Notes: generated by a model from the sequence alone, not told the origin. DNA of 64,000 nt from a bacterium (GCA_037481695.1 JBBFLE010000008.1:62001-126000), one strand, 5' to 3'. Counted from the stretch's first letter, positions 1-64,000 are shown. Translations and numbers: made by a program.

Positions 1-92
1 GCCCTATGTTCCCCTTCTCTGAGGGTCATCCGGGCCATCTCCCTTTCCTTTATTTTCTTGAGATCCTCTATGCTTAGCTTGGGCAACTCCAT
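1..92 (-). CDS. HndB-like (2Fe-2S) ferredoxin-domain protein, N-terminal fragment
   Basis: Only the first 30 codons are inside the window; the gene runs off the left edge. The translation begins MELPKLSIEDLKKIKERE and continues with a charged helix, which resembles the start of HndB-type thioredoxin-fold ferredoxin subunits that follow NuoE/HndA in NADH- or NADP-linked hydrogenase and complex I operons. A G-rich ribosome site lies just before the ATG, 19 bases after the nuoE stop. The family call is an inference from the N-terminus and position; the cysteine motif would lie outside the window. Confidence 0.6.
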   Translation of the reverse strand, partial: MELPKLSIEDLKKIKEREMARMTLREGEHR

Positions 93-111
93 CACCCCCC
101 TTGGGCCTGCT

Positions 112-618
112 CTATTTGTATTGATCCAGGATGTCCATGACGGTCCCTGGTTCCAAGTTGCCGTGGGTGTCCTCACCCACCATCATGACCGGTGCCAGAC
201 CGCAGGCCCCCAGGCACCTGACTTCCACAAGTGTGAAGCGCTTGTCCGGTGTCGTATCTCCCACACCAATACAAAGCTCTTGCTCTATTTTTGCCAGGAT
301 CTCCGGGGCGCCCTTTACGTAACAGGCCGTGCCCAGGCAAAGCCTTATGGTATGGCGCCCCCTGGGAATCATGGTGAAAAAGGCATAAAAGGAGACAACC
401 CCATAGATGTAGCTGGGAGAAACATTGAGCCCTTGGGCAAGACGAGTCTGAACCTCCTGGGGCAGGTAACCAAAGATTTCCTGAGCTTCCTTCAGAGCCG
501 GTATCAGGTACCCGTGCCTTCCGGCGTACTTGGCTATCACTGGGTCAAGCTTGGCAAGTTCCTCTTCCGGTATCCTATCCACTATTTCCACCAGTGGTTG
601 CTGGCTCATCTGGCTCAT
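112..618 (-). CDS. nuoE: NADH-quinone oxidoreductase subunit E (HndA-like 2Fe-2S protein)
   Basis: A 168-residue thioredoxin-like [2Fe-2S] protein of the NuoE/HndA family, part of the NADH-oxidising arm of complex I or of an electron-bifurcating hydrogenase. The four cluster cysteines are visible: C94 and C99 in LCLGTACY and C135 and C139 in RCLGACG, preceded by the family's helical N-terminal region. It lies downstream of nuoABCD and the four signalling-type genes, and upstream of an HndB-like gene cut by the window edge. In this family the protein passes electrons beside the FMN subunit NuoF; that partner is presumably just outside the window. Confidence 0.93.
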   Translation of the reverse strand: MSQMSQQPLVEIVDRIPEEELAKLDPVIAKYAGRHGYLIPALKEAQEIFGYLPQEVQTRLAQGLNVSPSYIYGVVSFYAFFTMIPRGRHTIRLCLGTACYVKGAPEILAKIEQELCIGVGDTTPDKRFTLVEVRCLGACGLAPVMMVGEDTHGNLEPGTVMDILDQYK

Positions 619-660
619 GGCCCTCTCACACCCTCCCCTTTAGATGGATAAACCCGCTCT

Positions 661-1212
661 TTAGGCCTCCAAGGCCCCTATTTCCAGAAGCCCCTCCCTG
701 ACCTTCTCCCGGATCCACATCAAGACCTCCGGCTCAGTAAGGCCAATGGGTTCCAACTCCCGGCGAAGCTGGCTACTGTCAAAGCAAAAACTCTTGCCCT
801 CTCTTATGTGCTCGTACAGAACTTCCACATGGGGCCCCCCCAACAGGATGCCCACCAAGGTGGCCCCCATGTCACCCAAGGGTTTCCTGTCTATGTGGCT
901 GTGCTGAAACGTGGCACGTACCCTGGTCCCCTTGCCCGGGGTGGACTCCAGCTCCAGATCTCCACCGGCCATGCGAGCCGCCTCCCTCAGTAGGGGCAAA
1001 CCAAGCCCCACCCGCCTCGTGGTGCGGGTCGTCACAAAGGGATCCAAGGCCTTGGCTGTCATTTGGGGATCCATCCCGCTGCCGTCGTCCTCCACCTCTA
1101 GTTCCAGCTTGTCAGCTACCAGGTCTTCTACTATCCTTATCCGAATCTGTTTGGCTCCTGCCTTAAGGCCGTTTTCAGCCACATCCAAGATGTGGAGTGA
1201 AAGGTCCTCCAA
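661..1212 (-). CDS. HATPase_c ATP-binding protein (histidine-kinase-like, no sensor)
   Basis: A 183-residue protein whose first about 105 residues form a GHKL ATPase fold: an N-box around LDVAENGLKAGA, a G1 box DDGSGM, an F-box-like stretch FVTTR, and G2 as GLGLPLL. There is no DHp domain and no phospho-accepting histidine region, so it is not a complete sensor kinase. The C-terminal 70 residues are unassigned. It starts at TTG, three bases after the PHP gene stop. Genes of this type occur beside RsbW-like, DRTGG and PHP genes in several hydrogenase or complex I operons; its substrate is unknown. Confidence 0.82.
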   Translation of the reverse strand: MEDLSLHILDVAENGLKAGAKQIRIRIVEDLVADKLELEVEDDGSGMDPQMTAKALDPFVTTRTTRRVGLGLPLLREAARMAGGDLELESTPGKGTRVRATFQHSHIDRKPLGDMGATLVGILLGGPHVEVLYEHIREGKSFCFDSSQLRRELEPIGLTEPEVLMWIREKVREGLLEIGALEA

Positions 1213-1215
1213 GCC

Positions 1216-1965
1216 TCAGACGCCCCCCACCAAGAGGCGACCCTTCTCGCCCCTGAGGGCCAGCTTGAGTTCTTCAAAGCTGGCTTCCTCCACCTTCAGC
1301 CTGCTCCAGGCTCTGCCCACCTCCTCAGGCCTATGAGCATCCGAGCTCCTTACCAAGGGCCACTTCCTGATCTGGGGGAATCTCTCTTTGGCTTCGGGCC
1401 TTGTCATGGCCCAGGAAATCTCCAGAGCATCCAGCTCAAGACCCTCTGGTATCAAACCCAGCTGCCCCAGGATACCGAATCCCTCCCGGTCCACATGACT
1501 GGCTATTGCCAGGCCGCCATACCCGTGGATTGCCTGCACCAGATCTTCCACACTCAAGGTGGTGGCCCCGGCCAGAAATCTGTCCTCTGAGCCCAGGATC
1601 TCGTCTTGTTCATCCATCAAGACCTGGTAACCAAAGATCTCGGGTATGTTCTCTCCCGGGAGGTTCTTGTCCACCAGATCCTGCATTGCCATGGCCCTTT
1701 CCAGATCCGGGAAAAGCCCCAACAGGTGGACTTCTTCGGCTGAAGTTATCTCCATGCCCGGCAGCACGGCCAAACCTGCCTCTGCGGCCCTTCTCTGGAG
1801 TGCTGCCACATTTCTCATGGAGTTATGGTCGCACACAGCTATGAGCTCCAGTCCCATGCTCCTGGACGCCTCCACTATGGCCCCAGGAGTCATTCGCCAT
1901 GTATCTGCACAGGGTGACAGGGAGGTGTGTATGTGAAGGTCTGCCCGGATCTCAACCAGGGCCAT
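1216..1965 (-). CDS. PHP-domain metal-dependent phosphoesterase
   Basis: A 249-residue PHP-family hydrolase with a full set of metal-ligand motifs: DLHIHT near residue 9, CDHN near 45, GMEIT near 70, ASHVDRE near 156 and SSDAH near 210. This family uses a trinuclear metal centre to cleave phosphate esters; the substrate of this subgroup is not known. The start overlaps the end of the DRTGG gene by 14 bases, so the two are probably translationally coupled. It sits inside the nuo operon between nuoD and nuoE. Confidence 0.88.
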   Translation of the reverse strand: MALVEIRADLHIHTSLSPCADTWRMTPGAIVEASRSMGLELIAVCDHNSMRNVAALQRRAAEAGLAVLPGMEITSAEEVHLLGLFPDLERAMAMQDLVDKNLPGENIPEIFGYQVLMDEQDEILGSEDRFLAGATTLSVEDLVQAIHGYGGLAIASHVDREGFGILGQLGLIPEGLELDALEISWAMTRPEAKERFPQIRKWPLVRSSDAHRPEEVGRAWSRLKVEEASFEELKLALRGEKGRLLVGGV

Positions 1966-2305
1966 GGCCTCCCCGTATCCCCATCTGGTAAAGCCTTCCG
2001 GCCACCTCGAAGGTGGGCTGGTCCGAAACCATCAAGACCACACCTTCCTCCTGGGCCTTGCGGACTGTGGCATCCTCAGGTTCGCGGCCGTTGACCAGGA
2101 TCACGCCCGCAAGATCATTGAGAGTGGCCACAGCCACTATGTTCAAATGGGTCTGAAGCGTTATCCACAGGTCCCCAGCCCTGGATCTGGCCATAACATC
2201 GCTTAACAAGTCACTCACATACGCCCCGCTCACCTGGCGCTCCAGACGATCCTGGCAGCAGCATACCTTCAGACCCAGCGCCTCCACCACCTCCTGGAGC
2301 TTCAT
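1952..2305 (-). CDS. DRTGG-domain protein
   Basis: A 117-residue protein resembling the DRTGG domain, a small alpha/beta module otherwise found beside CBS domains and in phosphotransacetylase-type proteins. The stretch from about residue 25 to 110 (SGAYVSDLLSDVM, then LWITLQTH and GVILVNGREP) matches the family pattern; the literal DRTGG string is absent. The start ATG overlaps the stop of the RsbW-like gene (ATGA) and its end overlaps the PHP gene. Its ligand is unknown; nucleotide sensing is a reasonable guess only. Confidence 0.8.
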   Translation of the reverse strand: MKLQEVVEALGLKVCCCQDRLERQVSGAYVSDLLSDVMARSRAGDLWITLQTHLNIVAVATLNDLAGVILVNGREPEDATVRKAQEEGVVLMVSDQPTFEVAGRLYQMGIRGGHGPG

Positions 2306-2745
2306 GGCTTTCCCCCAGACTCCCTGATATGCACCTGTGCGTGCAAGCGGGTCCCTACTCCTGGTTTGGAATCTATCTGAAGCAAATCAGAGTTCTTTCT
2401 GATGTTGGGAAGCCCCATCCCAGCTCCAAAACCCATTTCCCGGATCCAATCAGTGGCTGTGGAATAACCTTCCTGCATTGCTAGCTCTATATCCTCTATT
2501 CCAGGCCCGGTGTCCTCAACTGTGATCTCTATGAGCGAGGGGCTCACTGCCAGAATCATCTGTCCTCTATGGGCATAGGACACAACATTTATCTCAGCTT
2601 CGTAGGCTATTATCACCGCCCTCTTTATATAATGAGCCTCCAGGCCTATTTCCTTGAGAATCTGCTTCACTCTGCTGGCCGCAGTCCCCGCCCGACTGAA
2701 ATCGCCCCCTTCTATGAAGAAGGTCTCTTTGTAGACCGCTTGCAT
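2302..2745 (-). CDS. RsbW/SpoIIAB-like anti-sigma-factor serine kinase domain protein
   Basis: A 147-residue HATPase of the anti-sigma regulatory factor type. Visible motifs are the N-box region AYEAEINVVSYAH, the G1 box VEDTGPGI and the G2 region FGAGMGLPNIRKNSD. I chose the ATG at 2745, preceded by GGAGGG, over a longer TTG start at 2778. It follows nuoD by 52 bases and overlaps the DRTGG gene. No anti-anti-sigma factor or sigma factor lies nearby, so a classic partner switch is not shown. A protein kinase role is known for the family but is inferred here. Confidence 0.84.
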   Translation of the reverse strand: MQAVYKETFFIEGGDFSRAGTAASRVKQILKEIGLEAHYIKRAVIIAYEAEINVVSYAHRGQMILAVSPSLIEITVEDTGPGIEDIELAMQEGYSTATDWIREMGFGAGMGLPNIRKNSDLLQIDSKPGVGTRLHAQVHIRESGGKP

Positions 2746-2797
2746 CTGCAGGCAGGCCCCCTCCGGGGTGAGCAACAACCTGGCTGGCCTGCCAGGT

Positions 2798-3976
2798 TCA
2801 GCGATCTATCTCTGCCAGGACTATATCCACGCTGCTCAAAATGGCTATAAGGTCTGCCAGCAGCCTTCCCCTGGTCATGGTGGCCAACGACTCCAGGTTC
2901 ACAAAAGCCGGTGGCCTTATTTTCAACCTAAAGGGTTTGGGGCTTCCGTCGCTGATCAAATAGTAGCCCATCTCCCCCCTTGGAGACTCCACACATGCAT
3001 AGACCTCGCCTACAGGGGGTTTGAATCCCTCTTCATAGAGTATGAAGTGGTGTATGAGCGCCTCTATCTCAGTAAGGGTTCTCTCTTTGGGAGGCGGAAC
3101 CAGCTTGGGCGCCTCAGCCAGATAGGGTCCATCAGGCAGGTGATCCAGTACCTGATCTATGATCCTGGTGCTTTGCCGCATCTCTTCCATGCGCACAAGG
3201 TATCGGCTATAAACATCCCCTTCCTGAAATACCGGAATCTCGAAATCAAAATCTTCATAGCTGGAATAAGGGTTTGTCTTTCTCACATCCAGAGCCAATC
3301 CCGAGCCTCGTGCCATGGGTCCGCTGGCTCCCATGGCAATGGCCTCCTGCTTGGACAAAACGCCCACCCCCACGGCCCTCTCCTTCCAGATGGGATTGTC
3401 CGTAAGGAGGGTTTCATATTCCTCAACCCGTTTTGGAAAATGGCTGGTGAACTGCCTCACCTTCTCCACGAAGCCCTCCGGGAGATCAGCCGCAACCCCT
3501 CCGATTCTGAAATAGGTCTGTGTGAGTCTCCCCCCGCAGCACATCTCCAGGAGGTTCATTATTTCCTCCCGCTCACGAAGGGCATAAAAGATAGGAGTCA
3601 TGGCCCCCAGATCGTGTGCGTGGGTGCCCAGCCAGAAAAGATGGCTGAAGATCCTGTTGAGCTCTCCTATAAGGACCCTTATATATTGAGCCCTGCGGGG
3701 TACCTCCAGCCCCAGGAGCTTTTCCACCGCCAGGCAGTAAGCGAAGTTGTTGTAAGAGGCTGCCATGTAATCCAGACGGTCCGTGACAGGTATGAACTGG
3801 TGGTAGGTCTTGGACTCCGCCAGTTTTTCCACCCCGCGGTGCAGAAATCCTAGATCGGGCTTCAGATCAACCACCCTCTCCCCGTCCAGCTCCACGATCA
3901 CCCTCAGAACCCCGTGGGTGCTGGGATGATGAGGACCCACATTCAACATCAAGGTCTCTGTTCGTGACTCTTCCAT
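2798..3976 (-). CDS. nuoD: NADH-quinone oxidoreductase subunit D
   Basis: A 392-residue 49-kDa-type subunit of complex I, which with NuoB forms the quinone-reduction site. The N-terminus carries NVGPHHPSTHG, the conserved loop that faces the quinone pocket, and the C-terminus ends with the family's DIVLAEIDR. Length is typical for a free-standing NuoD not fused to NuoC. It lies 26 bases after nuoC in the order nuoA-B-C-D. The operon then switches to four signalling-type genes before nuoE, an unusual interruption. Confidence 0.97.
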   Translation of the reverse strand: MEESRTETLMLNVGPHHPSTHGVLRVIVELDGERVVDLKPDLGFLHRGVEKLAESKTYHQFIPVTDRLDYMAASYNNFAYCLAVEKLLGLEVPRRAQYIRVLIGELNRIFSHLFWLGTHAHDLGAMTPIFYALREREEIMNLLEMCCGGRLTQTYFRIGGVAADLPEGFVEKVRQFTSHFPKRVEEYETLLTDNPIWKERAVGVGVLSKQEAIAMGASGPMARGSGLALDVRKTNPYSSYEDFDFEIPVFQEGDVYSRYLVRMEEMRQSTRIIDQVLDHLPDGPYLAEAPKLVPPPKERTLTEIEALIHHFILYEEGFKPPVGEVYACVESPRGEMGYYLISDGSPKPFRLKIRPPAFVNLESLATMTRGRLLADLIAILSSVDIVLAEIDR

Positions 3977-4002
3977 CGCACTCCTCTCACCTGCCTGCCG
4001 GT

Positions 4003-4476
4003 TCAGGATATGCTTTCGGGCCCCCGCAGAGGATAGTCCTTGCGAAGGGGATGTCCCACCCAGTCCGCCGGAAGCAGGATCCTGCGAAGGTCCGGATGGC
4101 CCTGAAAATTTATTCCCATGAGGTCGAAGGTCTCTCTTTCATGCCAGTCGGCCGTGGGCCAGATGGACGTCACAGAGGGCACCGTTGCATCCTGGGAACT
4201 CACTCTCGTCTTGAGCCTGAACCTGCTGTGAGTCTTTGTGGAATAGAGCTGATACACCACCTCGAAGCGAGGCTCTCTGGGGAAATAATCCACGCCACAA
4301 ACAAAAGAGAGAAAGTCGAAGTTCAAATCTGGGTCGTCCCTCAAAAATTCGCAGACCTTCAGCAAATCCTCCCTGGGAACAACCACCCAGCTTTGACCAC
4401 GAAACTCCCCAACCTCCTTTACGGCTTCGGGAAATTTCTCTTGGAGCTTCTCCACTGCTTTTGGCTCCTCGCTCAT
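4003..4476 (-). CDS. nuoC: NADH-quinone oxidoreductase subunit C
   Basis: A 157-residue 30-kDa-type subunit of the peripheral arm of complex I. The family signature appears in the C-terminal half: HERETFDLMGINFQGHPDLR followed by LLPADWVGHPLRKDYPL. It starts three bases after the nuoB stop and is followed by nuoD. The short length fits a separate NuoC rather than a NuoCD fusion. Confidence 0.96.
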   Translation of the reverse strand: MSEEPKAVEKLQEKFPEAVKEVGEFRGQSWVVVPREDLLKVCEFLRDDPDLNFDFLSFVCGVDYFPREPRFEVVYQLYSTKTHSRFRLKTRVSSQDATVPSVTSIWPTADWHERETFDLMGINFQGHPDLRRILLPADWVGHPLRKDYPLRGPESIS

Positions 4477-4479
4477 GGC

Positions 4480-4971
4480 TCACCCCCGAAGGCTCGCCCC
4501 GCGGGCGATGCCCTTCTGCACCATGTCATGCAAACGCAATATCCCATGCAACAGGGCTTCAGGCCGAGGTGGACAGCCCGGGATGTAAACGTCCACTGGC
4601 AGGTAGCGATCTATGCCTTGAACCACAGCGTAAGTATCGAACACTCCACCCGTGGAGGCGCAAGCCCCCATGGCAATGACCCACTTGGGATCAGCCATCT
4701 GTTCATAAAGCCTTAAGACAGCGGGGAGCATCTTCTTGCTCACGGTCCCTGCCACGATCATCAGATCCGCCTGCCTTGGCGAGGGCCTGAATACCTCCAT
4801 CCCGAAGCGAGCTATGTCGAAACGGCTTCCACCTGCTGTGGCTATCATTTCCAAAGCGCAACAGGCAAGCCCGAAGCCCAATGGCCACATGGAAGACTTG
4901 CGGCCCCAATTGACCAACCACTCCAACTGCGTGAGGATGACCGACCCCTGCCCCTCGCCCTTTACTCCCAT
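4480..4971 (-). CDS. nuoB: NADH-quinone oxidoreductase subunit B
   Basis: A 163-residue PSST-type subunit that carries the terminal [4Fe-4S] cluster N2 next to the quinone site. The cluster ligands are visible as the tandem cysteines in GLACCALEM, the cysteine in MGACAS and the one in PGCPPRPEA. The first ten bases overlap the end of nuoA, indicating translational coupling. Confidence 0.97.
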
Positions 4972-5318
4972 TCCAGTGCCCCTTTCCTCCAGACATAAAA
5001 GAGCCCCAGCAAAAGCACGGCAATAAAGATGACCATCTCAATGAGGCCGAAAAGCCTTAAATCCTCGAAGATCACTGCCCACGGGTACAGGAACACAGCC
5101 TCTATGTCGAAGATGATGAAAAGCATTGCTATTACGAAAAACTTGACCGAGAAACGCCTCCTGGCACTCCCAATAGGGTCCATGCCGCATTCATAAGGCA
5201 TGAGCTTCTGGGAGGTGGGTCTTCGCTTTGCGAGATATGTGGAAAGCAAGATGATTAGGGCCGCCACGGCCACATTTACAACCAAAAAAAGAAAAATGGG
5301 TAAATATTGCGAGGGCAT
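4962..5318 (-). CDS. nuoA: NADH-quinone oxidoreductase subunit A
   Basis: A 118-residue membrane subunit of complex I with three hydrophobic segments (about residues 7-27, 60-80 and 88-108). The loop between the first two holds the conserved [20 protein letters not shown] region, including the cysteine near the quinone cavity. It is the first gene of the operon, with an AAAGGAGG ribosome site. The region upstream carries the promoter and leader features listed separately. Confidence 0.96.
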
Positions 5319-5373
5319 TGCCTTCCGCCTCCTTTAGCACCCGGCGCGGCCCCCATCCGTGAGTAGAACTCAC

Positions 5374-5408
5374 AAAAAGAGGTCCATGGGCCTCATCACC
5401 CATGGACC
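5374..5408 (-). terminator. Hairpin plus U-tract in the nuo leader (attenuator or engB terminator)
   Basis: GGTCCATGGG at 5381-5390 and CCCATGGACC at 5399-5408 form a perfect 10-bp stem with an 8-base loop. Read on the minus strand it is followed at once by TCTTTTT. It lies downstream of the candidate nuo promoter and about 60 bases before the nuoA start, so it could attenuate the nuo operon. It could equally end engB transcription. Confidence 0.6.
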
Positions 5409-5416
5409 CCCCTCTG

Positions 5417-5452
5417 CTACATCCTCCGCCGCACCGACAGTACCTTTCGCAT
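5417..5452 (-). other. Possible 11-codon leader ORF upstream of nuoA
   Basis: A minus-strand ATG at 5452 opens an 11-codon frame reading MRKVLSVRRRM and stopping at TAG, nine bases before the terminator-like hairpin. Four of the eleven codons are for arginine (CGA, CGG, CGG, AGG). A weak AGG precedes the start. The mini-ORF-then-terminator layout resembles attenuation leaders, but translation is not shown. Confidence 0.3.
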
Positions 5453-5468
5453 TCGCCTGCAGAGACCA

Positions 5469-5482
5469 CGGAAAAATTTCCG
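5469..5482. promoter_or_regulatory. 14-bp palindrome at the predicted nuo transcription start
   Basis: CGGAAA at 5469-5474 and TTTCCG at 5477-5482 form a perfect inverted repeat separated by AA. It covers the position expected for +1 of the promoter at 5488-5516, a usual place for a repressor operator. Confidence 0.4.
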
Positions 5483-5487
5483 AGGAA

Positions 5488-5516
5488 CTTTAATCCACTC
5501 TGCCTCTGTCTGTCAA
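5488..5516 (-). promoter_or_regulatory. Candidate sigma-70 promoter of the nuo operon
   Basis: Minus-strand TTGACA (5511-5516) and TTAAAG (5488-5493) are separated by exactly 17 bases. The -35 is a full consensus match and the -10 is weak. Transcription would start near 5481, giving a leader of about 160 bases before nuoA. Confidence 0.5.
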
Positions 5517-5535
5517 GGGTAAAAAGCTCTCGCCC

Positions 5536-5547
5536 AAAGGTACCTTT
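5536..5547. promoter_or_regulatory. AAAGGTACCTTT palindrome upstream of the nuo promoter
   Basis: A perfect 12-bp palindrome lies about 20 bases upstream of the candidate -35, near -60, where activators often bind. Part of it (GTACCTTTCG) recurs exactly 100 bases away, inside the leader at 5440-5449. Confidence 0.35.
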
Positions 5548-5630
5548 CGTGGCCCATGGTAATGCCAGGGCAAAACCTCTTTCAGCTCTTTTTTGCCCGG
5601 CCCGGCTCCCCTAGTAGTCCAGCCCTTCCA

Positions 5631-6251
5631 TCACTCCAGGGGAGGTTCCAGGCCCAAGCCCCTGCGGTCTGAGACCACCTCCACAATGGCCCTTCTAAGC
5701 TCTCTTTTCCCTTCTCCTGTGAGGGATGAAAACCCCAGGATTAACTCTGGGGAAATGTTCATGCTCCGGGCAATCTCCTTGAGTCTTGTTGCTGCCTGCC
5801 CCCTGGAGAGCTTATCCAATTTTGTGGCCACAAACAAAAAAGGGATCCCTTGGGCCTCCAGCCAACCCTTGAGTTGTAAATCCATTTCAGCCGGTGTCCT
5901 TCTTACATCCAACAGGCAGACCACGAGCCTCAGTTCTTTTCTTTGCATCAGGTAGGTTTCCACCATGGGTCTCCATGTCTTTCTTACGGACTCCGGCACC
6001 CTGGCGTATCCGTACCCAGGCAGATCCACCAGAACGAAGAGCCTGTCCACCTGGTAGAAGTGAATCAGTCTGGTCTTGCCTGGGACCTGACTGGTTTTGG
6101 CCATTCCCTTTCTGCCCACCATGGCATTGATCAAGGAGGATTTACCCACATTGGATCGGCCCGCAAAGGCCACCTCCGGAAGTCCCGTGCGAGGATATTG
6201 GGTAGGTTTGGAGGCTACAGCTATCAATCCCACCTGCCTGGCCCAGACCAA
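5631..6251 (-). CDS. engB: Ribosome biogenesis GTPase EngB/YsxC/YihA
   Basis: A 206-residue circularly ordinary TRAFAC GTPase needed for late assembly of the large ribosomal subunit. G motifs are in order: G1 GRSNVGKSS near residue 31, G3 DLPGYG near 77, G4 TKLDK near 144 and G5 FSSLTGEGK near 174. The start is taken as TTG at 6251 with GGGGA upstream; no in-frame ATG is well placed. It follows the aminotransferase gene by 21 bases and probably shares its promoter. Confidence 0.95.
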   Translation of the reverse strand: MVWARQVGLIAVASKPTQYPRTGLPEVAFAGRSNVGKSSLINAMVGRKGMAKTSQVPGKTRLIHFYQVDRLFVLVDLPGYGYARVPESVRKTWRPMVETYLMQRKELRLVVCLLDVRRTPAEMDLQLKGWLEAQGIPFLFVATKLDKLSRGQAATRLKEIARSMNISPELILGFSSLTGEGKRELRRAIVEVVSDRRGLGLEPPLE

Positions 6252-6272
6252 GGAACCATTCCCCGTTGATTT

Positions 6273-7418
6273 TCAATTTCGTCTTTGCCTGAGGTACCTG
6301 CCCAGCCTTGCCATCCCTTCCTGGATGCGCTCCAAAGATGCGGCATAGGAGAATCGCAAATACCCCTCAGCATTGCTTCCAAAATCTATGCCAGGGGCTA
6401 CCCCTACCCTGGCCTTCTCCAGAATGTCAAAGGCCAGTTCGTATGAATTCTGGGAAAAGGCCTTGGCATTGGCCAACACATAGAAGGCTCCCGTAGGTTC
6501 CACCTGGATACCGAAGCCCAGTTCCTTAAGCTTGGGGATGAGATATTGACGTCTTTCATCATAGATCAGCCTCATGCGCTCCACATCCCGCTGAGCCTTC
6601 CTGAGGGCAGCTATGGCCGCCCACTGGCCAAAATCATTGGCCGAGATGAAGAAATTCTGGTGGATCTTCTGTATGGGCCTCACTAGTTCCCAGGGCAGGA
6701 TGAGATATCCTAACCTCCAGCCCGTCATGGCATAGAGCTTGGAAAAGCCATTGAGTACTATGGCCCGATCCGTGAACTCCAGTATGGAATGCTCCCTACC
6801 ACCATACACCAGGCCATGATAGATCTCATCCGAGATCACGGTGGGGCCCATCTGTCCTATGGCTTCCAGACGATCCGGGTCCAGAAGGTTCCCGGTGGGG
6901 TTGGATGGCGAGTTGACCAAGATGGCTTTTGTCCTTGGGGTCATGGCACGCATGATCTTCTGGGGATCCAACTGGAAACCGTCCTGCTCCTCTACTGCCA
7001 CAAAAACGGGCCTGCCCCCCAGAAACCTAATGAAATGCGGGTAACAGGCATAATGGGGATTGGAAAGCAGCACCTCATCCCCGGGCTCCAGAAGCGATGC
7101 AAAGGCCAAAAGCAGTGCGGGTGAGGTACCCGCCGTGACCACCACCCTGTCAGGGTCCACTTGTACTTGGTAGCGCTCCTTGTAATATTCACTTATGGCC
7201 TCCCTCAGCTCGTAAAGACCTTGAGAGTGAGTGTAATGGGTCTTCCCAGCACGCATGGCCTCTACTGCTGCATCCACTATGCATGAGGGGGTGTCAAAAT
7301 CCGGCTCCCCCACCTCCAGGTGCACCACATCCAAACCTTGCCTTTCCATTGCTTTTGCACGTTCCAGGACATCCATTACTATAAAGGGAGGAATTTCCAA
7401 GGCTCGAGATGAAATCAT
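6273..7418 (-). CDS. Class I/II pyridoxal-phosphate aminotransferase
   Basis: A 381-residue fold-type I aminotransferase of the aspartate/alanine aminotransferase group. Motifs include VGEPDFDTP near the N-terminus, NSPSNPTGN around the cofactor site, SDEIYHGLVY, and the PLP lysine in NGFSKLYAMTGWRLG. The C-terminal LRFSYA carries the arginine that binds the substrate carboxylate. I use ATG at 7418, preceded by GAGG, rather than a start 15 codons upstream that lacks a ribosome site. The exact amino acid cannot be told from sequence. It leads an operon with engB. Confidence 0.92.
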   Translation of the reverse strand: MISSRALEIPPFIVMDVLERAKAMERQGLDVVHLEVGEPDFDTPSCIVDAAVEAMRAGKTHYTHSQGLYELREAISEYYKERYQVQVDPDRVVVTAGTSPALLLAFASLLEPGDEVLLSNPHYACYPHFIRFLGGRPVFVAVEEQDGFQLDPQKIMRAMTPRTKAILVNSPSNPTGNLLDPDRLEAIGQMGPTVISDEIYHGLVYGGREHSILEFTDRAIVLNGFSKLYAMTGWRLGYLILPWELVRPIQKIHQNFFISANDFGQWAAIAALRKAQRDVERMRLIYDERRQYLIPKLKELGFGIQVEPTGAFYVLANAKAFSQNSYELAFDILEKARVGVAPGIDFGSNAEGYLRFSYAASLERIQEGMARLGRYLRQRRN

Positions 7419-7524
7419 TGTTTTTGCCCTCAATGGGATTTCAAACCGCCAACATTGGCTCATGGCGGACAGTGCCTGTCACTTCCTTGCTGCCAGAGGC
7501 TGCTCTGGCCATCATGAATAAGAC

Positions 7525-7553
7525 ATTAGAGCTCTTCACTGTTTTGCTGCCAA
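7525..7553 (-). promoter_or_regulatory. Candidate sigma-70 promoter for aminotransferase-engB
   Basis: Minus-strand TTGGCA (7548-7553), 17 bases, then TCTAAT (7525-7530). Both hexamers differ from consensus at one position. The leader to the start at 7418 would be about 100 bases. Confidence 0.55.
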
Positions 7554-7681
7554 AAGAAGATTCAAGAGACATGACTCCAAGAGATCCCTAGGGCTTGGAA
7601 CTCTGGTGCCGCATTTTGGCTTTTGAGCCCATCATGCTCCTCAAAACCTTAAACCCATTCAAAGAAAAGCATGTGATTTCC

Positions 7682-7710
7682 TTGCAAGCCACGAAGCATC
7701 CTAATATAAT
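7682..7710 (+). promoter_or_regulatory. Sigma-70 promoter for the receiver/sigma-54-activator pair
   Basis: TTGCAA (7682-7687), exactly 17 bases, then a perfect TATAAT (7705-7710). It points to the response regulator starting at 7794. With the minus promoter at 7525-7553 it accounts for the 375-base divergent gap 7419-7793, where I see nothing else. Confidence 0.65.
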
Positions 7711-7793
7711 TCCCACCGCTGTTCAAGTTTTGGGCAAAGGGGTTAAGAACCTGGCGGAATTTAAGCCCCAAGGGATCCAGGAGCCTCCGTAGG

Positions 7794-8162
7794 ATGTTTC
7801 GTGCAGGTGAAAGACGGGTGCTGGTAGTGGACGACGATCCAGGGGTCTTGAGCCTGCTTAGGCACACCATGGAGACCGTGGGTTACGAGGTTCATACTGC
7901 TCCCAACGGGAAAGAAGCTTTAAGGCTTTGGCTTGAGAACTATTATGCCATGGTGATAACGGATCTGGTCCTGGCTGCATCAGAAGGCGTAGATCTTGTG
8001 CGCAGGATAAGGGAAGTGGACCAAAGGGTGCCCATCTTGGCGATCACAGGCTTCGGCCAGGAGGTGGCCCAAGAGGCCTTGGACGCCGGAGCGGATCATG
8101 TGCTCAGAAAGCCCTTTCATCTCTTCGAGGTCAGGGAACTGATGAGACGCCTCATGGATTGA
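7794..8162 (+). CDS. Stand-alone response regulator receiver (CheY-like)
   Basis: A 122-residue single receiver domain. The acidic pocket VVDDDPG, the phospho-acceptor aspartate in VITDLVL (about residue 57), the switch threonine in AITGFG and the lysine in RKPFH are all present, so it should be phosphorylatable. There is no output domain. It is 18 bases upstream of a sigma-54 activator whose own receiver looks degenerate, which suggests the two work together. No cognate kinase is adjacent. Confidence 0.9.
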   Translation: MFRAGERRVLVVDDDPGVLSLLRHTMETVGYEVHTAPNGKEALRLWLENYYAMVITDLVLAASEGVDLVRRIREVDQRVPILAITGFGQEVAQEALDAGADHVLRKPFHLFEVRELMRRLMD

Positions 8163-8180
8163 GCCCGGCCGGAGGATCCC

Positions 8181-9602
8181 ATGGCCGATCCTTCATCTTC
8201 GCAGTCCATCCTGAAACCTTCCTGGCGGGTATTGGCCGTATCTCGGGAAAGAGGCCTCCTGGAAGGATTGAGCCGGGTCTTGCCTCAAAAGGGTTTTCAC
8301 TTATATACCTGCACAGAGCCCTTGGAAGCCCAAACCATACTTCAAGAAGAGGATCCCAACCTTCTGTTGGCAGCCCCTGGAGCCTCCCAGAAATATCAGG
8401 AGTCTTTTTTTCGGCTTTTTTCAGGCCTTGACAAGGACATCCCGGTCATCCTCCTGGTAAACAACACAGAAGAAGCTCGTCCCTTTGAGGTTTTCTTGGA
8501 TTCAGCCCGCTGGAGCCTGGTGGTGGGTGGCCAGGCCCATGAAAACCTTGCCACCCTCATGGACAAGATACTCGAAAGAGAGCGCCTCAAAAGAGAACTG
8601 GATTATCTCAGGCACAGGGAACCCCATATATACGACTTTAAGAGGATGGTGCTTCACAGCCCCAGGATGATAGCCGTTATGTCACTGGTGCGAAAGATAG
8701 CCTCCAGCGATGCCACGGTATTGATCCAGGGTGAGACCGGAACAGGCAAGGAACTGGTGGCAGCGGCTATTCACTTCAACAGCCCCAGGCGCATGATGCC
8801 TTTTCTGGCAGTCAACTGTGCCTCCCTTCATGAAGAACTCCTGGAAAGTGAGCTTTTCGGCCACGAGCGGGGAGCTTTCACCGGAGCCGAAAGGCAACGC
8901 ATAGGTCGTTTTGAACAGGCCCACGGCGGCACCCTTTTCTTGGACGAGGTAGGGGACATGAGTCCCAGATTGCAGGCCAAGGTGCTCAGGGTCCTGCAGG
9001 AAAAGAGTTTTGAGAGGCTAGGAGGCAACAGAACCATTCAGGTGGACGTCAGAATTGTGGCGGCCACCAACAAGGATCTCAGGGAAGCCTTGCAGCAGGG
9101 CACATTTCGCAAGGACTTGTATTACAGATTGAGCGTGGTCCCCATACAGCTTCCCCCTCTTAGGGAAAGGGTGGAAGACATTCTTCCCCTGGCCCGCTTC
9201 TTCGTGCGCAAGTACGGGCAACCCCAGGGCAACTCCCCCAAAGACATCCACCCAGAGGCCCAAAAGGCGCTCATGAAGTACCCGTGGCCTGGTAATGTCA
9301 GGGAACTGGAAAACGTTATTGAAAGAGCAATGGTGGTTGCCAGAGGCCCTTTGATCCAGCTGCCTGATCTGATGCTTCCAGAGACCTTGCCCGCATCATC
9401 TTCTCGCATTCATCTACCCCCAGAGGGTGTTCGATTGGAAGATGTGGAGAAAAGCTTGATAATCCAGGCCCTGGAAAGAAGCCGGGGGGTTCAAAGGAAG
9501 GCTGCAAAACTCCTGGGTATCTCACCCAGGGCGCTTCACTACAAGTTAAAGAAACACGGCATCCGCTCCTCTAGATCCTCGAATGCAACCAATGGATCTT
9601 GA
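8181..9602 (+). CDS. Sigma-54-dependent transcriptional activator (NtrC family) with pseudo-receiver
   Basis: A 473-residue enhancer-binding protein. Residues about 14-130 have the length of a receiver but lack the acidic pair (VLAVSRE) and the phospho-aspartate (LLLAAPG). The AAA+ domain (about 155-385) has Walker A GETGTGKE, the sigma-54 contact loop GAFTGA, Walker B TLFLDEVGD and the arginine-finger region. The C-terminus ends in a Fis-type helix-turn-helix (RKAAKLLGISPRALHYKLKK). Targets are unknown; I saw no clear -24/-12 promoter in the window. Confidence 0.92.
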   Translation: MADPSSSQSILKPSWRVLAVSRERGLLEGLSRVLPQKGFHLYTCTEPLEAQTILQEEDPNLLLAAPGASQKYQESFFRLFSGLDKDIPVILLVNNTEEARPFEVFLDSARWSLVVGGQAHENLATLMDKILERERLKRELDYLRHREPHIYDFKRMVLHSPRMIAVMSLVRKIASSDATVLIQGETGTGKELVAAAIHFNSPRRMMPFLAVNCASLHEELLESELFGHERGAFTGAERQRIGRFEQAHGGTLFLDEVGDMSPRLQAKVLRVLQEKSFERLGGNRTIQVDVRIVAATNKDLREALQQGTFRKDLYYRLSVVPIQLPPLRERVEDILPLARFFVRKYGQPQGNSPKDIHPEAQKALMKYPWPGNVRELENVIERAMVVARGPLIQLPDLMLPETLPASSSRIHLPPEGVRLEDVEKSLIIQALERSRGVQRKAAKLLGISPRALHYKLKKHGIRSSRSSNATNGS

Positions 9603-10093
9603 TCTGAGGCCTGGGTGGGCTTGGGCACGACGCGAAGTGAACAAACCATTGTTGTAGATGTGCCAAGACTCTGGCTGGCCTGGCACGTGATTCAGCCTCC
9701 AGGAATTGATTGGGGAGGTGGCACCGCCTGATTTACCAGTAGGCAACAAGGCTAAGATCCGGGAAAAGATAGGCCCCAAGGGTGCTCTGTTCCAGACAAT
9801 GATCCACCTTGTAGATTCCTACCATGGGAGCATCCCAGGATTTTCCTGGTCTTGAGGATTGACATGGATTGATGCCATAGCTAAAATCAGGTAGCTTAAA
9901 TCAAGCAACCGGCGTTCAAAGACGCATCCACCGGGAAGCAGGATGGCCAAATCATAATCAAGTCTTCTTGCTTTCCAAATCTTTCTCCGGTCGGCAAGCT
10001 GATCGAGCCTGATTTCTATTCCAGGAGCAGTTTTGCAGGCAGCCTCGTAAACGGGTCTGTGCATTCTCTGTGTTACAGGAGGAAAAGCCTCAA
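9603..10093. other. Non-coding leader region before the TPR gene
   Basis: A 491-base stretch without a convincing gene. It contains the promoter at 9859-9887 and then about 200 bases of untranslated leader. A minus-strand frame (10064 to 9819, about 81 codons) looks protein-like in places but lacks a ribosome site and contains the promoter of the opposite strand, so it is not called. Confidence 0.55.
9859..9887 (+). promoter_or_regulatory. Sigma-70 promoter upstream of the TPR gene
   Basis: TTGACA (9859-9864), 17 bases, TAAAAT (9882-9887). The -35 is perfect and the -10 matches five of six. Transcription from about 9894 would leave a leader of about 200 bases. Confidence 0.6.
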
Positions 10094-11311
10094 GTGTTGA
10101 AACCCAACCGAAGAAGACAGAGTGCCTCTGAAATCTACCGAGTGGCCCACCGATTGCTGAGGGAAGGCAAAGCGCACCAGGCAATCAAACATCTTCAGGA
10201 AGGCATTTCCCGGTTTCCCCACCAGGTTTTGCTCTTGAGGAGTCTGGCCGAAGCTCACAGACAATCAGGCAATTTCGGGGAGGCCATATCCAATTACGAG
10301 AAGGTCCTGGAATTGGAGCCAAGAGACGAGATCTCCCTAAACGGGATAGGCAATTGTTATCTGAAGATGAAGCGTTTCGAGGATGCCCTGTCCTATTTCC
10401 AGCGCATCCTGGAGGGTAACCCCGACAATGTTTACGCCCTGGCAGGTGCCGGTGATGCCCACCTGGGCCTGGGCCATGCAGAGAAGGCCATCGAGGCGTG
10501 GGAAGAACTTCTAAAGAGATCTCCAGACAATGTGTTCATACTTAACAAGATAGCGGACCATTATAGAAGGCAGGGCTGTTATGAGCTGGCCGCGAGTTAC
10601 TATGAGCGGGTCCTGCAGGTGGATGAAAAGAATCCCTATGCTCTGGTTGGGCTGGGCAGTTGCCATGCAGCCCGTTCGGATCTCAACAGCGCTTTGGAAA
10701 TCTGGAAAACTGCCCTAAATCATAACTCCAACAATGTTCTTTTGCTGTCTCGCATAGCAGACGGGTATAGACGTATGGGTCAGTGGGAAGAGGCCATAGA
10801 ATACTTCAAAAGGGTTCTCTTGCTGGACAAGAGAAACGGGGCCTGCCTTGCCGGACTGGTAGAGGCTTATTGGGAGACCCGACAGACCCAGGAGGCCATG
10901 GAAACCTTAAGAAAGCTCCTGGAAGTGGATCCGGGAAATGTGAAAGCTCTTAAGTGCTTGGGGGAGATTCTGGAGAGTCAGGAGCAATGGTCTGAGGCCC
11001 TGAGCTGTTATGAGAAGGTCTTGGAATACTCCAAAGGGGATCCAGAAGCCCTTTTGGGCAAGCACAGAGTGTTGAGCCGATGGGCAGATGGCAAGGAGGA
11101 TCTCGAGGCTGTTGAGAAAGCCATTGAAGAGTTGGATCCCTCTTTGTTGGCCCGGGAATCGGCCTTTGCACCAAAATCTCCTTGTGCTGAGGAACTGTGG
11201 AGCCCCCCTAGCTTACAAAATGCAAGCCAAGGTTCCAGGGAAAGCATGCCAAGGGAAGCAGGCCCCAGGAAAGGCCGTTCCCCACGCAAAGTTGCATCAC
11301 GCACACAGTGA
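10094..11311 (+). CDS. Tetratricopeptide-repeat protein
   Basis: A 405-residue soluble protein made of about nine TPR units between residues 15 and 315, with repeated patterns such as NFGEAISNYEKVLELEP, RFEDALSYFQRIL and QWEEAIEYFKRVL. There is no signal peptide or membrane segment. The last 60 residues are basic and low in complexity. I take GTG at 10094, 11 bases after AGGAGG, over a longer GTG start at 10070 that would include the ribosome site. TPR arrays act as protein-binding scaffolds; the partner is unknown. Confidence 0.85.
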   Translation: MLKPNRRRQSASEIYRVAHRLLREGKAHQAIKHLQEGISRFPHQVLLLRSLAEAHRQSGNFGEAISNYEKVLELEPRDEISLNGIGNCYLKMKRFEDALSYFQRILEGNPDNVYALAGAGDAHLGLGHAEKAIEAWEELLKRSPDNVFILNKIADHYRRQGCYELAASYYERVLQVDEKNPYALVGLGSCHAARSDLNSALEIWKTALNHNSNNVLLLSRIADGYRRMGQWEEAIEYFKRVLLLDKRNGACLAGLVEAYWETRQTQEAMETLRKLLEVDPGNVKALKCLGEILESQEQWSEALSCYEKVLEYSKGDPEALLGKHRVLSRWADGKEDLEAVEKAIEELDPSLLARESAFAPKSPCAEELWSPPSLQNASQGSRESMPREAGPRKGRSPRKVASRTQ

Positions 11312-11594
11312 ACCAATATTGACTGCCCTATGGGATCTATCTTCTTTAGTTACCGATTGTGCGCTCTGATGCCAGCAAAACCCAAGAGCCTTGGTACAAC
11401 CAAATGCTTCTTACCCCCAAAATTGAGCAGGCTCATTGGCCAGTTGATCTTCAAGCCTCTGGATTTAGAGGAGCTACCCTGATAGGCCTTTTCATGGTCA
11501 AGGTTGGAGCCCACAATATCTAAAGGTTACCTTTCACCAAGGCCTGTGCCACAAGAATGGAGGTAGGAGTCTGGCCGGGAGGAATGACTTGAGC

Positions 11595-12296
11595 TCAGGC
11601 CACGGCTCCTGTCTTGGCGGAGTCTTTTTGGGCTCTGGGCACATGTGGGGCCACTTCCCGCAGGGCCATCTCCAGTTGCTCCATGTGAAATGGCTTGCTC
11701 AAGACCAAACGCACCAGCTTTCTCTCCAAGGCTCTTCGCGCAGGGGCAGTGTCCCAGGAGCCTGTCATAAGAATGATCCTGGCCTGAGGATCCATGGCCA
11801 TCATTTCCTCGACTGCAGCAAGGCCGCCTTTGCCGGGCATCTCCATATCCATCAACACCACGTCAGGAGGGCTTGCCCTGTATGAACGCAGGGCTTCTTC
11901 TCCTTCCGAAGCCAGCTGCACCTTGCATCCCCAGTGCTGAAGGCGCCCCTTGAGCAGATCCCTGACGCCTTGCTCATCGTCCACTACCATGACAGATATC
12001 CCTTCCAATGGCCGGTGGCTCTCCAACACCTCCTCTTGGGGCTGTGCAAAGCTCTCCAGGGCCTTGGTTTCAGCCTCCTGCCGGGCCAGCTCCTCATCCA
12101 GGAGCCTGCGTATTTCCGAAAGGCTGTAGCCATATGCTGTGAGGATCTTCCTCTGGGTGCTCAGGCGACATGGGAAACCCCGCTCCACCCGGTCCACTGT
12201 GAGCACCGAAATACCGGCCTTCCTGGCAAGCTCCGTCTTGGTCCACATCTGGGCCTCCCGGAGCCTCTGAAACAGATTTTTATGGGAACCAGACAT
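11595..12296 (-). CDS. XRE-type helix-turn-helix protein fused to a receiver domain
   Basis: A 233-residue protein with an N-terminal Cro/XRE helix-turn-helix (about residues 8-62, with TKTELARKAGISVLTVDRVERG), a linker, and a C-terminal receiver domain (about 98-215). The receiver keeps its acidic pair VVDDE, the phospho-aspartate in LMDMEMP, the switch threonine in LMTG and the lysine in SKPF. The HTH-first order is the reverse of usual response regulators. The start is ATG at 12296 with AGGAG close upstream. No kinase is adjacent, so its input is unknown. Confidence 0.87.
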   Translation of the reverse strand: MSGSHKNLFQRLREAQMWTKTELARKAGISVLTVDRVERGFPCRLSTQRKILTAYGYSLSEIRRLLDEELARQEAETKALESFAQPQEEVLESHRPLEGISVMVVDDEQGVRDLLKGRLQHWGCKVQLASEGEEALRSYRASPPDVVLMDMEMPGKGGLAAVEEMMAMDPQARIILMTGSWDTAPARRALERKLVRLVLSKPFHMEQLEMALREVAPHVPRAQKDSAKTGAVA

Positions 12297-12363
12297 CTCT
12301 CTCCTCAAGCAGCTCACACCCGCTCATGCCCCAAGATGGTAAGCCCCCCTTTTAACGGCATCT

Positions 12364-12392
12364 TGAATATCCCAAAAGCTTTTGCTTGTCAA
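12364..12392 (-). promoter_or_regulatory. Candidate promoter of the HTH-receiver gene
   Basis: Minus-strand TTGACA (12387-12392), 17 bases, then TATTCA (12364-12369). The spacer contains the palindrome AAAAGCTTTT. It lies directly after the end of the upstream peptidase gene. Confidence 0.45.
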
Positions 12393-12404
12393 TTCATTCT
12401 TTCC

Positions 12405-13916
12405 TCAATCTGACCACTCCAGGAAATCCTTGTACAAAACCTCCAGTCGAGGTGCCCCTAACCCAAGGGAACTCAAGACTTCTTCCAGCCCAAAACTTTC
12501 CCCCGGTGCCCAAAGCCGTCGAAGAAACTCCCCTGCATCCCTGGAAACAAACCAGCGGGGGCCGAACTGCTCCTTGATATATCCCCTCAAGAGCACCTCT
12601 CCGGCCCATGCTCTTAAGTAGTCTGCCGAGTACAGCTCTTCCTCCAGGTCCAAAAGAGCCTCACAGGGCTCGTGCCTCATGGCAGTTGCCCAATCCAGCC
12701 ACTTGGGGTAGCACTCCCAATCCTTCCAAACAGCCTTGTCCAGGAATTCTTTTTGGAACAGGAGCTTCCCAGCATATCTTCTCATCACGTAAAGACCCTT
12801 TCTCCGCCTTTCAATGCATATGGCTTCGGCCTCCTTGTCCGAAAGCCCCAGTTGGAAAGACAGGAACTGAGGATCACGCACCAGGGCCTCCATCAAGAAT
12901 CCGAAACATTCTGTGAGGGCATAGGAGCGGGGAAGGTGGCGATAGGGATAGGCCAGTTTGGGATCAGCATGGCAAAGCTGAAGAGCATGGCCCAGCTCGT
13001 GCAAGCCAGCCTCCAGATCCCCAAGCCCTCCCAGGGGCTTCAAGGTGATGTATATCTCATCGGGCACACTCACAGGCACACACCTGGACAAGACCGCTTT
13101 CCCTTTCCTGGGCTCCGCATCCAGGTGAATTCTGGAGCCCATAACACCCTCAAAGCCAAGCCCATCCAATAGATTTTTGAAAGCCTTGACAATACCGGTT
13201 CCTGCTGAGGGAAGCACAACTCCGTCTGACTGCATCAATCTGAGCATGTGGAGATGGCTCACACCCCTGGGCTCTCTGCCAAGGCTGGACTCAACCCATG
13301 GAAGGACTCCTCGCAGGTAGCTTTCCTTGGTGATTTCCAAGAACTCCAGGCACTCTGCAACCAGGGCCTCAAGATCCAATCCTTTTTTTTCCTGGAAGAA
13401 CTCCAGATACCCACTGTATCCAAAATCCTCCTGAAGGATGTTGCAAAGACCCTCCCATATCTTGGCCTTCATCAAAGATGCCTTTTGGAAAAGAGGGCGG
13501 GCTGCCTCCAAGATCGCCTCCCTCTCAAAGAAATCCTCCTGGCTCATCAACCATCCTTCCATCTCAGCCAATGAAACGGCCTGGTCCCCCACCTGGACCC
13601 TTGCTTCCACCATGAACTGCGCCAGGGCCTGGTCTCTCAACAACAGGTCCATTCTGGAGAATTGCCCCACACAGGCGAAATAGGTCCTCATGGCTCTCTC
13701 TCTTGTATCTGGGTCGCACTGCCCTTGAGCAAAGTTCTTGAGCCATACAATAGAGTCCAGGTCTGTGGCCACCGGATGGGAGGCGTAGATGGCCCCGGTC
13801 TGCTGCTGTTCCTTGATCCCCTGTTTGATCTGCAAACACTGTCTGGAAAGCTCTTTCAGGAGATCTTCCAGATCATATTGAATAGCCCTGAAGTAGCCGT
13901 TATCCATGGCTGGCAT
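12405..13916 (-). CDS. M3-like zinc metallopeptidase (gluzincin)
   Basis: A 503-residue cytosolic-looking protein with a HELGHALQ zinc motif near residue 304 and a downstream glutamate in ALTECFGFLMEAL about 25 residues later, the HExxH...E arrangement of M3 oligopeptidases. The N-terminal 300 residues are helix-rich, as in that clan. It is shorter than oligoendopeptidase F (about 600), so it may be a divergent subgroup. The start is uncertain among GTG 13919, ATG 13916 and ATG 13907. It follows the cupin gene by about 40 bases. Confidence 0.8.
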   Translation of the reverse strand: MPAMDNGYFRAIQYDLEDLLKELSRQCLQIKQGIKEQQQTGAIYASHPVATDLDSIVWLKNFAQGQCDPDTRERAMRTYFACVGQFSRMDLLLRDQALAQFMVEARVQVGDQAVSLAEMEGWLMSQEDFFEREAILEAARPLFQKASLMKAKIWEGLCNILQEDFGYSGYLEFFQEKKGLDLEALVAECLEFLEITKESYLRGVLPWVESSLGREPRGVSHLHMLRLMQSDGVVLPSAGTGIVKAFKNLLDGLGFEGVMGSRIHLDAEPRKGKAVLSRCVPVSVPDEIYITLKPLGGLGDLEAGLHELGHALQLCHADPKLAYPYRHLPRSYALTECFGFLMEALVRDPQFLSFQLGLSDKEAEAICIERRRKGLYVMRRYAGKLLFQKEFLDKAVWKDWECYPKWLDWATAMRHEPCEALLDLEEELYSADYLRAWAGEVLLRGYIKEQFGPRWFVSRDAGEFLRRLWAPGESFGLEEVLSSLGLGAPRLEVLYKDFLEWSD

Positions 13917-13956
13917 CACTCATGGGTGGTTCTTTCAATGCCTGTTAGCAAAGGGG

Positions 13957-14361
13957 TCATAGGCCTTCTTCTTCATAAACGTTGGCAATACAACACAGGA
14001 AGGTGGCTGGCTCCGAAGAGCTCAGGTTCCTCATGCTGTGGGGTTCCATGCTGGGGATATAGACCAAGTCGTGAGGCCCCAGTATCTTTTCTTCCAGGAT
14101 CCTGTCGGTTTGGGGATCATGGCAGGCGCAACTCAGAGTGCCGCTCAAGATGTACATGGTTTGATGATAAAAGTGATTGTGAATAGGTATTTCTCCACTA
14201 GGCCCTATGGTAAAGAACCTAAGGCCGTACTCCGGAGCCCCCTCTGGACCGGCCTGCGAAAGCCACCGGATCCAGACCTCTTTTACCGGAAGACTCTTTC
14301 CCTTGTAAGGAAAGCTCTCGATCTTTTGGTCGAGTCTGTCTTTGACATTCAAGACATTCAT
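13957..14361 (-). CDS. Cupin-domain protein
   Basis: A 134-residue single-domain cupin. Motif 1 appears as EIPIHNHFYHQTMYILSG and motif 2 as LVYIPSMEPHSMRN, supplying likely metal ligands (two histidines, a further histidine and a C-terminal histidine). A GGGGAGG ribosome site precedes the ATG. Cupins of this size have many roles, so none is assigned. Its partner gene is the M3-like peptidase. Confidence 0.85.
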   Translation of the reverse strand: MNVLNVKDRLDQKIESFPYKGKSLPVKEVWIRWLSQAGPEGAPEYGLRFFTIGPSGEIPIHNHFYHQTMYILSGTLSCACHDPQTDRILEEKILGPHDLVYIPSMEPHSMRNLSSSEPATFLCCIANVYEEEGL

Positions 14362-14414
14362 GGATGTGAACCTCCCCTGTTGGCTGGGCCCATGGTGGGG
14401 CCTCTCTTTGCTAG

Positions 14415-14420
14415 ATTATA
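14415..14420 (-). promoter_or_regulatory. Perfect -10 hexamer upstream of the cupin gene
   Basis: The minus strand carries TATAAT 54 bases before the cupin start. The expected -35 area is T-rich without a good TTGACA match, so this is only a partial promoter call. Confidence 0.35.
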
Positions 14421-14532
14421 TCGGATTAACCTCGAAAAAAAAGAAGGGGCCTCTTGAAAACTCCTTTTTTAAGGATAGATTGGCAGCAGAAAACATTGGG
14501 TTCAAAAACTAGTTAACCCAAGGAGGAAGGCC

Positions 14533-14985
14533 ATGGTTATGGAAAAACACACCCTTCACCAGAGATTGCAGGAGTACTGCAATTGCTATTCGGGATCAGA
14601 TCCCAAGGCAGAACTCTCCCTTCTCAGTGCAGCCGGTGTCTCTTCTGACATGACGGGGGATTCCGAGGAGGTGGCCATAAAGCTGCTCGGGCTCATGATA
14701 CTTTATGGACTGCGGGAAAGTGCAAGCAGTGTGGAACTTTGGCGAGACCCCTCTGAGAAGACTCACATAGAGGTTAAGGCCACGGGAAAATATCGACTTG
14801 CTGCCCCTGGGGCAAAGTTGGTGGAAAAGGCCTTCAAAGTCATGAGGGCAGTGACTCACTTGGAAGGTGATAATACGTCTGCTTCGCTGGCCTTGGGGCT
14901 TGGCATGGACAGCCTTTCTTTGGGAGTGGAGTTCCAGAAATGGGAAAATTGGGACATTCTACGCATCTCCATGCCCAAAGTGTGA
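14533..14985 (+). CDS. Conserved-looking hypothetical protein
   Basis: A 150-residue soluble protein I do not recognise. It has no signal peptide, membrane helix or known motif. The N-terminal half is helical with a small CNCYSG patch; the C-terminal half reads as beta strands. An AGGAGG sits seven bases before the ATG, and codon use is like its neighbours, so it is very likely a real gene. It stands alone between the divergent cupin gene and a convergent HEAT-repeat gene. Confidence 0.7.
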   Translation: MVMEKHTLHQRLQEYCNCYSGSDPKAELSLLSAAGVSSDMTGDSEEVAIKLLGLMILYGLRESASSVELWRDPSEKTHIEVKATGKYRLAAPGAKLVEKAFKVMRAVTHLEGDNTSASLALGLGMDSLSLGVEFQKWENWDILRISMPKV

Positions 14986-15039
14986 GCACGGCCAGGCTCT
15001 ATGGTGAAGTGTTCAGGAGGCTTTTCTTAGAAGCTACTT

Positions 15040-15699
15040 TTACTGGTTGAGCACCTCGGAAATGCTCATGTGGTGGATCTTTCCCTGGTCCATGAATGTG
15101 AAGATCCCCTGGTCATGGGAAAGATTGTGTGCACCTTCCAGGGATTTTGAGCTTTGAAATTTTTTTAGGGCCAGCACAGCCATTCCTCTGGTTGAAGAAT
15201 CAGCTGAAGCCAGAAAAGCCTTTATGGAGTCTAGCACATCTGGTTTCCCCAACTCATCCTGATAAAGTTCTCCAAGCCTAAAGACCCCCCAAAGAAACCC
15301 TCGGGCTATGCCTTCAGGCATGCGCATCAAATCATCGGTTTTCAGGAAGGAGACGAAGATGGGCAGAAACTCCTGTGCCAGGCCCTTCTCCCTGGCCAAG
15401 ATCTCTGCCAGGGCTTCCGGGGCTCCCCAGCCTATGCTTCCCGACTCCTCATTGAGGCTCCAAAGCAGGCGACGAATCACATCCCTTGCAGACTCCTTGT
15501 CCTCTCTCATCAACTTGGAGACCAGAAACCCCACAGCCTCCACAGCCCTCCATCTGAGCATGGGCTCAGGGTTTGAAAGGGCTGCAACGGCCTGGCTGAC
15601 CAGCCCCCTGGAGGCGTCCTTTTCCAGGTTCTCCAGGGAAGATGGCCAGTCCTGGGATTTCAAGGCCTCCAACAACCTCTTTCTGGTAGAACCACTCAC
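15040..15699 (-). CDS. DVU0298-like HEAT-repeat protein
   Basis: A 219-residue helical-repeat protein resembling the DVU0298 family of sulfate reducers. Repeats are visible at RWRAVEAVGFLVSKLM, GWGAPEALAEILAR and STRGMAVLALKKFQ. It starts at GTG 15699, whose last two bases are shared with the stop of the flavodiiron protein gene (GTGA), so the two are translationally coupled. The C-terminal 30 residues after the repeats are non-repetitive. Function is unknown; the coupling suggests a role linked to oxygen or NO reduction. Confidence 0.75.
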   Translation of the reverse strand: MSGSTRKRLLEALKSQDWPSSLENLEKDASRGLVSQAVAALSNPEPMLRWRAVEAVGFLVSKLMREDKESARDVIRRLLWSLNEESGSIGWGAPEALAEILAREKGLAQEFLPIFVSFLKTDDLMRMPEGIARGFLWGVFRLGELYQDELGKPDVLDSIKAFLASADSSTRGMAVLALKKFQSSKSLEGAHNLSHDQGIFTFMDQGKIHHMSISEVLNQ

Positions 15700-16889
15700 A
15701 TTCTCTCCAGCACCAGCCGGCCCATCTTGCGACCCAGCTCCACGCACTCTTGCAAGCATTTTTCATCGGGCACGTATTGCACCTTTACCGAAGGCAGGGC
15801 AATCTCCACCTTCATATCTTGAAGAGCCTGTTCCACCATTCGCACACCTTCGCCGCTCCAACCATAGGACCCAAAGGCTGCTCCCATCTTGTTCTGGGGT
15901 TTCAGCCCTCGCATATAGTGAAGAAGGTCTGCCATCCTGGGAAGCATTCCATTGTTCAGAGTGGAGGAGCCGAAGATCAAGGCCGAGGCATCCAGAACCT
16001 GTGTCATCACATCGCTTCTGTGGGTAAAACGCAGGTCCATGACCTGCACGCTGAGCCCTTCCTGGATGAGCCCATCTGCAACGGCCCTGCCCATGGAAGC
16101 TGTGCTCTCCCACATGGTGTCGAAAACCACCAGGGCCTTGCGTGCCTTGTCTTGACGGCTCCAGGCATCATAGGCCCCCAGGATTGCCCCAGGGTCTTTG
16201 CGCCATATTATGCCGTGGTCTGGGGCTATGATATCCACTGGCAGGCCCATCTCCCTCACTCCGCCCAAGAGCTTCTGGACCAAGGGCGAGTAAAGCAAGA
16301 GAATGTTGGCATAGTACTTGGCCGCATGCTCCATGAGCTCGGCTCCGGGCACCTGGTCATCAAAACGCTCGCTTGTGGCCCAGTGCTGGCCGAAGGCGTC
16401 GCTGGATATCAGAAGAGCATCTTCTTGCAGATATGAGAACATGCTGTCCGGCCAATGGAGCATCCGGGTCTCTATGAACTTGACTGTTCGCCTGCCCAGG
16501 CTTATCTCATGGCCTGTCTCCACCACCTCAAAGGGCCAGTCCGGCCTGTGGTAGTGTTGCAAGAGAGCCTGTTTGCCCCTGGAGGAGCAAAAAAGCTTCT
16601 TGGGACGGCATATCTCCATGATCTCGGGAAGAGAGCTGGAGTGGTCCATCTCCGCATGATTGACCACCACGTAATCTATTTTCTTGGGATCTATGATCAC
16701 AGAGATCTTTCTTAACAAATCATCTTTGAACCCCCTCTTCACGGTGTCAAAGAGAGTCACCTTCTCGTCCAAGACCAAAAAGGCATTGTAAGTTGTGCCC
16801 TTGGGTGTTGAGTAACCATGAAAATCCCTGAGATTCCAGTCTATTGCACCCACCCAATATATGTCCTTCTTAAGCTCTATCTCACCCAT
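15696..16889 (-). CDS. Flavodiiron protein (A-type flavoprotein; O2/NO reductase)
   Basis: A 397-residue flavodiiron protein that reduces oxygen to water or NO to N2O with electrons from rubredoxin. The metallo-beta-lactamase half carries the diiron ligands in HAEMDH, in MLHWPDSM, in SDAFGQH and in APDHG. From about residue 250 a flavodoxin domain follows, with the FMN phosphate loop FDTMWESTASM. There is no fused rubredoxin; a separate rubredoxin gene lies at 19514-19690. I use ATG 16889, next to a G-rich site, over upstream in-frame starts. Confidence 0.94.
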   Translation of the reverse strand: MGEIELKKDIYWVGAIDWNLRDFHGYSTPKGTTYNAFLVLDEKVTLFDTVKRGFKDDLLRKISVIIDPKKIDYVVVNHAEMDHSSSLPEIMEICRPKKLFCSSRGKQALLQHYHRPDWPFEVVETGHEISLGRRTVKFIETRMLHWPDSMFSYLQEDALLISSDAFGQHWATSERFDDQVPGAELMEHAAKYYANILLLYSPLVQKLLGGVREMGLPVDIIAPDHGIIWRKDPGAILGAYDAWSRQDKARKALVVFDTMWESTASMGRAVADGLIQEGLSVQVMDLRFTHRSDVMTQVLDASALIFGSSTLNNGMLPRMADLLHYMRGLKPQNKMGAAFGSYGWSGEGVRMVEQALQDMKVEIALPSVKVQYVPDEKCLQECVELGRKMGRLVLERM

Positions 16890-17234
16890 TTTCACCCCCA
16901 GCGATTCAGAATCTATCATTGAATTCAACCTGTTGGACCGTGTTTGCCCCATGGAAAATCATCAAGCCCCCAAATTCTCACCAGCCACTGTGCAAAAACC
17001 GGCTCCCAGGTCTTTACAGACGATTCTAGCCCACCTTGCCTTGGCCAGAAAGTGATCCTGGCTTTGCGGGCCCATGATGGAGCGGCCCACACTTGCTGAT
17101 GGGTTTTCCTTTTCTGGATACAGCACCTTGAAAAGCCCTTTGATTTAGTTTTCTTCCCAAAGCTAGCATGGATCATGGCCCTTTGGATATCTTTATACAC
17201 CCTGGTGGTAATTTCCCGTGAAACTCCATCTTTT
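16890..17234. other. Intergenic region, nothing recognised
   Basis: A 345-base gap between two minus-strand genes. It should hold the promoter of the flavodiiron gene, but I found no pair of hexamers with good spacing and no hairpin with a U-tract. Confidence 0.5.
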
Positions 17235-19337
17235 TCAGACCCTCAGGGGGCTTTTGCGCAAGGCTGCCTCTAGTTCCCGGGGGTTGGACAGGGGCTCCCT
17301 ACAGGAGTTCCCCTCACAGAGATAGGCCCTGGCACCTGAAGCTCCCGGCTCCATGGAAAGCACGTAAGGAGCCAGGTGAGCAAGTCTCTTGCCTTTTTCG
17401 CCCTTATCTTTCAGAAGCAAGACACGTCTAGGATTAAAGCCCTTTCTTAGCTCTTTGAGCATCTCTGATGAGGAGGCCTGATCCAGGTCTCCTGCTATTA
17501 CCACCTCCTGGGTGGGTCCCAGGAGGAAGTCCAAAGCCAAGAGTATGTGGGTATGGGCCACAGGGACCCGAGTCAAGGACCCTGAGAAAGCCCGTAGGGT
17601 TGCCCAGGCCTTCTCTTCCAGCTCTGGCTTTCCCAACATCCTGCCCAGGCGAGCCAGGTTCATTGCAGCCATGGAATTTCCCGAAGGAATGGCTCCGTCA
17701 TAGGCCTCTTTGGGCCTGGAGATGAGTCGCTCGGCTTCTTTGGATGTGAAGAAAAACCCCCCTTTCTTCTCATCCCAGAACAGATCCAGCATTATCCCCG
17801 TCATTTCCAATGCCTTCTCTAGCCAATGCACTTCAAAGGTTGCCTCATAGAGCTCCAGGGCCCCCCAAACCATGGCAGCGTAATCCTCCAGGCAGCCTTC
17901 CTGGGCAGCTTCCCCCTGTCTCCAACGGCGAAAAAGCAATCCTCTGTTGTCTCTCATGGCCCCCAGCACGAAGCTTGCCGCTGCAGCCGCTGCCCCGGCA
18001 TAGGATGGCTCATCCAGAACCCAGGAAGCCCTGGCCAAAGCTGCCACCATCAAGCCATTCCAGCCCGAGAGGATCTTGTCATCTTTGAAAGGCCTTGGCC
18101 TTCGGCTTCGGGCTTCCAGCAGAAGCAGCCTGCCCCTTTCCATCAGGTCTTCCAGCTGTTCCAAGCTCATGCCTTGTCTTGAGGCAAACACTTCTGGCTC
18201 CATGGGCATGTGGGCAATGCTGGCGCCCTCCTCGAAGTTCCCCTCGTGGGTGATACCATAGAGCTGACACATCAAATCTCCCAATTCCTCGCCCAGGACG
18301 GCTCGAACCTCGTCCGGCCTCCATGTATAGAAGGCCCCCTCTTTGCCCTGGGTGTCTGCATCCTCGGCACAGTGAAAACCGCCTTGGCTTTCCCTGAGAT
18401 TCTCCAGGACGTATTGGGCTATTTCCCTTGCCACTCGGGCAAACATGGACTCCTGGGTAACCTGGTAAAGCTCACAGTAAGCCATAAGCAGCAGGGCCTG
18501 ATCGTAGAGCATTTTTTCGAAATGGGGCACAAGCCATCTCTCGTCCACAGAGTAACGGTGAAATCCAAAACCCACCTGATCGAATATGCCTCCCCAGCGC
18601 ATGTTCTTGAGGGTGTGCCTTACCATTTCCAGAGCCGAGCTTTGGCCGCCTCTGGCATGCCATCTAAGGAGAAAATAAAGCTGGTGGGGAGTTGGGAATT
18701 TTGGTGCCTGGCCGAATCCACCGAAACGGGTGTCGTATGTTCTGGACAAGCCCTCATACGCCCTGCGCAGCAACTTGATGTCCAGGGTGTCAGCAGCAGT
18801 GTGTTCGGAGGCCTGGTGAAGTTGATTCAGTGTTTGTGCCACCTCTGAAGCGGCCTTGAGAACCTTTGATTTGTCTGTTTGCCAGAGGGCGGCTATATGG
18901 AGAAGCAGCTCCCCGAAACCCGGCAGACCCATTTTGCTAACCTTGGGAAAATATGTGCCTGCGAAGAAAGGCTTCCCATCAGGGGTCAAAAAAACAGATA
19001 AAGGCCATCCCCCCTGGCCCGTGAGTGCCTGGCAGGCGGTCATATAGACTTGGTCCACGTCGGGTCTCTCCTCACGGTCCACCTTCACGGGCACGAAAAA
19101 CTGATTGAGCAACCTGGCTATGGCTAGGTCCTCAAAACACTCGTGAGCCATCACATGACACCAATGGCAGGTTGCATACCCCACCGAAAGGAAAATGGGC
19201 TTCTCTTCGGCCCTGGCCTTGGCAAAGGCATCTTCCCCCCAAGGGTACCAATCCACTGGATTGTGGGCGTGCTGAAGCAAGTAAGGGCTTTTTTCCCTGG
19301 AAAGTCGATTCATGGGACCTTCTGGCTTCTGGGCCAT
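17235..19337 (-). CDS. YyaL/SPATA20-type thioredoxin-domain protein (DUF255)
   Basis: A 700-residue protein of the widespread YyaL family. The N-terminal thioredoxin-like domain has the signature [15 protein letters not shown] and the cysteines of [10 protein letters not shown]. The remaining 500 residues form an alpha/alpha-toroid resembling glycoside-hydrolase or epimerase barrels. Length matches the family. The start is ATG 19337, five bases after GGAGG, four codons inside a TTG frame. The physiological role of the family is not settled. Confidence 0.92.
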
Positions 19338-19443
19338 GGGAGCCTCCAACGGGAACAGGACAGGCTGAGCCTTCCGGTTCTGGACTCGACACCTCTTTTA
19401 CAGTCTACCCGGTATGAGGGCTGCTGTCTCGTGTCTGGATAGG

Positions 19444-19501
19444 TTAAAAAAAGCAGAGCGACCCTTGGTGGAAGGCCCTGGGGGAGGGATCCCCCAGGGC
19501 C
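19444..19501 (-). terminator. Strong hairpin after rubredoxin, distal T-run
   Basis: An 11-bp perfect stem pairs GGCCCTGGGGG (19474-19484) with CCCCCAGGGCC (19491-19501). It starts 12 bases after the rubredoxin stop. On the minus strand a T7 run follows, but 22 bases further on, so termination may be imperfect or partly RNA-stabilising. Confidence 0.5.
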
Positions 19502-19513
19502 CGTCTCACAGGT

Positions 19514-19690
19514 TTATCCCACCGGTTTGAAGAACTTCTTCCCTATACCGCAGAGGGGACATTTCCAGTCCTCTGGTAGGTCCTGAAATGGAGTGCCTGG
19601 AGGGATCTTGCCCTTCTTGTCACCCCTTTTGGGATCGTAAATATATCCACACGTGGCCCCTGGACACTGGTATTTTTGCTCTGGGTTCAA
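19514..19690 (-). CDS. Rubredoxin (C-x4-C type), 58 aa
   Basis: A 58-residue rubredoxin, the electron donor for flavodiiron proteins and superoxide reductase. Iron ligands are CPGATC near the N-terminus and CPLC near the C-terminus, with the usual GYIYDP and PPGTPF-LPEDW stretches between. The first pair is spaced by four residues rather than two, as in the Rd-2 subtype. It starts at TTG 19690, seven bases after AGGAGG, overlapping the ferritin stop (TTGA). It is the last gene of the PerR operon. Confidence 0.95.
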
Positions 19691-20223
19691 GCTCTTACCT
19701 CCTGGGTGGAAGCGCTGCCCATGGAAGGCATGGTGAAAATCCTGGTTCCCAATTCCCTGTCCAGCTGATAAAGGCTCGCAGGATGTTCTCCTGCCAGCTT
19801 CAGCTTCTGGATCACCTCTGTAGCCGAGGACTCCTCCTCCACCTGTTCAGTCACAAACCACTGGAGAAATATCTCCGTGGCATGGTCATGTTGTTCCCTG
19901 GCCAAGTCCACCAGCGAGTTTATCCTGGCTGTCACATTCTGCTCGTGTTTCAAGGCATCCTGGAAGGCAGCCAGAGGAGAGTCCCAATCCCATGGTGGGG
20001 CTTCCAAGGCACCCAGCCGAGCCCTGCCACCCCTTTCATTCAAGAAGGAAAAGAACTTGCTTGCATGGGTAAGTTCCTCCATGGCCTGCACCTTCATCCA
20101 GTGGGCAAACCCTCCCAGGCCCAGAGCCTGGAAGTAGCTTGCCATGCCCAGGTAAAGGTAGGCGGAGAAAAATTCCCATCTTAGCTGCTCATTGAGGGCT
20201 TCTTCCACTTTTTCGCTTAACAT
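19687..20223 (-). CDS. Ferritin (non-heme iron storage)
   Basis: A 178-residue four-helix ferritin that stores iron and so limits Fenton chemistry. The ferroxidase residues are visible in [23 protein letters not shown] and EQVEEESS. I start at ATG 20223 with GGAAGGG upstream; the longer frame runs back into desulfoferrodoxin. It overlaps the desulfoferrodoxin end on one side and the rubredoxin start on the other. Confidence 0.93.
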
Positions 20224-20227
20224 GCCA

Positions 20228-20602
20228 TCATCCCTTCCACAAGCCGTGCAGATTGCAATATTCCCTGGCCACAGCATCAGGAGCCTTGATCTGGAAAAAT
20301 GCCTCGGGCAGCTCCCCGGGCTTCAAGAACTGCCTGTAAGCCTTGTCCCCCACCAAGAGCTCCACCCACTCTATGAAGTGCTTTTCCTCCATGGGATGGG
20401 CAATGCTGCCCACCCTCACCTTGATCCCGTCCTGGGTATGCTCCACCACAGGCACGTGCTTTTCCAAAGACGCATCCACGGTGTTTTCCTGGCAAAGCTT
20501 CATGGGCTGGCCACAGCAAACAAGTTGCCCCACGCCCCCATGGAGCACCTCCACCATGTTGCCGCAGACCTCACATTTATAAACCTGTAGTTTTTCCGCC
20601 AT
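20228..20602 (-). CDS. dfx: Desulfoferrodoxin (superoxide reductase)
   Basis: A 124-residue two-domain superoxide reductase. The N-terminal desulforedoxin-like domain has the FeS4 cysteines of YKCEVCG and LVCCGQ. The catalytic domain has histidines in EKHVPVVE and [14 protein letters not shown] and the C-terminal CNLHGLW that supplies the cysteine and last histidine of the FeN4S centre. It reduces superoxide to peroxide using rubredoxin, whose gene is two steps downstream. Confidence 0.96.
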
Positions 20603-20652
20603 GGTAACCTCCTTTCTTTGCTTGGGCTTTTATCTCTTGGTGTTTGAGCTTT

Positions 20653-21168
20653 TCAGATCAAAGATCTGACCTCCTTTAGAACCTGCTGGTAATCAGGCTC
20701 CTGGGTTATTTCCTTGACCCACTGGGCGTATCTGAGTATTCCATCCCGATCCACAAGAAAAACAGCCCTGCTCAGAAGCCTCAATTCCTTTATGAGTGTT
20801 CCATAGGCCAGTCCGAAACTTGCCTCCCTGTGGTCTGAAAGGGTGCGCACCCTGTCCACACCGGCTGCAGCGCACCATCGTCTCTGAGCAAAGGGCAAGT
20901 CCATGCTCAAGGTCAGGATCTCCACATCAGGCCCCAGGGCCGCAGCCTCTTGATTGAACCTGCGGGTCTGAGTGTCGCACACCGGAGTGTCCAGTGAAGG
21001 CACGGAGCTGATGATTATTGTCTTGCCAGCCAAAGATCCAAGGCTCACTGGGGACAGGTTGTTGTCCAGGGCCTGGAAATCAGGAGCTTTCTCTCCTATT
21101 CTGGGTTCTTCACCCAGTAGGGTCAGCGGATTGCCCTGGAATGTCACGATGCCTGCTCTTTCCATCAT
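20653..21168 (-). CDS. tpx: Thiol peroxidase (Tpx, atypical 2-Cys peroxiredoxin)
   Basis: A 171-residue peroxiredoxin. The peroxidatic cysteine lies in SLDTPVCDTQT with the Tpx signature, and the resolving cysteine in RRWCAAAGV about 34 residues later, the spacing seen in Tpx. The start is one of two adjacent ATGs; 21168 is nine bases after AGGAGG. It removes the hydrogen peroxide that superoxide reductase makes. Confidence 0.95.
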   Translation of the reverse strand: MMERAGIVTFQGNPLTLLGEEPRIGEKAPDFQALDNNLSPVSLGSLAGKTIIISSVPSLDTPVCDTQTRRFNQEAAALGPDVEILTLSMDLPFAQRRWCAAAGVDRVRTLSDHREASFGLAYGTLIKELRLLSRAVFLVDRDGILRYAQWVKEITQEPDYQQVLKEVRSLI

Positions 21169-21235
21169 GGATAGAAACCTCCTCATTTTATTTGGGCAGT
21201 TCTTGTGTCAGGCCTGGATTTCCCCTTGGGCCTCA

Positions 21236-21808
21236 TCAGTAATTTTCCCCCAAGAGCTCATAGTAGGCTCTTGGATGTGCGCATGCCGGACATGTATCCG
21301 GGGCCTCCGTTCCCTCGTGCAGGTAGCCACAGTTCCTGCATCTCCAAACAACAGGCTGGCTTCTCTTGAACACCATGCCCTTTTCTATGTTGCGTGCTAG
21401 GTCGCGGTAACGTTTCTCATGCTGTTTTTCTGCCACAGAGACTGCCTCGAACACACTGGCTATGGCATCGAAGCCCTCTAGCCTGGCCACCTGAGCGAAT
21501 CCTGGATATAGAGAGGTGTGTTCATAGTTTTCGCCTTGGGCCGCAGCCAAGAGATTCTCCAGGGTGTTGCCCACCTTGCCGGCCGGGAAGGAAGCGGAAA
21601 CCTCAAGCTCCCCCCCTTGAAGGAAACTAAAGAATCGCTTGGCATGTTCCTTTTCCTGATCCGCAGTCTCCTGAAAAATCCAGGCTATCTGCTCATAGCC
21701 TTCTTTCTTAGCCTGGCTTGCAAAATAGGTGTACCTGTTCCTGGCTTGTGATTCCCCGGCAAAAGCCGAAAGCAGATTCTTCTCGGTTCTGGTCCCCTGT
21801 AGCTCCAT
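21236..21808 (-). CDS. rbr: Rubrerythrin
   Basis: A 190-residue rubrerythrin, an NADH-linked peroxidase. The diiron four-helix domain carries AFAGESQARNRYTYFA, ADQEKEHAKR and VAEKQHEKRY; the C-terminal rubredoxin-like domain has WRCRNCGY and TCPACAHP. It is the first structural gene after perR, 87 bases downstream. A second, shorter rubrerythrin is at 54246. Confidence 0.96.
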   Translation of the reverse strand: MELQGTRTEKNLLSAFAGESQARNRYTYFASQAKKEGYEQIAWIFQETADQEKEHAKRFFSFLQGGELEVSASFPAGKVGNTLENLLAAAQGENYEHTSLYPGFAQVARLEGFDAIASVFEAVSVAEKQHEKRYRDLARNIEKGMVFKRSQPVVWRCRNCGYLHEGTEAPDTCPACAHPRAYYELLGENY

Positions 21809-21895
21809 GTGTACATCACCTCCTGCTTATCCTCAGAAATATGGCTGGCCTCATCCTTTTGTCCAGGAAGGCCTAAAGCCCTTGGAAAGCCTGTA

Positions 21896-22291
21896 TCAGC
21901 ATCTTTTGCAAGAGCTGCACAAAACCACTAGCTCCAGATTGTGCCCTATGACCTGGTGCCCTTGGATCTCTTGAGGAATGCGGGATGCTATTTCCCTGAG
22001 CTCCCAAGGGGCATCCATCACCCTAGCGCATCTGACACAGCGCATGTGGAAATGAGGAAACATGTTTCCATCGAAGCGCATCTTGGGGCCTGCTGTCTCC
22101 ACCTTTCTTATGATTCCCGCACGGGACATGGTCTCTAGGTTTCTGTAAACCGTTGCCAAACTCACACGTGGCAGCTTTTTGCGAATCCTCTGGAAAATTT
22201 CCTCGGCCGTGGGATGGTCCTGAGAAGACCTAAGCTCATCCAGTATGACTTCCCTCTGGGGAGTCAGAATCATTTCCTTTGGCCGCCCCAT
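21896..22291 (-). CDS. perR: Fur-family peroxide regulator PerR
   Basis: A 131-residue Fur-family repressor. The winged helix reads PTAEEIFQRI and SLATVYRNLE. The regulatory metal site has the PerR pattern RFD followed by HFH and MDA, including the aspartate that separates PerR from Fur. Structural zinc comes from CVRC and CSSC near the C-terminus. I start at ATG 22291 (GAGG five bases upstream) instead of an upstream ATG within the promoter region. It heads an operon of peroxide and superoxide defence genes and probably represses itself. Confidence 0.93.
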   Translation of the reverse strand: MGRPKEMILTPQREVILDELRSSQDHPTAEEIFQRIRKKLPRVSLATVYRNLETMSRAGIIRKVETAGPKMRFDGNMFPHFHMRCVRCARVMDAPWELREIASRIPQEIQGHQVIGHNLELVVLCSSCKRC

Positions 22292-22319
22292 ACTAGCCTC
22301 GCGAATAGGAACTATTTGC

Positions 22320-22348
22320 ATTTAAAGCCAAAGCCTTCATCCTGTCAA
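22320..22348 (-). promoter_or_regulatory. Sigma-70 promoter of the perR operon
   Basis: Minus-strand TTGACA (22343-22348), 17 bases, TTAAAT (22320-22325). Transcription would begin near 22313, about 20 bases before the perR ATG. No clean PerR box (TTATAATnATTATAA-like) is visible, though the area is AT-rich. Confidence 0.6.
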
Positions 22349-22407
22349 GACCCTTGAGTACCAAATCTGCAATTAAAATCTGTTATGCCCTGGAGAATTC
22401 TGCCCCG

Positions 22408-24198
22408 CTACAAGGGCCTGGTGGCCCTTTCCAGCCAGGCCGCCTCCTCGGGTTCCAGCTCTGGCCCCAGTGATAGCATTATCTGCTTATGATACTGGTC
22501 CACCCAGTCCCGTTCGCGGGCAGTGAGCATTTTGAGGTTTATGAGCTTTCTGTCAAAAGGTACCATGGTGATTGTCTTGAACCTCAGAAAGGGGCCATAT
22601 TCACTGTCCAATTCCTCGGCCCTTTCCACCATCATCACGTTTTCCAGACGGATGCCAAATTCCCCTTGCTGGTAGTAGCCCGGCTCGTTTGTGACAAACA
22701 TCCCTTCCTCCAAGGCCACCCCGGTGTCCTTGGGGGATATGGCCTGAGGGCCTTCGTGCACGTTGAGGTAACAACCGATCCCGTGGCCTGTGCCATGTCT
22801 GTAGTCCAGTCCAGAGTGCCAAAGGTAAGTCCGCGCCAGGGCATCCAGTTGCTTTCCCGTGGTCCCCTTAGGGAAATTGAGGCCGGCCAGCATGATGTGC
22901 CCTTTCAAGACCCTGGTAAACAGTTCCTTCTGGAGGGGGGTGGGTCTGCCCAGAGCCACGGTTCTGGTGACATCCGTTGTCCCGTCCAGATAGTGGGCAC
23001 CCGAGTCCACCAGAAGAAGCCCCTCAGGGCCAAGCTCCAAGTCCGTTTCACTGGTGGGCCTGAAGTGCACCACTGCCCCATGGGGGCCATAGGCCACTAT
23101 GGTTTCAAAGCTCGGCCCAGCATAATGCTCCAGGGAAGCTCTAAGCTGATCCAGATATCTGGCAACCTTTGTCTCCGTGAGTCCCCCCCTGGGGACCTCC
23201 ATTTCCAGCCATCTGAGAAAGCGAACCAAGGCCACAGCATCTCTCCTGTGACAGGAAGCCATGCCCTTTCTTTCCACGGAATTCTTTACAGCCTTCAGGA
23301 GGGCCACTGGACTTCGATATTCTCTGATGGGGCTCCCCTCTCCCAAAAGTTGCTTTACCCAATGGCTTGTTCTTGCCGGATCGATCATGAGCCTTGTTGT
23401 CTTGGAGGTCAGCTCCTGGAGAAAACTGCCCAGGTGCTCATAGCAATGTATCTGTACCCAAGGGGAGATCATGACACGGGCCTGAGGATCTAGCCTGGTT
23501 GAGTCCACAAAGAGAAAAGCTTGCTCCCGCGTTATCACCATGTAGCTTTGGAAAACAGGGTTATAGGGCACGTCAGAGCCCCTTAGGTTCAGAAGCCATG
23601 CTATCTCGTCCAACGCCCCTGTAACCATGGCATCCACACCTTTTTTCTCCAACTCCTGTCTGACCAGGCTCAGCTTTTCCCCCGCATCCATACCAGCAAA
23701 GCCTTTGTCCAGGTGGAATATGGGGCCATTGGGTGGGCAAGGCCGCCCATCCCAGATCAGATCCACAAGGTTCTCCTCCAGAGGGCAAAGTAATATCCCG
23801 AAAGGCTCTAACCTTTCCTCCATCTTCTTGAAGTCCTGGATGGAGACCAGTCTTGGATCCAGGCCCATTTTTTGGCCTGCCGAGAGTTTCTTGCAGAGCA
23901 ACTCCTCCAGCTCCTCCACTCCTTCCACACCAGCCCTCATCAAGGTGAAGTGGTCTGGATCCAGCTCCTGACTGGCCTGCAGGTGATAGCGGCCGTCCGT
24001 CCACAGGAAGGCCTCGCTATGAGTCACCAGCAGAGTTGCAGCCGAGCCGCTAAAGCCGCTCAGCCACTCAATTCTTCTGGCATGCTCTGGCACATACTCG
24101 CTTTGGTGCTCATCCGTAGAGGGCACCAAGTAAGCAGAAATGTTTCTTTGAGCCATGAGCTTTCTGATGGAAGAAAGTCTTTCCCCGGCTGAAGCCAT
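22408..24198 (-). CDS. Xaa-Pro aminopeptidase (peptidase family M24B)
   Basis: A 596-residue three-domain aminopeptidase P. Two creatinase-like N-terminal domains precede the pita-bread catalytic domain, where the dimetal ligands are visible: two aspartates in LLVDSGAHYLDGTTDVT, the histidine of GTGHGIG, and glutamates in NEPGYY and RLENVM. It releases N-terminal residues that precede proline. The start is ATG 24198 after AGGGGAG. It lies 124 bases downstream of the ABC transporter genes. Confidence 0.93.
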   Translation of the reverse strand: MASAGERLSSIRKLMAQRNISAYLVPSTDEHQSEYVPEHARRIEWLSGFSGSAATLLVTHSEAFLWTDGRYHLQASQELDPDHFTLMRAGVEGVEELEELLCKKLSAGQKMGLDPRLVSIQDFKKMEERLEPFGILLCPLEENLVDLIWDGRPCPPNGPIFHLDKGFAGMDAGEKLSLVRQELEKKGVDAMVTGALDEIAWLLNLRGSDVPYNPVFQSYMVITREQAFLFVDSTRLDPQARVMISPWVQIHCYEHLGSFLQELTSKTTRLMIDPARTSHWVKQLLGEGSPIREYRSPVALLKAVKNSVERKGMASCHRRDAVALVRFLRWLEMEVPRGGLTETKVARYLDQLRASLEHYAGPSFETIVAYGPHGAVVHFRPTSETDLELGPEGLLLVDSGAHYLDGTTDVTRTVALGRPTPLQKELFTRVLKGHIMLAGLNFPKGTTGKQLDALARTYLWHSGLDYRHGTGHGIGCYLNVHEGPQAISPKDTGVALEEGMFVTNEPGYYQQGEFGIRLENVMMVERAEELDSEYGPFLRFKTITMVPFDRKLINLKMLTARERDWVDQYHKQIMLSLGPELEPEEAAWLERATRPL

Positions 24199-24262
24199 GA
24201 GCTCCCCTTGATCGCCTGGATCTGAAAGAATCACGGACTCGAGTTCTTCCAGCTATTTTTTC

Positions 24263-24292
24263 AATGTAGAGGCCGGCCTGAGAAACAGTCAA
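24263..24292 (-). promoter_or_regulatory. Candidate promoter of the M24 peptidase gene
   Basis: Minus-strand TTGACT (24287-24292), 18 bases, TACATT (24263-24268). A modest match; the gene could also be read from the ABC operon. Confidence 0.35.
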
Positions 24293-24322
24293 GGTTTTAA
24301 ACTAACCGCTGGGCTCCGTGGG

Positions 24323-25135
24323 CTAAGCCTTCCAGGGGATCAACTTCTCTTCCAATCGCACCAAGAGCCAGTTGGATAAAAGCCCGAGCACTGCCAAAAG
24401 AAGTACCCCGAACAGTAGCCTGGTTGTCTGCATGAGGTTTGCTGCAGAGAGGATCATGAAGCCCAGGCCCCTTTCGGCTGCTATCATCTCGGCTGTGACC
24501 AAAAGCAACAATGCCGCCCCGGCCCCCAACTTAAGGCCTGCAAAGATCATGGGCAGGCTGGCAGGCAGAAGCACCTTACGGGCAATCCTGGCTTTGGTGG
24601 AGCCCAGGGAGACAGCTGCCTGGATAAACAAGGGGCTCACCTCCTTGACACCGGCCCTGGTGTTGACCAACACAGGGAAAAAGACTCCTAATCCTATTAC
24701 CGCCACTTTGGAGGCCTCACCCAGACCCAGCCACAAAATCAGTAGAGGCAACAGGGCGATCTTGGGAATGGGGTAAGAGGCTGCCACCATGGGGTAGCCC
24801 ATGGCGTCTGTTTTCCTGGATATGCCCATGGCCAGACCCAGAAAGATCCCAAAACCTGCCCCCAGCAGAAAACCCCAAAGGATTCTCCAGAGGCTCGCCC
24901 CCAGGTGGGCCCACAATTCCCCTGATTTGGCCATGAGAAACCCGTCCATAAGCACACTGCTAAGAGGCGGCAGGAAAAGCGGTGCCACAAAGCCAGACCT
25001 TCCCACTGCCTCCCAAAGCACAAGCACTCCTCCCAAAGATACCAATCCCCATCCCCCCACCAACCCTCCCTTGGAAGCCAGAGAACCTATCCTGACTCGA
25101 TCCCGGTAAGCCTCTTTATGAAGCTGCTCTCCCAT
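24323..25135 (-). CDS. ABC transporter permease (SsuC/TauC/NrtB type)
   Basis: A 270-residue inner-membrane permease with about six hydrophobic segments. The cytoplasmic coupling loop is seen around AAVSLGSTKARIARKVLLPASLP, as in importers of sulfonates, taurine, nitrate or thiamine precursors. Its ATG overlaps the stop of the ATPase gene (TGATG). Substrate cannot be assigned. Confidence 0.9.
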   Translation of the reverse strand: MGEQLHKEAYRDRVRIGSLASKGGLVGGWGLVSLGGVLVLWEAVGRSGFVAPLFLPPLSSVLMDGFLMAKSGELWAHLGASLWRILWGFLLGAGFGIFLGLAMGISRKTDAMGYPMVAASYPIPKIALLPLLILWLGLGEASKVAVIGLGVFFPVLVNTRAGVKEVSPLFIQAAVSLGSTKARIARKVLLPASLPMIFAGLKLGAGAALLLLVTAEMIAAERGLGFMILSAANLMQTTRLLFGVLLLAVLGLLSNWLLVRLEEKLIPWKA

Positions 25136-25890
25136 CAGCTTGATGCTCCCCTCAAAAGAGCTTCCACATGGCTCACCAAGAGATTGAATGAAGCCTCCCT
25201 TCTCAGTTCATGGTCCCTAGGTCTGGGAAGGTTCACGTCCAGGACTTCCATGACGCGACCCGGCCTGGGGCTCAAGACCACCACCCTATCTCCCAGGAAA
25301 ACAGCCTCTCCCACGTCATGGGTCACATACAAAAAGCTTCTTTCCCCTCTTTCGTATAGTCGGGAAAGTTCTTTCTGCATTTCCTGGCGGGTTTGGGCAT
25401 CCAGGGAGGACAGCGGTTCATCCATGAGCAGAAGAGCAGGTTCAGGAGCCAAAGCTCTTGCCAGGGCAGTCCTCTGTCTCATCCCGCCCGAAAGCTCATG
25501 GGGAAAACGGTTTTGAAAACCTTCCAGACCCACCATGGCCAGCAGTTGTCTGACCCTCTCTAGTCTTTCCCTCTTGGGCATTCCCAACTCTTCCAGCCCA
25601 TAGCCCACATTTCCCTCCACCGTGCGCCAGGGGAAAAGAGCCAGCTCCTGGAACACCAATCCTGTGGGAGGCCTGCCAGGGGTGATGTCGTGGAAGACAA
25701 CCCTCCCGGAGCTGGGCTCCAGGAGTCCCGCCACTATGCTCAGCAACGTGGATTTTCCGCATCCCGAAGGCCCCACCATGCAAAGAAACTCGCTGGGCCC
25801 TATGTCCAGGGAGATATCCATCAACGCCCCAAGAGGTTCCGCTTTTCCGTTGCTGTATGTCTTGGATATCTGTTCTATGTGCGTGAACAC
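25135..25890 (-). CDS. ABC transporter ATP-binding protein (SsuB/TauB type)
   Basis: A 251-residue ATPase with Walker A GPSGCGKST near residue 39, Q-loop FQELALFPW, signature LSGGMRQR, Walker B ALLLMDEP and H-loop YVTHDVGEA. It starts at GTG 25890, one base after the stop of the binding-protein gene, so translation is probably coupled. Together with its neighbours it forms a complete importer. Confidence 0.93.
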   Translation of the reverse strand: MFTHIEQISKTYSNGKAEPLGALMDISLDIGPSEFLCMVGPSGCGKSTLLSIVAGLLEPSSGRVVFHDITPGRPPTGLVFQELALFPWRTVEGNVGYGLEELGMPKRERLERVRQLLAMVGLEGFQNRFPHELSGGMRQRTALARALAPEPALLLMDEPLSSLDAQTRQEMQKELSRLYERGERSFLYVTHDVGEAVFLGDRVVVLSPRPGRVMEVLDVNLPRPRDHELRREASFNLLVSHVEALLRGASS

Positions 25891-25891
25891 T

Positions 25892-26926
25892 TCAGGGTCC
25901 CACTTCCCTTAGGGCTTGCTCCCAAAGAGTTGGGTCCAGGAACTTCTTGGGATCCGGTTCCTGGGAGAGCATTCCATTGTTCTTGTACCATCTGATCTGC
26001 CTGGGGATGTCTTCCCACATGAGCTCCCCGTTTCTGTCATTGTAGCTGAGGTCTTTTGCTATTCTTTCCTCAGCAAGCCCCGTGTATTTGCCTATCTGGG
26101 CCATGACCCTATGGAAATTCTCCCCCCTTTTGGGGTTTCCCTGTGGATCCAGACCCAGGCACTCATCGTGATATATCCTGCAGGCCCTGATGTAAGCCCT
26201 CATGAAGGCCCTGGCCGCCTCCTTCTTGGCCCAGAACTTTCCGGACATGAATATGGCTGCGATCTGGTATCTAAGCTCATCGCCTGACCAAACGAGAACC
26301 TTGCCGGTTCCCTTGGCTTCGGCCTCGGTGCAAAGAGGCTGAGCCATGAAGACCGCCTCTAGCTTCTGAGAGGCCAGGGCTTCGGCCAAAGCCTGAAGAC
26401 TCCCCAGGGGCACGATCTGAACCTGTCCCAGAGCTATACCGTGTTTCTCCAGGATGTTACCCAACATATAATGAAAGGTTGATCCTATCTGGGTTACACC
26501 CACCCTCTGGTTGCGCAGATCCTCCACCCTTCTGATTCCCCTGTCCCAGGCAGCCTTGTTCACCACTATGCCGGTGAGCCTGTAGCCCGGCCACTCCCTG
26601 CCCTTGTCCGCAACGATCTTGGCATCTAGTCCTGTGGCCAGGGCGTTGTACAGGCCTGCGGTAAGGCCTGTGGCTCCCACTTCTAGCTCCCCGGCTGCAA
26701 GGGCCGCGGCAATGGGCTGGGCTGCCTGCAAGAATTTTAGCTCCAAATCCAGGCCTTCTCTGGCGAAAAGCCCCTCCTCCACCCCTATGAAGATGGGAGC
26801 CGATGAGGTAAGAGGCAGCAGACCCACCCTGACCCTCTCCCCTGAAAGACAGGGCCCAGGAGCAAGCCAGGCCGCTAAGATAAAAAACCCCAAAAGCAAC
26901 CCTGAACCTTTCTTGGTTACTCCCAT
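25892..26926 (-). CDS. ABC transporter substrate-binding protein (NMT1/SsuA-like)
   Basis: A 344-residue exported binding protein with a signal peptide (charged start, hydrophobic segment to about residue 28) and a type II periplasmic fold: VRVGLLPLTSSAPIFIGVEEGLF at the first strand and repeated hinge motifs later. The family binds sulfonates, nitrate, bicarbonate, thiamine precursors or others. It heads a three-gene importer operon transcribed away from the mqn genes. Confidence 0.88.
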   Translation of the reverse strand: MGVTKKGSGLLLGFFILAAWLAPGPCLSGERVRVGLLPLTSSAPIFIGVEEGLFAREGLDLELKFLQAAQPIAAALAAGELEVGATGLTAGLYNALATGLDAKIVADKGREWPGYRLTGIVVNKAAWDRGIRRVEDLRNQRVGVTQIGSTFHYMLGNILEKHGIALGQVQIVPLGSLQALAEALASQKLEAVFMAQPLCTEAEAKGTGKVLVWSGDELRYQIAAIFMSGKFWAKKEAARAFMRAYIRACRIYHDECLGLDPQGNPKRGENFHRVMAQIGKYTGLAEERIAKDLSYNDRNGELMWEDIPRQIRWYKNNGMLSQEPDPKKFLDPTLWEQALREVGP

Positions 26927-27013
26927 GGCCTCCTCCTTTGGGCCTTAAAACCCACTGATATCATTTTCTAAACCAGCCTGGGCCTTGCCATTGAGCCCGA
27001 GCTGTCCTATCAT

Positions 27014-27027
27014 TGACCAGGTGGTCA
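27014..27027. promoter_or_regulatory. TGACCA-GG-TGGTCA palindrome between the ABC and mqn operons
   Basis: A perfect 6-2-6 inverted repeat 25 bases upstream of mqnE in the 125-base divergent gap. It is a plausible operator for either side. I see no strong hexamer pair around it. Confidence 0.4.
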
Positions 27028-27051
27028 CTCTTGTCAAGAAGGACTTTGGTG

Positions 27052-28173
27052 ATGCAGACCCTGCCCTTGGGAAGTGACAAACAAGAGATGGATACCGGTT
27101 TGAAAAAAGTTGCGGAGAAGTTAGAAAAGAGAGAAAGGCTTGACTTCCAAGATGCTCTGAGTTGTCTGAGAACACCTAGCCTGACCCAACTGGGGAGGCT
27201 GGCCTTGGCCAAGAGAAAAGAGATCCACGGCATGAAGGCCACCTTCATCCGCAACCTCCACATGAATTACACCAACATCTGCGAAAACCGATGCACTTTC
27301 TGCGCCTTTCACAGGTCCGTGGAAGCCTCGGACGGATTCCTCATGGATCCCATGGAGGCTGCCCGAAGAATTTGTTCCAGCCCTGTGGAGCCTCTGAGAG
27401 AGGTTCATGTGGTGGGAGGCTGCCATCCCGGGCTGGACCTGGAGTATTACCTGGATCTCCTCAGTTCCCTCAAAAAGGCCAGACCCCAAGTAACCATCAA
27501 GGCCTTCACTGCCGTGGAGGTGGATCATGTGGCCGCAAAGGCAGGCATCTCCCCCAAGGAGTGCCTGCTCAGGATGAAAGATGCCGGACTGGATATCATG
27601 CCTGGTGGCGGAGCCGAGGTCTTTTCCCAGCGTCTGAGAAACCTTCTGTTTCCTCGAAAGGCTGATGCCCAAAGATGGCTCCACATTCACGAAGTGGCAC
27701 ACAACCTGGGTATTCCCACCAATGCCACCATGCTCTTCGGTCATCTGGAAACCCCTGAGGAAAGGGTTGACCACCTTCTCAAGTTGAGGGAACAGCAGGA
27801 CCGCACAGGAGGATTTCAGGCCTTCATTGCGCTTCCCTTTCAGGCCAAGAACACTCCCCTGGCCCATCTGGGAAGCCCAAGCGGGGTGGAGATCCTGAAG
27901 CTCATTGCCACGGCCCGTCTTGTTCTGGATAACATCCCCAGCATAAAGGCATATTGGGTCATGCTGGGCAACAGGCTGGCACAGGTGGCACTCCACTTCG
28001 GGGCAGATGATCTGGAGGGCACGATAGTCCACGAACAGATAGCCCATGAAGCCGGGGCTGAGACAGCCAGAGGTTTGACAGTGGATCAATTAAAGACACT
28101 CATAGAAGATTCGGGCTTCCAGGCCGTGGAAAGAGACAGCTTTCACAGGCCCCTCACCCAGGAGCATAACTGA
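27052..28173 (+). CDS. mqnE: Aminofutalosine synthase (radical SAM)
   Basis: A 373-residue radical SAM enzyme with the cluster motif CENRCTFC in the context NYTNICENRCTFCAF, typical of the MqnE/MqnC/CofH group. MqnE joins 3-(1-carboxyvinyloxy)benzoate to a SAM-derived radical to make aminofutalosine, an early step of the futalosine menaquinone route. It is read as MqnE because its downstream neighbour fits MqnC better. The start is ATG 27052 with AAGGA upstream. Its stop overlaps the mqnC start (TGATG). Confidence 0.88.
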   Translation: MQTLPLGSDKQEMDTGLKKVAEKLEKRERLDFQDALSCLRTPSLTQLGRLALAKRKEIHGMKATFIRNLHMNYTNICENRCTFCAFHRSVEASDGFLMDPMEAARRICSSPVEPLREVHVVGGCHPGLDLEYYLDLLSSLKKARPQVTIKAFTAVEVDHVAAKAGISPKECLLRMKDAGLDIMPGGGAEVFSQRLRNLLFPRKADAQRWLHIHEVAHNLGIPTNATMLFGHLETPEERVDHLLKLREQQDRTGGFQAFIALPFQAKNTPLAHLGSPSGVEILKLIATARLVLDNIPSIKAYWVMLGNRLAQVALHFGADDLEGTIVHEQIAHEAGAETARGLTVDQLKTLIEDSGFQAVERDSFHRPLTQEHN

Positions 28174-29222
28174 TGGATTTACAGGAGGCCAGGAGAATCC
28201 TGGATCATGGAAGGCTGGATAAGGAGAGAGCCCTGAGGCTTTACAAGGAGCTGGACCTGTTGACACTGGGGCAACTGGCCCATGGGCTGCGTCTTTCCCT
28301 CCATCCTGAACCCACAGTGACTTACAGCGTGGACCGCAACATCAACTATACCAACATATGCGTCTCGCGGTGTGGATTCTGCGCATTCTGGAGGTCCAGG
28401 GAAGATCAAGGGGCGTACGAGCTGGATCTGGAGGCCCTCAGGGCCAAGTGTCAGGAGACATTGGATTTGGGAGGAACCCATATTCTCTATCAAGGGGGGC
28501 TGAACCCTGGTCTGGATCTCTCATGGCATAAAGAGAGGCTGAATCTCATGAGAGGCATGGGGCTATGGGTTCACGGCTTTTCTCCGCCTGAAATCCAGTT
28601 CATGGCTGAGAACTGGGGGCTTAGCATCAGGCAGGTTCTCTGCGAACTCATGGAAGCAGGGCTTGGCTCCATACCCGGGGGGGGTGCCGAGATACTCGTG
28701 GACAGAGTTAGAAAAAAGGTCTCGCCCGTCAAGTGTTCCTCGGCCAAGTGGCTGGAGGTCATGAAGGAGGCCCATCTATTGGGGCTTCGAACAACAGCCA
28801 CCATGATGTTCGGGCATCTGGAGACCCTGGAGGATCGGTTGGAGCACATGCTAATGCTTAGAGACCTGCAAGACCAAACAGGAGGATTCACGGCTTTCAT
28901 TCCATGGCCCTACCAGCCAAGCAACAAGACCTTGAAGGCTCCCAAGGCAGGAGCAGTGACCTATCTCAAGACCTTGGCCATGAGCCGCCTAGTCCTGGAC
29001 AACATTGCCCATGTTCAGGCTTCCTGGGTGACCCAGGGCCCTGAGGTGGGTCAGGTGGCCCTTCACTTCGGGGCCGACGATCTGGGCTCTACCATGATCG
29101 AGGAGAACGTCGTGGCCTCAGCCGGGGTGAGCTTCCGCCTTTGCGAAAGAGAAATACAGGATTTGATCCTCAGGGCCGGCTTTAAACCCAGGAAAAGGGA
29201 CGTGCTTTACAGAGCTGTTTGA
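28173..29222 (+). CDS. mqnC: Cyclic dehypoxanthine futalosine synthase (radical SAM)
   Basis: A 349-residue radical SAM enzyme. The motif CVSRCGFC follows NINYTNI, and the MqnC-type signatures ILYQGGLNPGLDL, VHGFSPPEI, the tunnel loop WPYQPSN and FGADDLGSTMIEENVV are all present. It cyclises dehypoxanthinyl futalosine in menaquinone synthesis. It overlaps mqnE and is followed by an amidohydrolase probably of the same pathway. Confidence 0.93.
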   Translation: MDLQEARRILDHGRLDKERALRLYKELDLLTLGQLAHGLRLSLHPEPTVTYSVDRNINYTNICVSRCGFCAFWRSREDQGAYELDLEALRAKCQETLDLGGTHILYQGGLNPGLDLSWHKERLNLMRGMGLWVHGFSPPEIQFMAENWGLSIRQVLCELMEAGLGSIPGGGAEILVDRVRKKVSPVKCSSAKWLEVMKEAHLLGLRTTATMMFGHLETLEDRLEHMLMLRDLQDQTGGFTAFIPWPYQPSNKTLKAPKAGAVTYLKTLAMSRLVLDNIAHVQASWVTQGPEVGQVALHFGADDLGSTMIEENVVASAGVSFRLCEREIQDLILRAGFKPRKRDVLYRAV

Positions 29223-29232
29223 GGACCCTCCC

Positions 29233-30411
29233 ATGAGAAGTGGGATCACCTGCCACAAGGCCCGCCTCATAATGCAGGCACCCGGTGCATGGATTCCAGA
29301 CGGTTTCGTGGCCATCTCCCAAGGCAAGATCCTTGAAATTGGCTCCCTGGGCAGAAAACCTCCTGGCTTCAAGCTGTTGGATCACGGCCCTGGGATTCTG
29401 ATGCCAGCCTTGGTCAACGCCCACACCCATCTTACCCTTTCAGCCTTGCGTGGAAGGCTGGAGACATCCAGGGGCTTCTTGGCCTGGGTGGAGTCCATGA
29501 TCCGCGAGAGATCCCAAGTTTCTCATGAGCAAGCCCTTGGAGCAGCCTTGAAGGAATTGAAGGCTTTTCGGGATGCAGGGGTGGGGCTTGTGGGTGAGGT
29601 GGGCCCCCTTTTCCCCATGGAAGAGCACCTGAGTCTCTGGGGTTTGGAAGGAGTGGTCTGGCATGAATTTCTGGGAGAGGAAAGAGATCTCTGTCTGCCA
29701 TCACAGGCTCATCCGGGCATAACTTCCTCCCTGGCAGGACATGCACCCCACACAACCAGCCCCAAGCTATTGCAAAAGCTAAAGCTTCTGTGTTCAAGCT
29801 CCAACTTGCCCTTTTGCTTGCACCTGGCGGAATCAGAGGAAGAAATGGAGTTCCTTCAAACCGCTCAAGGGAAATGGGCCAGTTTTCTTGAAAGCCGGGG
29901 CTTCGACTTCAGGGATTGGAATTGTTTTGGGCTGAGCCCGGTGGGTCTTGCTCACAGGCTGGGATTGTTGGATTCAGATACCCTTGTTGTGCATCTCATA
30001 TATGTGACTGATCAAGAGATAGAACTCCTGGCTGGCTCCCGAGTAAGAGTATGCATCTGCCCCAGGTCCAACTGGAGGCTTCACAAGGCCCTTCCCCCCT
30101 TGGAGAAGTTCCTGAAGTGTGGTCTCAAACCAGCCCTTGGGACAGACTCCCTGGCAAGCGTTGAAACTCTTAGCCTATTTGAGGAGATGAGCTTCACGGC
30201 TTGCCATTTCCCATGGCTGAAGCCTGGGGAAATCCTCCAGATGGCCACTGTCAACGGTGCAAGGGCCTTGGGAAGACCTGACCTGGGGGTCTTGGAAAAG
30301 GGGCGTTCGGCCAGGATGATATATGTGGAGATGGAAGGTTCCGATCCTTCCAGGATTGAAGAAAGCCTAGTGCACGAGGCTCCGAAACTAATAAGACCCA
30401 TAGGCTGGTAA
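29233..30411 (+). CDS. mqnX: Amidohydrolase, probable aminodeoxyfutalosine deaminase
   Basis: A 392-residue metal-dependent hydrolase of the cytosine-deaminase-like amidohydrolase group. Metal and catalytic residues are visible in NAHTHLTL, FCLHLAESEEE, LVVHLIY and GTDSLAS. In futalosine pathways that proceed through aminofutalosine an enzyme of this family removes ammonia to give futalosine; position directly after mqnC supports that role here. The pathway genes mqnA, mqnB and mqnD are not in the window. Substrate is inferred from context. Confidence 0.8.
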   Translation: MRSGITCHKARLIMQAPGAWIPDGFVAISQGKILEIGSLGRKPPGFKLLDHGPGILMPALVNAHTHLTLSALRGRLETSRGFLAWVESMIRERSQVSHEQALGAALKELKAFRDAGVGLVGEVGPLFPMEEHLSLWGLEGVVWHEFLGEERDLCLPSQAHPGITSSLAGHAPHTTSPKLLQKLKLLCSSSNLPFCLHLAESEEEMEFLQTAQGKWASFLESRGFDFRDWNCFGLSPVGLAHRLGLLDSDTLVVHLIYVTDQEIELLAGSRVRVCICPRSNWRLHKALPPLEKFLKCGLKPALGTDSLASVETLSLFEEMSFTACHFPWLKPGEILQMATVNGARALGRPDLGVLEKGRSARMIYVEMEGSDPSRIEESLVHEAPKLIRPIGW

Positions 30412-30450
30412 GACACCCCAGGCTCTAGCCCGGGTCGTTTGCCAGGATGG

Positions 30451-30484
30451 GGGAGCTTGGGGACTTCGCCCCAGCTTCCCTTTA
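30451..30484 (+). terminator. Weak terminator after the mqn operon
   Basis: GGGAGCTTGGGG and CCCCAGCTTCCC (30451-30480) pair with two one-base bulges around a short loop and are followed by TTTACCTT. It lies 40 bases past the deaminase stop. Confidence 0.4.
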
Positions 30485-31023
30485 CCTTCACCGATTCTTT
30501 GAATCTTAGGGGGAGGACCTTTGCAAACCCAAGGGATTCATGAGTGCTCACCCATGGGATCCTGGGAAGAGGAACATAAGGAAGATATCCGGGTAAGCAG
30601 CGGCCTGAGCCTTTAGATGAAATGGTCTTTGGAACTTCTTACCAACCCTTCCAGGGCCCCTGAAGGTTCTCTTGGGAAAAGTAGCGCCGGGAAATGTGAG
30701 GCTCTCAAGTGGCTTTGAGGAAGGATCTCTGGCTTGGATCCGGTTAATTTTTCTTGCGATTTGCCACTCAAGAGCTCTTAACCCACATTATTTTTGCTGG
30801 ATCAGGAGGGCTATAACTTGGTGATATCCTGGGAATGAACCCATTCATGTGAAATCCGGCCTGATTTTCTCTTCGGGGTCCTTGCACTTTCCAGGCCTGA
30901 GAATGAGTGTGGGTACCGGGCCCCTTGGAGCGCAGCCCCCAACTTCATTAAGCCTGGTGAATGATCCGGGTAGGTCCTTACAAATACTGTCTCCATGCCA
31001 GAAGCCTTCATTGAAACCCAGGG

Positions 31024-31061
31024 AAGAAGAAAAGGGGGAGGAGAAATCCCCTTCCCCTTTT
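31024..31061 (-). terminator. Terminator of the octaheme cytochrome gene
   Basis: On the minus strand AAAAGGGGAAGGGGA pairs with TCCTCCCCCTTTT around a short loop and runs into CTTCTT. It starts about 20 bases after the gene's stop. Confidence 0.55.
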
Positions 31062-31081
31062 GCCTTTCCATTGGGCCCAGC

Positions 31082-32443
31082 TTAGCTTTTTTTCTGAGGA
31101 TCCTTCTCGTAACCCAGGGCCTTCCAGTCCAGTCGCCCCTTGGGGCCGTGGCAGTCCGTGCATCTTAGGGCCTGGTCTTTGGGTACCACCATATGGGTCA
31201 CACGCCAATACATGTCTGTTTCTATCCAGTCATACTTTCCGCTGTAAGGAAGACCCGCAGCCGCCATTCCGCTCTCTATGGCCTTACCCCAGTCATAGTG
31301 CTTCCAATAGCCCCCAAAGAGGTGAGGCACAGCCAGCACTTTGTTGCCTACATCAAAGGGCTGCTTTCCCCGCATGACCTTGAAAGGCCATATCTTGGCG
31401 TTTTTGTCCTCTTTGTTTCCAAGGGGCAGGTTCAGATGGAGTACCTTGGAGGGATCCCCTATGGGGTCACCCAGTAGATATCTCTCCGTGGAGCCATTGA
31501 ACCAAAGATAAGTAGGCACCACATCCTTGGCCCACTTGAACTCCCCTTTCATCTTGTCGTAGAGCTTCTGGCCCCATTGATCCTTGGGAGGCTCGGCCAC
31601 ATCCTGGCCTGCCTTGGACCAATCCCACCAGACCTTGGTGGGAAGACTCCTGGCAAAGGAAGGGATGTGACAGGTCTGGCATGCCACCCTTTGGAAGTGT
31701 TTGTTGAGCACAGCGTTTTTGTGAGGGGAGGGGGTGTGGCAGTCCGTGCAGCCAAGAGTGGCCTCACCCTTGGCCGAAACCGAAAGAGCCAATCCCGGAA
31801 TCACGTGATCCTTGGCCTTGTGACAGGAGGAGCAGTTCATGTTCTTGCCGTCTGTGCCCATATGCACATCCATGGCCTTGGGTGGTGCCACCAGGGAGCT
31901 GTCCAAGTCGCCGTGCTTTATGTGGTCCCCACCGCCACCGAAAAAGTGACAGGCCCCGCAGGTGGCTCGACTGGTCTTACCCACATTTTGGGCCACTTTT
32001 TCAAGATCCACAGAGGGGTCGGGCATGCCTGCTCCAGTGGGAGTTTTCTTGTACGTGCCTGTGGTGTCGTGACATATGAGGCAATCAATGTTTTCAGCCT
32101 TGGAGAAGTCGAATCCGGCGTCCTTCCAACCGTACCCAGCATGGCAGCTTGTGCAGCGAGGCCAGTTGCTGGGAAGGGCTATGCAAAAATTGTTTATGGC
32201 ATTTTTCTTGCCCAGATCCTTCTTGCCCTTTCCGGGAACCTCTTGCGTTCTGGACCAGCTCCAGTGCACTGTTCCCATGAAATCCTTGGCTTGTTTGTCG
32301 TGACATCCAAGGCAAGTGGCCGTAACCTCTGAGCCGCTCTTGAAAGGACCTTTGATCATGTCCTTGTGCCCGTTGGCCAGGGCATCAGCCCCTAAGCTCA
32401 TCAAACCAGCGGCGATCCATACCAGCAGTCTTGCTGACGCCAT
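31082..32443 (-). CDS. Octaheme c-type cytochrome, tetrathionate reductase family
   Basis: A 453-residue exported multiheme protein. A signal peptide ends near residue 23 (ADALA). Exactly eight CxxCH motifs follow, at about residues 44, 97, 121, 162, 204, 232, 255 and 428, with the last far from the others as in octaheme tetrathionate reductase (OTR). Members of that family can reduce tetrathionate, nitrite or hydroxylamine in vitro; the in vivo substrate is unsettled. The start is ATG 32443, six bases after GGGAGG. Haem attachment would use the CcsA/ResB system at 62886-64000. Confidence 0.9.
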   Translation of the reverse strand: MASARLLVWIAAGLMSLGADALANGHKDMIKGPFKSGSEVTATCLGCHDKQAKDFMGTVHWSWSRTQEVPGKGKKDLGKKNAINNFCIALPSNWPRCTSCHAGYGWKDAGFDFSKAENIDCLICHDTTGTYKKTPTGAGMPDPSVDLEKVAQNVGKTSRATCGACHFFGGGGDHIKHGDLDSSLVAPPKAMDVHMGTDGKNMNCSSCHKAKDHVIPGLALSVSAKGEATLGCTDCHTPSPHKNAVLNKHFQRVACQTCHIPSFARSLPTKVWWDWSKAGQDVAEPPKDQWGQKLYDKMKGEFKWAKDVVPTYLWFNGSTERYLLGDPIGDPSKVLHLNLPLGNKEDKNAKIWPFKVMRGKQPFDVGNKVLAVPHLFGGYWKHYDWGKAIESGMAAAGLPYSGKYDWIETDMYWRVTHMVVPKDQALRCTDCHGPKGRLDWKALGYEKDPQKKS

Positions 32444-32500
32444 CTCATGCCTCCCCTGAAGTATTTCTTCTGCCCTTTTACCTGGGAACAAAAGGCAGAT

Positions 32501-32513
32501 GCCACAATGTGGC
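32501..32513. promoter_or_regulatory. GCCACA-A-TGTGGC palindrome at the cytochrome start site
   Basis: A perfect 13-bp palindrome covering roughly +1 to +13 of the predicted transcript, which suggests a repressor site. Confidence 0.45.
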
Positions 32514-32518
32514 TGTTA

Positions 32519-32548
32519 TCTATATCTGTAAATACCTGAGGAAGTCAA
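32519..32548 (-). promoter_or_regulatory. Candidate promoter of the octaheme cytochrome gene
   Basis: Minus-strand TTGACT (32543-32548), 18 bases, TATAGA (32519-32524). It lies just beyond the end of the cyclodeaminase gene, so the cytochrome can be expressed apart from the hut operon. Confidence 0.5.
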
Positions 32549-32568
32549 CCCTTTTTTTTGCTCGGGAA

Positions 32569-33177
32569 TCAAAAGCTGACAACCCAGGTCTCCAGCTCTT
32601 GGCTGGCCTGGGTTAATTCCTCCACCAGTTCAGGGGATTCCAGATGGGAAAGATTAATGGATACATTCTCTAGGCAACCTTTGAGGGCCGCCTTGGCAAG
32701 ATACCTAGCGCAGTTGAAGTCCGAAGAGGCCCTGGGATTGTAACGATCTTCCGTCAGCCTGCAAAGCTCAAGCACCCTGGCGCAAACCCGGGCGTTTTCA
32801 AGTGGCACCTGGGCCGCTTTTTCCAGGGCCTTTTGAATGGCCTCTTGGCGCTTTTGCCTGTCCTTTTCATCCGCCTTGGGCATGCGGTAAGCTGCCATGA
32901 CAAACTCAAAGGCCTCTGCATCCTCTTGCGCGCCCAGCATAAGAACTTGGGCCAAGCCCTGCGCCTCGCTCACCAGTGACTCATAAAAGCTTCTTGGCTC
33001 CATGCCTGGATTTCCCAAAGAGAGCCTTCCCACCATGGCCAGCAGGGCTGCTGCCATGGCCCCTGCCACGGCCGAGGCTGCCCCTCCGCCTGTGGAATTG
33101 TCCTCGGGGTCAAGCACCCTAAGGAGTGCCTTTATCCCTTCCCGGAAAGGCCCTGGGAGATCCTTCTCGAGGCTCAT
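32569..33177 (-). CDS. fchA: Formiminotetrahydrofolate cyclodeaminase
   Basis: A 202-residue protein of the FTCD C-terminal family, which converts 5-formimino-THF to 5,10-methenyl-THF and ammonia. The glycine-rich stretch DNSTGGGAASAVAGAMAAAL near residue 25 and the helical remainder match. Its ATG overlaps the hutI stop (ATGA). It is the last gene of the histidine operon and completes the transfer of the formimino carbon to folate. Confidence 0.92.
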   Translation of the reverse strand: MSLEKDLPGPFREGIKALLRVLDPEDNSTGGGAASAVAGAMAAALLAMVGRLSLGNPGMEPRSFYESLVSEAQGLAQVLMLGAQEDAEAFEFVMAAYRMPKADEKDRQKRQEAIQKALEKAAQVPLENARVCARVLELCRLTEDRYNPRASSDFNCARYLAKAALKGCLENVSINLSHLESPELVEELTQASQELETWVVSF

Positions 33178-34424
33178 GCCACCTGCTCCCCCCGCTTGTA
33201 AACGGCCTGAATGCACGATTCAGCCCCGAGTCTGTAAGCCAGGACAGCCGGGGAGGCTCCCTCCAGCAAGAGAAAGTCGGCCTGCTTTCCCTTGTTGAGG
33301 CTTCCAACCCTGGAGGCCAAGCCTATGGAATAAGAAGCGTTTAGGGTCGTAGCTGCCAGGGCCTCCTCCACGGACATCTGCATACCTAGGACCGCCAAGG
33401 CAAACACCAGGGGCATGCCCTCCAGATAGCATGAGCCGGGATTGCAATCCGTGGCTAGGGCCACAGGAAGACCCATCCGAATCATTTCTCTTGCCCTGGC
33501 ATAAGGTTTCTTGAGGCTCAATGCCGTGCCAGGAAGCAATACGGCCACAACCCCGGCCTGCGCCATGGCCCTAAGCCCCTGGTCAGAGGCTGCCAGGAGG
33601 TGCTCGGCCGAGGTGGCCCCCAGCTGAGCAGCCAGGGCTGCTCCACCTGTGTCATGCACCTCATCGGCATGTATCTTCAAGCCAAGCCCCAACTGGGATG
33701 CCCTCCTTAGGATGCTCCTGGTCTCTTCCGTGGAAAAGACTCCTTGCTCGCAAAAGACATCGCAAAATTTGGCTATGCCCTGGGCCGCCACCTCAGGGAG
33801 CATCTCCTCCAATAACAAATCCAGGTACCCCCCGGGGTTTTCCTTGTACTCCTCGGGCACAGCGTGGGCCCCGAGAAAGGTGGGCACCACATCCGTGGGG
33901 GTCTCCAGGGAAAGTCTCTTGATGACTCTAAGCATCTTGAGCTCGGCTCCTGTCTCAAGCCCATAGCCACTTTTTATCTCCAGGGTCGTGGTGCCTAAAG
34001 AAAGGGCTCTCAGTACTCGCTTCATGCTCTGTTCCAGAAGCTCCTCCTCAGATACTTCCCTGACCGCCCTGACCGTGGAGAGAATACCACCCCCTCTGGC
34101 CAGGATCTGCAGGTAAGAGACCCCAGAGAGCCTCTCCCTGAATTCCTCCTCCCTGTCACCAACAAAACACATGTGGGTATGAGGGTCCACGAAGCCTGGG
34201 ATCAAACATGAGCCCTCGCAGTCCACCTCTTGGTGGATCTCCTGGGAAAGGGCCAGCCTGAGAATCTCTTGCTCATCACCCACTGCCTGCACCAGCCCGT
34301 CTCTCACCAAGAGCGCGCCCCTTCTCCAGGATCTGACACAGGTCTCCTGGGCCTGGCCTCCCACCGGCGCGCCCTGATCCCAGGGGGTGTAGATCCTGGC
34401 ATTTCTAAAGAGCTTCTGGATCAT
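33174..34424 (-). CDS. hutI: Imidazolonepropionase
   Basis: A 416-residue amidohydrolase that opens imidazolone-propionate to N-formimino-glutamate. The metal motif FVDPHTHM near residue 80, the substrate region YGLETGAELKM, KIHADEVHDTGG and ATDCNPGSC are all characteristic of HutI. The ATG overlaps the formiminotransferase stop (ATGA). Confidence 0.96.
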   Translation of the reverse strand: MIQKLFRNARIYTPWDQGAPVGGQAQETCVRSWRRGALLVRDGLVQAVGDEQEILRLALSQEIHQEVDCEGSCLIPGFVDPHTHMCFVGDREEEFRERLSGVSYLQILARGGGILSTVRAVREVSEEELLEQSMKRVLRALSLGTTTLEIKSGYGLETGAELKMLRVIKRLSLETPTDVVPTFLGAHAVPEEYKENPGGYLDLLLEEMLPEVAAQGIAKFCDVFCEQGVFSTEETRSILRRASQLGLGLKIHADEVHDTGGAALAAQLGATSAEHLLAASDQGLRAMAQAGVVAVLLPGTALSLKKPYARAREMIRMGLPVALATDCNPGSCYLEGMPLVFALAVLGMQMSVEEALAATTLNASYSIGLASRVGSLNKGKQADFLLLEGASPAVLAYRLGAESCIQAVYKRGEQVA

Positions 34425-35356
34425 TGCTCAGATCCCTTTTCTTTCTCCTTGGCCAGAAGCCCCAGCAATGCTATCTCTATGACCTTGGAAGGCTCCAGGT
34501 CATGCAGCTGCAGATAATAGGCAGCGCTCTCCAGCAAAGCCGATGCAGGCACCAGGCCCTGAATCTCACAGCCCGCCACCTCCACACCCCATCTGCGTGC
34601 CTCGCTGCGCACCATCTCCACGGCCCTGTAAACGGGGTTTTTCTCGAAGTCCACCAGGTTCATGGAGACCTGCACCATCCCCTTCTCGGCCAGATCCACC
34701 CCCATGGCCTTTACGTATGCAAGCCCACCGCTGGAGGCCCTCACCGCCCTGGCGATCCTTTGGGCCATGGCCAGATCCCGGCTTCTGAGATTCACGTTGA
34801 GGGCTATGAGAAACTTCCGGGCCCCCACGGCCGTGGCACCGGCTGTGGGATGTATCCTGGGTGGTCCCACATCCGGGTGCCTCTCGGGCCGAGATATCTC
34901 CTCCCTCAGGCCCTCGAACTGGCCCTTGCGCACGGCCTCCAGGGGCTTCCTCTCTGGCTTCAGGGCAGCTTCTTCATAGAAATAGATGGGAACCCCCGTC
35001 TCCTGGTGGAGCAATCGGCCAAAGTCCCGGGCCAACTGGATGCAGGTCTCCATGCTGGTGCCAGGAAGAGGCACAAAGGGGATCACATCCACCGCCCCCA
35101 TGCGGGGGTGCGCCCCGGTGTGCTGGTTCAGGTCTATGCGCTCCACGGCCACCCGTGCGGCGTCCAGAAGTGCCCTGCACAGGGCCTGAGGTTCTCCTAT
35201 GAGGCTCACCACGAGGCGGTTATGATCCTTGTCTGGCCTCTGGTCCATTAGAAAACACCCAGGCGTGCTGCGAAAGGGCGCCAGGATCTCCTCTATGACA
35301 TCCAGACGCCTTCCCTCACTGAAATTAGGAACACATTCGATCCAGTTCCCGGCCAT
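34421..35356 (-). CDS. ftcD: Glutamate formimidoyltransferase
   Basis: A 311-residue enzyme matching the N-terminal formiminotransferase half of mammalian FTCD. The family start ECVPNFSEGR is followed by HNRLVVSLIG, HTGAHPRMGAVDVIPFVP and the C-terminal EIQGLVPASAL. It moves the formimino group from formiminoglutamate to THF and frees glutamate. The cyclodeaminase is a separate gene two positions downstream. Together they recover a one-carbon unit and avoid loss as formamide. Confidence 0.95.
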   Translation of the reverse strand: MAGNWIECVPNFSEGRRLDVIEEILAPFRSTPGCFLMDQRPDKDHNRLVVSLIGEPQALCRALLDAARVAVERIDLNQHTGAHPRMGAVDVIPFVPLPGTSMETCIQLARDFGRLLHQETGVPIYFYEEAALKPERKPLEAVRKGQFEGLREEISRPERHPDVGPPRIHPTAGATAVGARKFLIALNVNLRSRDLAMAQRIARAVRASSGGLAYVKAMGVDLAEKGMVQVSMNLVDFEKNPVYRAVEMVRSEARRWGVEVAGCEIQGLVPASALLESAAYYLQLHDLEPSKVIEIALLGLLAKEKEKGSEQ

Positions 35357-35386
35357 GGACCTGACCCCCTTTCCTGCGGCCTGGGT

Positions 35387-36544
35387 TCAAGGTGTGATGA
35401 CCTCCGGATCCGTGACCACACCGAAATGCCGGAATTCCCCGTTCTTGACTATCTGGACCTGCACGTTCTTGATCACCTCACGCTCTGGGGTGAATCCTTT
35501 GATCACACCTGTGAGCCCGTCATAATCCTTGGTCTCGGCCAAGGCTTTGCGAATGGCCTTCTTGTCCAGGCTCTTCGCCCTTTTTATGGCATCTGCTATG
35601 AGCATGAAGGCGTCATAGGCCGAGGCTCCTACCATGTCCGGGGCTATTTTGTGGCGCTCCTTGTATTCCTTTATATATGTCTGAACCACCGGCCTGGGGT
35701 CATCCCGGTCCAAATTGGTGACCATGATAAAGCCTTCTGCTGCCTGGCCGGCTATCTCGAAGAGCTTGGGGGAATCCGCACCTTCCTCACCCATGATGGT
35801 CGTGGTTATTCCCATTTCCCTGGCCTGCTTCAGGGTGGGCCCGGTGTGGAAATAATAACCCGAGACCTGGATAAGGTCTGGATTGGCCTCTTTGATTTTG
35901 GCCAGATATGCCTTGAAATCCTTCTCTGCAAAGGGATAGACCTGCTCTGATACCACCTGAACGTCCTTGGCGTGCTTGGCAAGATACTTCTTGAAACCCT
36001 CTACCAGGGTCCGGCCGAAATCATTGTCCGTGGTGAGAAGCGCTATCCTCTTGGCCTTGAGTTTGTTTACGGCCACATAAGCCGCGGCCCCGCCTTCCAC
36101 ATGCCCCAGAAAGCCGTTACGGAAGCAGTAATCTCCTGCCTTGGTGACATCCGGGTGCACGGCATAGGCAGCCACAAAAGGCACCCCTTCTTCCTGAAAA
36201 ATGGGGGCTACTGCCCGACTGGGGGCAGAGTAAGAGCCTCCCACAACTGCCACCACCTTGTCCTGTTCCACGAGTTTTCTGGCCAGGGCTATACCCTCTT
36301 TGGCGTCAGCCCTGTCGTCATACTCCACCAGGACCACCTTCTTACCCAGGAGCCCACCTGCTGCATTGACCTTCTCGGCAGCCAGCTTCACGGAATTGGA
36401 AGCGCTGAGCCCATCGGCCGCAGCCGGCCCGGTCAGGGGCACCATGAGCCCTATCTTGATCTCCTCAGCTGCCATGGCCGGACCTGAGAGCCAGGCCAGA
36501 GCCACCAAGCCAACCAACCATCCTACCTTGCCGCCTTTCATCAT
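35387..36544 (-). CDS. Branched-chain-type ABC transporter substrate-binding protein
   Basis: A 385-residue exported type I periplasmic binding protein (LivJ/LivK-like) with a signal peptide cut near AMA-AEE. IKIGLMVPLTGPAAADG opens the mature domain and VAVVGGSYSAPSRAVAPI is the ligand-side loop. It lies inside the histidine-degradation operon between the transporter ATPase genes and formiminotransferase, so the ligand may be histidine, urocanate or a related compound rather than leucine. That substrate is an inference from position. Confidence 0.92.
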   Translation of the reverse strand: MMKGGKVGWLVGLVALAWLSGPAMAAEEIKIGLMVPLTGPAAADGLSASNSVKLAAEKVNAAGGLLGKKVVLVEYDDRADAKEGIALARKLVEQDKVVAVVGGSYSAPSRAVAPIFQEEGVPFVAAYAVHPDVTKAGDYCFRNGFLGHVEGGAAAYVAVNKLKAKRIALLTTDNDFGRTLVEGFKKYLAKHAKDVQVVSEQVYPFAEKDFKAYLAKIKEANPDLIQVSGYYFHTGPTLKQAREMGITTTIMGEEGADSPKLFEIAGQAAEGFIMVTNLDRDDPRPVVQTYIKEYKERHKIAPDMVGASAYDAFMLIADAIKRAKSLDKKAIRKALAETKDYDGLTGVIKGFTPEREVIKNVQVQIVKNGEFRHFGVVTDPEVITP

Positions 36545-36613
36545 GCCCCTCCTCTTTTTGGAACTAGGGCCTTTTACAGGCCCCGTGTTTGGAATCCCCC
36601 TGCTACATTCCCC

Positions 36614-37324
36614 TCAACGTCCCAGGTAAGCCTTCTTTACCTGTTCCTGATCCATGAGTTCCTGGGCTTTCCCCTCTAGCACCACCTCCCCTGTCTCCAA
36701 CACGTAGGCCCTGTGGGAGACTCTCAGGGATGCCAAGGCATTCTGTTCAACAAGCAGGATGCTGAGGCCGTGTTCCTGGTTCAGTCGACGCAAGACATCA
36801 AAGACCCGGCTCACCAGCTTGGGCATCAACCCCATGGAAACCTCGTCCACCAGAAGCAGCCTGGGAGAAGAGATGAGGGCCCTGGCAATGGCCAGCTGCT
36901 GCTGCTCTCCTCCGGAGAGCGTCTTGGCCCTTTGGGCTCGCCTCTCCTCGAGCACTGGGAAAAGCCCGTATATCCATGCCAGCCTCTCTTGAAGATCCAC
37001 CTTGTGGCCTTGTCGGTAAAGACCTGTCATGAGGTTTTCATACACTGTAAGAAGTGGGAAAACCACCCCCCTTTCCGGGACCATCTTCATGCCCAACCTG
37101 GCCCGCTGGTATGCAGGCAGAAATGTTATATCCCTTCCCTCCAAAAGGATCCTGCCCCCTCGGGGCCTGACCAGACCCATGATACCGTTCATGATGGAAC
37201 TCTTCCCGGCCCCGTTGGCCCCGATGATGGAGACAAGTTCCCTTTCCTCCAGGTGAAAGGAGACCCCATGCACCGCTTCCAGGTTACCGTAAGAGATCCG
37301 CAGGTCCTGCACCTCCAGGAGCAT
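36614..37324 (-). CDS. livF: Branched-chain-type ABC transporter ATPase (LivF)
   Basis: A 236-residue ATPase with Walker A GANGAGKSS, Q-loop VPERGVVFPLLTVYEN, signature LSGGEQQQ and Walker B RLLLVDEVS. Family LivF, usual length. It begins two bases after livG and is followed by the binding-protein gene. Confidence 0.94.
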   Translation of the reverse strand: MLLEVQDLRISYGNLEAVHGVSFHLEERELVSIIGANGAGKSSIMNGIMGLVRPRGGRILLEGRDITFLPAYQRARLGMKMVPERGVVFPLLTVYENLMTGLYRQGHKVDLQERLAWIYGLFPVLEERRAQRAKTLSGGEQQQLAIARALISSPRLLLVDEVSMGLMPKLVSRVFDVLRRLNQEHGLSILLVEQNALASLRVSHRAYVLETGEVVLEGKAQELMDQEQVKKAYLGR

Positions 37325-37326
37325 CT

Positions 37327-38082
37327 TCAGCCCTCTGCCTCGCCCAGGTATGCCTCTATGACCCTGGGATCCATGCTCACCTCCCCCGGCTTTCCCTCAC
37401 AGAGCTTCCTGCCGTGCTCCAGCACCACCAACCGGTCCGAAAGCCCCATGGCCACGCGCATGTTGTGCTCTATGAGCAGCACCGCCACACCCGACTCTCT
37501 TATCTCCCTGACCAGATTCTCTATCTGCTCTATCTCCTGCTTTCTGAGCCCGGAGAAGGATTCGTCCAGAAGAAGACAGCTTCTGGTCACACAAAGGGCC
37601 CTTGCGATCTCCAGTTTCCTTAGGTTTCCCAAGGGGAGAAGCCCGGCTTTCCTCCAGGCCAGCTTCTCCAGGCCCACCCTCTTGAGCTTCTCCATGGCTT
37701 CTGCTTTATAGGAATCCTTGTCCCACCTCTCCCACACCCTCCCAAGACTTCCGTAATGACGAACCCCCAAGGCTGCTATCACGTTTTCCAGGACCGTAAG
37801 CTCTGAGAATGGCTTGACTATTTGAAATGTGCGCCCTATTCCCATGGCCGCCACCCTGTGGGGTCCAAGCCCGTTTATCCTTACTCCCCGGAATATGATC
37901 TCTCCTTCATCGGGCGCATAAACTCCGCTTATCATGTTGAAGGTAACTGTCTTGCCTGCCCCGTTGGGCCCTATCAGACCCAAGATCTCCCCCTCATGAA
38001 GATCCAGATCCAGGCCGTCTACTGCCTGAAGTCCGCCGAAGCGCTTTCGCAGTCCTCTGACTTGCAGGAGAACTTCTCTCAA
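37327..38082 (-). CDS. livG: Branched-chain-type ABC transporter ATPase (LivG)
   Basis: A 251-residue ATPase with Walker A GPNGAGKTV, an FNMISG loop and the LivG-specific insert around GIGRTFQIVKPFSELTVLENV. The usual LSGGQ is replaced by LPLGNLRKLEIARAL, as in many LivG proteins. The start is TTG 38082, overlapping the livM stop (TTGA); this gives the normal length and avoids a 67-codon extension into livM. Confidence 0.93.
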   Translation of the reverse strand: MREVLLQVRGLRKRFGGLQAVDGLDLDLHEGEILGLIGPNGAGKTVTFNMISGVYAPDEGEIIFRGVRINGLGPHRVAAMGIGRTFQIVKPFSELTVLENVIAALGVRHYGSLGRVWERWDKDSYKAEAMEKLKRVGLEKLAWRKAGLLPLGNLRKLEIARALCVTRSCLLLDESFSGLRKQEIEQIENLVREIRESGVAVLLIEHNMRVAMGLSDRLVVLEHGRKLCEGKPGEVSMDPRVIEAYLGEAEG

Positions 38083-38975
38083 AGTGCCTCCTCCACCCTC
38101 TTGCCCGGGATCATCTTGCTCAAGAGCCTTCTGCCCAGGCTGGGCTCTCCCAGGAGACCTCCAGGCTGAAAACGGATCATCAGAAGCAGAAGGGCCGTAT
38201 AGAGGAGCATCCTGTAATCCACCAGGGGTCTGAAGATCTCTGGAAGGCTTCCCAGAACCGCGGCACCCAAGAGTGGACCCCACAGCGTACCCATGCCTCC
38301 CAGAACCACTATGGAGAGCATCATTACCGAGTAGGGGAAATTGAAATCCGTGGCATTGATCATGCGCATGTAATGGGCGTACAGGGCACCTGCCAGGCCG
38401 GCCATCATCGTGCCCATCACAAAGGCCAGGAGCTTGAACCTAACAGGCGAGATTCCCAGACTCGAGGCAGCTGCCTCCTCCTCCCTCAGGGAGAAGCAGG
38501 CCAGCCCGGCAAAAGAACGTGTGAACCACCAGCAAATCGCCATCACCAAGGCCACAAACCCAAGGCAAAGCAGCAAGAAGCCAGGGCCCTTGAGGGGCTC
38601 GCCCAGGAAATAGACCCTGGGGATCCCGGAGATGCCCAGGGCCCCGCCGAAAAACGGGGTGTAAAGGAACACTGCCTCCACTATGAAATTAATACCTATG
38701 GTGGTGATGGCCAGGAAGTCCTCCCTGACCCTCAGGCTGGGAAGCCCCAGTAGAAGCCCTATGCTGCCGCTCAGAATGAGCACCAATGGAAGGGCGCTCC
38801 AGAATCCCATGCCCGCCTTGGTGCAAAGCATGGCCGTTGCGTAAGCTCCAAGAGCCATGAAGGCAGCATGCCCCAGGGAGATCTGCCCCGCAAAGCCCAC
38901 TATTACATTGAGTCCACAGGCGGCTATGGCCTGAATGCTTATGACTGTGAGCACTGTGATCAGATACCCGCTCAT
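38079..38975 (-). CDS. livM: Branched-chain-type ABC transporter permease (LivM)
   Basis: A 298-residue membrane protein with about nine hydrophobic segments and the family's NVIVGFAGQISLGHAAFMALGAY near the N-terminus and GGMGTLWGPLLGA near the C-terminus. Second permease of the transporter in the hut operon. Confidence 0.94.
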   Translation of the reverse strand: MSGYLITVLTVISIQAIAACGLNVIVGFAGQISLGHAAFMALGAYATAMLCTKAGMGFWSALPLVLILSGSIGLLLGLPSLRVREDFLAITTIGINFIVEAVFLYTPFFGGALGISGIPRVYFLGEPLKGPGFLLLCLGFVALVMAICWWFTRSFAGLACFSLREEEAAASSLGISPVRFKLLAFVMGTMMAGLAGALYAHYMRMINATDFNFPYSVMMLSIVVLGGMGTLWGPLLGAAVLGSLPEIFRPLVDYRMLLYTALLLLMIRFQPGGLLGEPSLGRRLLSKMIPGKRVEEAL

Positions 38976-39001
38976 TTCTCCAAGGCCTCCACCTCAGCCT
39001 C

Positions 39002-39865
39002 TTATCTGGAGCCAAAAAGCCCCTCGGACCTCCACATGAGCACCCCGATCATGGCCATGAAGGCCAGGGCATCCCTGGGCAGCGGGATGTCCGCAAACCC
39101 GATCAATAGGGTCTCGGCCAAACCCAGAAGAAGGCTCGCCACAACAGAGCCTGACACAGAACCCAGCCCTCCCACCACTATGATGGCCAGGCTCTTGTAA
39201 GCCGGCACAGCCCCCATGGTGGGATAGACCTGGTTGTAATAGATCCCCACCAGAATGCCTGCCAGGGCAGCTATGGCTGAACCCAGCACAAAGGTAAGAG
39301 TTATTACCAGATGAGTGTTCATTCCCAGGGCCTCTGCCATGACCCTGGATTGAGACGTGGCCCTCATGGCCAGCCCCAGCTCTGTACGGCCCACTACGTA
39401 CCAGAGCCCCAACAATACTGCTCCGGTGGTGATATAAACTGCCAAAAGCGCAGGGGACAACAGCAGAGGTCCCAGCTTCAAGGAAGGAAGTGGCACCTGG
39501 GCCGGAAAGGACAATATATAAGGACCTGCTATGAGCCTACAGACCTCTTCGGTGCCCAGAAGCACTGCTATACTGGCTATGAGTGGCACATAGGGGGGAT
39601 ATCGAAGCAAAGGGAAGTATACAAGCCTCTCGATGGCCACTCCCAGAAAAGCGCAGCCAGCCATGGCCAACAAAGCAGCCAAAAGAAGACTTCCGCTCCA
39701 GCTAAAGACCCAAAGCCCCAGGTAGGCCCCCACGCTGTATATGGCTGCGTGGGCCACATGCAGGATTCTCAAGATACCGTAGACCAGGGCCAGCCCCAGG
39801 GTCATCAGTGCATAGAGGGCTCCTATGGCAAGGCCGTTTAGTAACTGTTCCAGAAATAGCTCCAT
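39002..39865 (-). CDS. livH: Branched-chain-type ABC transporter permease (LivH)
   Basis: A 287-residue membrane permease with about eight hydrophobic segments. LNGLAIGALYALMTLGLALVYG at the N-terminus and VVGGLGSVSGSVVASLLLG near the C-terminus are LivH signatures. It follows hutU after a 195-base gap in which I see no clear promoter or terminator, so cotranscription is likely but not proven. Confidence 0.94.
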   Translation of the reverse strand: MELFLEQLLNGLAIGALYALMTLGLALVYGILRILHVAHAAIYSVGAYLGLWVFSWSGSLLLAALLAMAGCAFLGVAIERLVYFPLLRYPPYVPLIASIAVLLGTEEVCRLIAGPYILSFPAQVPLPSLKLGPLLLSPALLAVYITTGAVLLGLWYVVGRTELGLAMRATSQSRVMAEALGMNTHLVITLTFVLGSAIAALAGILVGIYYNQVYPTMGAVPAYKSLAIIVVGGLGSVSGSVVASLLLGLAETLLIGFADIPLPRDALAFMAMIGVLMWRSEGLFGSR

Positions 39866-40060
39866 TTGCCACCCGCATCCAAGGAAAAACCGCTTCCACC
39901 CCTCTTGAGGCCCCGGCGTTGAAGAGATCCAAAATCGCCTTCCACCCTTGGCCAGGCCCCGCTTTCCTCTGCCTCTTGAACCCTCAACCCCCTTCTTGAT
40001 TCCATTGAAGACTTGCCCAAGAGCAGTCTCCTTGAGCCCCCGAGGCTCACCCCCCCTGAT

Positions 40061-41773
40061 TCACCTGAACATGTTTATCATAGGTATCTTCACACCCCTT
40101 TGCCTGGCCACCTCTATGGCAGTCTCGTATCCTGCATCGGCATGCCTCAGGATGCCTGTGGCGGGGTCGTTTCTTAGAACAGTGGTCACCCTGAGCTCAC
40201 CTTCTGCGGTGCCGTCGGCCACTGTCACCTGTCCTGCATGAAGTGCATAGCCTATTCCCACCCCGCCTCCGTCGTGGAAGGAGACCCAACTGGCCCCAGA
40301 GGCCACATTCACCATGCAGTTGAGCAGGGGCCAGTCCCCCACCGCATCAGAGCCATCCTTCATGCCCTCGGTCTCCCTGTAAGGGGAGGCCACCGAACCG
40401 CAGTCCAGATGATCCCTCCCGATTACGATGGGGGCCTTGACAGCTCCTGAGGCCACTAGATCGTTGAAAAGTTTCCCGGCCTTGTCCCGCTCCCCGTAAC
40501 CCAGCCAGCAGATGCGAGCAGGCAGACCCATGTGGGCCACCTTTTCTTCGGCCATGGTGAGCCAGCGCACCATGCGCTTCTTGTGGGGAAAGGCCTCCAT
40601 CAGGGCGTGATCCGTCACGGTGATGTCCGCGGGGTCCCCTGACAGGGCAGCCCAACGGAAAGGCCCTTCCCCCTCGCAGAACAGGGGCCTGATGTAAGCT
40701 GGAACAAACCCGGGATAGTCCATAGCATTTCTAAGCCCCCTCTTCAAGGCCTGACCCCTCAGGTTGTTGCCATAGTCGAAGGCAACGGCCCCCCTGGCCT
40801 GGAACTCCAGGATGGCCTTGCAATGCTCCTTCATGGAATCCAGGGACAACTCCATATACTTCTTGGGATCTTCCCTCCTCATGGCCAGGGCCTCATCCAG
40901 GCTCATGCCAGAGGGGATGTAGCCGTTTAGCTCATCATGGGCGCTTGTCTGATCTGTGACCACATCTGGCACGAAGCCCATCTCAAGAAGTTTGGGCAGC
41001 ACCTCGGCAGCATTGCCCAGGACTCCTATGGAGAGGGGCCTTCTGTTTTGGGCTGCCTCTCGGGCCATGGCCAATGCCTCATTCAGATCCCTGGCCTGGA
41101 GGTCCAGATAGCGTGTCTCGAGCCTTCTTTTTATCCTGGCCGGATCCACCTCCACGCACAGGGCCACCCCCTCGTTCATGGTGACAGCCAGAGGCTGGGC
41201 CCCACCCATGCCTCCAAGGCCGGCCGTGAGCACTATCTTTCCTGCCAGGGAGCCTCCGAAGTGCCGCTCTGCCAGAGAGGCAAATGTCTCGTAAGTTCCC
41301 TGCAGGATCCCTTGGGTGCCTATGTAGATCCAGGAACCCGCGGTCATCTGGCCGTACATCATGAGGCCTCTCTTGTCCAGCTCGTGGAAATTCTCCCAGT
41401 TGGCCCAGTGGGGTACGATGTTGGAGTTGGCTATGAGCACTCTCGGGGCGTGAAAGTAGGTTCTAAGAACCCCGACGGGTTTGCCCGACTGCACAAGCAG
41501 CGTCTCATCAGCCTCCAGCTCCAGAAGGGACATGACTATGGCATCGAAGCACCTCCAGTTCCTGGCGGCCTTGCCGAAGCCTCCATAGACTATGAGCTCC
41601 TGGGGTCTCTCTCCTGTATCCGGATCCAGGTTGTTCAGAAGCATCCTGAGGGCCGCCTCCTGATGCCAGCCCTTGCAGTGCAGTTCCCTTCCGCGCGGAG
41701 CCCTCACAGGCCTGGGCTCTCCACAGCCTATCTTGAGCTCCCGGATGAGCCTTTCCCTAGGTGTTTCCTTCAT
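40061..41773 (-). CDS. hutU: Urocanate hydratase
   Basis: A 570-residue urocanase, which hydrates urocanate to imidazolonepropionate using tightly bound NAD+. Signatures include the glycine-rich [15 protein letters not shown] near residue 180, [19 protein letters not shown] and the C-terminal [17 protein letters not shown]. Length is normal. The start ATG 41773 has AAAGGAGG six bases upstream; the TTG-initiated longer frame contains that ribosome site and is rejected. Confidence 0.97.
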
Positions 41774-41887
41774 CACAGCCCTCCTTTTGCCCAAAGCATC
41801 TCCCCCTGTGGGCTTCTTTCAGCAGGTGCGAAAAAACTCAATACAATGGCTATTCAATCACCCTTGGCAGTTCTCGGTCAACAAGCC

Positions 41888-43417
41888 TCAGTCCAAGGGG
41901 CCCACCACTTCCTCTACGGCCCTCAGGACATGGGAGGATTTCAACAACCTGAGGGCTTCCTGCATGTCCCCTGCCAGGAAGCGGTCCTTGTCCAGATGAG
42001 GGATTTTTTCCCTTATGACCCTGTAGGCTGCCTGGGTGCCCTGACCCGCCCTCATGTCCGTGAAGAGATCCAGAGCCTGGGCAGCGCACAGAAGCTCTAT
42101 GGCCAGGACCTGCTGGGAGTTCTTCACGACCTCTCGGGCCTTGCGGGCTGCTATGGTACCCATGCTCACGTGATCCTCCTTGTTGGCTGAGGTGGGGATG
42201 GAGTCCACCGAGGCAGGGTGAGCCAGGACCTTGTTCTCGGAAACCAGGGCTGCAGCCGTGTACTGGGCTATCATGAATCCTGAGTTTAGTCCGCCATCTT
42301 GAATGAGGAAGGCCGGAAGCCCACTTAGCTGAGGATTGACCAGCCTCTCGATCCTTCTCTCGGAGATGTCTGCCAGCTCTGAGACGGCTATGGCCAGAAG
42401 GTCCATGGCAATGGCAATGGGCTGCCCGTGAAAATTGCCGCCCAGGAGGAACTCCCCGCTCTCCGGGAAGATCAAAGGGTTGTTGGTGGAGGAGTTCATC
42501 TCGGTCTCCACCACCTTGATGGCATAGGCTATGGCGTCCCTGCTGGCACCGTGGACCTGGGGAGAACAGCGCAAGGTATAGGCGTCCTGTACCCTGGAGC
42601 AGTCCCTGTGGGAGGAGATTATCTCGCTTTTGGCCGTGATTTTGAGCATGTTTTGGGCTGAAAGCGCCTGACCTGGGTGAGCTCTGGCCTGGTGTATCCT
42701 GGGGTCAAACTCGGTCCTTGTGCCCAGCAACACCTCCAGACTCATGGCACAGGCCACATCAGCCGTACGGGCCAGCTCACGGGCATCCCATGAGGCCAGG
42801 GCCCCGATGGCAGTCATGACCTGGGTGCCATTTATCAAGGCCAGGCCTTCTCCAGGGCCCAGCTCCAGTGGCTCCATGCCCAGTTCACCAAGCACCTGGG
42901 CTGCTGGCAGCTTCCTTCCCCTGTAGAACAAATCCCCTTCACCGATCAGGGGCAGGAACATGTGGGCCAGAGGGGCAAGATCCCCGCTGGCTCCAACGGA
43001 GCCCTGACAAGGCACTACAGGCACCACACCCAGGTTCAGAAAATCCACTATGCGCTGGACCGACTCCAGGCTCAGGCCCGAGCGCCCAAGAGAGGCATCC
43101 CGGACCCTGAGAAGCATGGCCGCCCGCACCACCTCCTCAGGAAGGGGTTCACCCACCCCTGCGGCATGGCTCAATAACACGTTTCTCTGAAGCACCCTGG
43201 CCTGCTGGCAAGGAATGGCCACATCCGCCAGGGCTCCGAATCCTGTGGTCACCCCGTAGACCTTGCGGCCTTCTTTCACCCACTGCTCCACCATCTTGCG
43301 GCTCTCCATCACCCTGGCCGCTGCTTGCTCGGTTAGGGTCACAGGCAAAGCTTTTCGGGCCACCTCCACGAGTTGGGCAATCTTTATGTCCGATTCTCCC
43401 ACCTGAAGTCTATTCAC
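41888..43417 (-). CDS. hutH: Histidine ammonia-lyase
   Basis: A 509-residue lyase that removes ammonia from histidine to give urocanate. The MIO cofactor-forming Ala-Ser-Gly is seen in GSVGASGDLAPLAH, with YGVTTGFG near residue 60 and the active-site stretch SSHRDCSRVQDAYTLRC. I start at GTG 43417 behind a GGGG site; upstream codons lack family similarity. It heads the hut-liv operon. Confidence 0.96.
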   Translation of the reverse strand: MNRLQVGESDIKIAQLVEVARKALPVTLTEQAAARVMESRKMVEQWVKEGRKVYGVTTGFGALADVAIPCQQARVLQRNVLLSHAAGVGEPLPEEVVRAAMLLRVRDASLGRSGLSLESVQRIVDFLNLGVVPVVPCQGSVGASGDLAPLAHMFLPLIGEGDLFYRGRKLPAAQVLGELGMEPLELGPGEGLALINGTQVMTAIGALASWDARELARTADVACAMSLEVLLGTRTEFDPRIHQARAHPGQALSAQNMLKITAKSEIISSHRDCSRVQDAYTLRCSPQVHGASRDAIAYAIKVVETEMNSSTNNPLIFPESGEFLLGGNFHGQPIAIAMDLLAIAVSELADISERRIERLVNPQLSGLPAFLIQDGGLNSGFMIAQYTAAALVSENKVLAHPASVDSIPTSANKEDHVSMGTIAARKAREVVKNSQQVLAIELLCAAQALDLFTDMRAGQGTQAAYRVIREKIPHLDKDRFLAGDMQEALRLLKSSHVLRAVEEVVGPLD

Positions 43418-43564
43418 CTCTTCCACCCCTTTGGGCCCATCCCATCTCAGGCCCTTTTTGCAACATTCTGGCAAAGCCTGAAGCCCAAAACAAGAATCCT
43501 CAATTCCCCCTAGGAAGCCCATCTATTTTTGTGGGGGGTTGGTTTTATTCAGCCCCCAAAAAGT

Positions 43565-43581
43565 TTTGCTTGACAAGCAAA
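43565..43581. promoter_or_regulatory. 17-bp palindrome between divergent hutH and the DUF4139 genes
   Basis: TTTGCTTG-A-CAAGCAAA is a perfect 8-1-8 inverted repeat. Its centre contains TTGACA on the plus strand and TTGTCA on the minus strand, so one protein bound here could cover the -35 of both divergent promoters. The -10 elements on both sides are weak. Confidence 0.5.
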
Positions 43582-43636
43582 GCAAGAAACGTGTTCCATT
43601 CCTGGAGGATCCACCAAAAAAGGGGAGGTACGATCC

Positions 43637-44764
43637 ATGAGAAAACCAGTTACTGTAGCTTGGGCCATGGCATTGGCTTTCTTGTTGGTGGCAAGGGCAG
43701 AGGCCAGGATAAAACTCGTGGCCCTTCCTCAAAGGGAGGCCGTCTCGGTCAGGCTGGACAACCCGGCCTTCACTTTGGTGGAAGAGGAAAGGTTTCTCAC
43801 GCTACAGAAAGGAAACAACCATGTGGACTTTTCCTGGAAAGGGGTAAATATAGACCCGGATTCCATTCGCCTGGAGATGCTGGATCACCCCCAGGATGTC
43901 AGGCTGATAAGCGTTTCCTATCCTCCCAACGAGGCAGCCTTGGTCTGGCAGCTCTCCTCAGCTCAAGCCTTCACGGAGAGGGTGCGAGTCTCCTACCTCC
44001 TGTCCAACATTGACAGGCTTGTGACCTACGAGGGCCTGGTGCCTGTGGATGAATCCAGCATGGAGCTGAAGTCGTACCTGGTGCTAAGGAATTTTTCAGG
44101 CGAGGATTTCTCGGGGGCCAGAGTGAATCTGGACTACGGGGAAGCCTTGCAGACATCCATCCGAAACCAGGAGACAAAAAGAATGCTCTTTTTCTCCAAG
44201 CCCAAGGTGGCGGTGGAGAAGACCCTGGTATGGGACGACCAAAAGCAGCCCTGGGATCCTGAGAAATTGAAGAAAAATGTGGGGATCCCGGTCTTTTATA
44301 CATTGCGAAACACCAGGGAAGGCGGGCTGGGGGAAAATGCCCTTTGGGGGGGTAAGGCCAGGATCTTTCAGGAAGACGGCCGGGGCTCCACCATATTCCT
44401 GGGTGAGGACATGGTGGAGATTGTGCCGGTGGGTGAAAAGCTCAGGCTCTATATTGGCGACAGCCGAGACGTAGTGGTGACCCAGCGCAAGATGAAAGAG
44501 GAAAAGAAAGTCAAGGAGAGGAACAATTCTGGAAATCCCATCCTGTGGGATTCGGAGGAGATCTTGGAGGCAAAGATAGAAAACTTCCGTGAAAAGCCAG
44601 CCACACTGCTCCTCATAGAGCACATCCCCGGCCAGTGGGACATGATCTCCTGCACCCACAAATATGAGCTCAGGGATTCCCAGACCCTGGAGTTCCTCTT
44701 GGAACTCAAGCCCAAAGATAAGGTGACCCTCACCATGCACTACAACAGGAGGAACCTGAGATGA
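43637..44764 (+). CDS. Secreted DUF4139-like protein, first of a tandem pair
   Basis: A 375-residue exported protein with a signal peptide ending near AEA (residue 23) and a beta-rich body resembling DUF4139. The pattern RVSYLLSNIDRLVTYEGLVPVDESSMELKSY, with NFSGEDFSGARVNLDYG following, is the conserved core. There are no catalytic motifs. A GGGGAGG site precedes the ATG, and the stop overlaps the next gene by ATGA. The function of DUF4139 proteins is unknown; an envelope role is likely from the signal peptide. Confidence 0.78.
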   Translation: MRKPVTVAWAMALAFLLVARAEARIKLVALPQREAVSVRLDNPAFTLVEEERFLTLQKGNNHVDFSWKGVNIDPDSIRLEMLDHPQDVRLISVSYPPNEAALVWQLSSAQAFTERVRVSYLLSNIDRLVTYEGLVPVDESSMELKSYLVLRNFSGEDFSGARVNLDYGEALQTSIRNQETKRMLFFSKPKVAVEKTLVWDDQKQPWDPEKLKKNVGIPVFYTLRNTREGGLGENALWGGKARIFQEDGRGSTIFLGEDMVEIVPVGEKLRLYIGDSRDVVVTQRKMKEEKKVKERNNSGNPILWDSEEILEAKIENFREKPATLLLIEHIPGQWDMISCTHKYELRDSQTLEFLLELKPKDKVTLTMHYNRRNLR

Positions 44765-46104
44765 GGACTGCCCTACTCCCGGCACTTCTGGCGGTTATGC
44801 TGCTCCCCTTGAGCCTTGCTCAAGCCGGTGTGGAGCTGGTAAGCCTTCCTGAGCGGGACTCTGTGCAGCTTACCATATATAACGCGGCGGATCTCACCTT
44901 GGTTCGGGAGCTCAGGAAATTGACCCTCAGAAAGGGGCTAAACCGGCTCTCCTTCGGATGGGCCAACACGGTCATTGACCCCACCAGCCTCAACCTAAGG
45001 GCTGTTCAGCGCCCCGATGCAGTGCAGCTCCTGGATGTGGCTTATCCTCCAGGCACCAACACCGAGGGGATATGGTCTGTTCAATCGCAGCTAGAGGGTG
45101 AGGTGCCTGTGGAAATCAGTTTCTTTACCAGCGGGGTGACTTGGCGGGCTTTTTACATGGCCACATTGACACCAGATGAGAAATCCATGCATCTGCAGGG
45201 TTATGTTCGAGTGACCAACAACTCCGGTGAAGACTATGAAAACGCCCAGACCCGACTGGTGGTAGGAAACATACACCTGCTGGACCAGATAGCAGAGCTG
45301 GCCAGGCGTACAGCTCCTTACGGCACACCCTTGCACCCTGGGGCCAGACCCCAGGCTGAAGAAAAGCGGGTGCTCATGAGAAAGGCCGAGGCCGCCCTAG
45401 ATGCAGCAGCCCGCCTGGCCCCCACCAGGCCCAAGGAGATAATCAAGGAGAGCCTCTCAGAGTATTTTCTCTATACCATAGAGGGCACAGAAACAATTCC
45501 CCACGGGTGGTCCAAGAGGCTGCCATCTTTGGAAGCCCATGAGGTGCCTGTGGTCAACCTGTACAAGTTCGAGGAAGAAAGTTACGGGAAAGATGTGGTG
45601 CGCTTTCTTCTTTTTGCCAATGACGCCAGGCACAAGCTTGGGGATACCCCCCTTCCCGACGGGCTCGTCAAGGTCTTTCGCAAAGTTGACCACAAAGGCC
45701 ATCTTTCCTACGAAGGTGCGGACAATACCAAATACATTCCGGTGGGTCAAAAGGTGGAGCTGAACCTGGGGCCTGTGCCCAAGGTAAAGGTGGAGCCCAA
45801 GCTCATGAAGGTGCGCTTTGAGAACTTCAGCTTCAACAAGGATCGAAACATAGACGGCTGGGAGGAAGTGGAGGAGTGGAAGCTGGAGGTACAAAACAAT
45901 CGAGAGGTGGATGCCCTGCTGGAGATCAGACGAAATTTCAGACATCAGCATTGGGAGATCAAGTTGGGCAGCGAAGAGCATGGAAAGTTCCAAAAGGTGG
46001 ACCTGGATACCATAAGCTTTACCATGGATCTAAAGCCCTACGAGAGAAGCACGTTCAGCTACTCGCTGCGCTTCTTTGAGGGAGAGCGGCGTAACAGAAA
46101 ATGA
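44761..46104 (+). CDS. Secreted DUF4139-like protein, second of a tandem pair
   Basis: A 447-residue paralogue of the preceding gene with its own signal peptide (to about residue 22, LAQAG). The shared core is visible as VEISFFTSGVTWRAFYMATLTPDEKSMHL with NNSGEDYENAQTRLVVG. It has an extra segment, about residues 195-240, rich in Ala, Arg and Glu. Translational coupling and shared domain suggest the two products form a complex. No enzyme motif is seen. Confidence 0.78.
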   Translation: MRTALLPALLAVMLLPLSLAQAGVELVSLPERDSVQLTIYNAADLTLVRELRKLTLRKGLNRLSFGWANTVIDPTSLNLRAVQRPDAVQLLDVAYPPGTNTEGIWSVQSQLEGEVPVEISFFTSGVTWRAFYMATLTPDEKSMHLQGYVRVTNNSGEDYENAQTRLVVGNIHLLDQIAELARRTAPYGTPLHPGARPQAEEKRVLMRKAEAALDAAARLAPTRPKEIIKESLSEYFLYTIEGTETIPHGWSKRLPSLEAHEVPVVNLYKFEEESYGKDVVRFLLFANDARHKLGDTPLPDGLVKVFRKVDHKGHLSYEGADNTKYIPVGQKVELNLGPVPKVKVEPKLMKVRFENFSFNKDRNIDGWEEVEEWKLEVQNNREVDALLEIRRNFRHQHWEIKLGSEEHGKFQKVDLDTISFTMDLKPYERSTFSYSLRFFEGERRNRK

Positions 46105-46244
46105 GGACCTCTGATGGCAAAAAGTACCAGGAGGCCAGGCTCCTCAAAGAAAAGGGCAAGGTGGGAACTCTGGGAAAAAGAAGCAGAACTGGGCCAGGTG
46201 CGTAATGGATACGCCCGGGTTTAATGCCAGAGCTAGAAAATCAA

Positions 46245-46260
46245 TTTAGTATTGACTAAA
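46245..46260. promoter_or_regulatory. TTTAGT-ATTG-ACTAAA operator-like palindrome
   Basis: A perfect 6-4-6 inverted repeat that overlaps the -35 of the arsR-type promoter. ArsR-family repressors bind AT-rich repeats of this size, so autoregulation is likely. Confidence 0.55.
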
Positions 46261-46280
46261 TCAAATTTGGATGTTCTAAT
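46252..46280 (+). promoter_or_regulatory. Sigma-70 promoter of the ArsR-permease operon
   Basis: TTGACT (46252-46257), 17 bases, TCTAAT (46275-46280); five of six match in each hexamer. The expected start site, about seven bases past the -10, is the A of the ATG at 46287. Confidence 0.65.
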
Positions 46281-46286
46281 TAGGTC

Positions 46287-46847
46287 ATGGATGCTCCCAA
46301 ACCCCAGGTATTGGGCTTAGGCGTGTTTGCCTTTAAGGCCATTGCCGATGAGAGCCGCTGGCGCATGTTGGAAATGCTCTTGAACCAGGACCTTTGTGTT
46401 GGAGCCCTGGCCAGAAGGATGGGCCTGTCCGAAGGTGCGGTCTCCCAGCACTTGCAGGTACTGAGAAAGGCCGGGCTGGTCAAGGGAGAAAAGCGCGGAT
46501 ATTGGACTCACTACAGCGTGGACAGGGAGGCCTTGTTACAGCTGGCCCGCAAGCTGGAAGCCATGGCTCAGCCATGCCAGCCGGGGGAAAGGAAATGTTA
46601 CAGGAGTCTGTCTCAAGGGGAGATGCAGCAGGAAAGGAGGTTGGAAGCCATGGGTTGCAATGATTGCTGTCAAAGACCAGAGAAGCTCAAGGCCCGGCCC
46701 CAGCAGTGCACTCCAGAGCAGGTGAGGGAATGCCATGGAGAAGTCCCCAAACATCCCTGCGAATTTCCTGTGGCAGGTGACAAAGAAGAAAAGAAAAACC
46801 CCACGGAGCCTAGACGGAAAGCAGGGCCTGCCAAGGAGGAATGCTAG
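46287..46847 (+). CDS. ArsR-family regulator with cysteine-rich C-terminal tail
   Basis: A 186-residue repressor. Residues about 12-95 form the ArsR winged helix (ALARRMGLSEGAVSQHLQVLRKAGLV), with a single cysteine in the DLCVG region of the usual metal-binding helix. The last 90 residues are an unusual tail with nine cysteines, including CNDCC, plus many charged residues. The tail could bind soft metals or act as a thiol switch. No ribosome site stands before the ATG, which coincides with the predicted transcript start. Two permease genes follow within seven bases. Confidence 0.86.
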   Translation: MDAPKPQVLGLGVFAFKAIADESRWRMLEMLLNQDLCVGALARRMGLSEGAVSQHLQVLRKAGLVKGEKRGYWTHYSVDREALLQLARKLEAMAQPCQPGERKCYRSLSQGEMQQERRLEAMGCNDCCQRPEKLKARPQQCTPEQVRECHGEVPKHPCEFPVAGDKEEKKNPTEPRRKAGPAKEEC

Positions 46848-46853
46848 CACACC

Positions 46854-47333
46854 ATGAAGGGCTTCAGCCTTTTTATCTTGGGGGCCCTCTTGACATCTTT
46901 CCTGGCTGATCCCAGCCGTACCCTGGAGGGTTTGAGGAGAGGGGCCAAGATGTTTCTGAAATTGATGCCCACACTGCTTACCCTTGTGGTGCTCATGTCC
47001 TTGGCCCTGTATCTCATTCCTGCTTCCCTGGTGGTGCACCTCCTGGGGGAAGGCTCCGGAATGCTGGGATGGTTTCTTGCAGGGGCCTTGGGCTCCATCC
47101 TCCTGATTCCAGGTTTCATAGCCTATCCCCTTTGCTCCACACTTTTGAAACAGGGGGCAGCAATACCTGTCATAGCCCTTTTCATCACCACCCTCATGAT
47201 GGTTGGTGTCTTGACCCTGCCCTTGGAATCCAGGTACTTCGGCATCAAGGCAGCCTTGATGAGAAACGGCCTGAGCCTTCTGGGGGCAATACTAGTTGCC
47301 CTTCTCATGGCATTGAGCTATGCCATCTTCTAG
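46854..47333 (+). CDS. Half-size permease A (YraQ/ArsP-like)
   Basis: A 159-residue membrane protein with about four hydrophobic segments. It shares the motif LGEGSGMLGW and a following proline (LIPGFIAYPLCSTLL) with the next gene and with one repeat of the two-repeat YraQ/ArsP permease family. The cysteine after the conserved proline resembles the substrate cysteine of such transporters. Its end overlaps the next gene by 14 bases. Family assignment is moderate; substrate unknown. Confidence 0.75.
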   Translation: MKGFSLFILGALLTSFLADPSRTLEGLRRGAKMFLKLMPTLLTLVVLMSLALYLIPASLVVHLLGEGSGMLGWFLAGALGSILLIPGFIAYPLCSTLLKQGAAIPVIALFITTLMMVGVLTLPLESRYFGIKAALMRNGLSLLGAILVALLMALSYAIF

Positions 47334-47862
47334 GACAGGGAGCCTTGGCAGGGCGCTCAAGCACTATGGAGCTTTCTTGCTTTTCCTGGTGGGCACGATT
47401 CTCTCCTCCCGCCTCGGATGGGCTGCGGGGGAAGAACTCCTCAAGGGATTCTGGGAATTCACCCGAGAGATGCTTCTGGTGCTTCCCTTTGTGTTCATTC
47501 TCATAGGGCTCATGGATGTTTGGATCCCCAAGAAAAGAGTCGAGGACGCCCTGGGGGAGGGCTCTGGGATAAGAGGAATCCTCCTTGTCATACTGCTGGC
47601 CTTTTTCAATGCAGGCCCTCTGTACGCGGCCTTTCCACTGGCCCTGATCCTAAGACAAAAAGGCTGCAGCCTAAGAAACATTTTCATTTTCCTGGGGGCC
47701 TTCTCCGCCTTGAAGATCCCCATGCTTTCCTTTGAGATGGGCTTCATGGGAGTAAAGTTTTCCCTGCTTAGGCTCCTTTTCACCCTGCCTGTTTTTGTGG
47801 GCATAGCAATTCTCTTGGAGGCCCTCTTGGGGAGAGACTATGAGATGAAGCTCCAAAATTGA
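47320..47862 (+). CDS. Half-size permease B (YraQ/ArsP-like)
   Basis: A 180-residue membrane protein with about five hydrophobic segments. It repeats the pattern of the previous gene: LGEGSGIRGI followed by FNAGPLYAAFPLAL. The two proteins probably form one heterodimeric transporter corresponding to the two halves of a full-length permease. The start ATG lies inside the end of the first gene without an obvious ribosome site, so reinitiation is likely. Confidence 0.75.
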   Translation: MPSSRTGSLGRALKHYGAFLLFLVGTILSSRLGWAAGEELLKGFWEFTREMLLVLPFVFILIGLMDVWIPKKRVEDALGEGSGIRGILLVILLAFFNAGPLYAAFPLALILRQKGCSLRNIFIFLGAFSALKIPMLSFEMGFMGVKFSLLRLLFTLPVFVGIAILLEALLGRDYEMKLQN

Positions 47863-48033
47863 TCCCAACACCCGGAGCTTAGCGGCAGCTTCCCCTCTCA
47901 TGGATCAGGACCCTCTTGGGTTTTCAAAGAACAAACAAGCCTTGGGCCCTCCCACCCTTTGGCCACAGCATGAAGTTCTTTCTAAAGTTACCACTATTTC
48001 TTGCCGAAAAGATTCCAGGAAGTAAAAAAACAC

Positions 48034-48062
48034 TTGACAAGGAAAAAGGCCGATGGTAAAGC
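48034..48062 (+). promoter_or_regulatory. Candidate promoter of the outer-membrane protein gene
   Basis: TTGACA (48034-48039), 17 bases, TAAAGC (48057-48062). The -35 is perfect and the -10 weak. The leader would be about 200 bases. Confidence 0.45.
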
Positions 48063-48078
48063 TATCCTCACACTGGGC

Positions 48079-48098
48079 GGGCCCTGCGTTGAGGGCCC
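48079..48098 (+). promoter_or_regulatory. Leader hairpin near the 5' end of the porin mRNA
   Basis: GGGCCCT and AGGGCCC pair perfectly around a six-base loop, some 10 bases past the expected start site. A 5' hairpin of this kind often stabilises mRNAs of abundant outer-membrane proteins. Confidence 0.4.
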
Positions 48099-48270
48099 CT
48101 GGCTGTAGAGGGATTTTTCCTGCAGCGCATGATTTTTGTGATAAAGGACTTAGAAAAATCTCTTAGGGAGAAAGGAGGTGATGCAAAGGATTAAGGGAGT
48201 GTTTCTTGGCCTTCCTTGGGAGGGGAAGGTCGCATGTGGGTGCGAAGACCAAAGTAGAGGAGGGAAAGAC

Positions 48271-49803
48271 ATGAGAAAAACATTTTTGGCGCTTTTTGCC
48301 GGGCTTGCCCTGATTCTGGCCTTTACGGTTCCTGGCCAGGCTCAGAATGTGGGCAAGTATCTCGGCCAGGCCGACTTCAACATCAGGGGTGATTACTGGA
48401 TTGCGGGCGGATCCAACGACAACATGTTCGATTTCGACGATGATATCCATGATGCCCGCAGGTATCTGTATCAGCGTTTTCGCTGGTGGATAGACACCTC
48501 CATCGAGGGTAAGTACGGCGGCACCTTTGGCTTTGAGCATGACTGGATCTGGGGCTCCAACGTGACCCAGACTGGCACTGCGAACAACACAGCTGTTGGG
48601 GATGTGGCCAGGGGTGATGACCTCAACAACACCAAGCTAAAGCATGCTTACATCTGGTTTTTGATCCCCGGAACCCCGGTGAAGGTCACGGCAGGTCTTC
48701 AGGGCTTTGGCGGTCTTGAGCCCAACAACATCATGTATGCCCGTGACGATTACTTTGGGGTGAGGCTGGATGCTCCCATCATCAAGAACGTGCTCAACGT
48801 CTCTGGATGGTGGATCAAGCTCAACGAGGGCGAGGGTTCCATTCTTACTGGCGCCACAGCCAGCCCGGTGAATCTCCATGATTTCGTAGGTGGAGCATAC
48901 CACGGGGACAGGGACGATGCTGATCTTTATCTGATCAACGTATCTGGTGCCCTGACCAAGTGGTTCCGCTTTGGGCAGTACAACCAGTGGGTGCATGTGG
49001 CAGAAGGTGGCCAGCACTGGCTGGATTTCGGTGCCAGGACCCAGCAGATCGGTGGCCGCTTTGGAGCCCAGATGATAGCCGGTGATTACCTGTGGCATGG
49101 TCTTTGGATCGCCATAGAGCCCACCATCGGCTCCCTGCCTGTTTATTTCAGAGCCCATGGGAACTACTTCTGGGGCACAACCAGGGAAGGCAACGACGAT
49201 GTGCCGGGCATTGCTGCGGGCTATGCGCCCGTGCTGGATCCCAGTGGGTGGGCTGTTTTGGCCCATGCAGGTGTGAAGCCAGGCCCCTTTGACATAGGTA
49301 TTAGGTTTGCATGGTTCAGCGGAGTGGACCTCGAGGACCTGGAAACTGACGGCAAGTGGAAGGGTTGGTCCAGCGTGGATGCATTCCACGGCCAGTTCGA
49401 GCTCTTCGAGGGCGGGTACAAGAGCTGGTCCCAGGGCTGGTCCACTTACACCGGAGCTCCCCGCGGACATGCTTATGTTGCCCTGGATGCCACATGGCAG
49501 ACCACCAAGCAGCTGAGCCTGAACCTGCTGGCTGGGTACATCTGGGCCACAAACAAATGGGACAAGCCCGTTGGCGCCTGGTTTGATCCCGATGGCGGCT
49601 CCAACTCCAGCAAGAGCCTGGGCTGGGAAGTGGATCTGACGGCTACCTACAAGATCTACCCCAACCTGACCCTGGATCTGATCGGTGCCTACTTCTTCGC
49701 AGGCAAGGGTCTGGATCATGCTATTGTTTATGGTAACGTTCCTTCTATAGGCGGAGCTGACGATGCCTGGGAGCTCTTCTGGAGGCTGAGGTACGTGTTC
49801 TAA
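48271..49803 (+). CDS. Outer-membrane beta-barrel protein (porin-like)
   Basis: A 510-residue exported protein. The signal peptide ends near GQA (residue 25). The mature part is full of alternating aromatic strands such as YLYQRFRWWIDTSIEG, with Gly- and Asp-rich loops and a C-terminal phenylalanine (LRYVF), the usual barrel end signal. It resembles uncharacterised porins of Desulfobacterota; no specific substrate can be named. AGGAGGG lies six bases before ATG 48271. A strong terminator follows directly, so this is a single-gene unit, probably abundantly expressed. Confidence 0.85.
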   Translation: MRKTFLALFAGLALILAFTVPGQAQNVGKYLGQADFNIRGDYWIAGGSNDNMFDFDDDIHDARRYLYQRFRWWIDTSIEGKYGGTFGFEHDWIWGSNVTQTGTANNTAVGDVARGDDLNNTKLKHAYIWFLIPGTPVKVTAGLQGFGGLEPNNIMYARDDYFGVRLDAPIIKNVLNVSGWWIKLNEGEGSILTGATASPVNLHDFVGGAYHGDRDDADLYLINVSGALTKWFRFGQYNQWVHVAEGGQHWLDFGARTQQIGGRFGAQMIAGDYLWHGLWIAIEPTIGSLPVYFRAHGNYFWGTTREGNDDVPGIAAGYAPVLDPSGWAVLAHAGVKPGPFDIGIRFAWFSGVDLEDLETDGKWKGWSSVDAFHGQFELFEGGYKSWSQGWSTYTGAPRGHAYVALDATWQTTKQLSLNLLAGYIWATNKWDKPVGAWFDPDGGSNSSKSLGWEVDLTATYKIYPNLTLDLIGAYFFAGKGLDHAIVYGNVPSIGGADDAWELFWRLRYVF

Positions 49804-49825
49804 AAGTCCCCATTGGGGCCAAAGC

Positions 49826-49854
49826 AAGGGGGGCCTCTGGGCCCCCCTTTTTTT
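49826..49854 (+). terminator. Strong intrinsic terminator of the porin gene
   Basis: GGGGGGCC (49828-49835) and GGCCCCCC (49840-49847) form an 8-bp GC stem with a TCTG loop, followed by seven T. The textbook arrangement lies 25 bases after the stop. Confidence 0.92.
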
Positions 49855-49953
49855 GTGGTATGTATAGGCCCTCCTGGTTGTTTTTGTGTTGCACTCTCTT
49901 AGAGGCATGCGATTCCCTCAACAAGGCCCTGAGCGGACTTTTCCCTTTGCATG

Positions 49954-49982
49954 TTGACTCTAACCTTCCTAGGGCGTACCAT
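49954..49982 (+). promoter_or_regulatory. Candidate promoter of the CsgG/FG-GAP gene
   Basis: TTGACT (49954-49959), 17 bases, TACCAT (49977-49982). Transcription near 49989 would give a leader of about 160 bases. Confidence 0.45.
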
Positions 49983-50084
49983 CCCAACTTAGAGTTGATC
50001 ATTGAGCCAGAGCTTAGTTGCCAGCCCGTAAACTTTCCGGGACAGGAGGTGTCAAAATAACAAAAATATTCATTGAAGGGGGCC

Positions 50085-50121
50085 AGCCCAAGCAGTTGCA
50101 GCCCGTCCACTTGGGCTTTTT
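50085..50121 (+). terminator. Terminator-like hairpin in the leader (candidate attenuator)
   Basis: AGCCCAAG (50085-50092) pairs with CTTGGGCT (50110-50117) across a 17-base loop and is followed by TTTT. It lies downstream of the candidate promoter and 30 bases before the ATG, so it may control read-through. Confidence 0.5.
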
Positions 50122-50151
50122 AGGCCAAGCTTTCCCAGGAGGTCTTCTCCC

Positions 50152-52059
50152 ATGAAGAGAAAACAGCGCAACTTTCTTTTTGCCGGGTTCCTGTTGGCAG
50201 CCACGGCCCTTCCCTTTGGGGTTCAGGCAGCCACGGTTCGCGTGGCCATACTGCCTTTCCAGGTTCACAGCGGCGAGGACCTGAGCTATCTCCAGAGGGG
50301 CATCCAGGACATGCTCTCCACCAGAGTCTCCCAGCAGGGAGCCGTACAGGTGGTGGATCGAGGCCAGATAGCCTCTCTTGAGAAGGAACTGGCCTCCGCA
50401 GTGGATGTCTCCAAGGCCGCTGCCTTGGGCTCCAAGCTGGGGGCTGATTTCGTGGTCTTTGGGAGCATCTCCAAGTTGGGGACCCACGTGAGTCTAGACG
50501 GCCAGGTGGTGGACGTGAAGGCACGTGCAACCAAGGCCAGTCTGGCAGCAGAGGCACCCAACCTGGACGGGGTAATACCCCAGGTGAGCCGCCTTGCCCA
50601 GGAAATAAGGGCCGCTGCCCTGGGACAGGCCCAGCCTGCTGCCAGGGGCGTACAGCAGAGCCAAGCGGCTCCCACTGCTTCTACCCAGCCAGCTGCGGGG
50701 CTTCCCCAGCAGCAGCTCGTTGCCCCTGCTCCTGGAGTCACATATCCGGTTCCTCCCGGTGGTTACCCGGTGCCTCCTGGAGGATTCACAGGGGGGAAGG
50801 CCGAAGAACTCTTCAGCCGTTCCGATGAGGAAGGAGGCGTGATAGTGAATCAGGGCCCGAGCATAAATCCGGCCTTCATCATGGCCTACCAGGCTGACAA
50901 GATGAGAAGGGGTTATGTGAAGACCCCAGAGCTTAACCTCTCAGATATCCAATCCTTGGATGTGGGTGATTTGGATGGGGATGGAGCCAATGAAGTCGCC
51001 ATAGCAGACGAAGAGAAGCTCCACATTTACAAGGACATCTTTGGAGATCCCAGCAAGAAGGTGGTTCTGACCCCTGTTCCTAGGCATGCAAAGATCCTCT
51101 CCATAGATGTGGCGGATGTGAATCGAAACGGCACTGCCGAGATCTATGTAACAGCCATAGTGGAAAAGGGTGAGACCATAGCCTCCGCCATAGTGGAGTA
51201 CAGAGACGGGAAGTATCAGGTCATAGCCAAAGACGTACCTTATTTCTTCAGGGTCCTAAGGAGCACTCAGGAGGGACAGATCCTCTTCGGCCAGGAAAAA
51301 AGACAGCGTTTCATGGCAGATCGGGCCAGGGATTCCATGTTCAATCCCTTCTTGAGCCCAGTGCGCCTCAGATGGGAAGGTGGAAAGCTGGTGGCCGGGG
51401 AGGAGCTGACCCTGAAAGATCCTGTGTGTATCCTGGGGCTCACTGCGGTGGATGTGGATAGAGACGGCACAGACGAGTACCTTGGCTTCGACCAGAGGGA
51501 CTATCTCAAGCTCTACAACGCCAAGGGGGGCATAGTCTGGGTCAGCTCAGATCCTTACGGCCGCACGGCCAATTTCTTCCTCAAAGATTTCAAGCAAGAG
51601 TTTCCCAGTACCGTGGACGCTCCGGACCCGAGGGTCTGGCTGCCCCCCAGGATAGTCACAGTGGACCTGGACGGGGACGGCATAGAAGAGGTGGTGGTTT
51701 GTCACAACTACGAGCCACTCAAGCTCCTGGCCAACTCCCGATTCTTCACCAAGAGCGCGGTCTTCAGCCTCTCATGGGACGGTGTGGACTTCATGGAAAA
51801 CTGGCGCACCAGGGAGATGAAGGGATATGTGGCCGACTATCAGGTCAAGGACGTAGATGGGGACGGCAAACCAGAACTGCTGGTGGGGCTTGTGTACAAG
51901 AGGGGAACCATGGATTATCTTAAGACCAACGCTGCCTTGATAGCCTTCCAGCTAAACGTGGAGAAGGCCAAGACCCCCATGGAGAGGGCCTTGAAGATGC
52001 CCGCTGCGCCCCCACCCAAAAAAGAAGATGGATCCATATTCCCCACAATTAAGTTTTGA
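50152..52059 (+). CDS. Exported CsgG/TolB-like domain protein with FG-GAP repeats
   Basis: A 635-residue exported protein. After a signal peptide (to about residue 26, VQA) comes a CsgG/TolB-N-like domain, VRVAILPFQVHSGEDLSYL through about residue 165. A Pro/Gln/Ala-rich linker follows to about 220. The rest is a beta-propeller-like region with five calcium-binding FG-GAP/VCBS motifs near residues 272, 321, 433, 504 and 566 (DLDGDG, DVNRNG, DVDRDG, DLDGDG, DVDGDG). Its likely place is the periplasm or cell surface; the function is unknown. AGGAGG precedes the ATG. Confidence 0.82.
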   Translation: MKRKQRNFLFAGFLLAATALPFGVQAATVRVAILPFQVHSGEDLSYLQRGIQDMLSTRVSQQGAVQVVDRGQIASLEKELASAVDVSKAAALGSKLGADFVVFGSISKLGTHVSLDGQVVDVKARATKASLAAEAPNLDGVIPQVSRLAQEIRAAALGQAQPAARGVQQSQAAPTASTQPAAGLPQQQLVAPAPGVTYPVPPGGYPVPPGGFTGGKAEELFSRSDEEGGVIVNQGPSINPAFIMAYQADKMRRGYVKTPELNLSDIQSLDVGDLDGDGANEVAIADEEKLHIYKDIFGDPSKKVVLTPVPRHAKILSIDVADVNRNGTAEIYVTAIVEKGETIASAIVEYRDGKYQVIAKDVPYFFRVLRSTQEGQILFGQEKRQRFMADRARDSMFNPFLSPVRLRWEGGKLVAGEELTLKDPVCILGLTAVDVDRDGTDEYLGFDQRDYLKLYNAKGGIVWVSSDPYGRTANFFLKDFKQEFPSTVDAPDPRVWLPPRIVTVDLDGDGIEEVVVCHNYEPLKLLANSRFFTKSAVFSLSWDGVDFMENWRTREMKGYVADYQVKDVDGDGKPELLVGLVYKRGTMDYLKTNAALIAFQLNVEKAKTPMERALKMPAAPPPKKEDGSIFPTIKF

Positions 52060-52087
52060 ACAAGACCCAAAGGAAAGATTCGGGTCA

Positions 52088-52121
52088 TCGGGCGGGTAAC
52101 ACAACCCGCCCGAGGATTTTT
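52088..52121 (+). terminator. Intrinsic terminator after the FG-GAP gene
   Basis: A perfect 10-bp stem, TCGGGCGGGT (52088-52097) with ACCCGCCCGA (52104-52113), has a six-base loop and is followed by GGATTTTT, 28 bases after the stop. Confidence 0.85.
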
Positions 52122-52246
52122 GGAGCAATTGCCACAGGCTGGCCTAATCCAGGAGATGCGCTTCGGCAAACACCGGCCCCTGGAATCCCAAGGATGGCCC
52201 CACGGGCACCCAGAAGGCTCCTTTTTTACTAAGAACCTGACAAGGA

Positions 52247-53176
52247 TCAACCCTTTTGAATCACATGGGGCCTTCTTGAACCAACACGCTCCATCCCCAA
52301 GGCCCTCATGATTTCGGGAAGTTTTTCCCTGGCTGCCTTTTCTCCAATGGCCACATAGTCTGGCATCTTTTGGAAATCATACCACTTGATGTTGCCCACT
52401 CCTGGATGGATGAGTATGTCTGCTCTTTGGGTTTGAATCCTGGTCAGTTCTGCCGCCATGATGTCGTCCGCCCTGAACAAGACCTCTATGCCGGAGAGTC
52501 CCTCCACATCCTCCCCAATGCACTTCTCAACATTTACTGCCAGGACCAGATCCGCCCCCAGGCTTTTTGCCGCTTCCACAGGGACCATGGCCACCACCCC
52601 GCCGTCCACAAGGAGCCTTCCTCCCAATCTGACTGCCTCAACCACCCCCGGGTAAGTACAGCTGGCATATACAGCATCTCTGAGAGAACCCTCCTTGAGG
52701 AGCACTCCCTCACCGGTTTCCAAGTCCGTTGCCATGGCGGCAAAGGGTATCCGCGTGCCCTCCATGCGCAGATCCGGAATAAAATAGGCCAGATTCTCCA
52801 GAAACTCCTCCCTAGATATCAGGTAAGGCCGGGTAAGGGCCATGGCCAGCAAGAACTCCTTCTTGATAAAAGAAGCTATGCGGCTAAAAAGCGGGGCGTC
52901 CTTGGCTCCATCTGCCTGAGCCATCAGGTTGAACCGGGCTCTTCGGAAGGTGTCGCTAGAAAGGTAGCTCTTGATCCTCTCCTCCAGCCTTCGCCCGCTA
53001 AGAGAAAGGGCATAAAACGCTCCCACCAGGGCACCTATGCTGGTGCCTGCAACACACGAGACCTGGATCCCCGCATCTTCCAGTACCTTGAGCACACCCA
53101 CATGAATGCCTCCCCTGGCCCCTCCACCACCCAGAGCCAGGCCCAGTTTGGGCTGCCTCTTTCTGCGGAAAATCAC
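52247..53176 (-). CDS. Patatin-like phospholipase (RssA type)
   Basis: A 309-residue serine lipase-like protein. The oxyanion loop is GGGGARGG near residue 16, the nucleophile serine is in GTSIGALVGAF near 46, and the catalytic aspartate is in VDGGVVAMVP. These give the Ser-Asp dyad of patatins. I take GTG 53176, behind a GGGG site; ATG 53242 and GTG 53272 would add residues unlike the family. It stands alone. Confidence 0.9.
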   Translation of the reverse strand: MIFRRKRQPKLGLALGGGGARGGIHVGVLKVLEDAGIQVSCVAGTSIGALVGAFYALSLSGRRLEERIKSYLSSDTFRRARFNLMAQADGAKDAPLFSRIASFIKKEFLLAMALTRPYLISREEFLENLAYFIPDLRMEGTRIPFAAMATDLETGEGVLLKEGSLRDAVYASCTYPGVVEAVRLGGRLLVDGGVVAMVPVEAAKSLGADLVLAVNVEKCIGEDVEGLSGIEVLFRADDIMAAELTRIQTQRADILIHPGVGNIKWYDFQKMPDYVAIGEKAAREKLPEIMRALGMERVGSRRPHVIQKG

Positions 53177-53427
53177 TTTTCTGCCCCTTTTCCCAAACTT
53201 CCCACAAGCCTTCAATCCCCAGGAGAGTCTACCCGGATTCATGTAAGTAGAAAAGGTCAAACCCCGGGGCACAGCAAAGCAAAAGGATGAAAACTTAGCC
53301 TCTTACCCTGCCCTTCATACATGTTTTGCAGCGGGACACCCTGGATCTTGGGCCACCCAGGGGCTATGCTCAATGTACATGTGTAGTTTTGATATCCTGT
53401 GGGGAATTTCTTCTGGGGGAGACTCAT

Positions 53428-54033
53428 ATGGTTTCTTTCGGCCTGATGTACGATTTTTTCATGGAGCCTCTAGATGCTCTCAAGGTTAAAGCTTGGCGCA
53501 GGTGGGTGGTTTCGGTCCAGGGGGAAAGGGTATTGGAGATCGGGGTGGGAACAGGTCTTAATCTTCCAAGATACCAGGCCAGCAAGAAGCTTTTTGTCCT
53601 GGATCCCAGAAGAGATTTTCTGATCAGGGCCCGCAGGAGGGCCAGAGCTTCCAGTTTCAATAGATCCCCTGAGTTCATGCAGGCAATGGGCGAGGGCCTT
53701 CCTTTCCAGAATGGGGTTTTCGACGCAGCAGTCTTTTCCTGGGTTCTTTGCACGGTTTTGGATCCCATGAGCACACTTCAGGAGATAAGCCGCGTGTTGA
53801 AGCCAGGAGGGACCATCAGGTTACTGGAGCATGTGAGGCTTAAAGGCGGATTGCCTGCCCTTTTCCAGGACCTCATGACCCCTGCCTGGAGCAGGCTTGC
53901 CGGTGGTTGCCATCTCAACCGAGACGCAGTCCATCTGGTTCATGAGGCAGGATTTAAGAACGTGCAGGTAGTGCAAATGCTGGGGAAAATGGTCGTGGGC
54001 ATAGAGGCCTTCAAACCGCTTGGAAACCTCTGA
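53428..54033 (+). CDS. Class I SAM-dependent methyltransferase
   Basis: A 201-residue Rossmann-fold methyltransferase. Motif I is VLEIGVGTGLNL near residue 33, motif II VLDPR, and motif IV-like FSWVLCTVLDP, followed by RVLKPGGTIRLLEHVR. This pattern is typical of UbiE-like or phosphatidylethanolamine N-methyltransferase-like enzymes. The start is ATG 53428, six bases after GGAG; upstream codons have no family match. The substrate is unknown. Confidence 0.88.
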   Translation: MVSFGLMYDFFMEPLDALKVKAWRRWVVSVQGERVLEIGVGTGLNLPRYQASKKLFVLDPRRDFLIRARRRARASSFNRSPEFMQAMGEGLPFQNGVFDAAVFSWVLCTVLDPMSTLQEISRVLKPGGTIRLLEHVRLKGGLPALFQDLMTPAWSRLAGGCHLNRDAVHLVHEAGFKNVQVVQMLGKMVVGIEAFKPLGNL

Positions 54034-54211
54034 TGGTCCTGCCCAATGACATGCCTCACGAGAAAGACCCCACCAGGAGGCCTTCCATCCAGAGAAGATG
54101 CGGAACATGTCATTTCTGGGGCTTGCGCCATGGCGCGCGCAACCTGGGATATTGATGTCTGGATACGACCTAGACGGGCCAGAGGTGTCTTCTGCCAGGT
54201 TTTGGGTAAGG

Positions 54212-54234
54212 GGGGGATCTCTGGAGGATCCCCC
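54212..54234. other. Hairpin between convergent methyltransferase and rubrerythrin genes
   Basis: GGGGGATC and GATCCCCC form an 8-bp stem around seven bases, 11 bases past the rubrerythrin stop. No T-run follows on either strand, so it is only a possible terminator or RNA-end stabiliser. Confidence 0.4.
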
Positions 54235-54245
54235 ATTCATGTTCT

Positions 54246-54743
54246 TTACTCGATCTTCTTAAAAGCCTTGGCCTTGGCCCCACATACCGGGCATGTATCA
54301 GGTGCTTCCCCTTCTGCCGTGTGCCCGCAGATGGTGCAGACCCAGTAAGGATAGGTCTCCTGGGCTTTCCCCAGGTTGTCCAGCAGTTTCTGGTAAAGGG
54401 CCGCGTGGGTCTTTTCCACCTCATTGGCATAGGTGAAGGTCCTTTCCGCCTCCTTGTTCCCCTCTGCCTTGGCAGCCTCTATCATCTCCGGGTACATCTT
54501 CTTGAACTCGTGGGTCTCCCCTGCGATGGCCTCCTGGAGGTTCTCCTTTGTACTCCTGATGCCTTTCATGGCCCTTAGGTGATTGTGGGCGTGGACGGTC
54601 TCGGCCTCGGCCGCAGCGCGAAATAGCCTGGCAGCCTGTACATAGCCCTCTTTCTCGGCCTGTGCGGCAAAGGCCAGGTACTTCCTGTTGGCTTGTGACT
54701 CACCTGCAAAGGCCTCCTTCAGGTACTGCTCGCTTTTTCCCAT
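54246..54743 (-). CDS. Rubrerythrin
   Basis: A 165-residue rubrerythrin, shorter than the one in the PerR operon. The diiron domain has AFAGESQANRKYLAFA, AEAETVHAHNH and VEKTHAALY; the C-terminal rubredoxin domain has WVCTICGH and TCPVCGAK. AAGGAGG stands eight bases before the ATG. It follows cydB by 49 bases and is probably the last gene of the rrf2-cydAB unit, linking peroxide removal to oxygen respiration. Confidence 0.95.
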   Translation of the reverse strand: MGKSEQYLKEAFAGESQANRKYLAFAAQAEKEGYVQAARLFRAAAEAETVHAHNHLRAMKGIRSTKENLQEAIAGETHEFKKMYPEMIEAAKAEGNKEAERTFTYANEVEKTHAALYQKLLDNLGKAQETYPYWVCTICGHTAEGEAPDTCPVCGAKAKAFKKIE

Positions 54744-54792
54744 TTCTCTTTCCTCCTTGGATATGGATTTAAGGAACTCGGGCGGCTCCTTT

Positions 54793-55818
54793 CTAATAGG
54801 CTTCGCCTGAAGCTGTACCCTGTTGGGCGCTCCTGGTCAAAAACAGCCTATAAGCCCATGCCTGATAGATTATCACTATGGGGACAAAAACCAATGCCAC
54901 TGCAAGCATTATCTTCAGCGTCAAAGCACTTGATGCAGAGTTATGGATCGTCAGGCTGTATGCTGCATCCAGGCTGGAGGGGATCATGGCCGGATACATG
55001 CCCACCACTCCGAAAAGAGTGGCACAGGCGATGGCCATCCCTGAGAAGGCCCAGGCCCTCCACCACTGTCGCCTGCCCAGACTCAAACGGGACAAGACCA
55101 GCCCGGCCATGGCCAATGCTGGCAAGACAAGAAGAACTGGATATGACAGATAATTCTCATAGAGGCTAGTGGCCTGGGCTGTAAAAGCTAAGAAAGATGC
55201 AGCTACTGCCAGTAGCAAAATCCAGATCCTGCGGGCCATTCGAGCAGATGAATCCTGCAAAGAAGCCCCCGTGCGTATACATAACCAAAGAGCTCCATGA
55301 TGGGCAAACAAAAGCACGAAGAGCACTCCTCCCAAGAGTCCGTAGGGATTCAGAAGGGTAAGGATGGTTCCCTGGAAGATCCCCTCCCGATCAATGGGGA
55401 TCCCCTGGAACAGGTTGGAAAAGGCCACTCCCAAAAGCAGAGCCGGGACGAAACTTCCAAGGAACAGACACCCATCCCAAAGCTTTTTCCAAGCAGCATT
55501 TTCCAGCTTTGCTCTGAATTCCAAGGCCACGGCCCTGAGAATCAGGGCAAACAGAAGAAGCATCAAGGGACTGTAAAGGGCGCTGAACATGACCGCGTAA
55601 GTGCTCGGGAAGGCTGCAAAGGTTACACCCCCTGCAGTGATGAGCCACACCTCATTGCCGTCCCAGAAAGGGGCCATGGATTCGTAGATAGCCTTTCGAT
55701 TCTCCTCGCTTTTCCCCAAAAGGGGTGAAATGGTCCCTATTCCAAGATCAAAACCATCCAACACGAAGTAAACGGCCCAAAGAATACCCCACAGAAGAAA
55801 CCAAACTGTCTCCAGCAT
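54793..55818 (-). CDS. cydB: Cytochrome bd oxidase subunit II
   Basis: A 341-residue membrane subunit with about eight hydrophobic segments. The start LLWGILWAVYFVLDGFDLGIG and the segment PFWDGNEVWLITAGGVTFAAFP are diagnostic. The true start is ATG 55818, eight bases after GAGGAGG; a 167-codon extension into cydA is spurious. It partners CydA in quinol oxidation and oxygen reduction. Confidence 0.96.
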   Translation of the reverse strand: MLETVWFLLWGILWAVYFVLDGFDLGIGTISPLLGKSEENRKAIYESMAPFWDGNEVWLITAGGVTFAAFPSTYAVMFSALYSPLMLLLFALILRAVALEFRAKLENAAWKKLWDGCLFLGSFVPALLLGVAFSNLFQGIPIDREGIFQGTILTLLNPYGLLGGVLFVLLFAHHGALWLCIRTGASLQDSSARMARRIWILLLAVAASFLAFTAQATSLYENYLSYPVLLVLPALAMAGLVLSRLSLGRRQWWRAWAFSGMAIACATLFGVVGMYPAMIPSSLDAAYSLTIHNSASSALTLKIMLAVALVFVPIVIIYQAWAYRLFLTRSAQQGTASGEAY

Positions 55819-55838
55819 GGCTGAGGCCTCCTCTTTCT

Positions 55839-57161
55839 TCAGTTTCCAGGTGTTATGGGCTCGGGCTCCGGTCCTGCCTTTATGTAACGAGCCATTAGCC
55901 AGAAGGCCAGAATCCCTATCAGAGAATAAAGCACCAGGAAGCCAACCAGGGTGAAGGCCACCTGAGATGTTGATACTGGTGAGACCGCCTCGGAGGTTCT
56001 CATGAGGCCGTATACGATCCAGGGTTGCCTTCCCACCTCTGCCACGGTCCAGCCCAAAGCACAGGCCACATAGGGCAAGGGAGTTGCCCACAGCATGAGT
56101 CTTAGGTATCCGGGGCTGGATTGCAACTTGTTTCGCTTGAACCATCCCGCCAAACTCAGCAGTACAAAAAGGCAGCCCAGGGTGACCATGAGCCGGAAAG
56201 AGAGAAAGGTAATGAGCACCGGGGGCCTGTCTTCTTTGGGGAAATCCAGGAGCCCTTTGACCGTGGCCCCGGGGTCGTGGTGGGCCAAGAGACTCATGAC
56301 TCCCGGGATCCTGCCCCATTGCAGGAGATTCCCATCATTGGAGGGGGAGGGCAGCGCCAGCAGGTAAACGGGAGCAGACGCCTGGGTTTCCCAGAGGGCC
56401 TCCAAGGCCGCCAGTTTTGTGGGCTGTTTTTCGGCCAGATCAGCCCCGTGCAGATGCCCCTCCACGAGCTCAAAGATGGAGAAGATAAGGGCCATGATCA
56501 GCCCCATTCTGAAGGATCTTGAAAAGAAGCTGGTATGCTGTTTCTTGAGGAGGTGATAGGCGCTGGCCCCCATGATCACGAATCCGGTGAGCACGTAGGC
56601 CCCGGCCACAGTGTGAAAGAATGTGAGGATGGCGTATTGCTGCGAAACCACGGCCCAGAAGTCAGTAAGCTCCGCCCTGTTGTTTCGTAGCACATAGCCC
56701 ACAGGATGCTGCATCCAGGAGTTGGCTATCAAGATCCACACAGCAGAAAGGTTTGAAGCCGCTGCCACAAGCCAGATGCTCACGCAGTGAGCCTTGGCCG
56801 AAAGCCTGTTCCAGCCCAGAGCCCAGACAGCTATGAAGGTGGACTCCAGGAAAAAGGCCGCAGTTGCCTCAATGGCCAGCAGAGATCCGAAGATGTCCCC
56901 CACATATCTGGAGTAGCCAGACCAGTTGGTACCAAACTGAAATTCCAGGGTGATCCCTGTGACCACACCCACCACGAAATTGGTGAGGAAAACTCTGCCC
57001 CAGAAACGGGCCATCCGCCGATACTCGGGATCTCCCTTGCGCACGTAAAGGGTCTCCATGATGGCTATGAGCACCGAGAGACCTAAGGTAAGGGGCACGA
57101 AGAGAAAATGAAAATAGGTTGCCACCGCAAACTGAAGCCTGGATAGAATCAATGGGTCCAT
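55839..57161 (-). CDS. cydA: Cytochrome bd oxidase subunit I
   Basis: A 440-residue haem subunit with nine or so membrane segments. RLQFAVATYFHFLFVPLTLGLS at the N-terminus carries the haem-d-side histidine; GRQPWIVYGLMRT is the quinol-site GRQPW motif. The Q-loop is short, as in the Bacillus-type subfamily. AAAGGAGG precedes the ATG. A bd oxidase in an anaerobe fits high-affinity oxygen scavenging. Confidence 0.97.
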   Translation of the reverse strand: MDPLILSRLQFAVATYFHFLFVPLTLGLSVLIAIMETLYVRKGDPEYRRMARFWGRVFLTNFVVGVVTGITLEFQFGTNWSGYSRYVGDIFGSLLAIEATAAFFLESTFIAVWALGWNRLSAKAHCVSIWLVAAASNLSAVWILIANSWMQHPVGYVLRNNRAELTDFWAVVSQQYAILTFFHTVAGAYVLTGFVIMGASAYHLLKKQHTSFFSRSFRMGLIMALIFSIFELVEGHLHGADLAEKQPTKLAALEALWETQASAPVYLLALPSPSNDGNLLQWGRIPGVMSLLAHHDPGATVKGLLDFPKEDRPPVLITFLSFRLMVTLGCLFVLLSLAGWFKRNKLQSSPGYLRLMLWATPLPYVACALGWTVAEVGRQPWIVYGLMRTSEAVSPVSTSQVAFTLVGFLVLYSLIGILAFWLMARYIKAGPEPEPITPGN

Positions 57162-57218
57162 CGGGCCTCCTTTACGTTCGAGTCTCTCCCCCTGTGTCGG
57201 AGCATTTCCACTTGGGGG

Positions 57219-57656
57219 CTACTTTGTGTTCTCTGGGCTGGCCTGGAAACAGGTTTCACCCTCCAGCAGGCTTTTGAAATTGGCCTCTGAGAGGGTCTGG
57301 CGAAGCTGCTCCCTGGCCTTGCACCATGTCTTGTGGACCATGCAGTGGGAACTTCTGGAACAACTCTCGGGTCTAAGCAGACAGTCGTTCAGGAAAAGCT
57401 CCCCCATGACCGCCTCTACCACCTCCAGGAGACTGATCTTCTCCGGGCTTCGGCTCAGGCGGAATCCTCCCCTGGCCCCTTGCAGAATCTCCACGATTCC
57501 GGCCCTGGCCAGTTGCTGGCCTATCTTGGCCAGAAATGGTTCGGGGATCTCCATGGCCTGGGCCACCGCCCATCTAGGAGTAATCTCTCCCGACTCTCTC
57601 TGGGCAAGGTAAAGAACGCACCTGACAGCATACTCACCTGCTCTGGAAAGTCTCAT
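57219..57656 (-). CDS. Rrf2-family Fe-S transcriptional regulator
   Basis: A 145-residue winged-helix regulator of the IscR/NsrR family, starting MRLSRAGEYAVRC with the recognition region IPEPFLAKIGQQLARAGIV. Cysteines at 92, 99 and 105 form a C-x6-C-x5-C pattern fit for an Fe-S cluster, and C112 is a fourth. It lies 57 bases upstream of cydA and probably controls cydAB-rbr in response to oxygen, NO or iron-sulfur status. The effector is inferred, not shown. Confidence 0.92.
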   Translation of the reverse strand: MRLSRAGEYAVRCVLYLAQRESGEITPRWAVAQAMEIPEPFLAKIGQQLARAGIVEILQGARGGFRLSRSPEKISLLEVVEAVMGELFLNDCLLRPESCSRSSHCMVHKTWCKAREQLRQTLSEANFKSLLEGETCFQASPENTK

Positions 57657-57698
57657 GCAAACCTACACTGAATTAAAGTAAATTGGATCTTGTTAGTC

Positions 57699-57727
57699 TT
57701 CTATCACATCACCAGAACCTTGTCAAC
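57699..57727 (-). promoter_or_regulatory. Candidate promoter of rrf2-cydAB-rbr
   Basis: Minus-strand TTGACA (57722-57727), 17 bases, TAGAAG (57699-57704). Between it and the start lies an AT-rich stretch (AATTTACTTTAATTCAG) that could be an Rrf2 site. Confidence 0.45.
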
Positions 57728-57867
57728 AAATTTTTTGGGGCCTCCAGGATATTTTTTAAGGATATGAAAGAAGACCTACCATCCCTGGACGGGTGGATGC
57801 TCTTGCGCGCATCCGTAAGGGGGGCCTGGCCCATTGGGGGCAGGCGTAATTGTACCCTCTCATAAGA

Positions 57868-57898
57868 CCCCAAAAACCCATAAGGTTTTTCAACGGGG
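57868..57898 (-). terminator. Terminator after comM
   Basis: AAAAACC (57872-57878) and GGTTTTT (57884-57890) pair around CATAA, flanked by CCCC and GGGG that extend the stem after a small asymmetry. The minus-strand transcript of comM ends about 10 bases before it. Confidence 0.6.
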
Positions 57899-57903
57899 AG
57901 TGG

Positions 57904-59433
57904 TCAAAATCCCGGGCGGTCTAAAGAACGGTACTGGATGGCCTCTGAGACGTGCTGGACTCTTATATCCTGAGACCCTTCCAGATCCGCTATGGTACGC
58001 GCAATTTTCAGGATGCGGCCGTAAGCTCGGGCGCTCATGCCCAAACGATCCACAGCGGTCTCCATGAGTTTTCTGGAAGGCTCATCCACAGAGCAAAACC
58101 TCCTGATGTGCCTGCTTGTCATCTGTGCATTGCAGTAAATCTTGAGTCTTTCGAACCTGAGCCTCTGTACCTCCCTGGCCGCATCCACCCTGGAGCGGAT
58201 CTCATCAGATCCCTCCAGGGCTTCTTCCCCTGCCAACTCCTGGTAGCTGAGGGCCGGCACTTCCACATGTAGGTCTATCCTGTCCAGGAGGGGTCCGGAG
58301 ATCCTTGTCCTGTATCGAATCAACTGGGGAAGGCTGCATGTGCAGGTATGCTTCGGGTCCCCGTAATACCCGCAGGGACAGGGGTTCATGGCTGCCACCA
58401 GCATGAAACGAGCTGGATAGGTAAGAGAAGATGCAGCCCTGGAAATGGTCACATGACCATCCTCCATGGGCTGGCGAAGCACCTCCAATACGTTTTTCCT
58501 GAACTCCGGGAATTCGTCCAGAAAAAGCACTCCGTTGGTGGCCAGACTAACCTCTCCGGGCTTGGGAACCGCACCCCCTCCTATGAGTCCGGCATCGGAT
58601 ATGGTGTGGTGTGGAGCCCTGAAAGGCCTTGTGCAGACCAGGGCCTTCTTGTCCGGCAACACCCCTGCCACGCTGTACACCTTGGTGGTCTCCAGGGCTT
58701 CTTCGAAGGTCATCTTGGGAAGGATCGTGGGAAGCCTCCTGGCCAGCATGGTCTTGCCTGAGCCTGGAGGCCCCACCATTATGACGTTGTGGCCTCCTGC
58801 TGCAGCTATTTCCAGGGCTCTTTTCACATGTTGCTGCCCCTTCACATCCCTGAAGTCCACATCGTAGCTCCAGCCCTGCTGAAACAGCACATCCAGGTCC
58901 ACCTCCACTCTACTCAAACTGTTTTCCCCGTTCAGAAACTCCACCACCTGGACCAGATCAGAGGCTCCAAGCACCTCCACACCATCCACCACCGCTGCTT
59001 CCTGTCCGTTCTCCACAGGAAGAATCAGCCCCCTGATGCTGCTCTGGCGGGCTGCTATTGCCATGGGCAAGGCCCCTCTGACAGGCTTTATGCGCCCGTC
59101 CAAAGAGAGCTCTCCAAGCATGACATATTCCTTGAGCAGGCCCGGGCTAACAGTGCCTTGAGCTGCAAGGATACCAACGGCTATAGGCAGGTCAAAACCA
59201 GATCCTTCTTTTTTGACATCTGCAGGAGCCAGGTTTACGGTTATCCTGTCGGGCGGGAAGCGATACCCTGCATTTTTTATGGCTGCTTTTACTCTATCCT
59301 TGGACTCCTTTACCGCAGCTTCAGGAAGCCCCACCGTGGCAAAAGCCGGAAGCCCCCTGGTGATGTCTACCTCCACCTCCACCAGAAATGCATCTATGCC
59401 CATGACAGCACTGCTCAAAACCTTGGCCAACAT
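57904..59433 (-). CDS. comM: YifB/ComM-family Mg-chelatase-like AAA+ ATPase
   Basis: A 509-residue protein with an N-terminal Lon-protease-like domain ([20 protein letters not shown]) and a Mg-chelatase-like AAA+ domain: Walker [10 protein letters not shown] near residue 218, Walker [12 protein letters not shown] near 283 and a small [15 protein letters not shown] zinc-like patch. ComM helps branch migration during natural transformation in species studied; that role here is by homology. The start is ATG 59433, seven bases after GGGGG. Confidence 0.94.
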
Positions 59434-59496
59434 TCGGCCGCCCCCTTCAGGGGCAAGTTGCAAAAGGCCGTCCACTGCCATGGCTCCTGGAAGGGG

Positions 59497-59895
59497 TCAA
59501 CTCCTCATTCTTTCTCCAGCCTCTTTGAGCACCCTGAGCCTGTTGGCCTCAGCCAAAAAGGCCTGGTAGGCCTTTCTTTCTTCTTCCTGAAGCAAGCGCC
59601 TGTTGGTAACCTGAAGGGCCAACTCGGCCTCCCTCTGACATCTCTTCCACCTGGCTGCCAGCCTCTCCAGCCTGGTCCTGCTGGCCTGAAGATCTTCTTG
59701 CAGCCTCACCACGCCCTCCCGGGGCCCATATCTTGCCTTGTAATCCACCATGAGCATTCGTGCCTGACGCTCCCTCAGGAACTGGTCCTTTCTTCGATGA
59801 GCCAGATCTCTTGTGAAAGACACAAACCCGCGCACAAGGCCTGCGAGGAGCAAAGCCAGGCCCAGGCAGATGACCGGATCGCTAAATACAGTCAT
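59497..59895 (-). CDS. Small membrane-anchored coiled-coil protein
   Basis: A 132-residue protein with one N-terminal hydrophobic segment (about residues 7-24) followed by a long charged helix to the end, likely a coiled coil (RLQEDLQASRTRLERLAARWKR). It is not recognised. GGAGG sits six bases before ATG 59895, and the promoter at 59986-60014 points to it. It is cotranscribed with comM, 63 bases downstream. Confidence 0.65.
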   Translation of the reverse strand: MTVFSDPVICLGLALLLAGLVRGFVSFTRDLAHRRKDQFLRERQARMLMVDYKARYGPREGVVRLQEDLQASRTRLERLAARWKRCQREAELALQVTNRRLLQEEERKAYQAFLAEANRLRVLKEAGERMRS

Positions 59896-59985
59896 CACGG
59901 ACCTCCAGGCAGCCAAACACCCCGTCTTGGAAACCCCATTGTTTGCTTGTTTCGATGACCGAAAAGACGATCTTATCCGGCGCCT

Positions 59986-60014
59986 ACTATAATAAACGAG
60001 TTGAGCCAGGTCAA
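59986..60014 (-). promoter_or_regulatory. Sigma-70 promoter of the coiled-coil/comM unit
   Basis: Minus-strand TTGACC (60009-60014), 17 bases, TATAGT (59986-59991). Both hexamers match consensus at five of six positions. Confidence 0.65.
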
Positions 60015-60169
60015 GTACTCTGTCATCCTTGTCTGGAGCTGGCCATGCGGGCCGATCCTTGAGTGATTTCTCTTTGTTGCCTCTCTTGTACAGCCCTTTT
60101 ACGAGCAGGCAATCCCTTTCTTGCTGGAAAAGTCCCTTTCTCACGGCAGCCTGTGCTCAACGAGTCAGA

Positions 60170-60198
60170 TTGACAAATCAGGGCCGTTTCCTTATAAC
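60170..60198 (+). promoter_or_regulatory. Sigma-70 promoter of hpt
   Basis: TTGACA (60170-60175), 17 bases, TATAAC (60193-60198). The -10 ends nine bases before the hpt ATG, so the mRNA would have almost no leader. Confidence 0.65.
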
Positions 60199-60207
60199 CT
60201 CTGTGGG

Positions 60208-60780
60208 ATGAGTAAGGTAACGCTTCATGTCCTGCACTCCAGGGACGAGATCGCAGAAAGGGTCCGGTGGTTGGGAAAGCGGATTTCCCAGGACTACCAG
60301 GGCAAATTCCCTTTGCTTGTTGGCATTTTAAAGGGTTCTTTCGTGTTTCTGGCAGATCTCATGCGCCATCTGGATGTGCCCGTGCATGTGGACTTTGTGA
60401 GGCTGGCCAGTTACGGAGATTCCATGGAAAGCTGCGGGAAGGTCAGGTTCACCAAAGACCTGGAACTTCCTGTGGATGGAAGGGATGTGCTTGTGGTGGA
60501 GGACATCGTAGATACCGGCAGAACCCTCAAGGAGCTGCTTGAGGAGCTGGCCCGACGAGGGCCCAGCTCCCTTAGAAGTTGCTGTTTGCTGGACAAGAGG
60601 CATCGCCGGGAAGTGCCTTTGGAAATCGACTATGTGGGCTTTGTGGTACATGAAGGCTTCTTGGTGGGCTACGGGCTGGACTGGGCGGAGTCCTACAGAC
60701 ATCTTCCGGACATCTGTGTGGTAGAACCGGGCAGGCAATCCTCTGAGGAGGCCGGCCCGGACAAGGGAGCAAAATCATGA
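60208..60780 (+). CDS. hpt: Hypoxanthine phosphoribosyltransferase
   Basis: A 190-residue purine salvage enzyme that makes IMP or GMP from hypoxanthine or guanine and PRPP. The PRPP loop is seen as VLVVEDIVDTGRTLKEL, with VGILKGSFVFLADL and the C-terminal DYVGFVVHEGFLVGYGLDWAE. The start is ATG 60208; the only ribosome-site-like bases (GTGGG) touch the ATG. Its stop overlaps the next start (ATGA). Confidence 0.95.
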   Translation: MSKVTLHVLHSRDEIAERVRWLGKRISQDYQGKFPLLVGILKGSFVFLADLMRHLDVPVHVDFVRLASYGDSMESCGKVRFTKDLELPVDGRDVLVVEDIVDTGRTLKELLEELARRGPSSLRSCCLLDKRHRREVPLEIDYVGFVVHEGFLVGYGLDWAESYRHLPDICVVEPGRQSSEEAGPDKGAKS

Positions 60781-61637
60781 TAATACAATGCGAGAACTGC
60801 CAGGCCAAATTCCGCCTGGATGATTCCAAGATCCCGGAGCAGGGAAGAAAGGTACGCTGCTCCAAGTGCAGCCATGTCTTCTTCGTGCAGAAAGAACCCC
60901 TGCCCTCGGCCCCACCCCCACAGGAGCCCCAGCATGCCGCATGGGAAGCCTCCAGCTGGGAGCCCTCCCCTTCGCCGCAGGCGCAACCTTTAAGCTCCGA
61001 GCCGGAGCCCATCTTCGAGCCTACCGTGCGCATAGATCTGGCAACCCAGGAGGAAGAACCTCCCTTGACTGATGAGGAACAAGTTCCAGAACCAGCGCCG
61101 CCTAGGCCCAAAACTCAAAGAAACCTCATACGCCCCCTGCTTTTGACAGCAGCAGGGGTGGCTGCCTTGGCCATCGTGGTGGTGGTCTTGGCCCGCTTGG
61201 GCCTCATCCCCTTGCAACTGGAGGAACCCAAGGAGTCCCCCATTGCACAGCTGATAATAGATCAGAGCCAGCTTCAGGGAAAATGGGAGAAGAACGCCCA
61301 AGTGCCTCGGATATTCATCATCAACGGAACCGTGATCAACCAGTCCAAGAAACCCAGAGCCTTTGTGAAGGTGCGGGGATTGCTTTTGGACAAGTCTGGC
61401 AAGACTGTCAAAGAGGTTTGGGCCTTTTGCGGAAACTCCATACCCATGGAAGACCTTCGCACCAAGGCTCCCAGTGAAATCCAAAGCATCATGCGAAACA
61501 GGGAAGGCGAAAAGGGAGCAAACAAGCTGCTGGCTCCAGGTGCCAGAATTCCCTTCACTTTGGTTTTCTTCGAGATCCCGGAAGGGGTGGAAACCTTCGG
61601 CGCCGAAGTGGTGGAAGCCCAGATCCCGAGCGGCTGA
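60777..61637 (+). CDS. MJ0042 zinc-ribbon / DUF3426 membrane protein
   Basis: A 286-residue protein with an N-terminal zinc ribbon (CENCQAKF and CSKCSHVFF), a Pro/Glu/Ser-rich linker to about residue 115, one membrane segment (about 120-143) and an outer DUF3426 domain. Such proteins are common in Proteobacteria, with function unknown. It is translationally coupled to hpt. Confidence 0.88.
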   Translation: MIIQCENCQAKFRLDDSKIPEQGRKVRCSKCSHVFFVQKEPLPSAPPPQEPQHAAWEASSWEPSPSPQAQPLSSEPEPIFEPTVRIDLATQEEEPPLTDEEQVPEPAPPRPKTQRNLIRPLLLTAAGVAALAIVVVVLARLGLIPLQLEEPKESPIAQLIIDQSQLQGKWEKNAQVPRIFIINGTVINQSKKPRAFVKVRGLLLDKSGKTVKEVWAFCGNSIPMEDLRTKAPSEIQSIMRNREGEKGANKLLAPGARIPFTLVFFEIPEGVETFGAEVVEAQIPSG

Positions 61638-61694
61638 GCCAGGATCAGATATTCTTGGGACAAGGTCTCGGCCCTCTCGAGCTGAAAGCTGCCT

Positions 61695-62708
61695 ATGGGA
61701 CTCCATGAGCGGATTCGCAGTGCCATGTTGAGCGTTATGTGCGTCCTGATCTTGGGCACCCTGGGCTATCACCTCATCGAGGGATGGAACCTGATGGATT
61801 CCCTTTACATGACGGTGATCACCCTGACAACCGTGGGATATGGAGAGGTGCATCCCCTTGTGCGAACAGAATCCCGTATATTTACGATGGTTTTGATCCT
61901 TGGAGGCATGGGGGTGGTATTCTATGCCCTGGGCAGTCTGGCCCAGGGGCTGGTGGAGGGTGGAATCAGGGAAATCGTAGGGAGAAAGAAGTTGGAAAAA
62001 CTCATCCATTCTCTATCCCATCATTGCATCATATGTGGCTTCGGTCGCATTGGCCGCTCCATAGCCCAGGAGCTGACTCAGGCCAGGGTGGCCTTTGTGG
62101 TCATAGAGAAGAATCCCGAGGCTCTCCATGAATTGGAGGAACTGGGTTACATGGGTCTTTCGGGAGATGCCACCTCCGAGGAGGTCCTCAAAGAGGCCGG
62201 GGTGGAGCGGGCCAGAGCACTGATTTCCGTGGCTTCCACAGATGCAGACAACCTCTACATAACCCTCACCGCCAAGAGCCTAAACCCCAATATCCAGGTC
62301 ATAGCCAGGGCTGCCGAGGCTCCAGCCGAGCGCAAGCTGGCCTGGGCGGGCGCAGATAGGGTGGTTTCCCCGTACAGAATGAGCGGGCAGCGCATGGCCA
62401 ACCTGATCCTGAGGCCTACGGTGGTGGAGTTCATGGAGTCCTCCCTCTCAGACCCTTCGGTGGATCTGGTCATGGAGGAGGTCCATCTACCTTCCCAAGG
62501 GGACTTTGTGGGTCAGGACATCCTCTCCTCGGGACTGAGGAAGGATTACGGTCTCATAGTGGTGGCCATAAAGAGAAAGGCTGGGGGCTTCGTGCTGAAC
62601 CCAGGCGCAGAAGAAATCCTTCAGGCCGAAGATGTACTGATTGCTTTGGGCAAGAGGGAGGACTTCGCCCGCCTGTCCAAGAGAATCGCCCCCACCAAGA
62701 AGCTCTAG
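61695..62708 (+). CDS. Potassium channel with TrkA-N/TrkA-C regulatory domains
   Basis: A 337-residue two-helix K+ channel subunit. The first membrane helix is about residues 9-26, the selectivity filter TTVGYGE is near 46-52, and the second helix is about 62-85. A cytoplasmic RCK region follows, with the NAD-binding ICGFGRIGRSIAQEL and a C-terminal TrkA-C part. The domain order matches MthK-like channels. It lies 57 bases after the DUF3426 gene. Confidence 0.93.
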   Translation: MGLHERIRSAMLSVMCVLILGTLGYHLIEGWNLMDSLYMTVITLTTVGYGEVHPLVRTESRIFTMVLILGGMGVVFYALGSLAQGLVEGGIREIVGRKKLEKLIHSLSHHCIICGFGRIGRSIAQELTQARVAFVVIEKNPEALHELEELGYMGLSGDATSEEVLKEAGVERARALISVASTDADNLYITLTAKSLNPNIQVIARAAEAPAERKLAWAGADRVVSPYRMSGQRMANLILRPTVVEFMESSLSDPSVDLVMEEVHLPSQGDFVGQDILSSGLRKDYGLIVVAIKRKAGGFVLNPGAEEILQAEDVLIALGKREDFARLSKRIAPTKKL

Positions 62709-62885
62709 CCAGCAGGACTCACAAGGGTTGCCCCATGTGTCATAAGCCCAAGATGTAATAAACCCTTCCCTCCAAGGCCTCCATCTTGCATCCAAAAGGC
62801 ACCTTGCCCTCGGAGCTGCCAACCTCTAAGCAAGGCATCTTGGCCCTTGGGACTGTTGCACCCCCGGTTCCGGCCGAGGTGGGTA

Positions 62886-63713
62886 TCACGCATAACTGTG
62901 GAGGCCAGATAGCAGGAAGTTGACCCCGAAGTACGTAAAGAGCGTGGCACCGAATCCAGCCATGGACAGAATGGCCGTGCGTTTTCCGCTCCAACCTCGG
63001 GAGAGCCTCGCATGGAGAAAAGCCGCATAGACAAGCCAGGTTATCAGCGACCAGGTCTCTTTGGGGTCCCAGCTCCAGTAAGTTCCCCAGGCCACATCCG
63101 CCCAAATGGCCCCTGTGATTATCCCTATGGAAAGAAAGGGGAAGCCCACGGCTATGGCCCTATAGTTGAGGTGGTCCAGGATTTCTTCAGAAGGTATCAA
63201 GCCTGCTGCTATTCCCCTGGGATTGAGCCTTCCCCTCAGGATGTAAAGCACGCTGACCCCGAAGGAGACGGCAAAGGCCGCATATCCAAGAAAACATGTT
63301 ATCACGTGGGCCGTGAGCCAGTTGCTCTGAAGAGCAGGCACAAGGGGTCTTATGTTGGTGTCAAAAAGAAGAGAGCCCAGCCCCAGACTGAGAAATGGAA
63401 GCGGAGCCACGAAAGCCCCTATGGTTCTGTTCTTGTAGCGAAGCTCAATGATCAGGTATATGAGAGCTATTGCCCAGGCAAAGACTATCATGGACTCATA
63501 CTGGTTGGTCAGGGGTATCCTTCCGTGGCCCAAGTCATGCGACTCCAGCCAACGATGCACAAAGCCCACTCCATTGAGCACCCAGGCCGCTGCCATGAGA
63601 CTTGTGGCGATCCTTCCCACCCAGGTGGATCTGCTGGCGGCGCATATAACGTACCCAAACCAGGCACCCAGGTAAATCAGAGAGACCCCGCTCAAAAGAG
63701 TGGCGCTATTCAT
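62886..63713 (-). CDS. ccsA: Cytochrome c maturation protein CcsA/ResC (system II)
   Basis: A 275-residue membrane protein with about eight hydrophobic segments and the tryptophan-rich haem-handling motif WGTYWSWDPKETWSLITW. Conserved histidines lie in FVHRW, LTAHVI and FLHARL. With ResB it exports haem and attaches it to apocytochromes. The start is ATG 63713, six bases after GGAGG and overlapping the resB stop by eight bases. It would serve the octaheme cytochrome in this window. Confidence 0.95.
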   Translation of the reverse strand: MNSATLLSGVSLIYLGAWFGYVICAASRSTWVGRIATSLMAAAWVLNGVGFVHRWLESHDLGHGRIPLTNQYESMIVFAWAIALIYLIIELRYKNRTIGAFVAPLPFLSLGLGSLLFDTNIRPLVPALQSNWLTAHVITCFLGYAAFAVSFGVSVLYILRGRLNPRGIAAGLIPSEEILDHLNYRAIAVGFPFLSIGIITGAIWADVAWGTYWSWDPKETWSLITWLVYAAFLHARLSRGWSGKRTAILSMAGFGATLFTYFGVNFLLSGLHSYA

Positions 63714-64000
63714 TCTTGCCCTCCTTGTTGCTGAACCTAAGCCCCGCCTTTTGTTGCCACGCCCCACATAGCCTCTCCAGAGCTCTGTCCAGCCCTGGCA
63801 GGTCCCGTGAGGAAGAGCCAGCCACCCAGCACACCACCTTGTTCTTGCGGGCTTGTACCCGCACCCAGAGTCTCCTATGGGCCCCCAGGAAAGCCATGGC
63901 GCATCCAGCCATAATGAGAAAACAGCCCACCCACACAATCCATACCCCGGGGTCCTGTTTCACCTGCAGCCCTGTCCAACGGGTCTCCTGGGCATCCAGA
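63706..64000 (-). CDS. resB: Cytochrome c maturation protein ResB, C-terminal part
   Basis: The last about 97 residues of ResB; the gene enters from beyond the right edge. The visible part reads TGLQVKQDPGVWIVWVGC, the last membrane helix, and a short basic cytoplasmic tail ending in GKNE. This is the conserved C-terminus of ResB/Ccs1, the partner of CcsA. It overlaps ccsA by eight bases. Confidence 0.9.
   Translation of the reverse strand, partial: LDAQETRWTGLQVKQDPGVWIVWVGCFLIMAGCAMAFLGAHRRLWVRVQARKNKVVCWVAGSSSRDLPGLDRALERLCGAWQQKAGLRFSNKEGKNE

Follow-up and report, generated by a model that had tools for sequence, protein, structure and literature searches.

What do four small genes of the GHKL ATPase, DRTGG and PHP families do in the middle of a nuo operon? 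In the window, the whole 64,000-nt stretch of DNA that was analyzed, these genes form a nearly touching cassette on the minus strand (661-2745). It lies between nuoD (3976-2798), directly 5' of the cassette and matching TIGR01962 NuoD with 582 bits, and nuoE (618-112), directly 3' of it and encoding a BfuC-like [2Fe-2S] subunit (2Fe-2S_thioredx, 3.9e-49). The start of the same operon (4003-5318, same strand) holds nuoC (4476-4003), nuoB (4971-4480) and nuoA (5318-4962), assigned from the Pfam families Complex1_30kDa, Oxidored_q6 and Oxidored_q4, respectively. Downstream of nuoE, the start of an HndB-like gene (1-92, minus strand) runs off the window; the gene matches our own HndB profile in the extended locus (L004). 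The order of transcription is nuoA-B-C-D, HATP1, DRTGGa, PHP, HATP2, nuoE and the HndB-like gene, followed past the window (L004) by nuoF-G-H-I-J-K-L-M-N.

Within the cassette, HATP1 (2302-2745, 147 aa) and DRTGGa (1952-2305, 117 aa) overlap by 4 bases, DRTGGa and PHP (1216-1965, 249 aa) overlap by 14 bases, and a gap of 3 bases separates PHP from HATP2 (661-1212, 183 aa), which starts with TTG at 1212. The start of HATP1 was placed at the ATG at 2745; an alternative upstream TTG at 2778 is possible, and in two relatives (L037 and L038) HATP1 starts at the ATG. Coordinates, Pfam matches and conserved residues thus agree with the original prediction of four small genes with overlapping or near-touching ends between nuoD and nuoE, encoding two GHKL ATPases, a DRTGG protein and a PHP protein with intact metal motifs.

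HATP1 is an RsbW/SpoIIAB-like, stand-alone GHKL kinase-type protein (HATPase_c, 8.5e-8; HATPase_c_2, 1.3e-7) with intact N, G1 and G2 boxes; the E..N, DxGxGI and GFGAGMGLxN boxes are invariant in an alignment of 21 homologues. Its best resemblance in NCBIfam is to the anti-sigma F factor SpoIIAB (1.4e-11, under that model's cut-off), and the closest solved structures are anti-sigma F factors (1til/1l0o). In the case of HATP2, a histidine-kinase-type HATPase_c match (8.9e-19) covers residues 8-103 only and is followed by a C-terminal domain of ~75 residues that is conserved among homologues and has no Pfam name. D10, N14, D42, G44, G46, G69 and G71 are invariant in HATP2 homologues. The AlphaFold2 model (pLDDT 92.3) shows the C-terminal domain as alpha-beta-beta-alpha-alpha, and comparison of this predicted structure gave no confident structural relative for it. 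Full-length alignments to MutL and GyrB gave TM-scores of ~0.5 with an rmsd of 5-9 A, and HATP2 was therefore assigned for its ATPase part alone. Neither HATP2, which consists of HATPase_c and the C-terminal domain only, nor HATP1 contains a DHp/HisKA domain with a phospho-accepting histidine, and a two-component histidine kinase was rejected as the identity of HATP2.

The PHP-family metallophosphoesterase (PHP, 7.3e-7; PHP_C, 1.3e-6) has a complete set of metal ligands (H11, H13, D46, H47, E72, H80, H157, D209 and H211), and 17 homologues keep the motifs HxH, DH, E, H, H and DxH with little or no variation. The nearest PHP types are of the nuclease/nucleotidase kind (TrlF, Rnm, nucleoside bisphosphate phosphatase), so that the protein may act on a nucleotide or RNA, a point against the signaling role preferred below. 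Conservation of metal ligands and nucleotide-binding boxes among homologues makes HATP1, PHP and HATP2 all look competent as enzymes. DRTGGa is a single-domain DRTGG protein (Pfam DRTGG, 4.9e-8; 33.2 bits against PF07085, curated cut-off 25.2) with D32, L33, S35, W47, T49, Q51, H53 and N55 invariant. The folds nearest its AlphaFold2 model (pLDDT 95.5) are 2ioj (DRTGG, TM-score 0.81), 3l2b (pyrophosphatase CBS-DRTGG) and 1ko7 (HPr kinase N-domain). A STAS look-alike was ruled out by this predicted fold, which is of the DRTGG/HPr-kinase N-terminal type.

The host operon was originally described as that of complex I, and a canonical complex I does not describe it. NuoF begins with a thioredoxin-like [2Fe-2S] domain and also contains an FMN domain, NADH_4Fe-4S and, at its C terminus, 2x[4Fe-4S]. 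BfuB, the flavin subunit in the electron-bifurcating family, is composed of the same domains. Because this BfuB-type NuoF with its extra Fe-S domains is encoded together with an HndB-like gene and a NuoE of BfuC type in an operon with 14 nuo genes, the window's enzyme fits, by its gene content, the Nuo-Bfu type with an electron-bifurcating NADH module. Nuo-Bfu resembles complex I, has 14 subunits that include a BfuABC module, and is predicted to confurcate electrons from NADH and reduced ferredoxin (Schut et al. 2022, PMC9304861). As in that enzyme, the bfuABC-type genes sit mid-way in the 14-gene nuoA-N operon; the window's operon differs in the four-gene insertion between nuoD and nuoE, and the cassette genes are unmentioned in the main text of the Nuo-Bfu paper (PMC9304861). 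The window genome (4.1 Mb) contains seven NuoF-type loci and one cassette only, a ratio that counts against the regulatory reading preferred below.

Gene neighborhoods were compared to assess how far the cassette is conserved. In a phylum sample of 297 genomes, a PHP search gave 67 matches at threshold, of which two short partial ones were left out, and orthologues were found in 65 genomes. Sixty neighborhoods from the phylum and 80 from a bacterial collection yielded 134 distinct loci after removal of duplicates. The collection titles name >12 phylum-level groups, a count that rests on titles, which can be wrong. The title of L160 (Clostridiales) is doubtful, as genomes related to that of L160 include three titled Aminicenantes. 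Across the 134 loci the consensus order is DRTGGb - HATP1 - [HydS] - DRTGGa - PHP - HATP2 - NuoE/HndB/NuoF, with DRTGGa directly before PHP in 119/128 and HATP2 directly after PHP in 114/126. A chance cluster was rejected on this retention of gene order. Among the 73 loci flanked by 6.5 kb on each side, 69 contain HATP1, 69 DRTGGa, 69 HATP2 and 67 DRTGGb, and HydS matches occur in 34; single-sequence HMM labels for nuoL/M/N cross-match each other, which leaves the cassette counts unaffected. At 57 of these 73 loci a gene for NuoE or NuoF is found within 6.5 kb, and at 64 anywhere in the fetched stretch, compared with a chance expectation for NuoF of ~2% by arithmetic from seven NuoF loci in 4.1 Mb. 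The predicted conserved tie to NADH modules is thereby borne out, and the neighborhood survey does not place the genes commonly far from such modules.

The same survey changes the composition of the system, which had been presented as four genes. The usual set has six, including DRTGGb and often HydS. DRTGGb matches were found in 65/65 PHP genomes (p=4e-58) at a threshold that also admits DRTGGa, the best matches in two of them (G174 and G198) being weak and perhaps DRTGGa or fragments. DRTGGa and DRTGGb are clear homologues, sharing a D-L-[LM]-S-D loop with an invariant serine, plus a conserved threonine; the serine is S35 in DRTGGa and S44 in DRTGGb. HydS, encoded between HATP1 and DRTGGa, has ~430 residues with two Fer4 motifs, an [FeFe]-hydrogenase H-domain, a C-terminal FeS region and no PAS domain. 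This Fer4x2 + Fe_hyd_lg_C + C-terminal FeS layout is that of the group D/M2e putative sensory hydrogenase, a placement made by architecture only. PHP was present in 32 of 33 HydS genomes (p=1e-23; 297 genomes).

A split form, DRTGGb-HATP1-nuoABCD-DRTGGa-PHP-HATP2-nuoEFG, occurs at four loci (L039, L103, L126 and L131). In the window's family HATP1 follows nuoD, and DRTGGb and HydS lie outside the operon; four genes of the six-gene set are all that remains in cis. Both missing members are encoded in trans in the window genome. HydS (L098, 447 bits) is a full-length homologue standing alone on contig C3, and DRTGGb (191 bits, the best match of all) is on contig C18 beside the CODH/ACS genes acsE and cooS; the latter is either a displaced cassette member or an old paralogue. 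A relative (G020) has the same arrangement.

The surroundings of DRTGGb were surveyed at 20 additional loci and in the window genome. NfnAB, often with Rnf-like genes, adjoins DRTGGb at L182, L185-L190 and L194, HdrA and FlpD at L191, and CODH/ACS genes at L005 and L180. At L195-L197, DRTGGb stands between NuoE and NuoF with a GltD-like subunit, and at L183, L184, L192, L193 and L198 it is paired with HATP1 alone. These neighbors were named by Pfam at L182, L191, L196 and L005 and elsewhere by translated-start similarity or our own profiles. Judged from these gene assignments, the common theme of DRTGGb neighbors outside the cassette is flavin-based bifurcating enzymes. This distribution favors an adaptor or regulator over a NuoEF-specific assembly factor.

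Gene fusions and distance correlations indicate how the six members may be grouped. HydS is fused to DRTGGa at five loci (L057, L065, L076, L102 and L149, the last apparently the same sequence as L057) and to DRTGGb at one (L058), and PHP is fused to HATP2 at three (L128, L155 and L163). CBS-CBS-HATP1 fusions were found at about 21 loci, ten of them Pfam-checked, and lend support to the earlier idea of nucleotide sensing. The four highest partial correlations of pairwise distances, from 37 loci with all six genes and uncorrected for shared species history, were HydS-HATP1 (0.54), PHP-HATP2 (0.39), HATP1-DRTGGb (0.28) and HydS-DRTGGb (0.26). Together, the fusions and correlations suggest two arms, HydS/HATP1/DRTGGb and PHP/HATP2/DRTGGa.

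We consider it probable that the cassette is the core of a redox/energy-responsive signaling module that controls electron-bifurcating NADH/ferredoxin (Bfu-type) enzymes, its putative client in the window genome being the Nuo-Bfu complex of the same operon. This general role has good support. A point against this reading is that RsbW/SpoIIAB kinases are known to act on STAS proteins rather than on DRTGG proteins. The open-licence literature yielded no biochemical data on the DRTGG, PHP or HATPase members of the cassette and no paper that names DRTGG alongside both hydrogenase and PHP, or alongside both NADH and histidine kinase.

The original prediction allowed either a regulator or an assembly factor. 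Of the two, the regulator gained ground, and assembly is less favored, given the sensor-type and kinase-type domains in the set. As an assembly or maturation system, the ATPases would be small GHKL chaperones, with PHP and DRTGG as auxiliary proteins, that build the NADH/Bfu module or insert its cofactors. The constant position beside NuoE/HndB/NuoF agrees with such a role, as does the scarcity of regulators nearby, where no regulator gene recurs apart from occasional two-component genes. At the equivalent place, the operon of the bifurcating hydrogenase (hyd) of Acetobacterium woodii also encodes a protein with an ATP-binding histidine-kinase-like domain, HydE (Awo_c27000). It is reported not to belong to the purified active complex, and the suggestion was made that it "may be involved in assembly or signalling" (PMC3315566). 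HydE is likened to HATP2 by operon position and annotation only (PMC3315566), and by this analogy it would agree with both the signaling and the assembly readings. However, the HydS and CBS fusions are of a sensor type, the enzymes beside DRTGGb differ in their chemistry (Nfn, Hdr, CODH/ACS), pairs of DRTGGb and HATP1 are also found without such enzymes nearby (L183, L184, L192 and L193), and of the window genome's seven NuoF loci six have no adjoining cassette. We therefore regard a role in assembly as unlikely.

Somewhat less likely again is a transcriptional switch, in which HATP1 would be an anti-sigma-like kinase, the DRTGG proteins analogues of its antagonist, and transcription of the operon the output. 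The closeness of HATP1 to anti-sigma F, in both NCBIfam and solved structures, points in this direction, and at 16 loci a response regulator is encoded within 6.5 kb. Against it, the cassette lies inside structural operons and not beside a regulator gene, the DRTGG proteins have no DNA-binding domains, and the recurrent neighbor families examined, from which neighboring regulators were judged, include no sigma factor, STAS protein or PP2C phosphatase. Pfam searches likewise found no STAS antagonist in the cassette, and it contains no sigma gene. HATP1 resembles the kinases of RsbW/RsbV/RsbU and SpoIIAB/SpoIIAA as a stand-alone GHKL ATPase with intact boxes, closest to SpoIIAB; the cassette differs in having DRTGG and PHP proteins in the places of the STAS antagonist, PP2C phosphatase and sigma factor. 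A classical partner switch was rejected on these grounds, as had been predicted from the lack of an antagonist, sigma factor or DHp domain, a lack that the domain searches confirmed. The signaling module, as proposed, would work like an RsbW switch yet fall outside the partner-switch family.

The nature of the input depends on HydS. Group D/M2e putative sensory hydrogenases have been described as encoded upstream of hydrogenases of the bifurcating type, with kinase-like genes as neighbors (PMC3561251, PMC8163306), and how such a [FeFe]-hydrogenase transmits its signal has been posed as an open question (PMC8163306). Profile searches found no HydF in 28/33 genomes of the phylum sample with full-length HydS, neither HydF nor HydG in 24/32 HydS genomes tested, and no HydF in 17/18 genomes of other loci with HydS in cis. 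In the phylum sample, HydF shows no statistical association with HydS or with PHP (p = 0.59 and 0.14). The HydF search appears sound because five of six tested loci with an ExMxCCPGGC-type motif in their catalytic subunit were positive (L056, L075, L077, L078 and L176), the exception being L095, whose genome lacks HydF. Incomplete assemblies can explain single absences of HydF, not the bulk of them. The window genome contains no HydF or HydG over cut-offs and no other [FeFe]-hydrogenase-type gene, which counts against its HydS being a functional [FeFe]-hydrogenase or H2 sensor; in this, and in its position in trans, it differs from group D proteins encoded next to bifurcating hydrogenases, such as TamHydS.

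From the lack of maturases in most HydS genomes, we infer that HydS as a rule more probably senses redox state, as an iron-sulfur protein that lacks the diiron site, than H2. The prevailing view in the literature, that group D HydS binds H2 at an H-cluster and signals via the ATPase, draws on the four cysteines kept in HydS (C197, C252, C357 and C361 of L098, invariant in 14 sequences and taken as H-cluster cysteines from known motifs), on the in vitro catalytic activity of TamHydS carrying an H-cluster (PMC8163306) and on co-occurrence of the cassette with FeFe hydrogenases in some genomes, but as a general function it was demoted on the HydF and HydG absences and is very improbable. About half of the cassettes have no HydS, so HydS is not an obligatory input.

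For the chemistry of the preferred redox/energy-responsive module, the following sequence of events is proposed. HydS, in trans in the window genome, would report how reduced the low-potential electron pool is. The adenylate state, which CBS domains may read in many homologues, would join this input to set the activity of HATP1, and HATP1 would phosphorylate or reversibly clasp the DRTGG adaptor proteins, the invariant loop serine being the predicted phosphosite. These would be the output, docking on and gating bifurcating enzymes, so that control would be post-translational rather than transcriptional. PHP and HATP2 would form an opposing arm, with PHP probably reversing the signal by stripping a phosphate or nucleotide. 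A partnership of CBS and DRTGG domains, and the DRTGG fold itself, are also found in the C. perfringens pyrophosphatase (3l2b, 3l31); there the two lie in one polypeptide within the enzyme, whereas here DRTGG is a separate protein and CBS domains are carried by the ATPase in some homologues. In its most specific form the proposal is tentative: a new kind of relay, in which a HydS without H2 chemistry, an adenylate-tuned GHKL ATPase and PHP act on DRTGG adaptors that gate the unrelated bifurcating enzymes Bfu/Nuo-Bfu, Nfn, Hdr and those linked to CODH/ACS in anaerobic bacteria of many phyla, is possible, although doubtful as a whole.

How much energy anaerobes such as acetogens, sulfate reducers and syntrophs gain is set by their electron-bifurcating enzymes, whose switching is, to our knowledge, largely undescribed. 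New here are the scarcity of HydF among HydS genomes, the position of DRTGGb beside Nfn, Hdr, CODH/ACS and formate-type NADH modules, and the suggested division of the set into two sub-units. The DRTGG-PHP-HATP2 partners of group D HydS are undescribed as a set in the literature found (PMC8163306, PMC3561251). Likely partners can now be named for this putative sensory hydrogenase: two adaptors, two ATPases and one phosphoesterase. As most genomes with the putative sensor lack the maturases, we argue that the quantity sensed is redox state and not H2. Both the partner set and the redox-sensing point are testable in tractable acetogens and clostridia, among them Clostridium thermocellum, where the spacing of genes around Cthe_0335-0342 fits a cis cassette. 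The six-gene set is probably an undescribed switch that informs bifurcating enzymes of the redox/energy state of the cell.

The only Fe_hyd_lg_C gene of the Desulfocorpusculum genome encodes an orphan, 505-aa Fe-S/hydrogenase-like protein of the HydS type, which resembles group D putative sensory [FeFe]-hydrogenase (L098:9367-10884, contig C3), and neither of the maturases HydF and HydG was found in this genome. HU-like and macro-domain-like genes adjoin the orphan gene. The 645-aa product of L176:9551-11488 joins a HydS-type protein and a HATPase domain in one chain; its gene lies on the strand opposite to the adjoining cassette, in a record titled Cyanobacteria bacterium UBA8530. Another record, that of locus L160, is titled Clostridiales; this title is probably wrong, and the relatives returned for its genome include three titled Aminicenantes.

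The window genome also encodes a protein of the DRTGGb type, the cassette's second DRTGG protein, at L005:386-802 (contig C18), where the gene lies in a CODH/ACS cluster directly downstream of acsE. The same arrangement is present in the relative G020 (L180). At L006:8648-10021 in the window genome is a gene for a 457-aa AAA_26 protein with a DRTGG match, which is adjoined by an acetate-CoA-ligase-like gene.

DRTGGb is paired with the RsbW-like ATPase HATP1, with the rest of the cassette absent, in L183, L184, L192, L193 and L198, and PilT-like ATPase genes adjoin the pair in L183 and L192. In several genera the DRTGGb gene directly follows those of the bifurcating transhydrogenase NfnAB (L182, L185-L190, L194), often with Rnf-like genes upstream. 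In L195-L197 (genomes G253, G160 and G231) it lies between nuoE and nuoF, and the NADH module there includes a GltD-like Fe-S flavoprotein.
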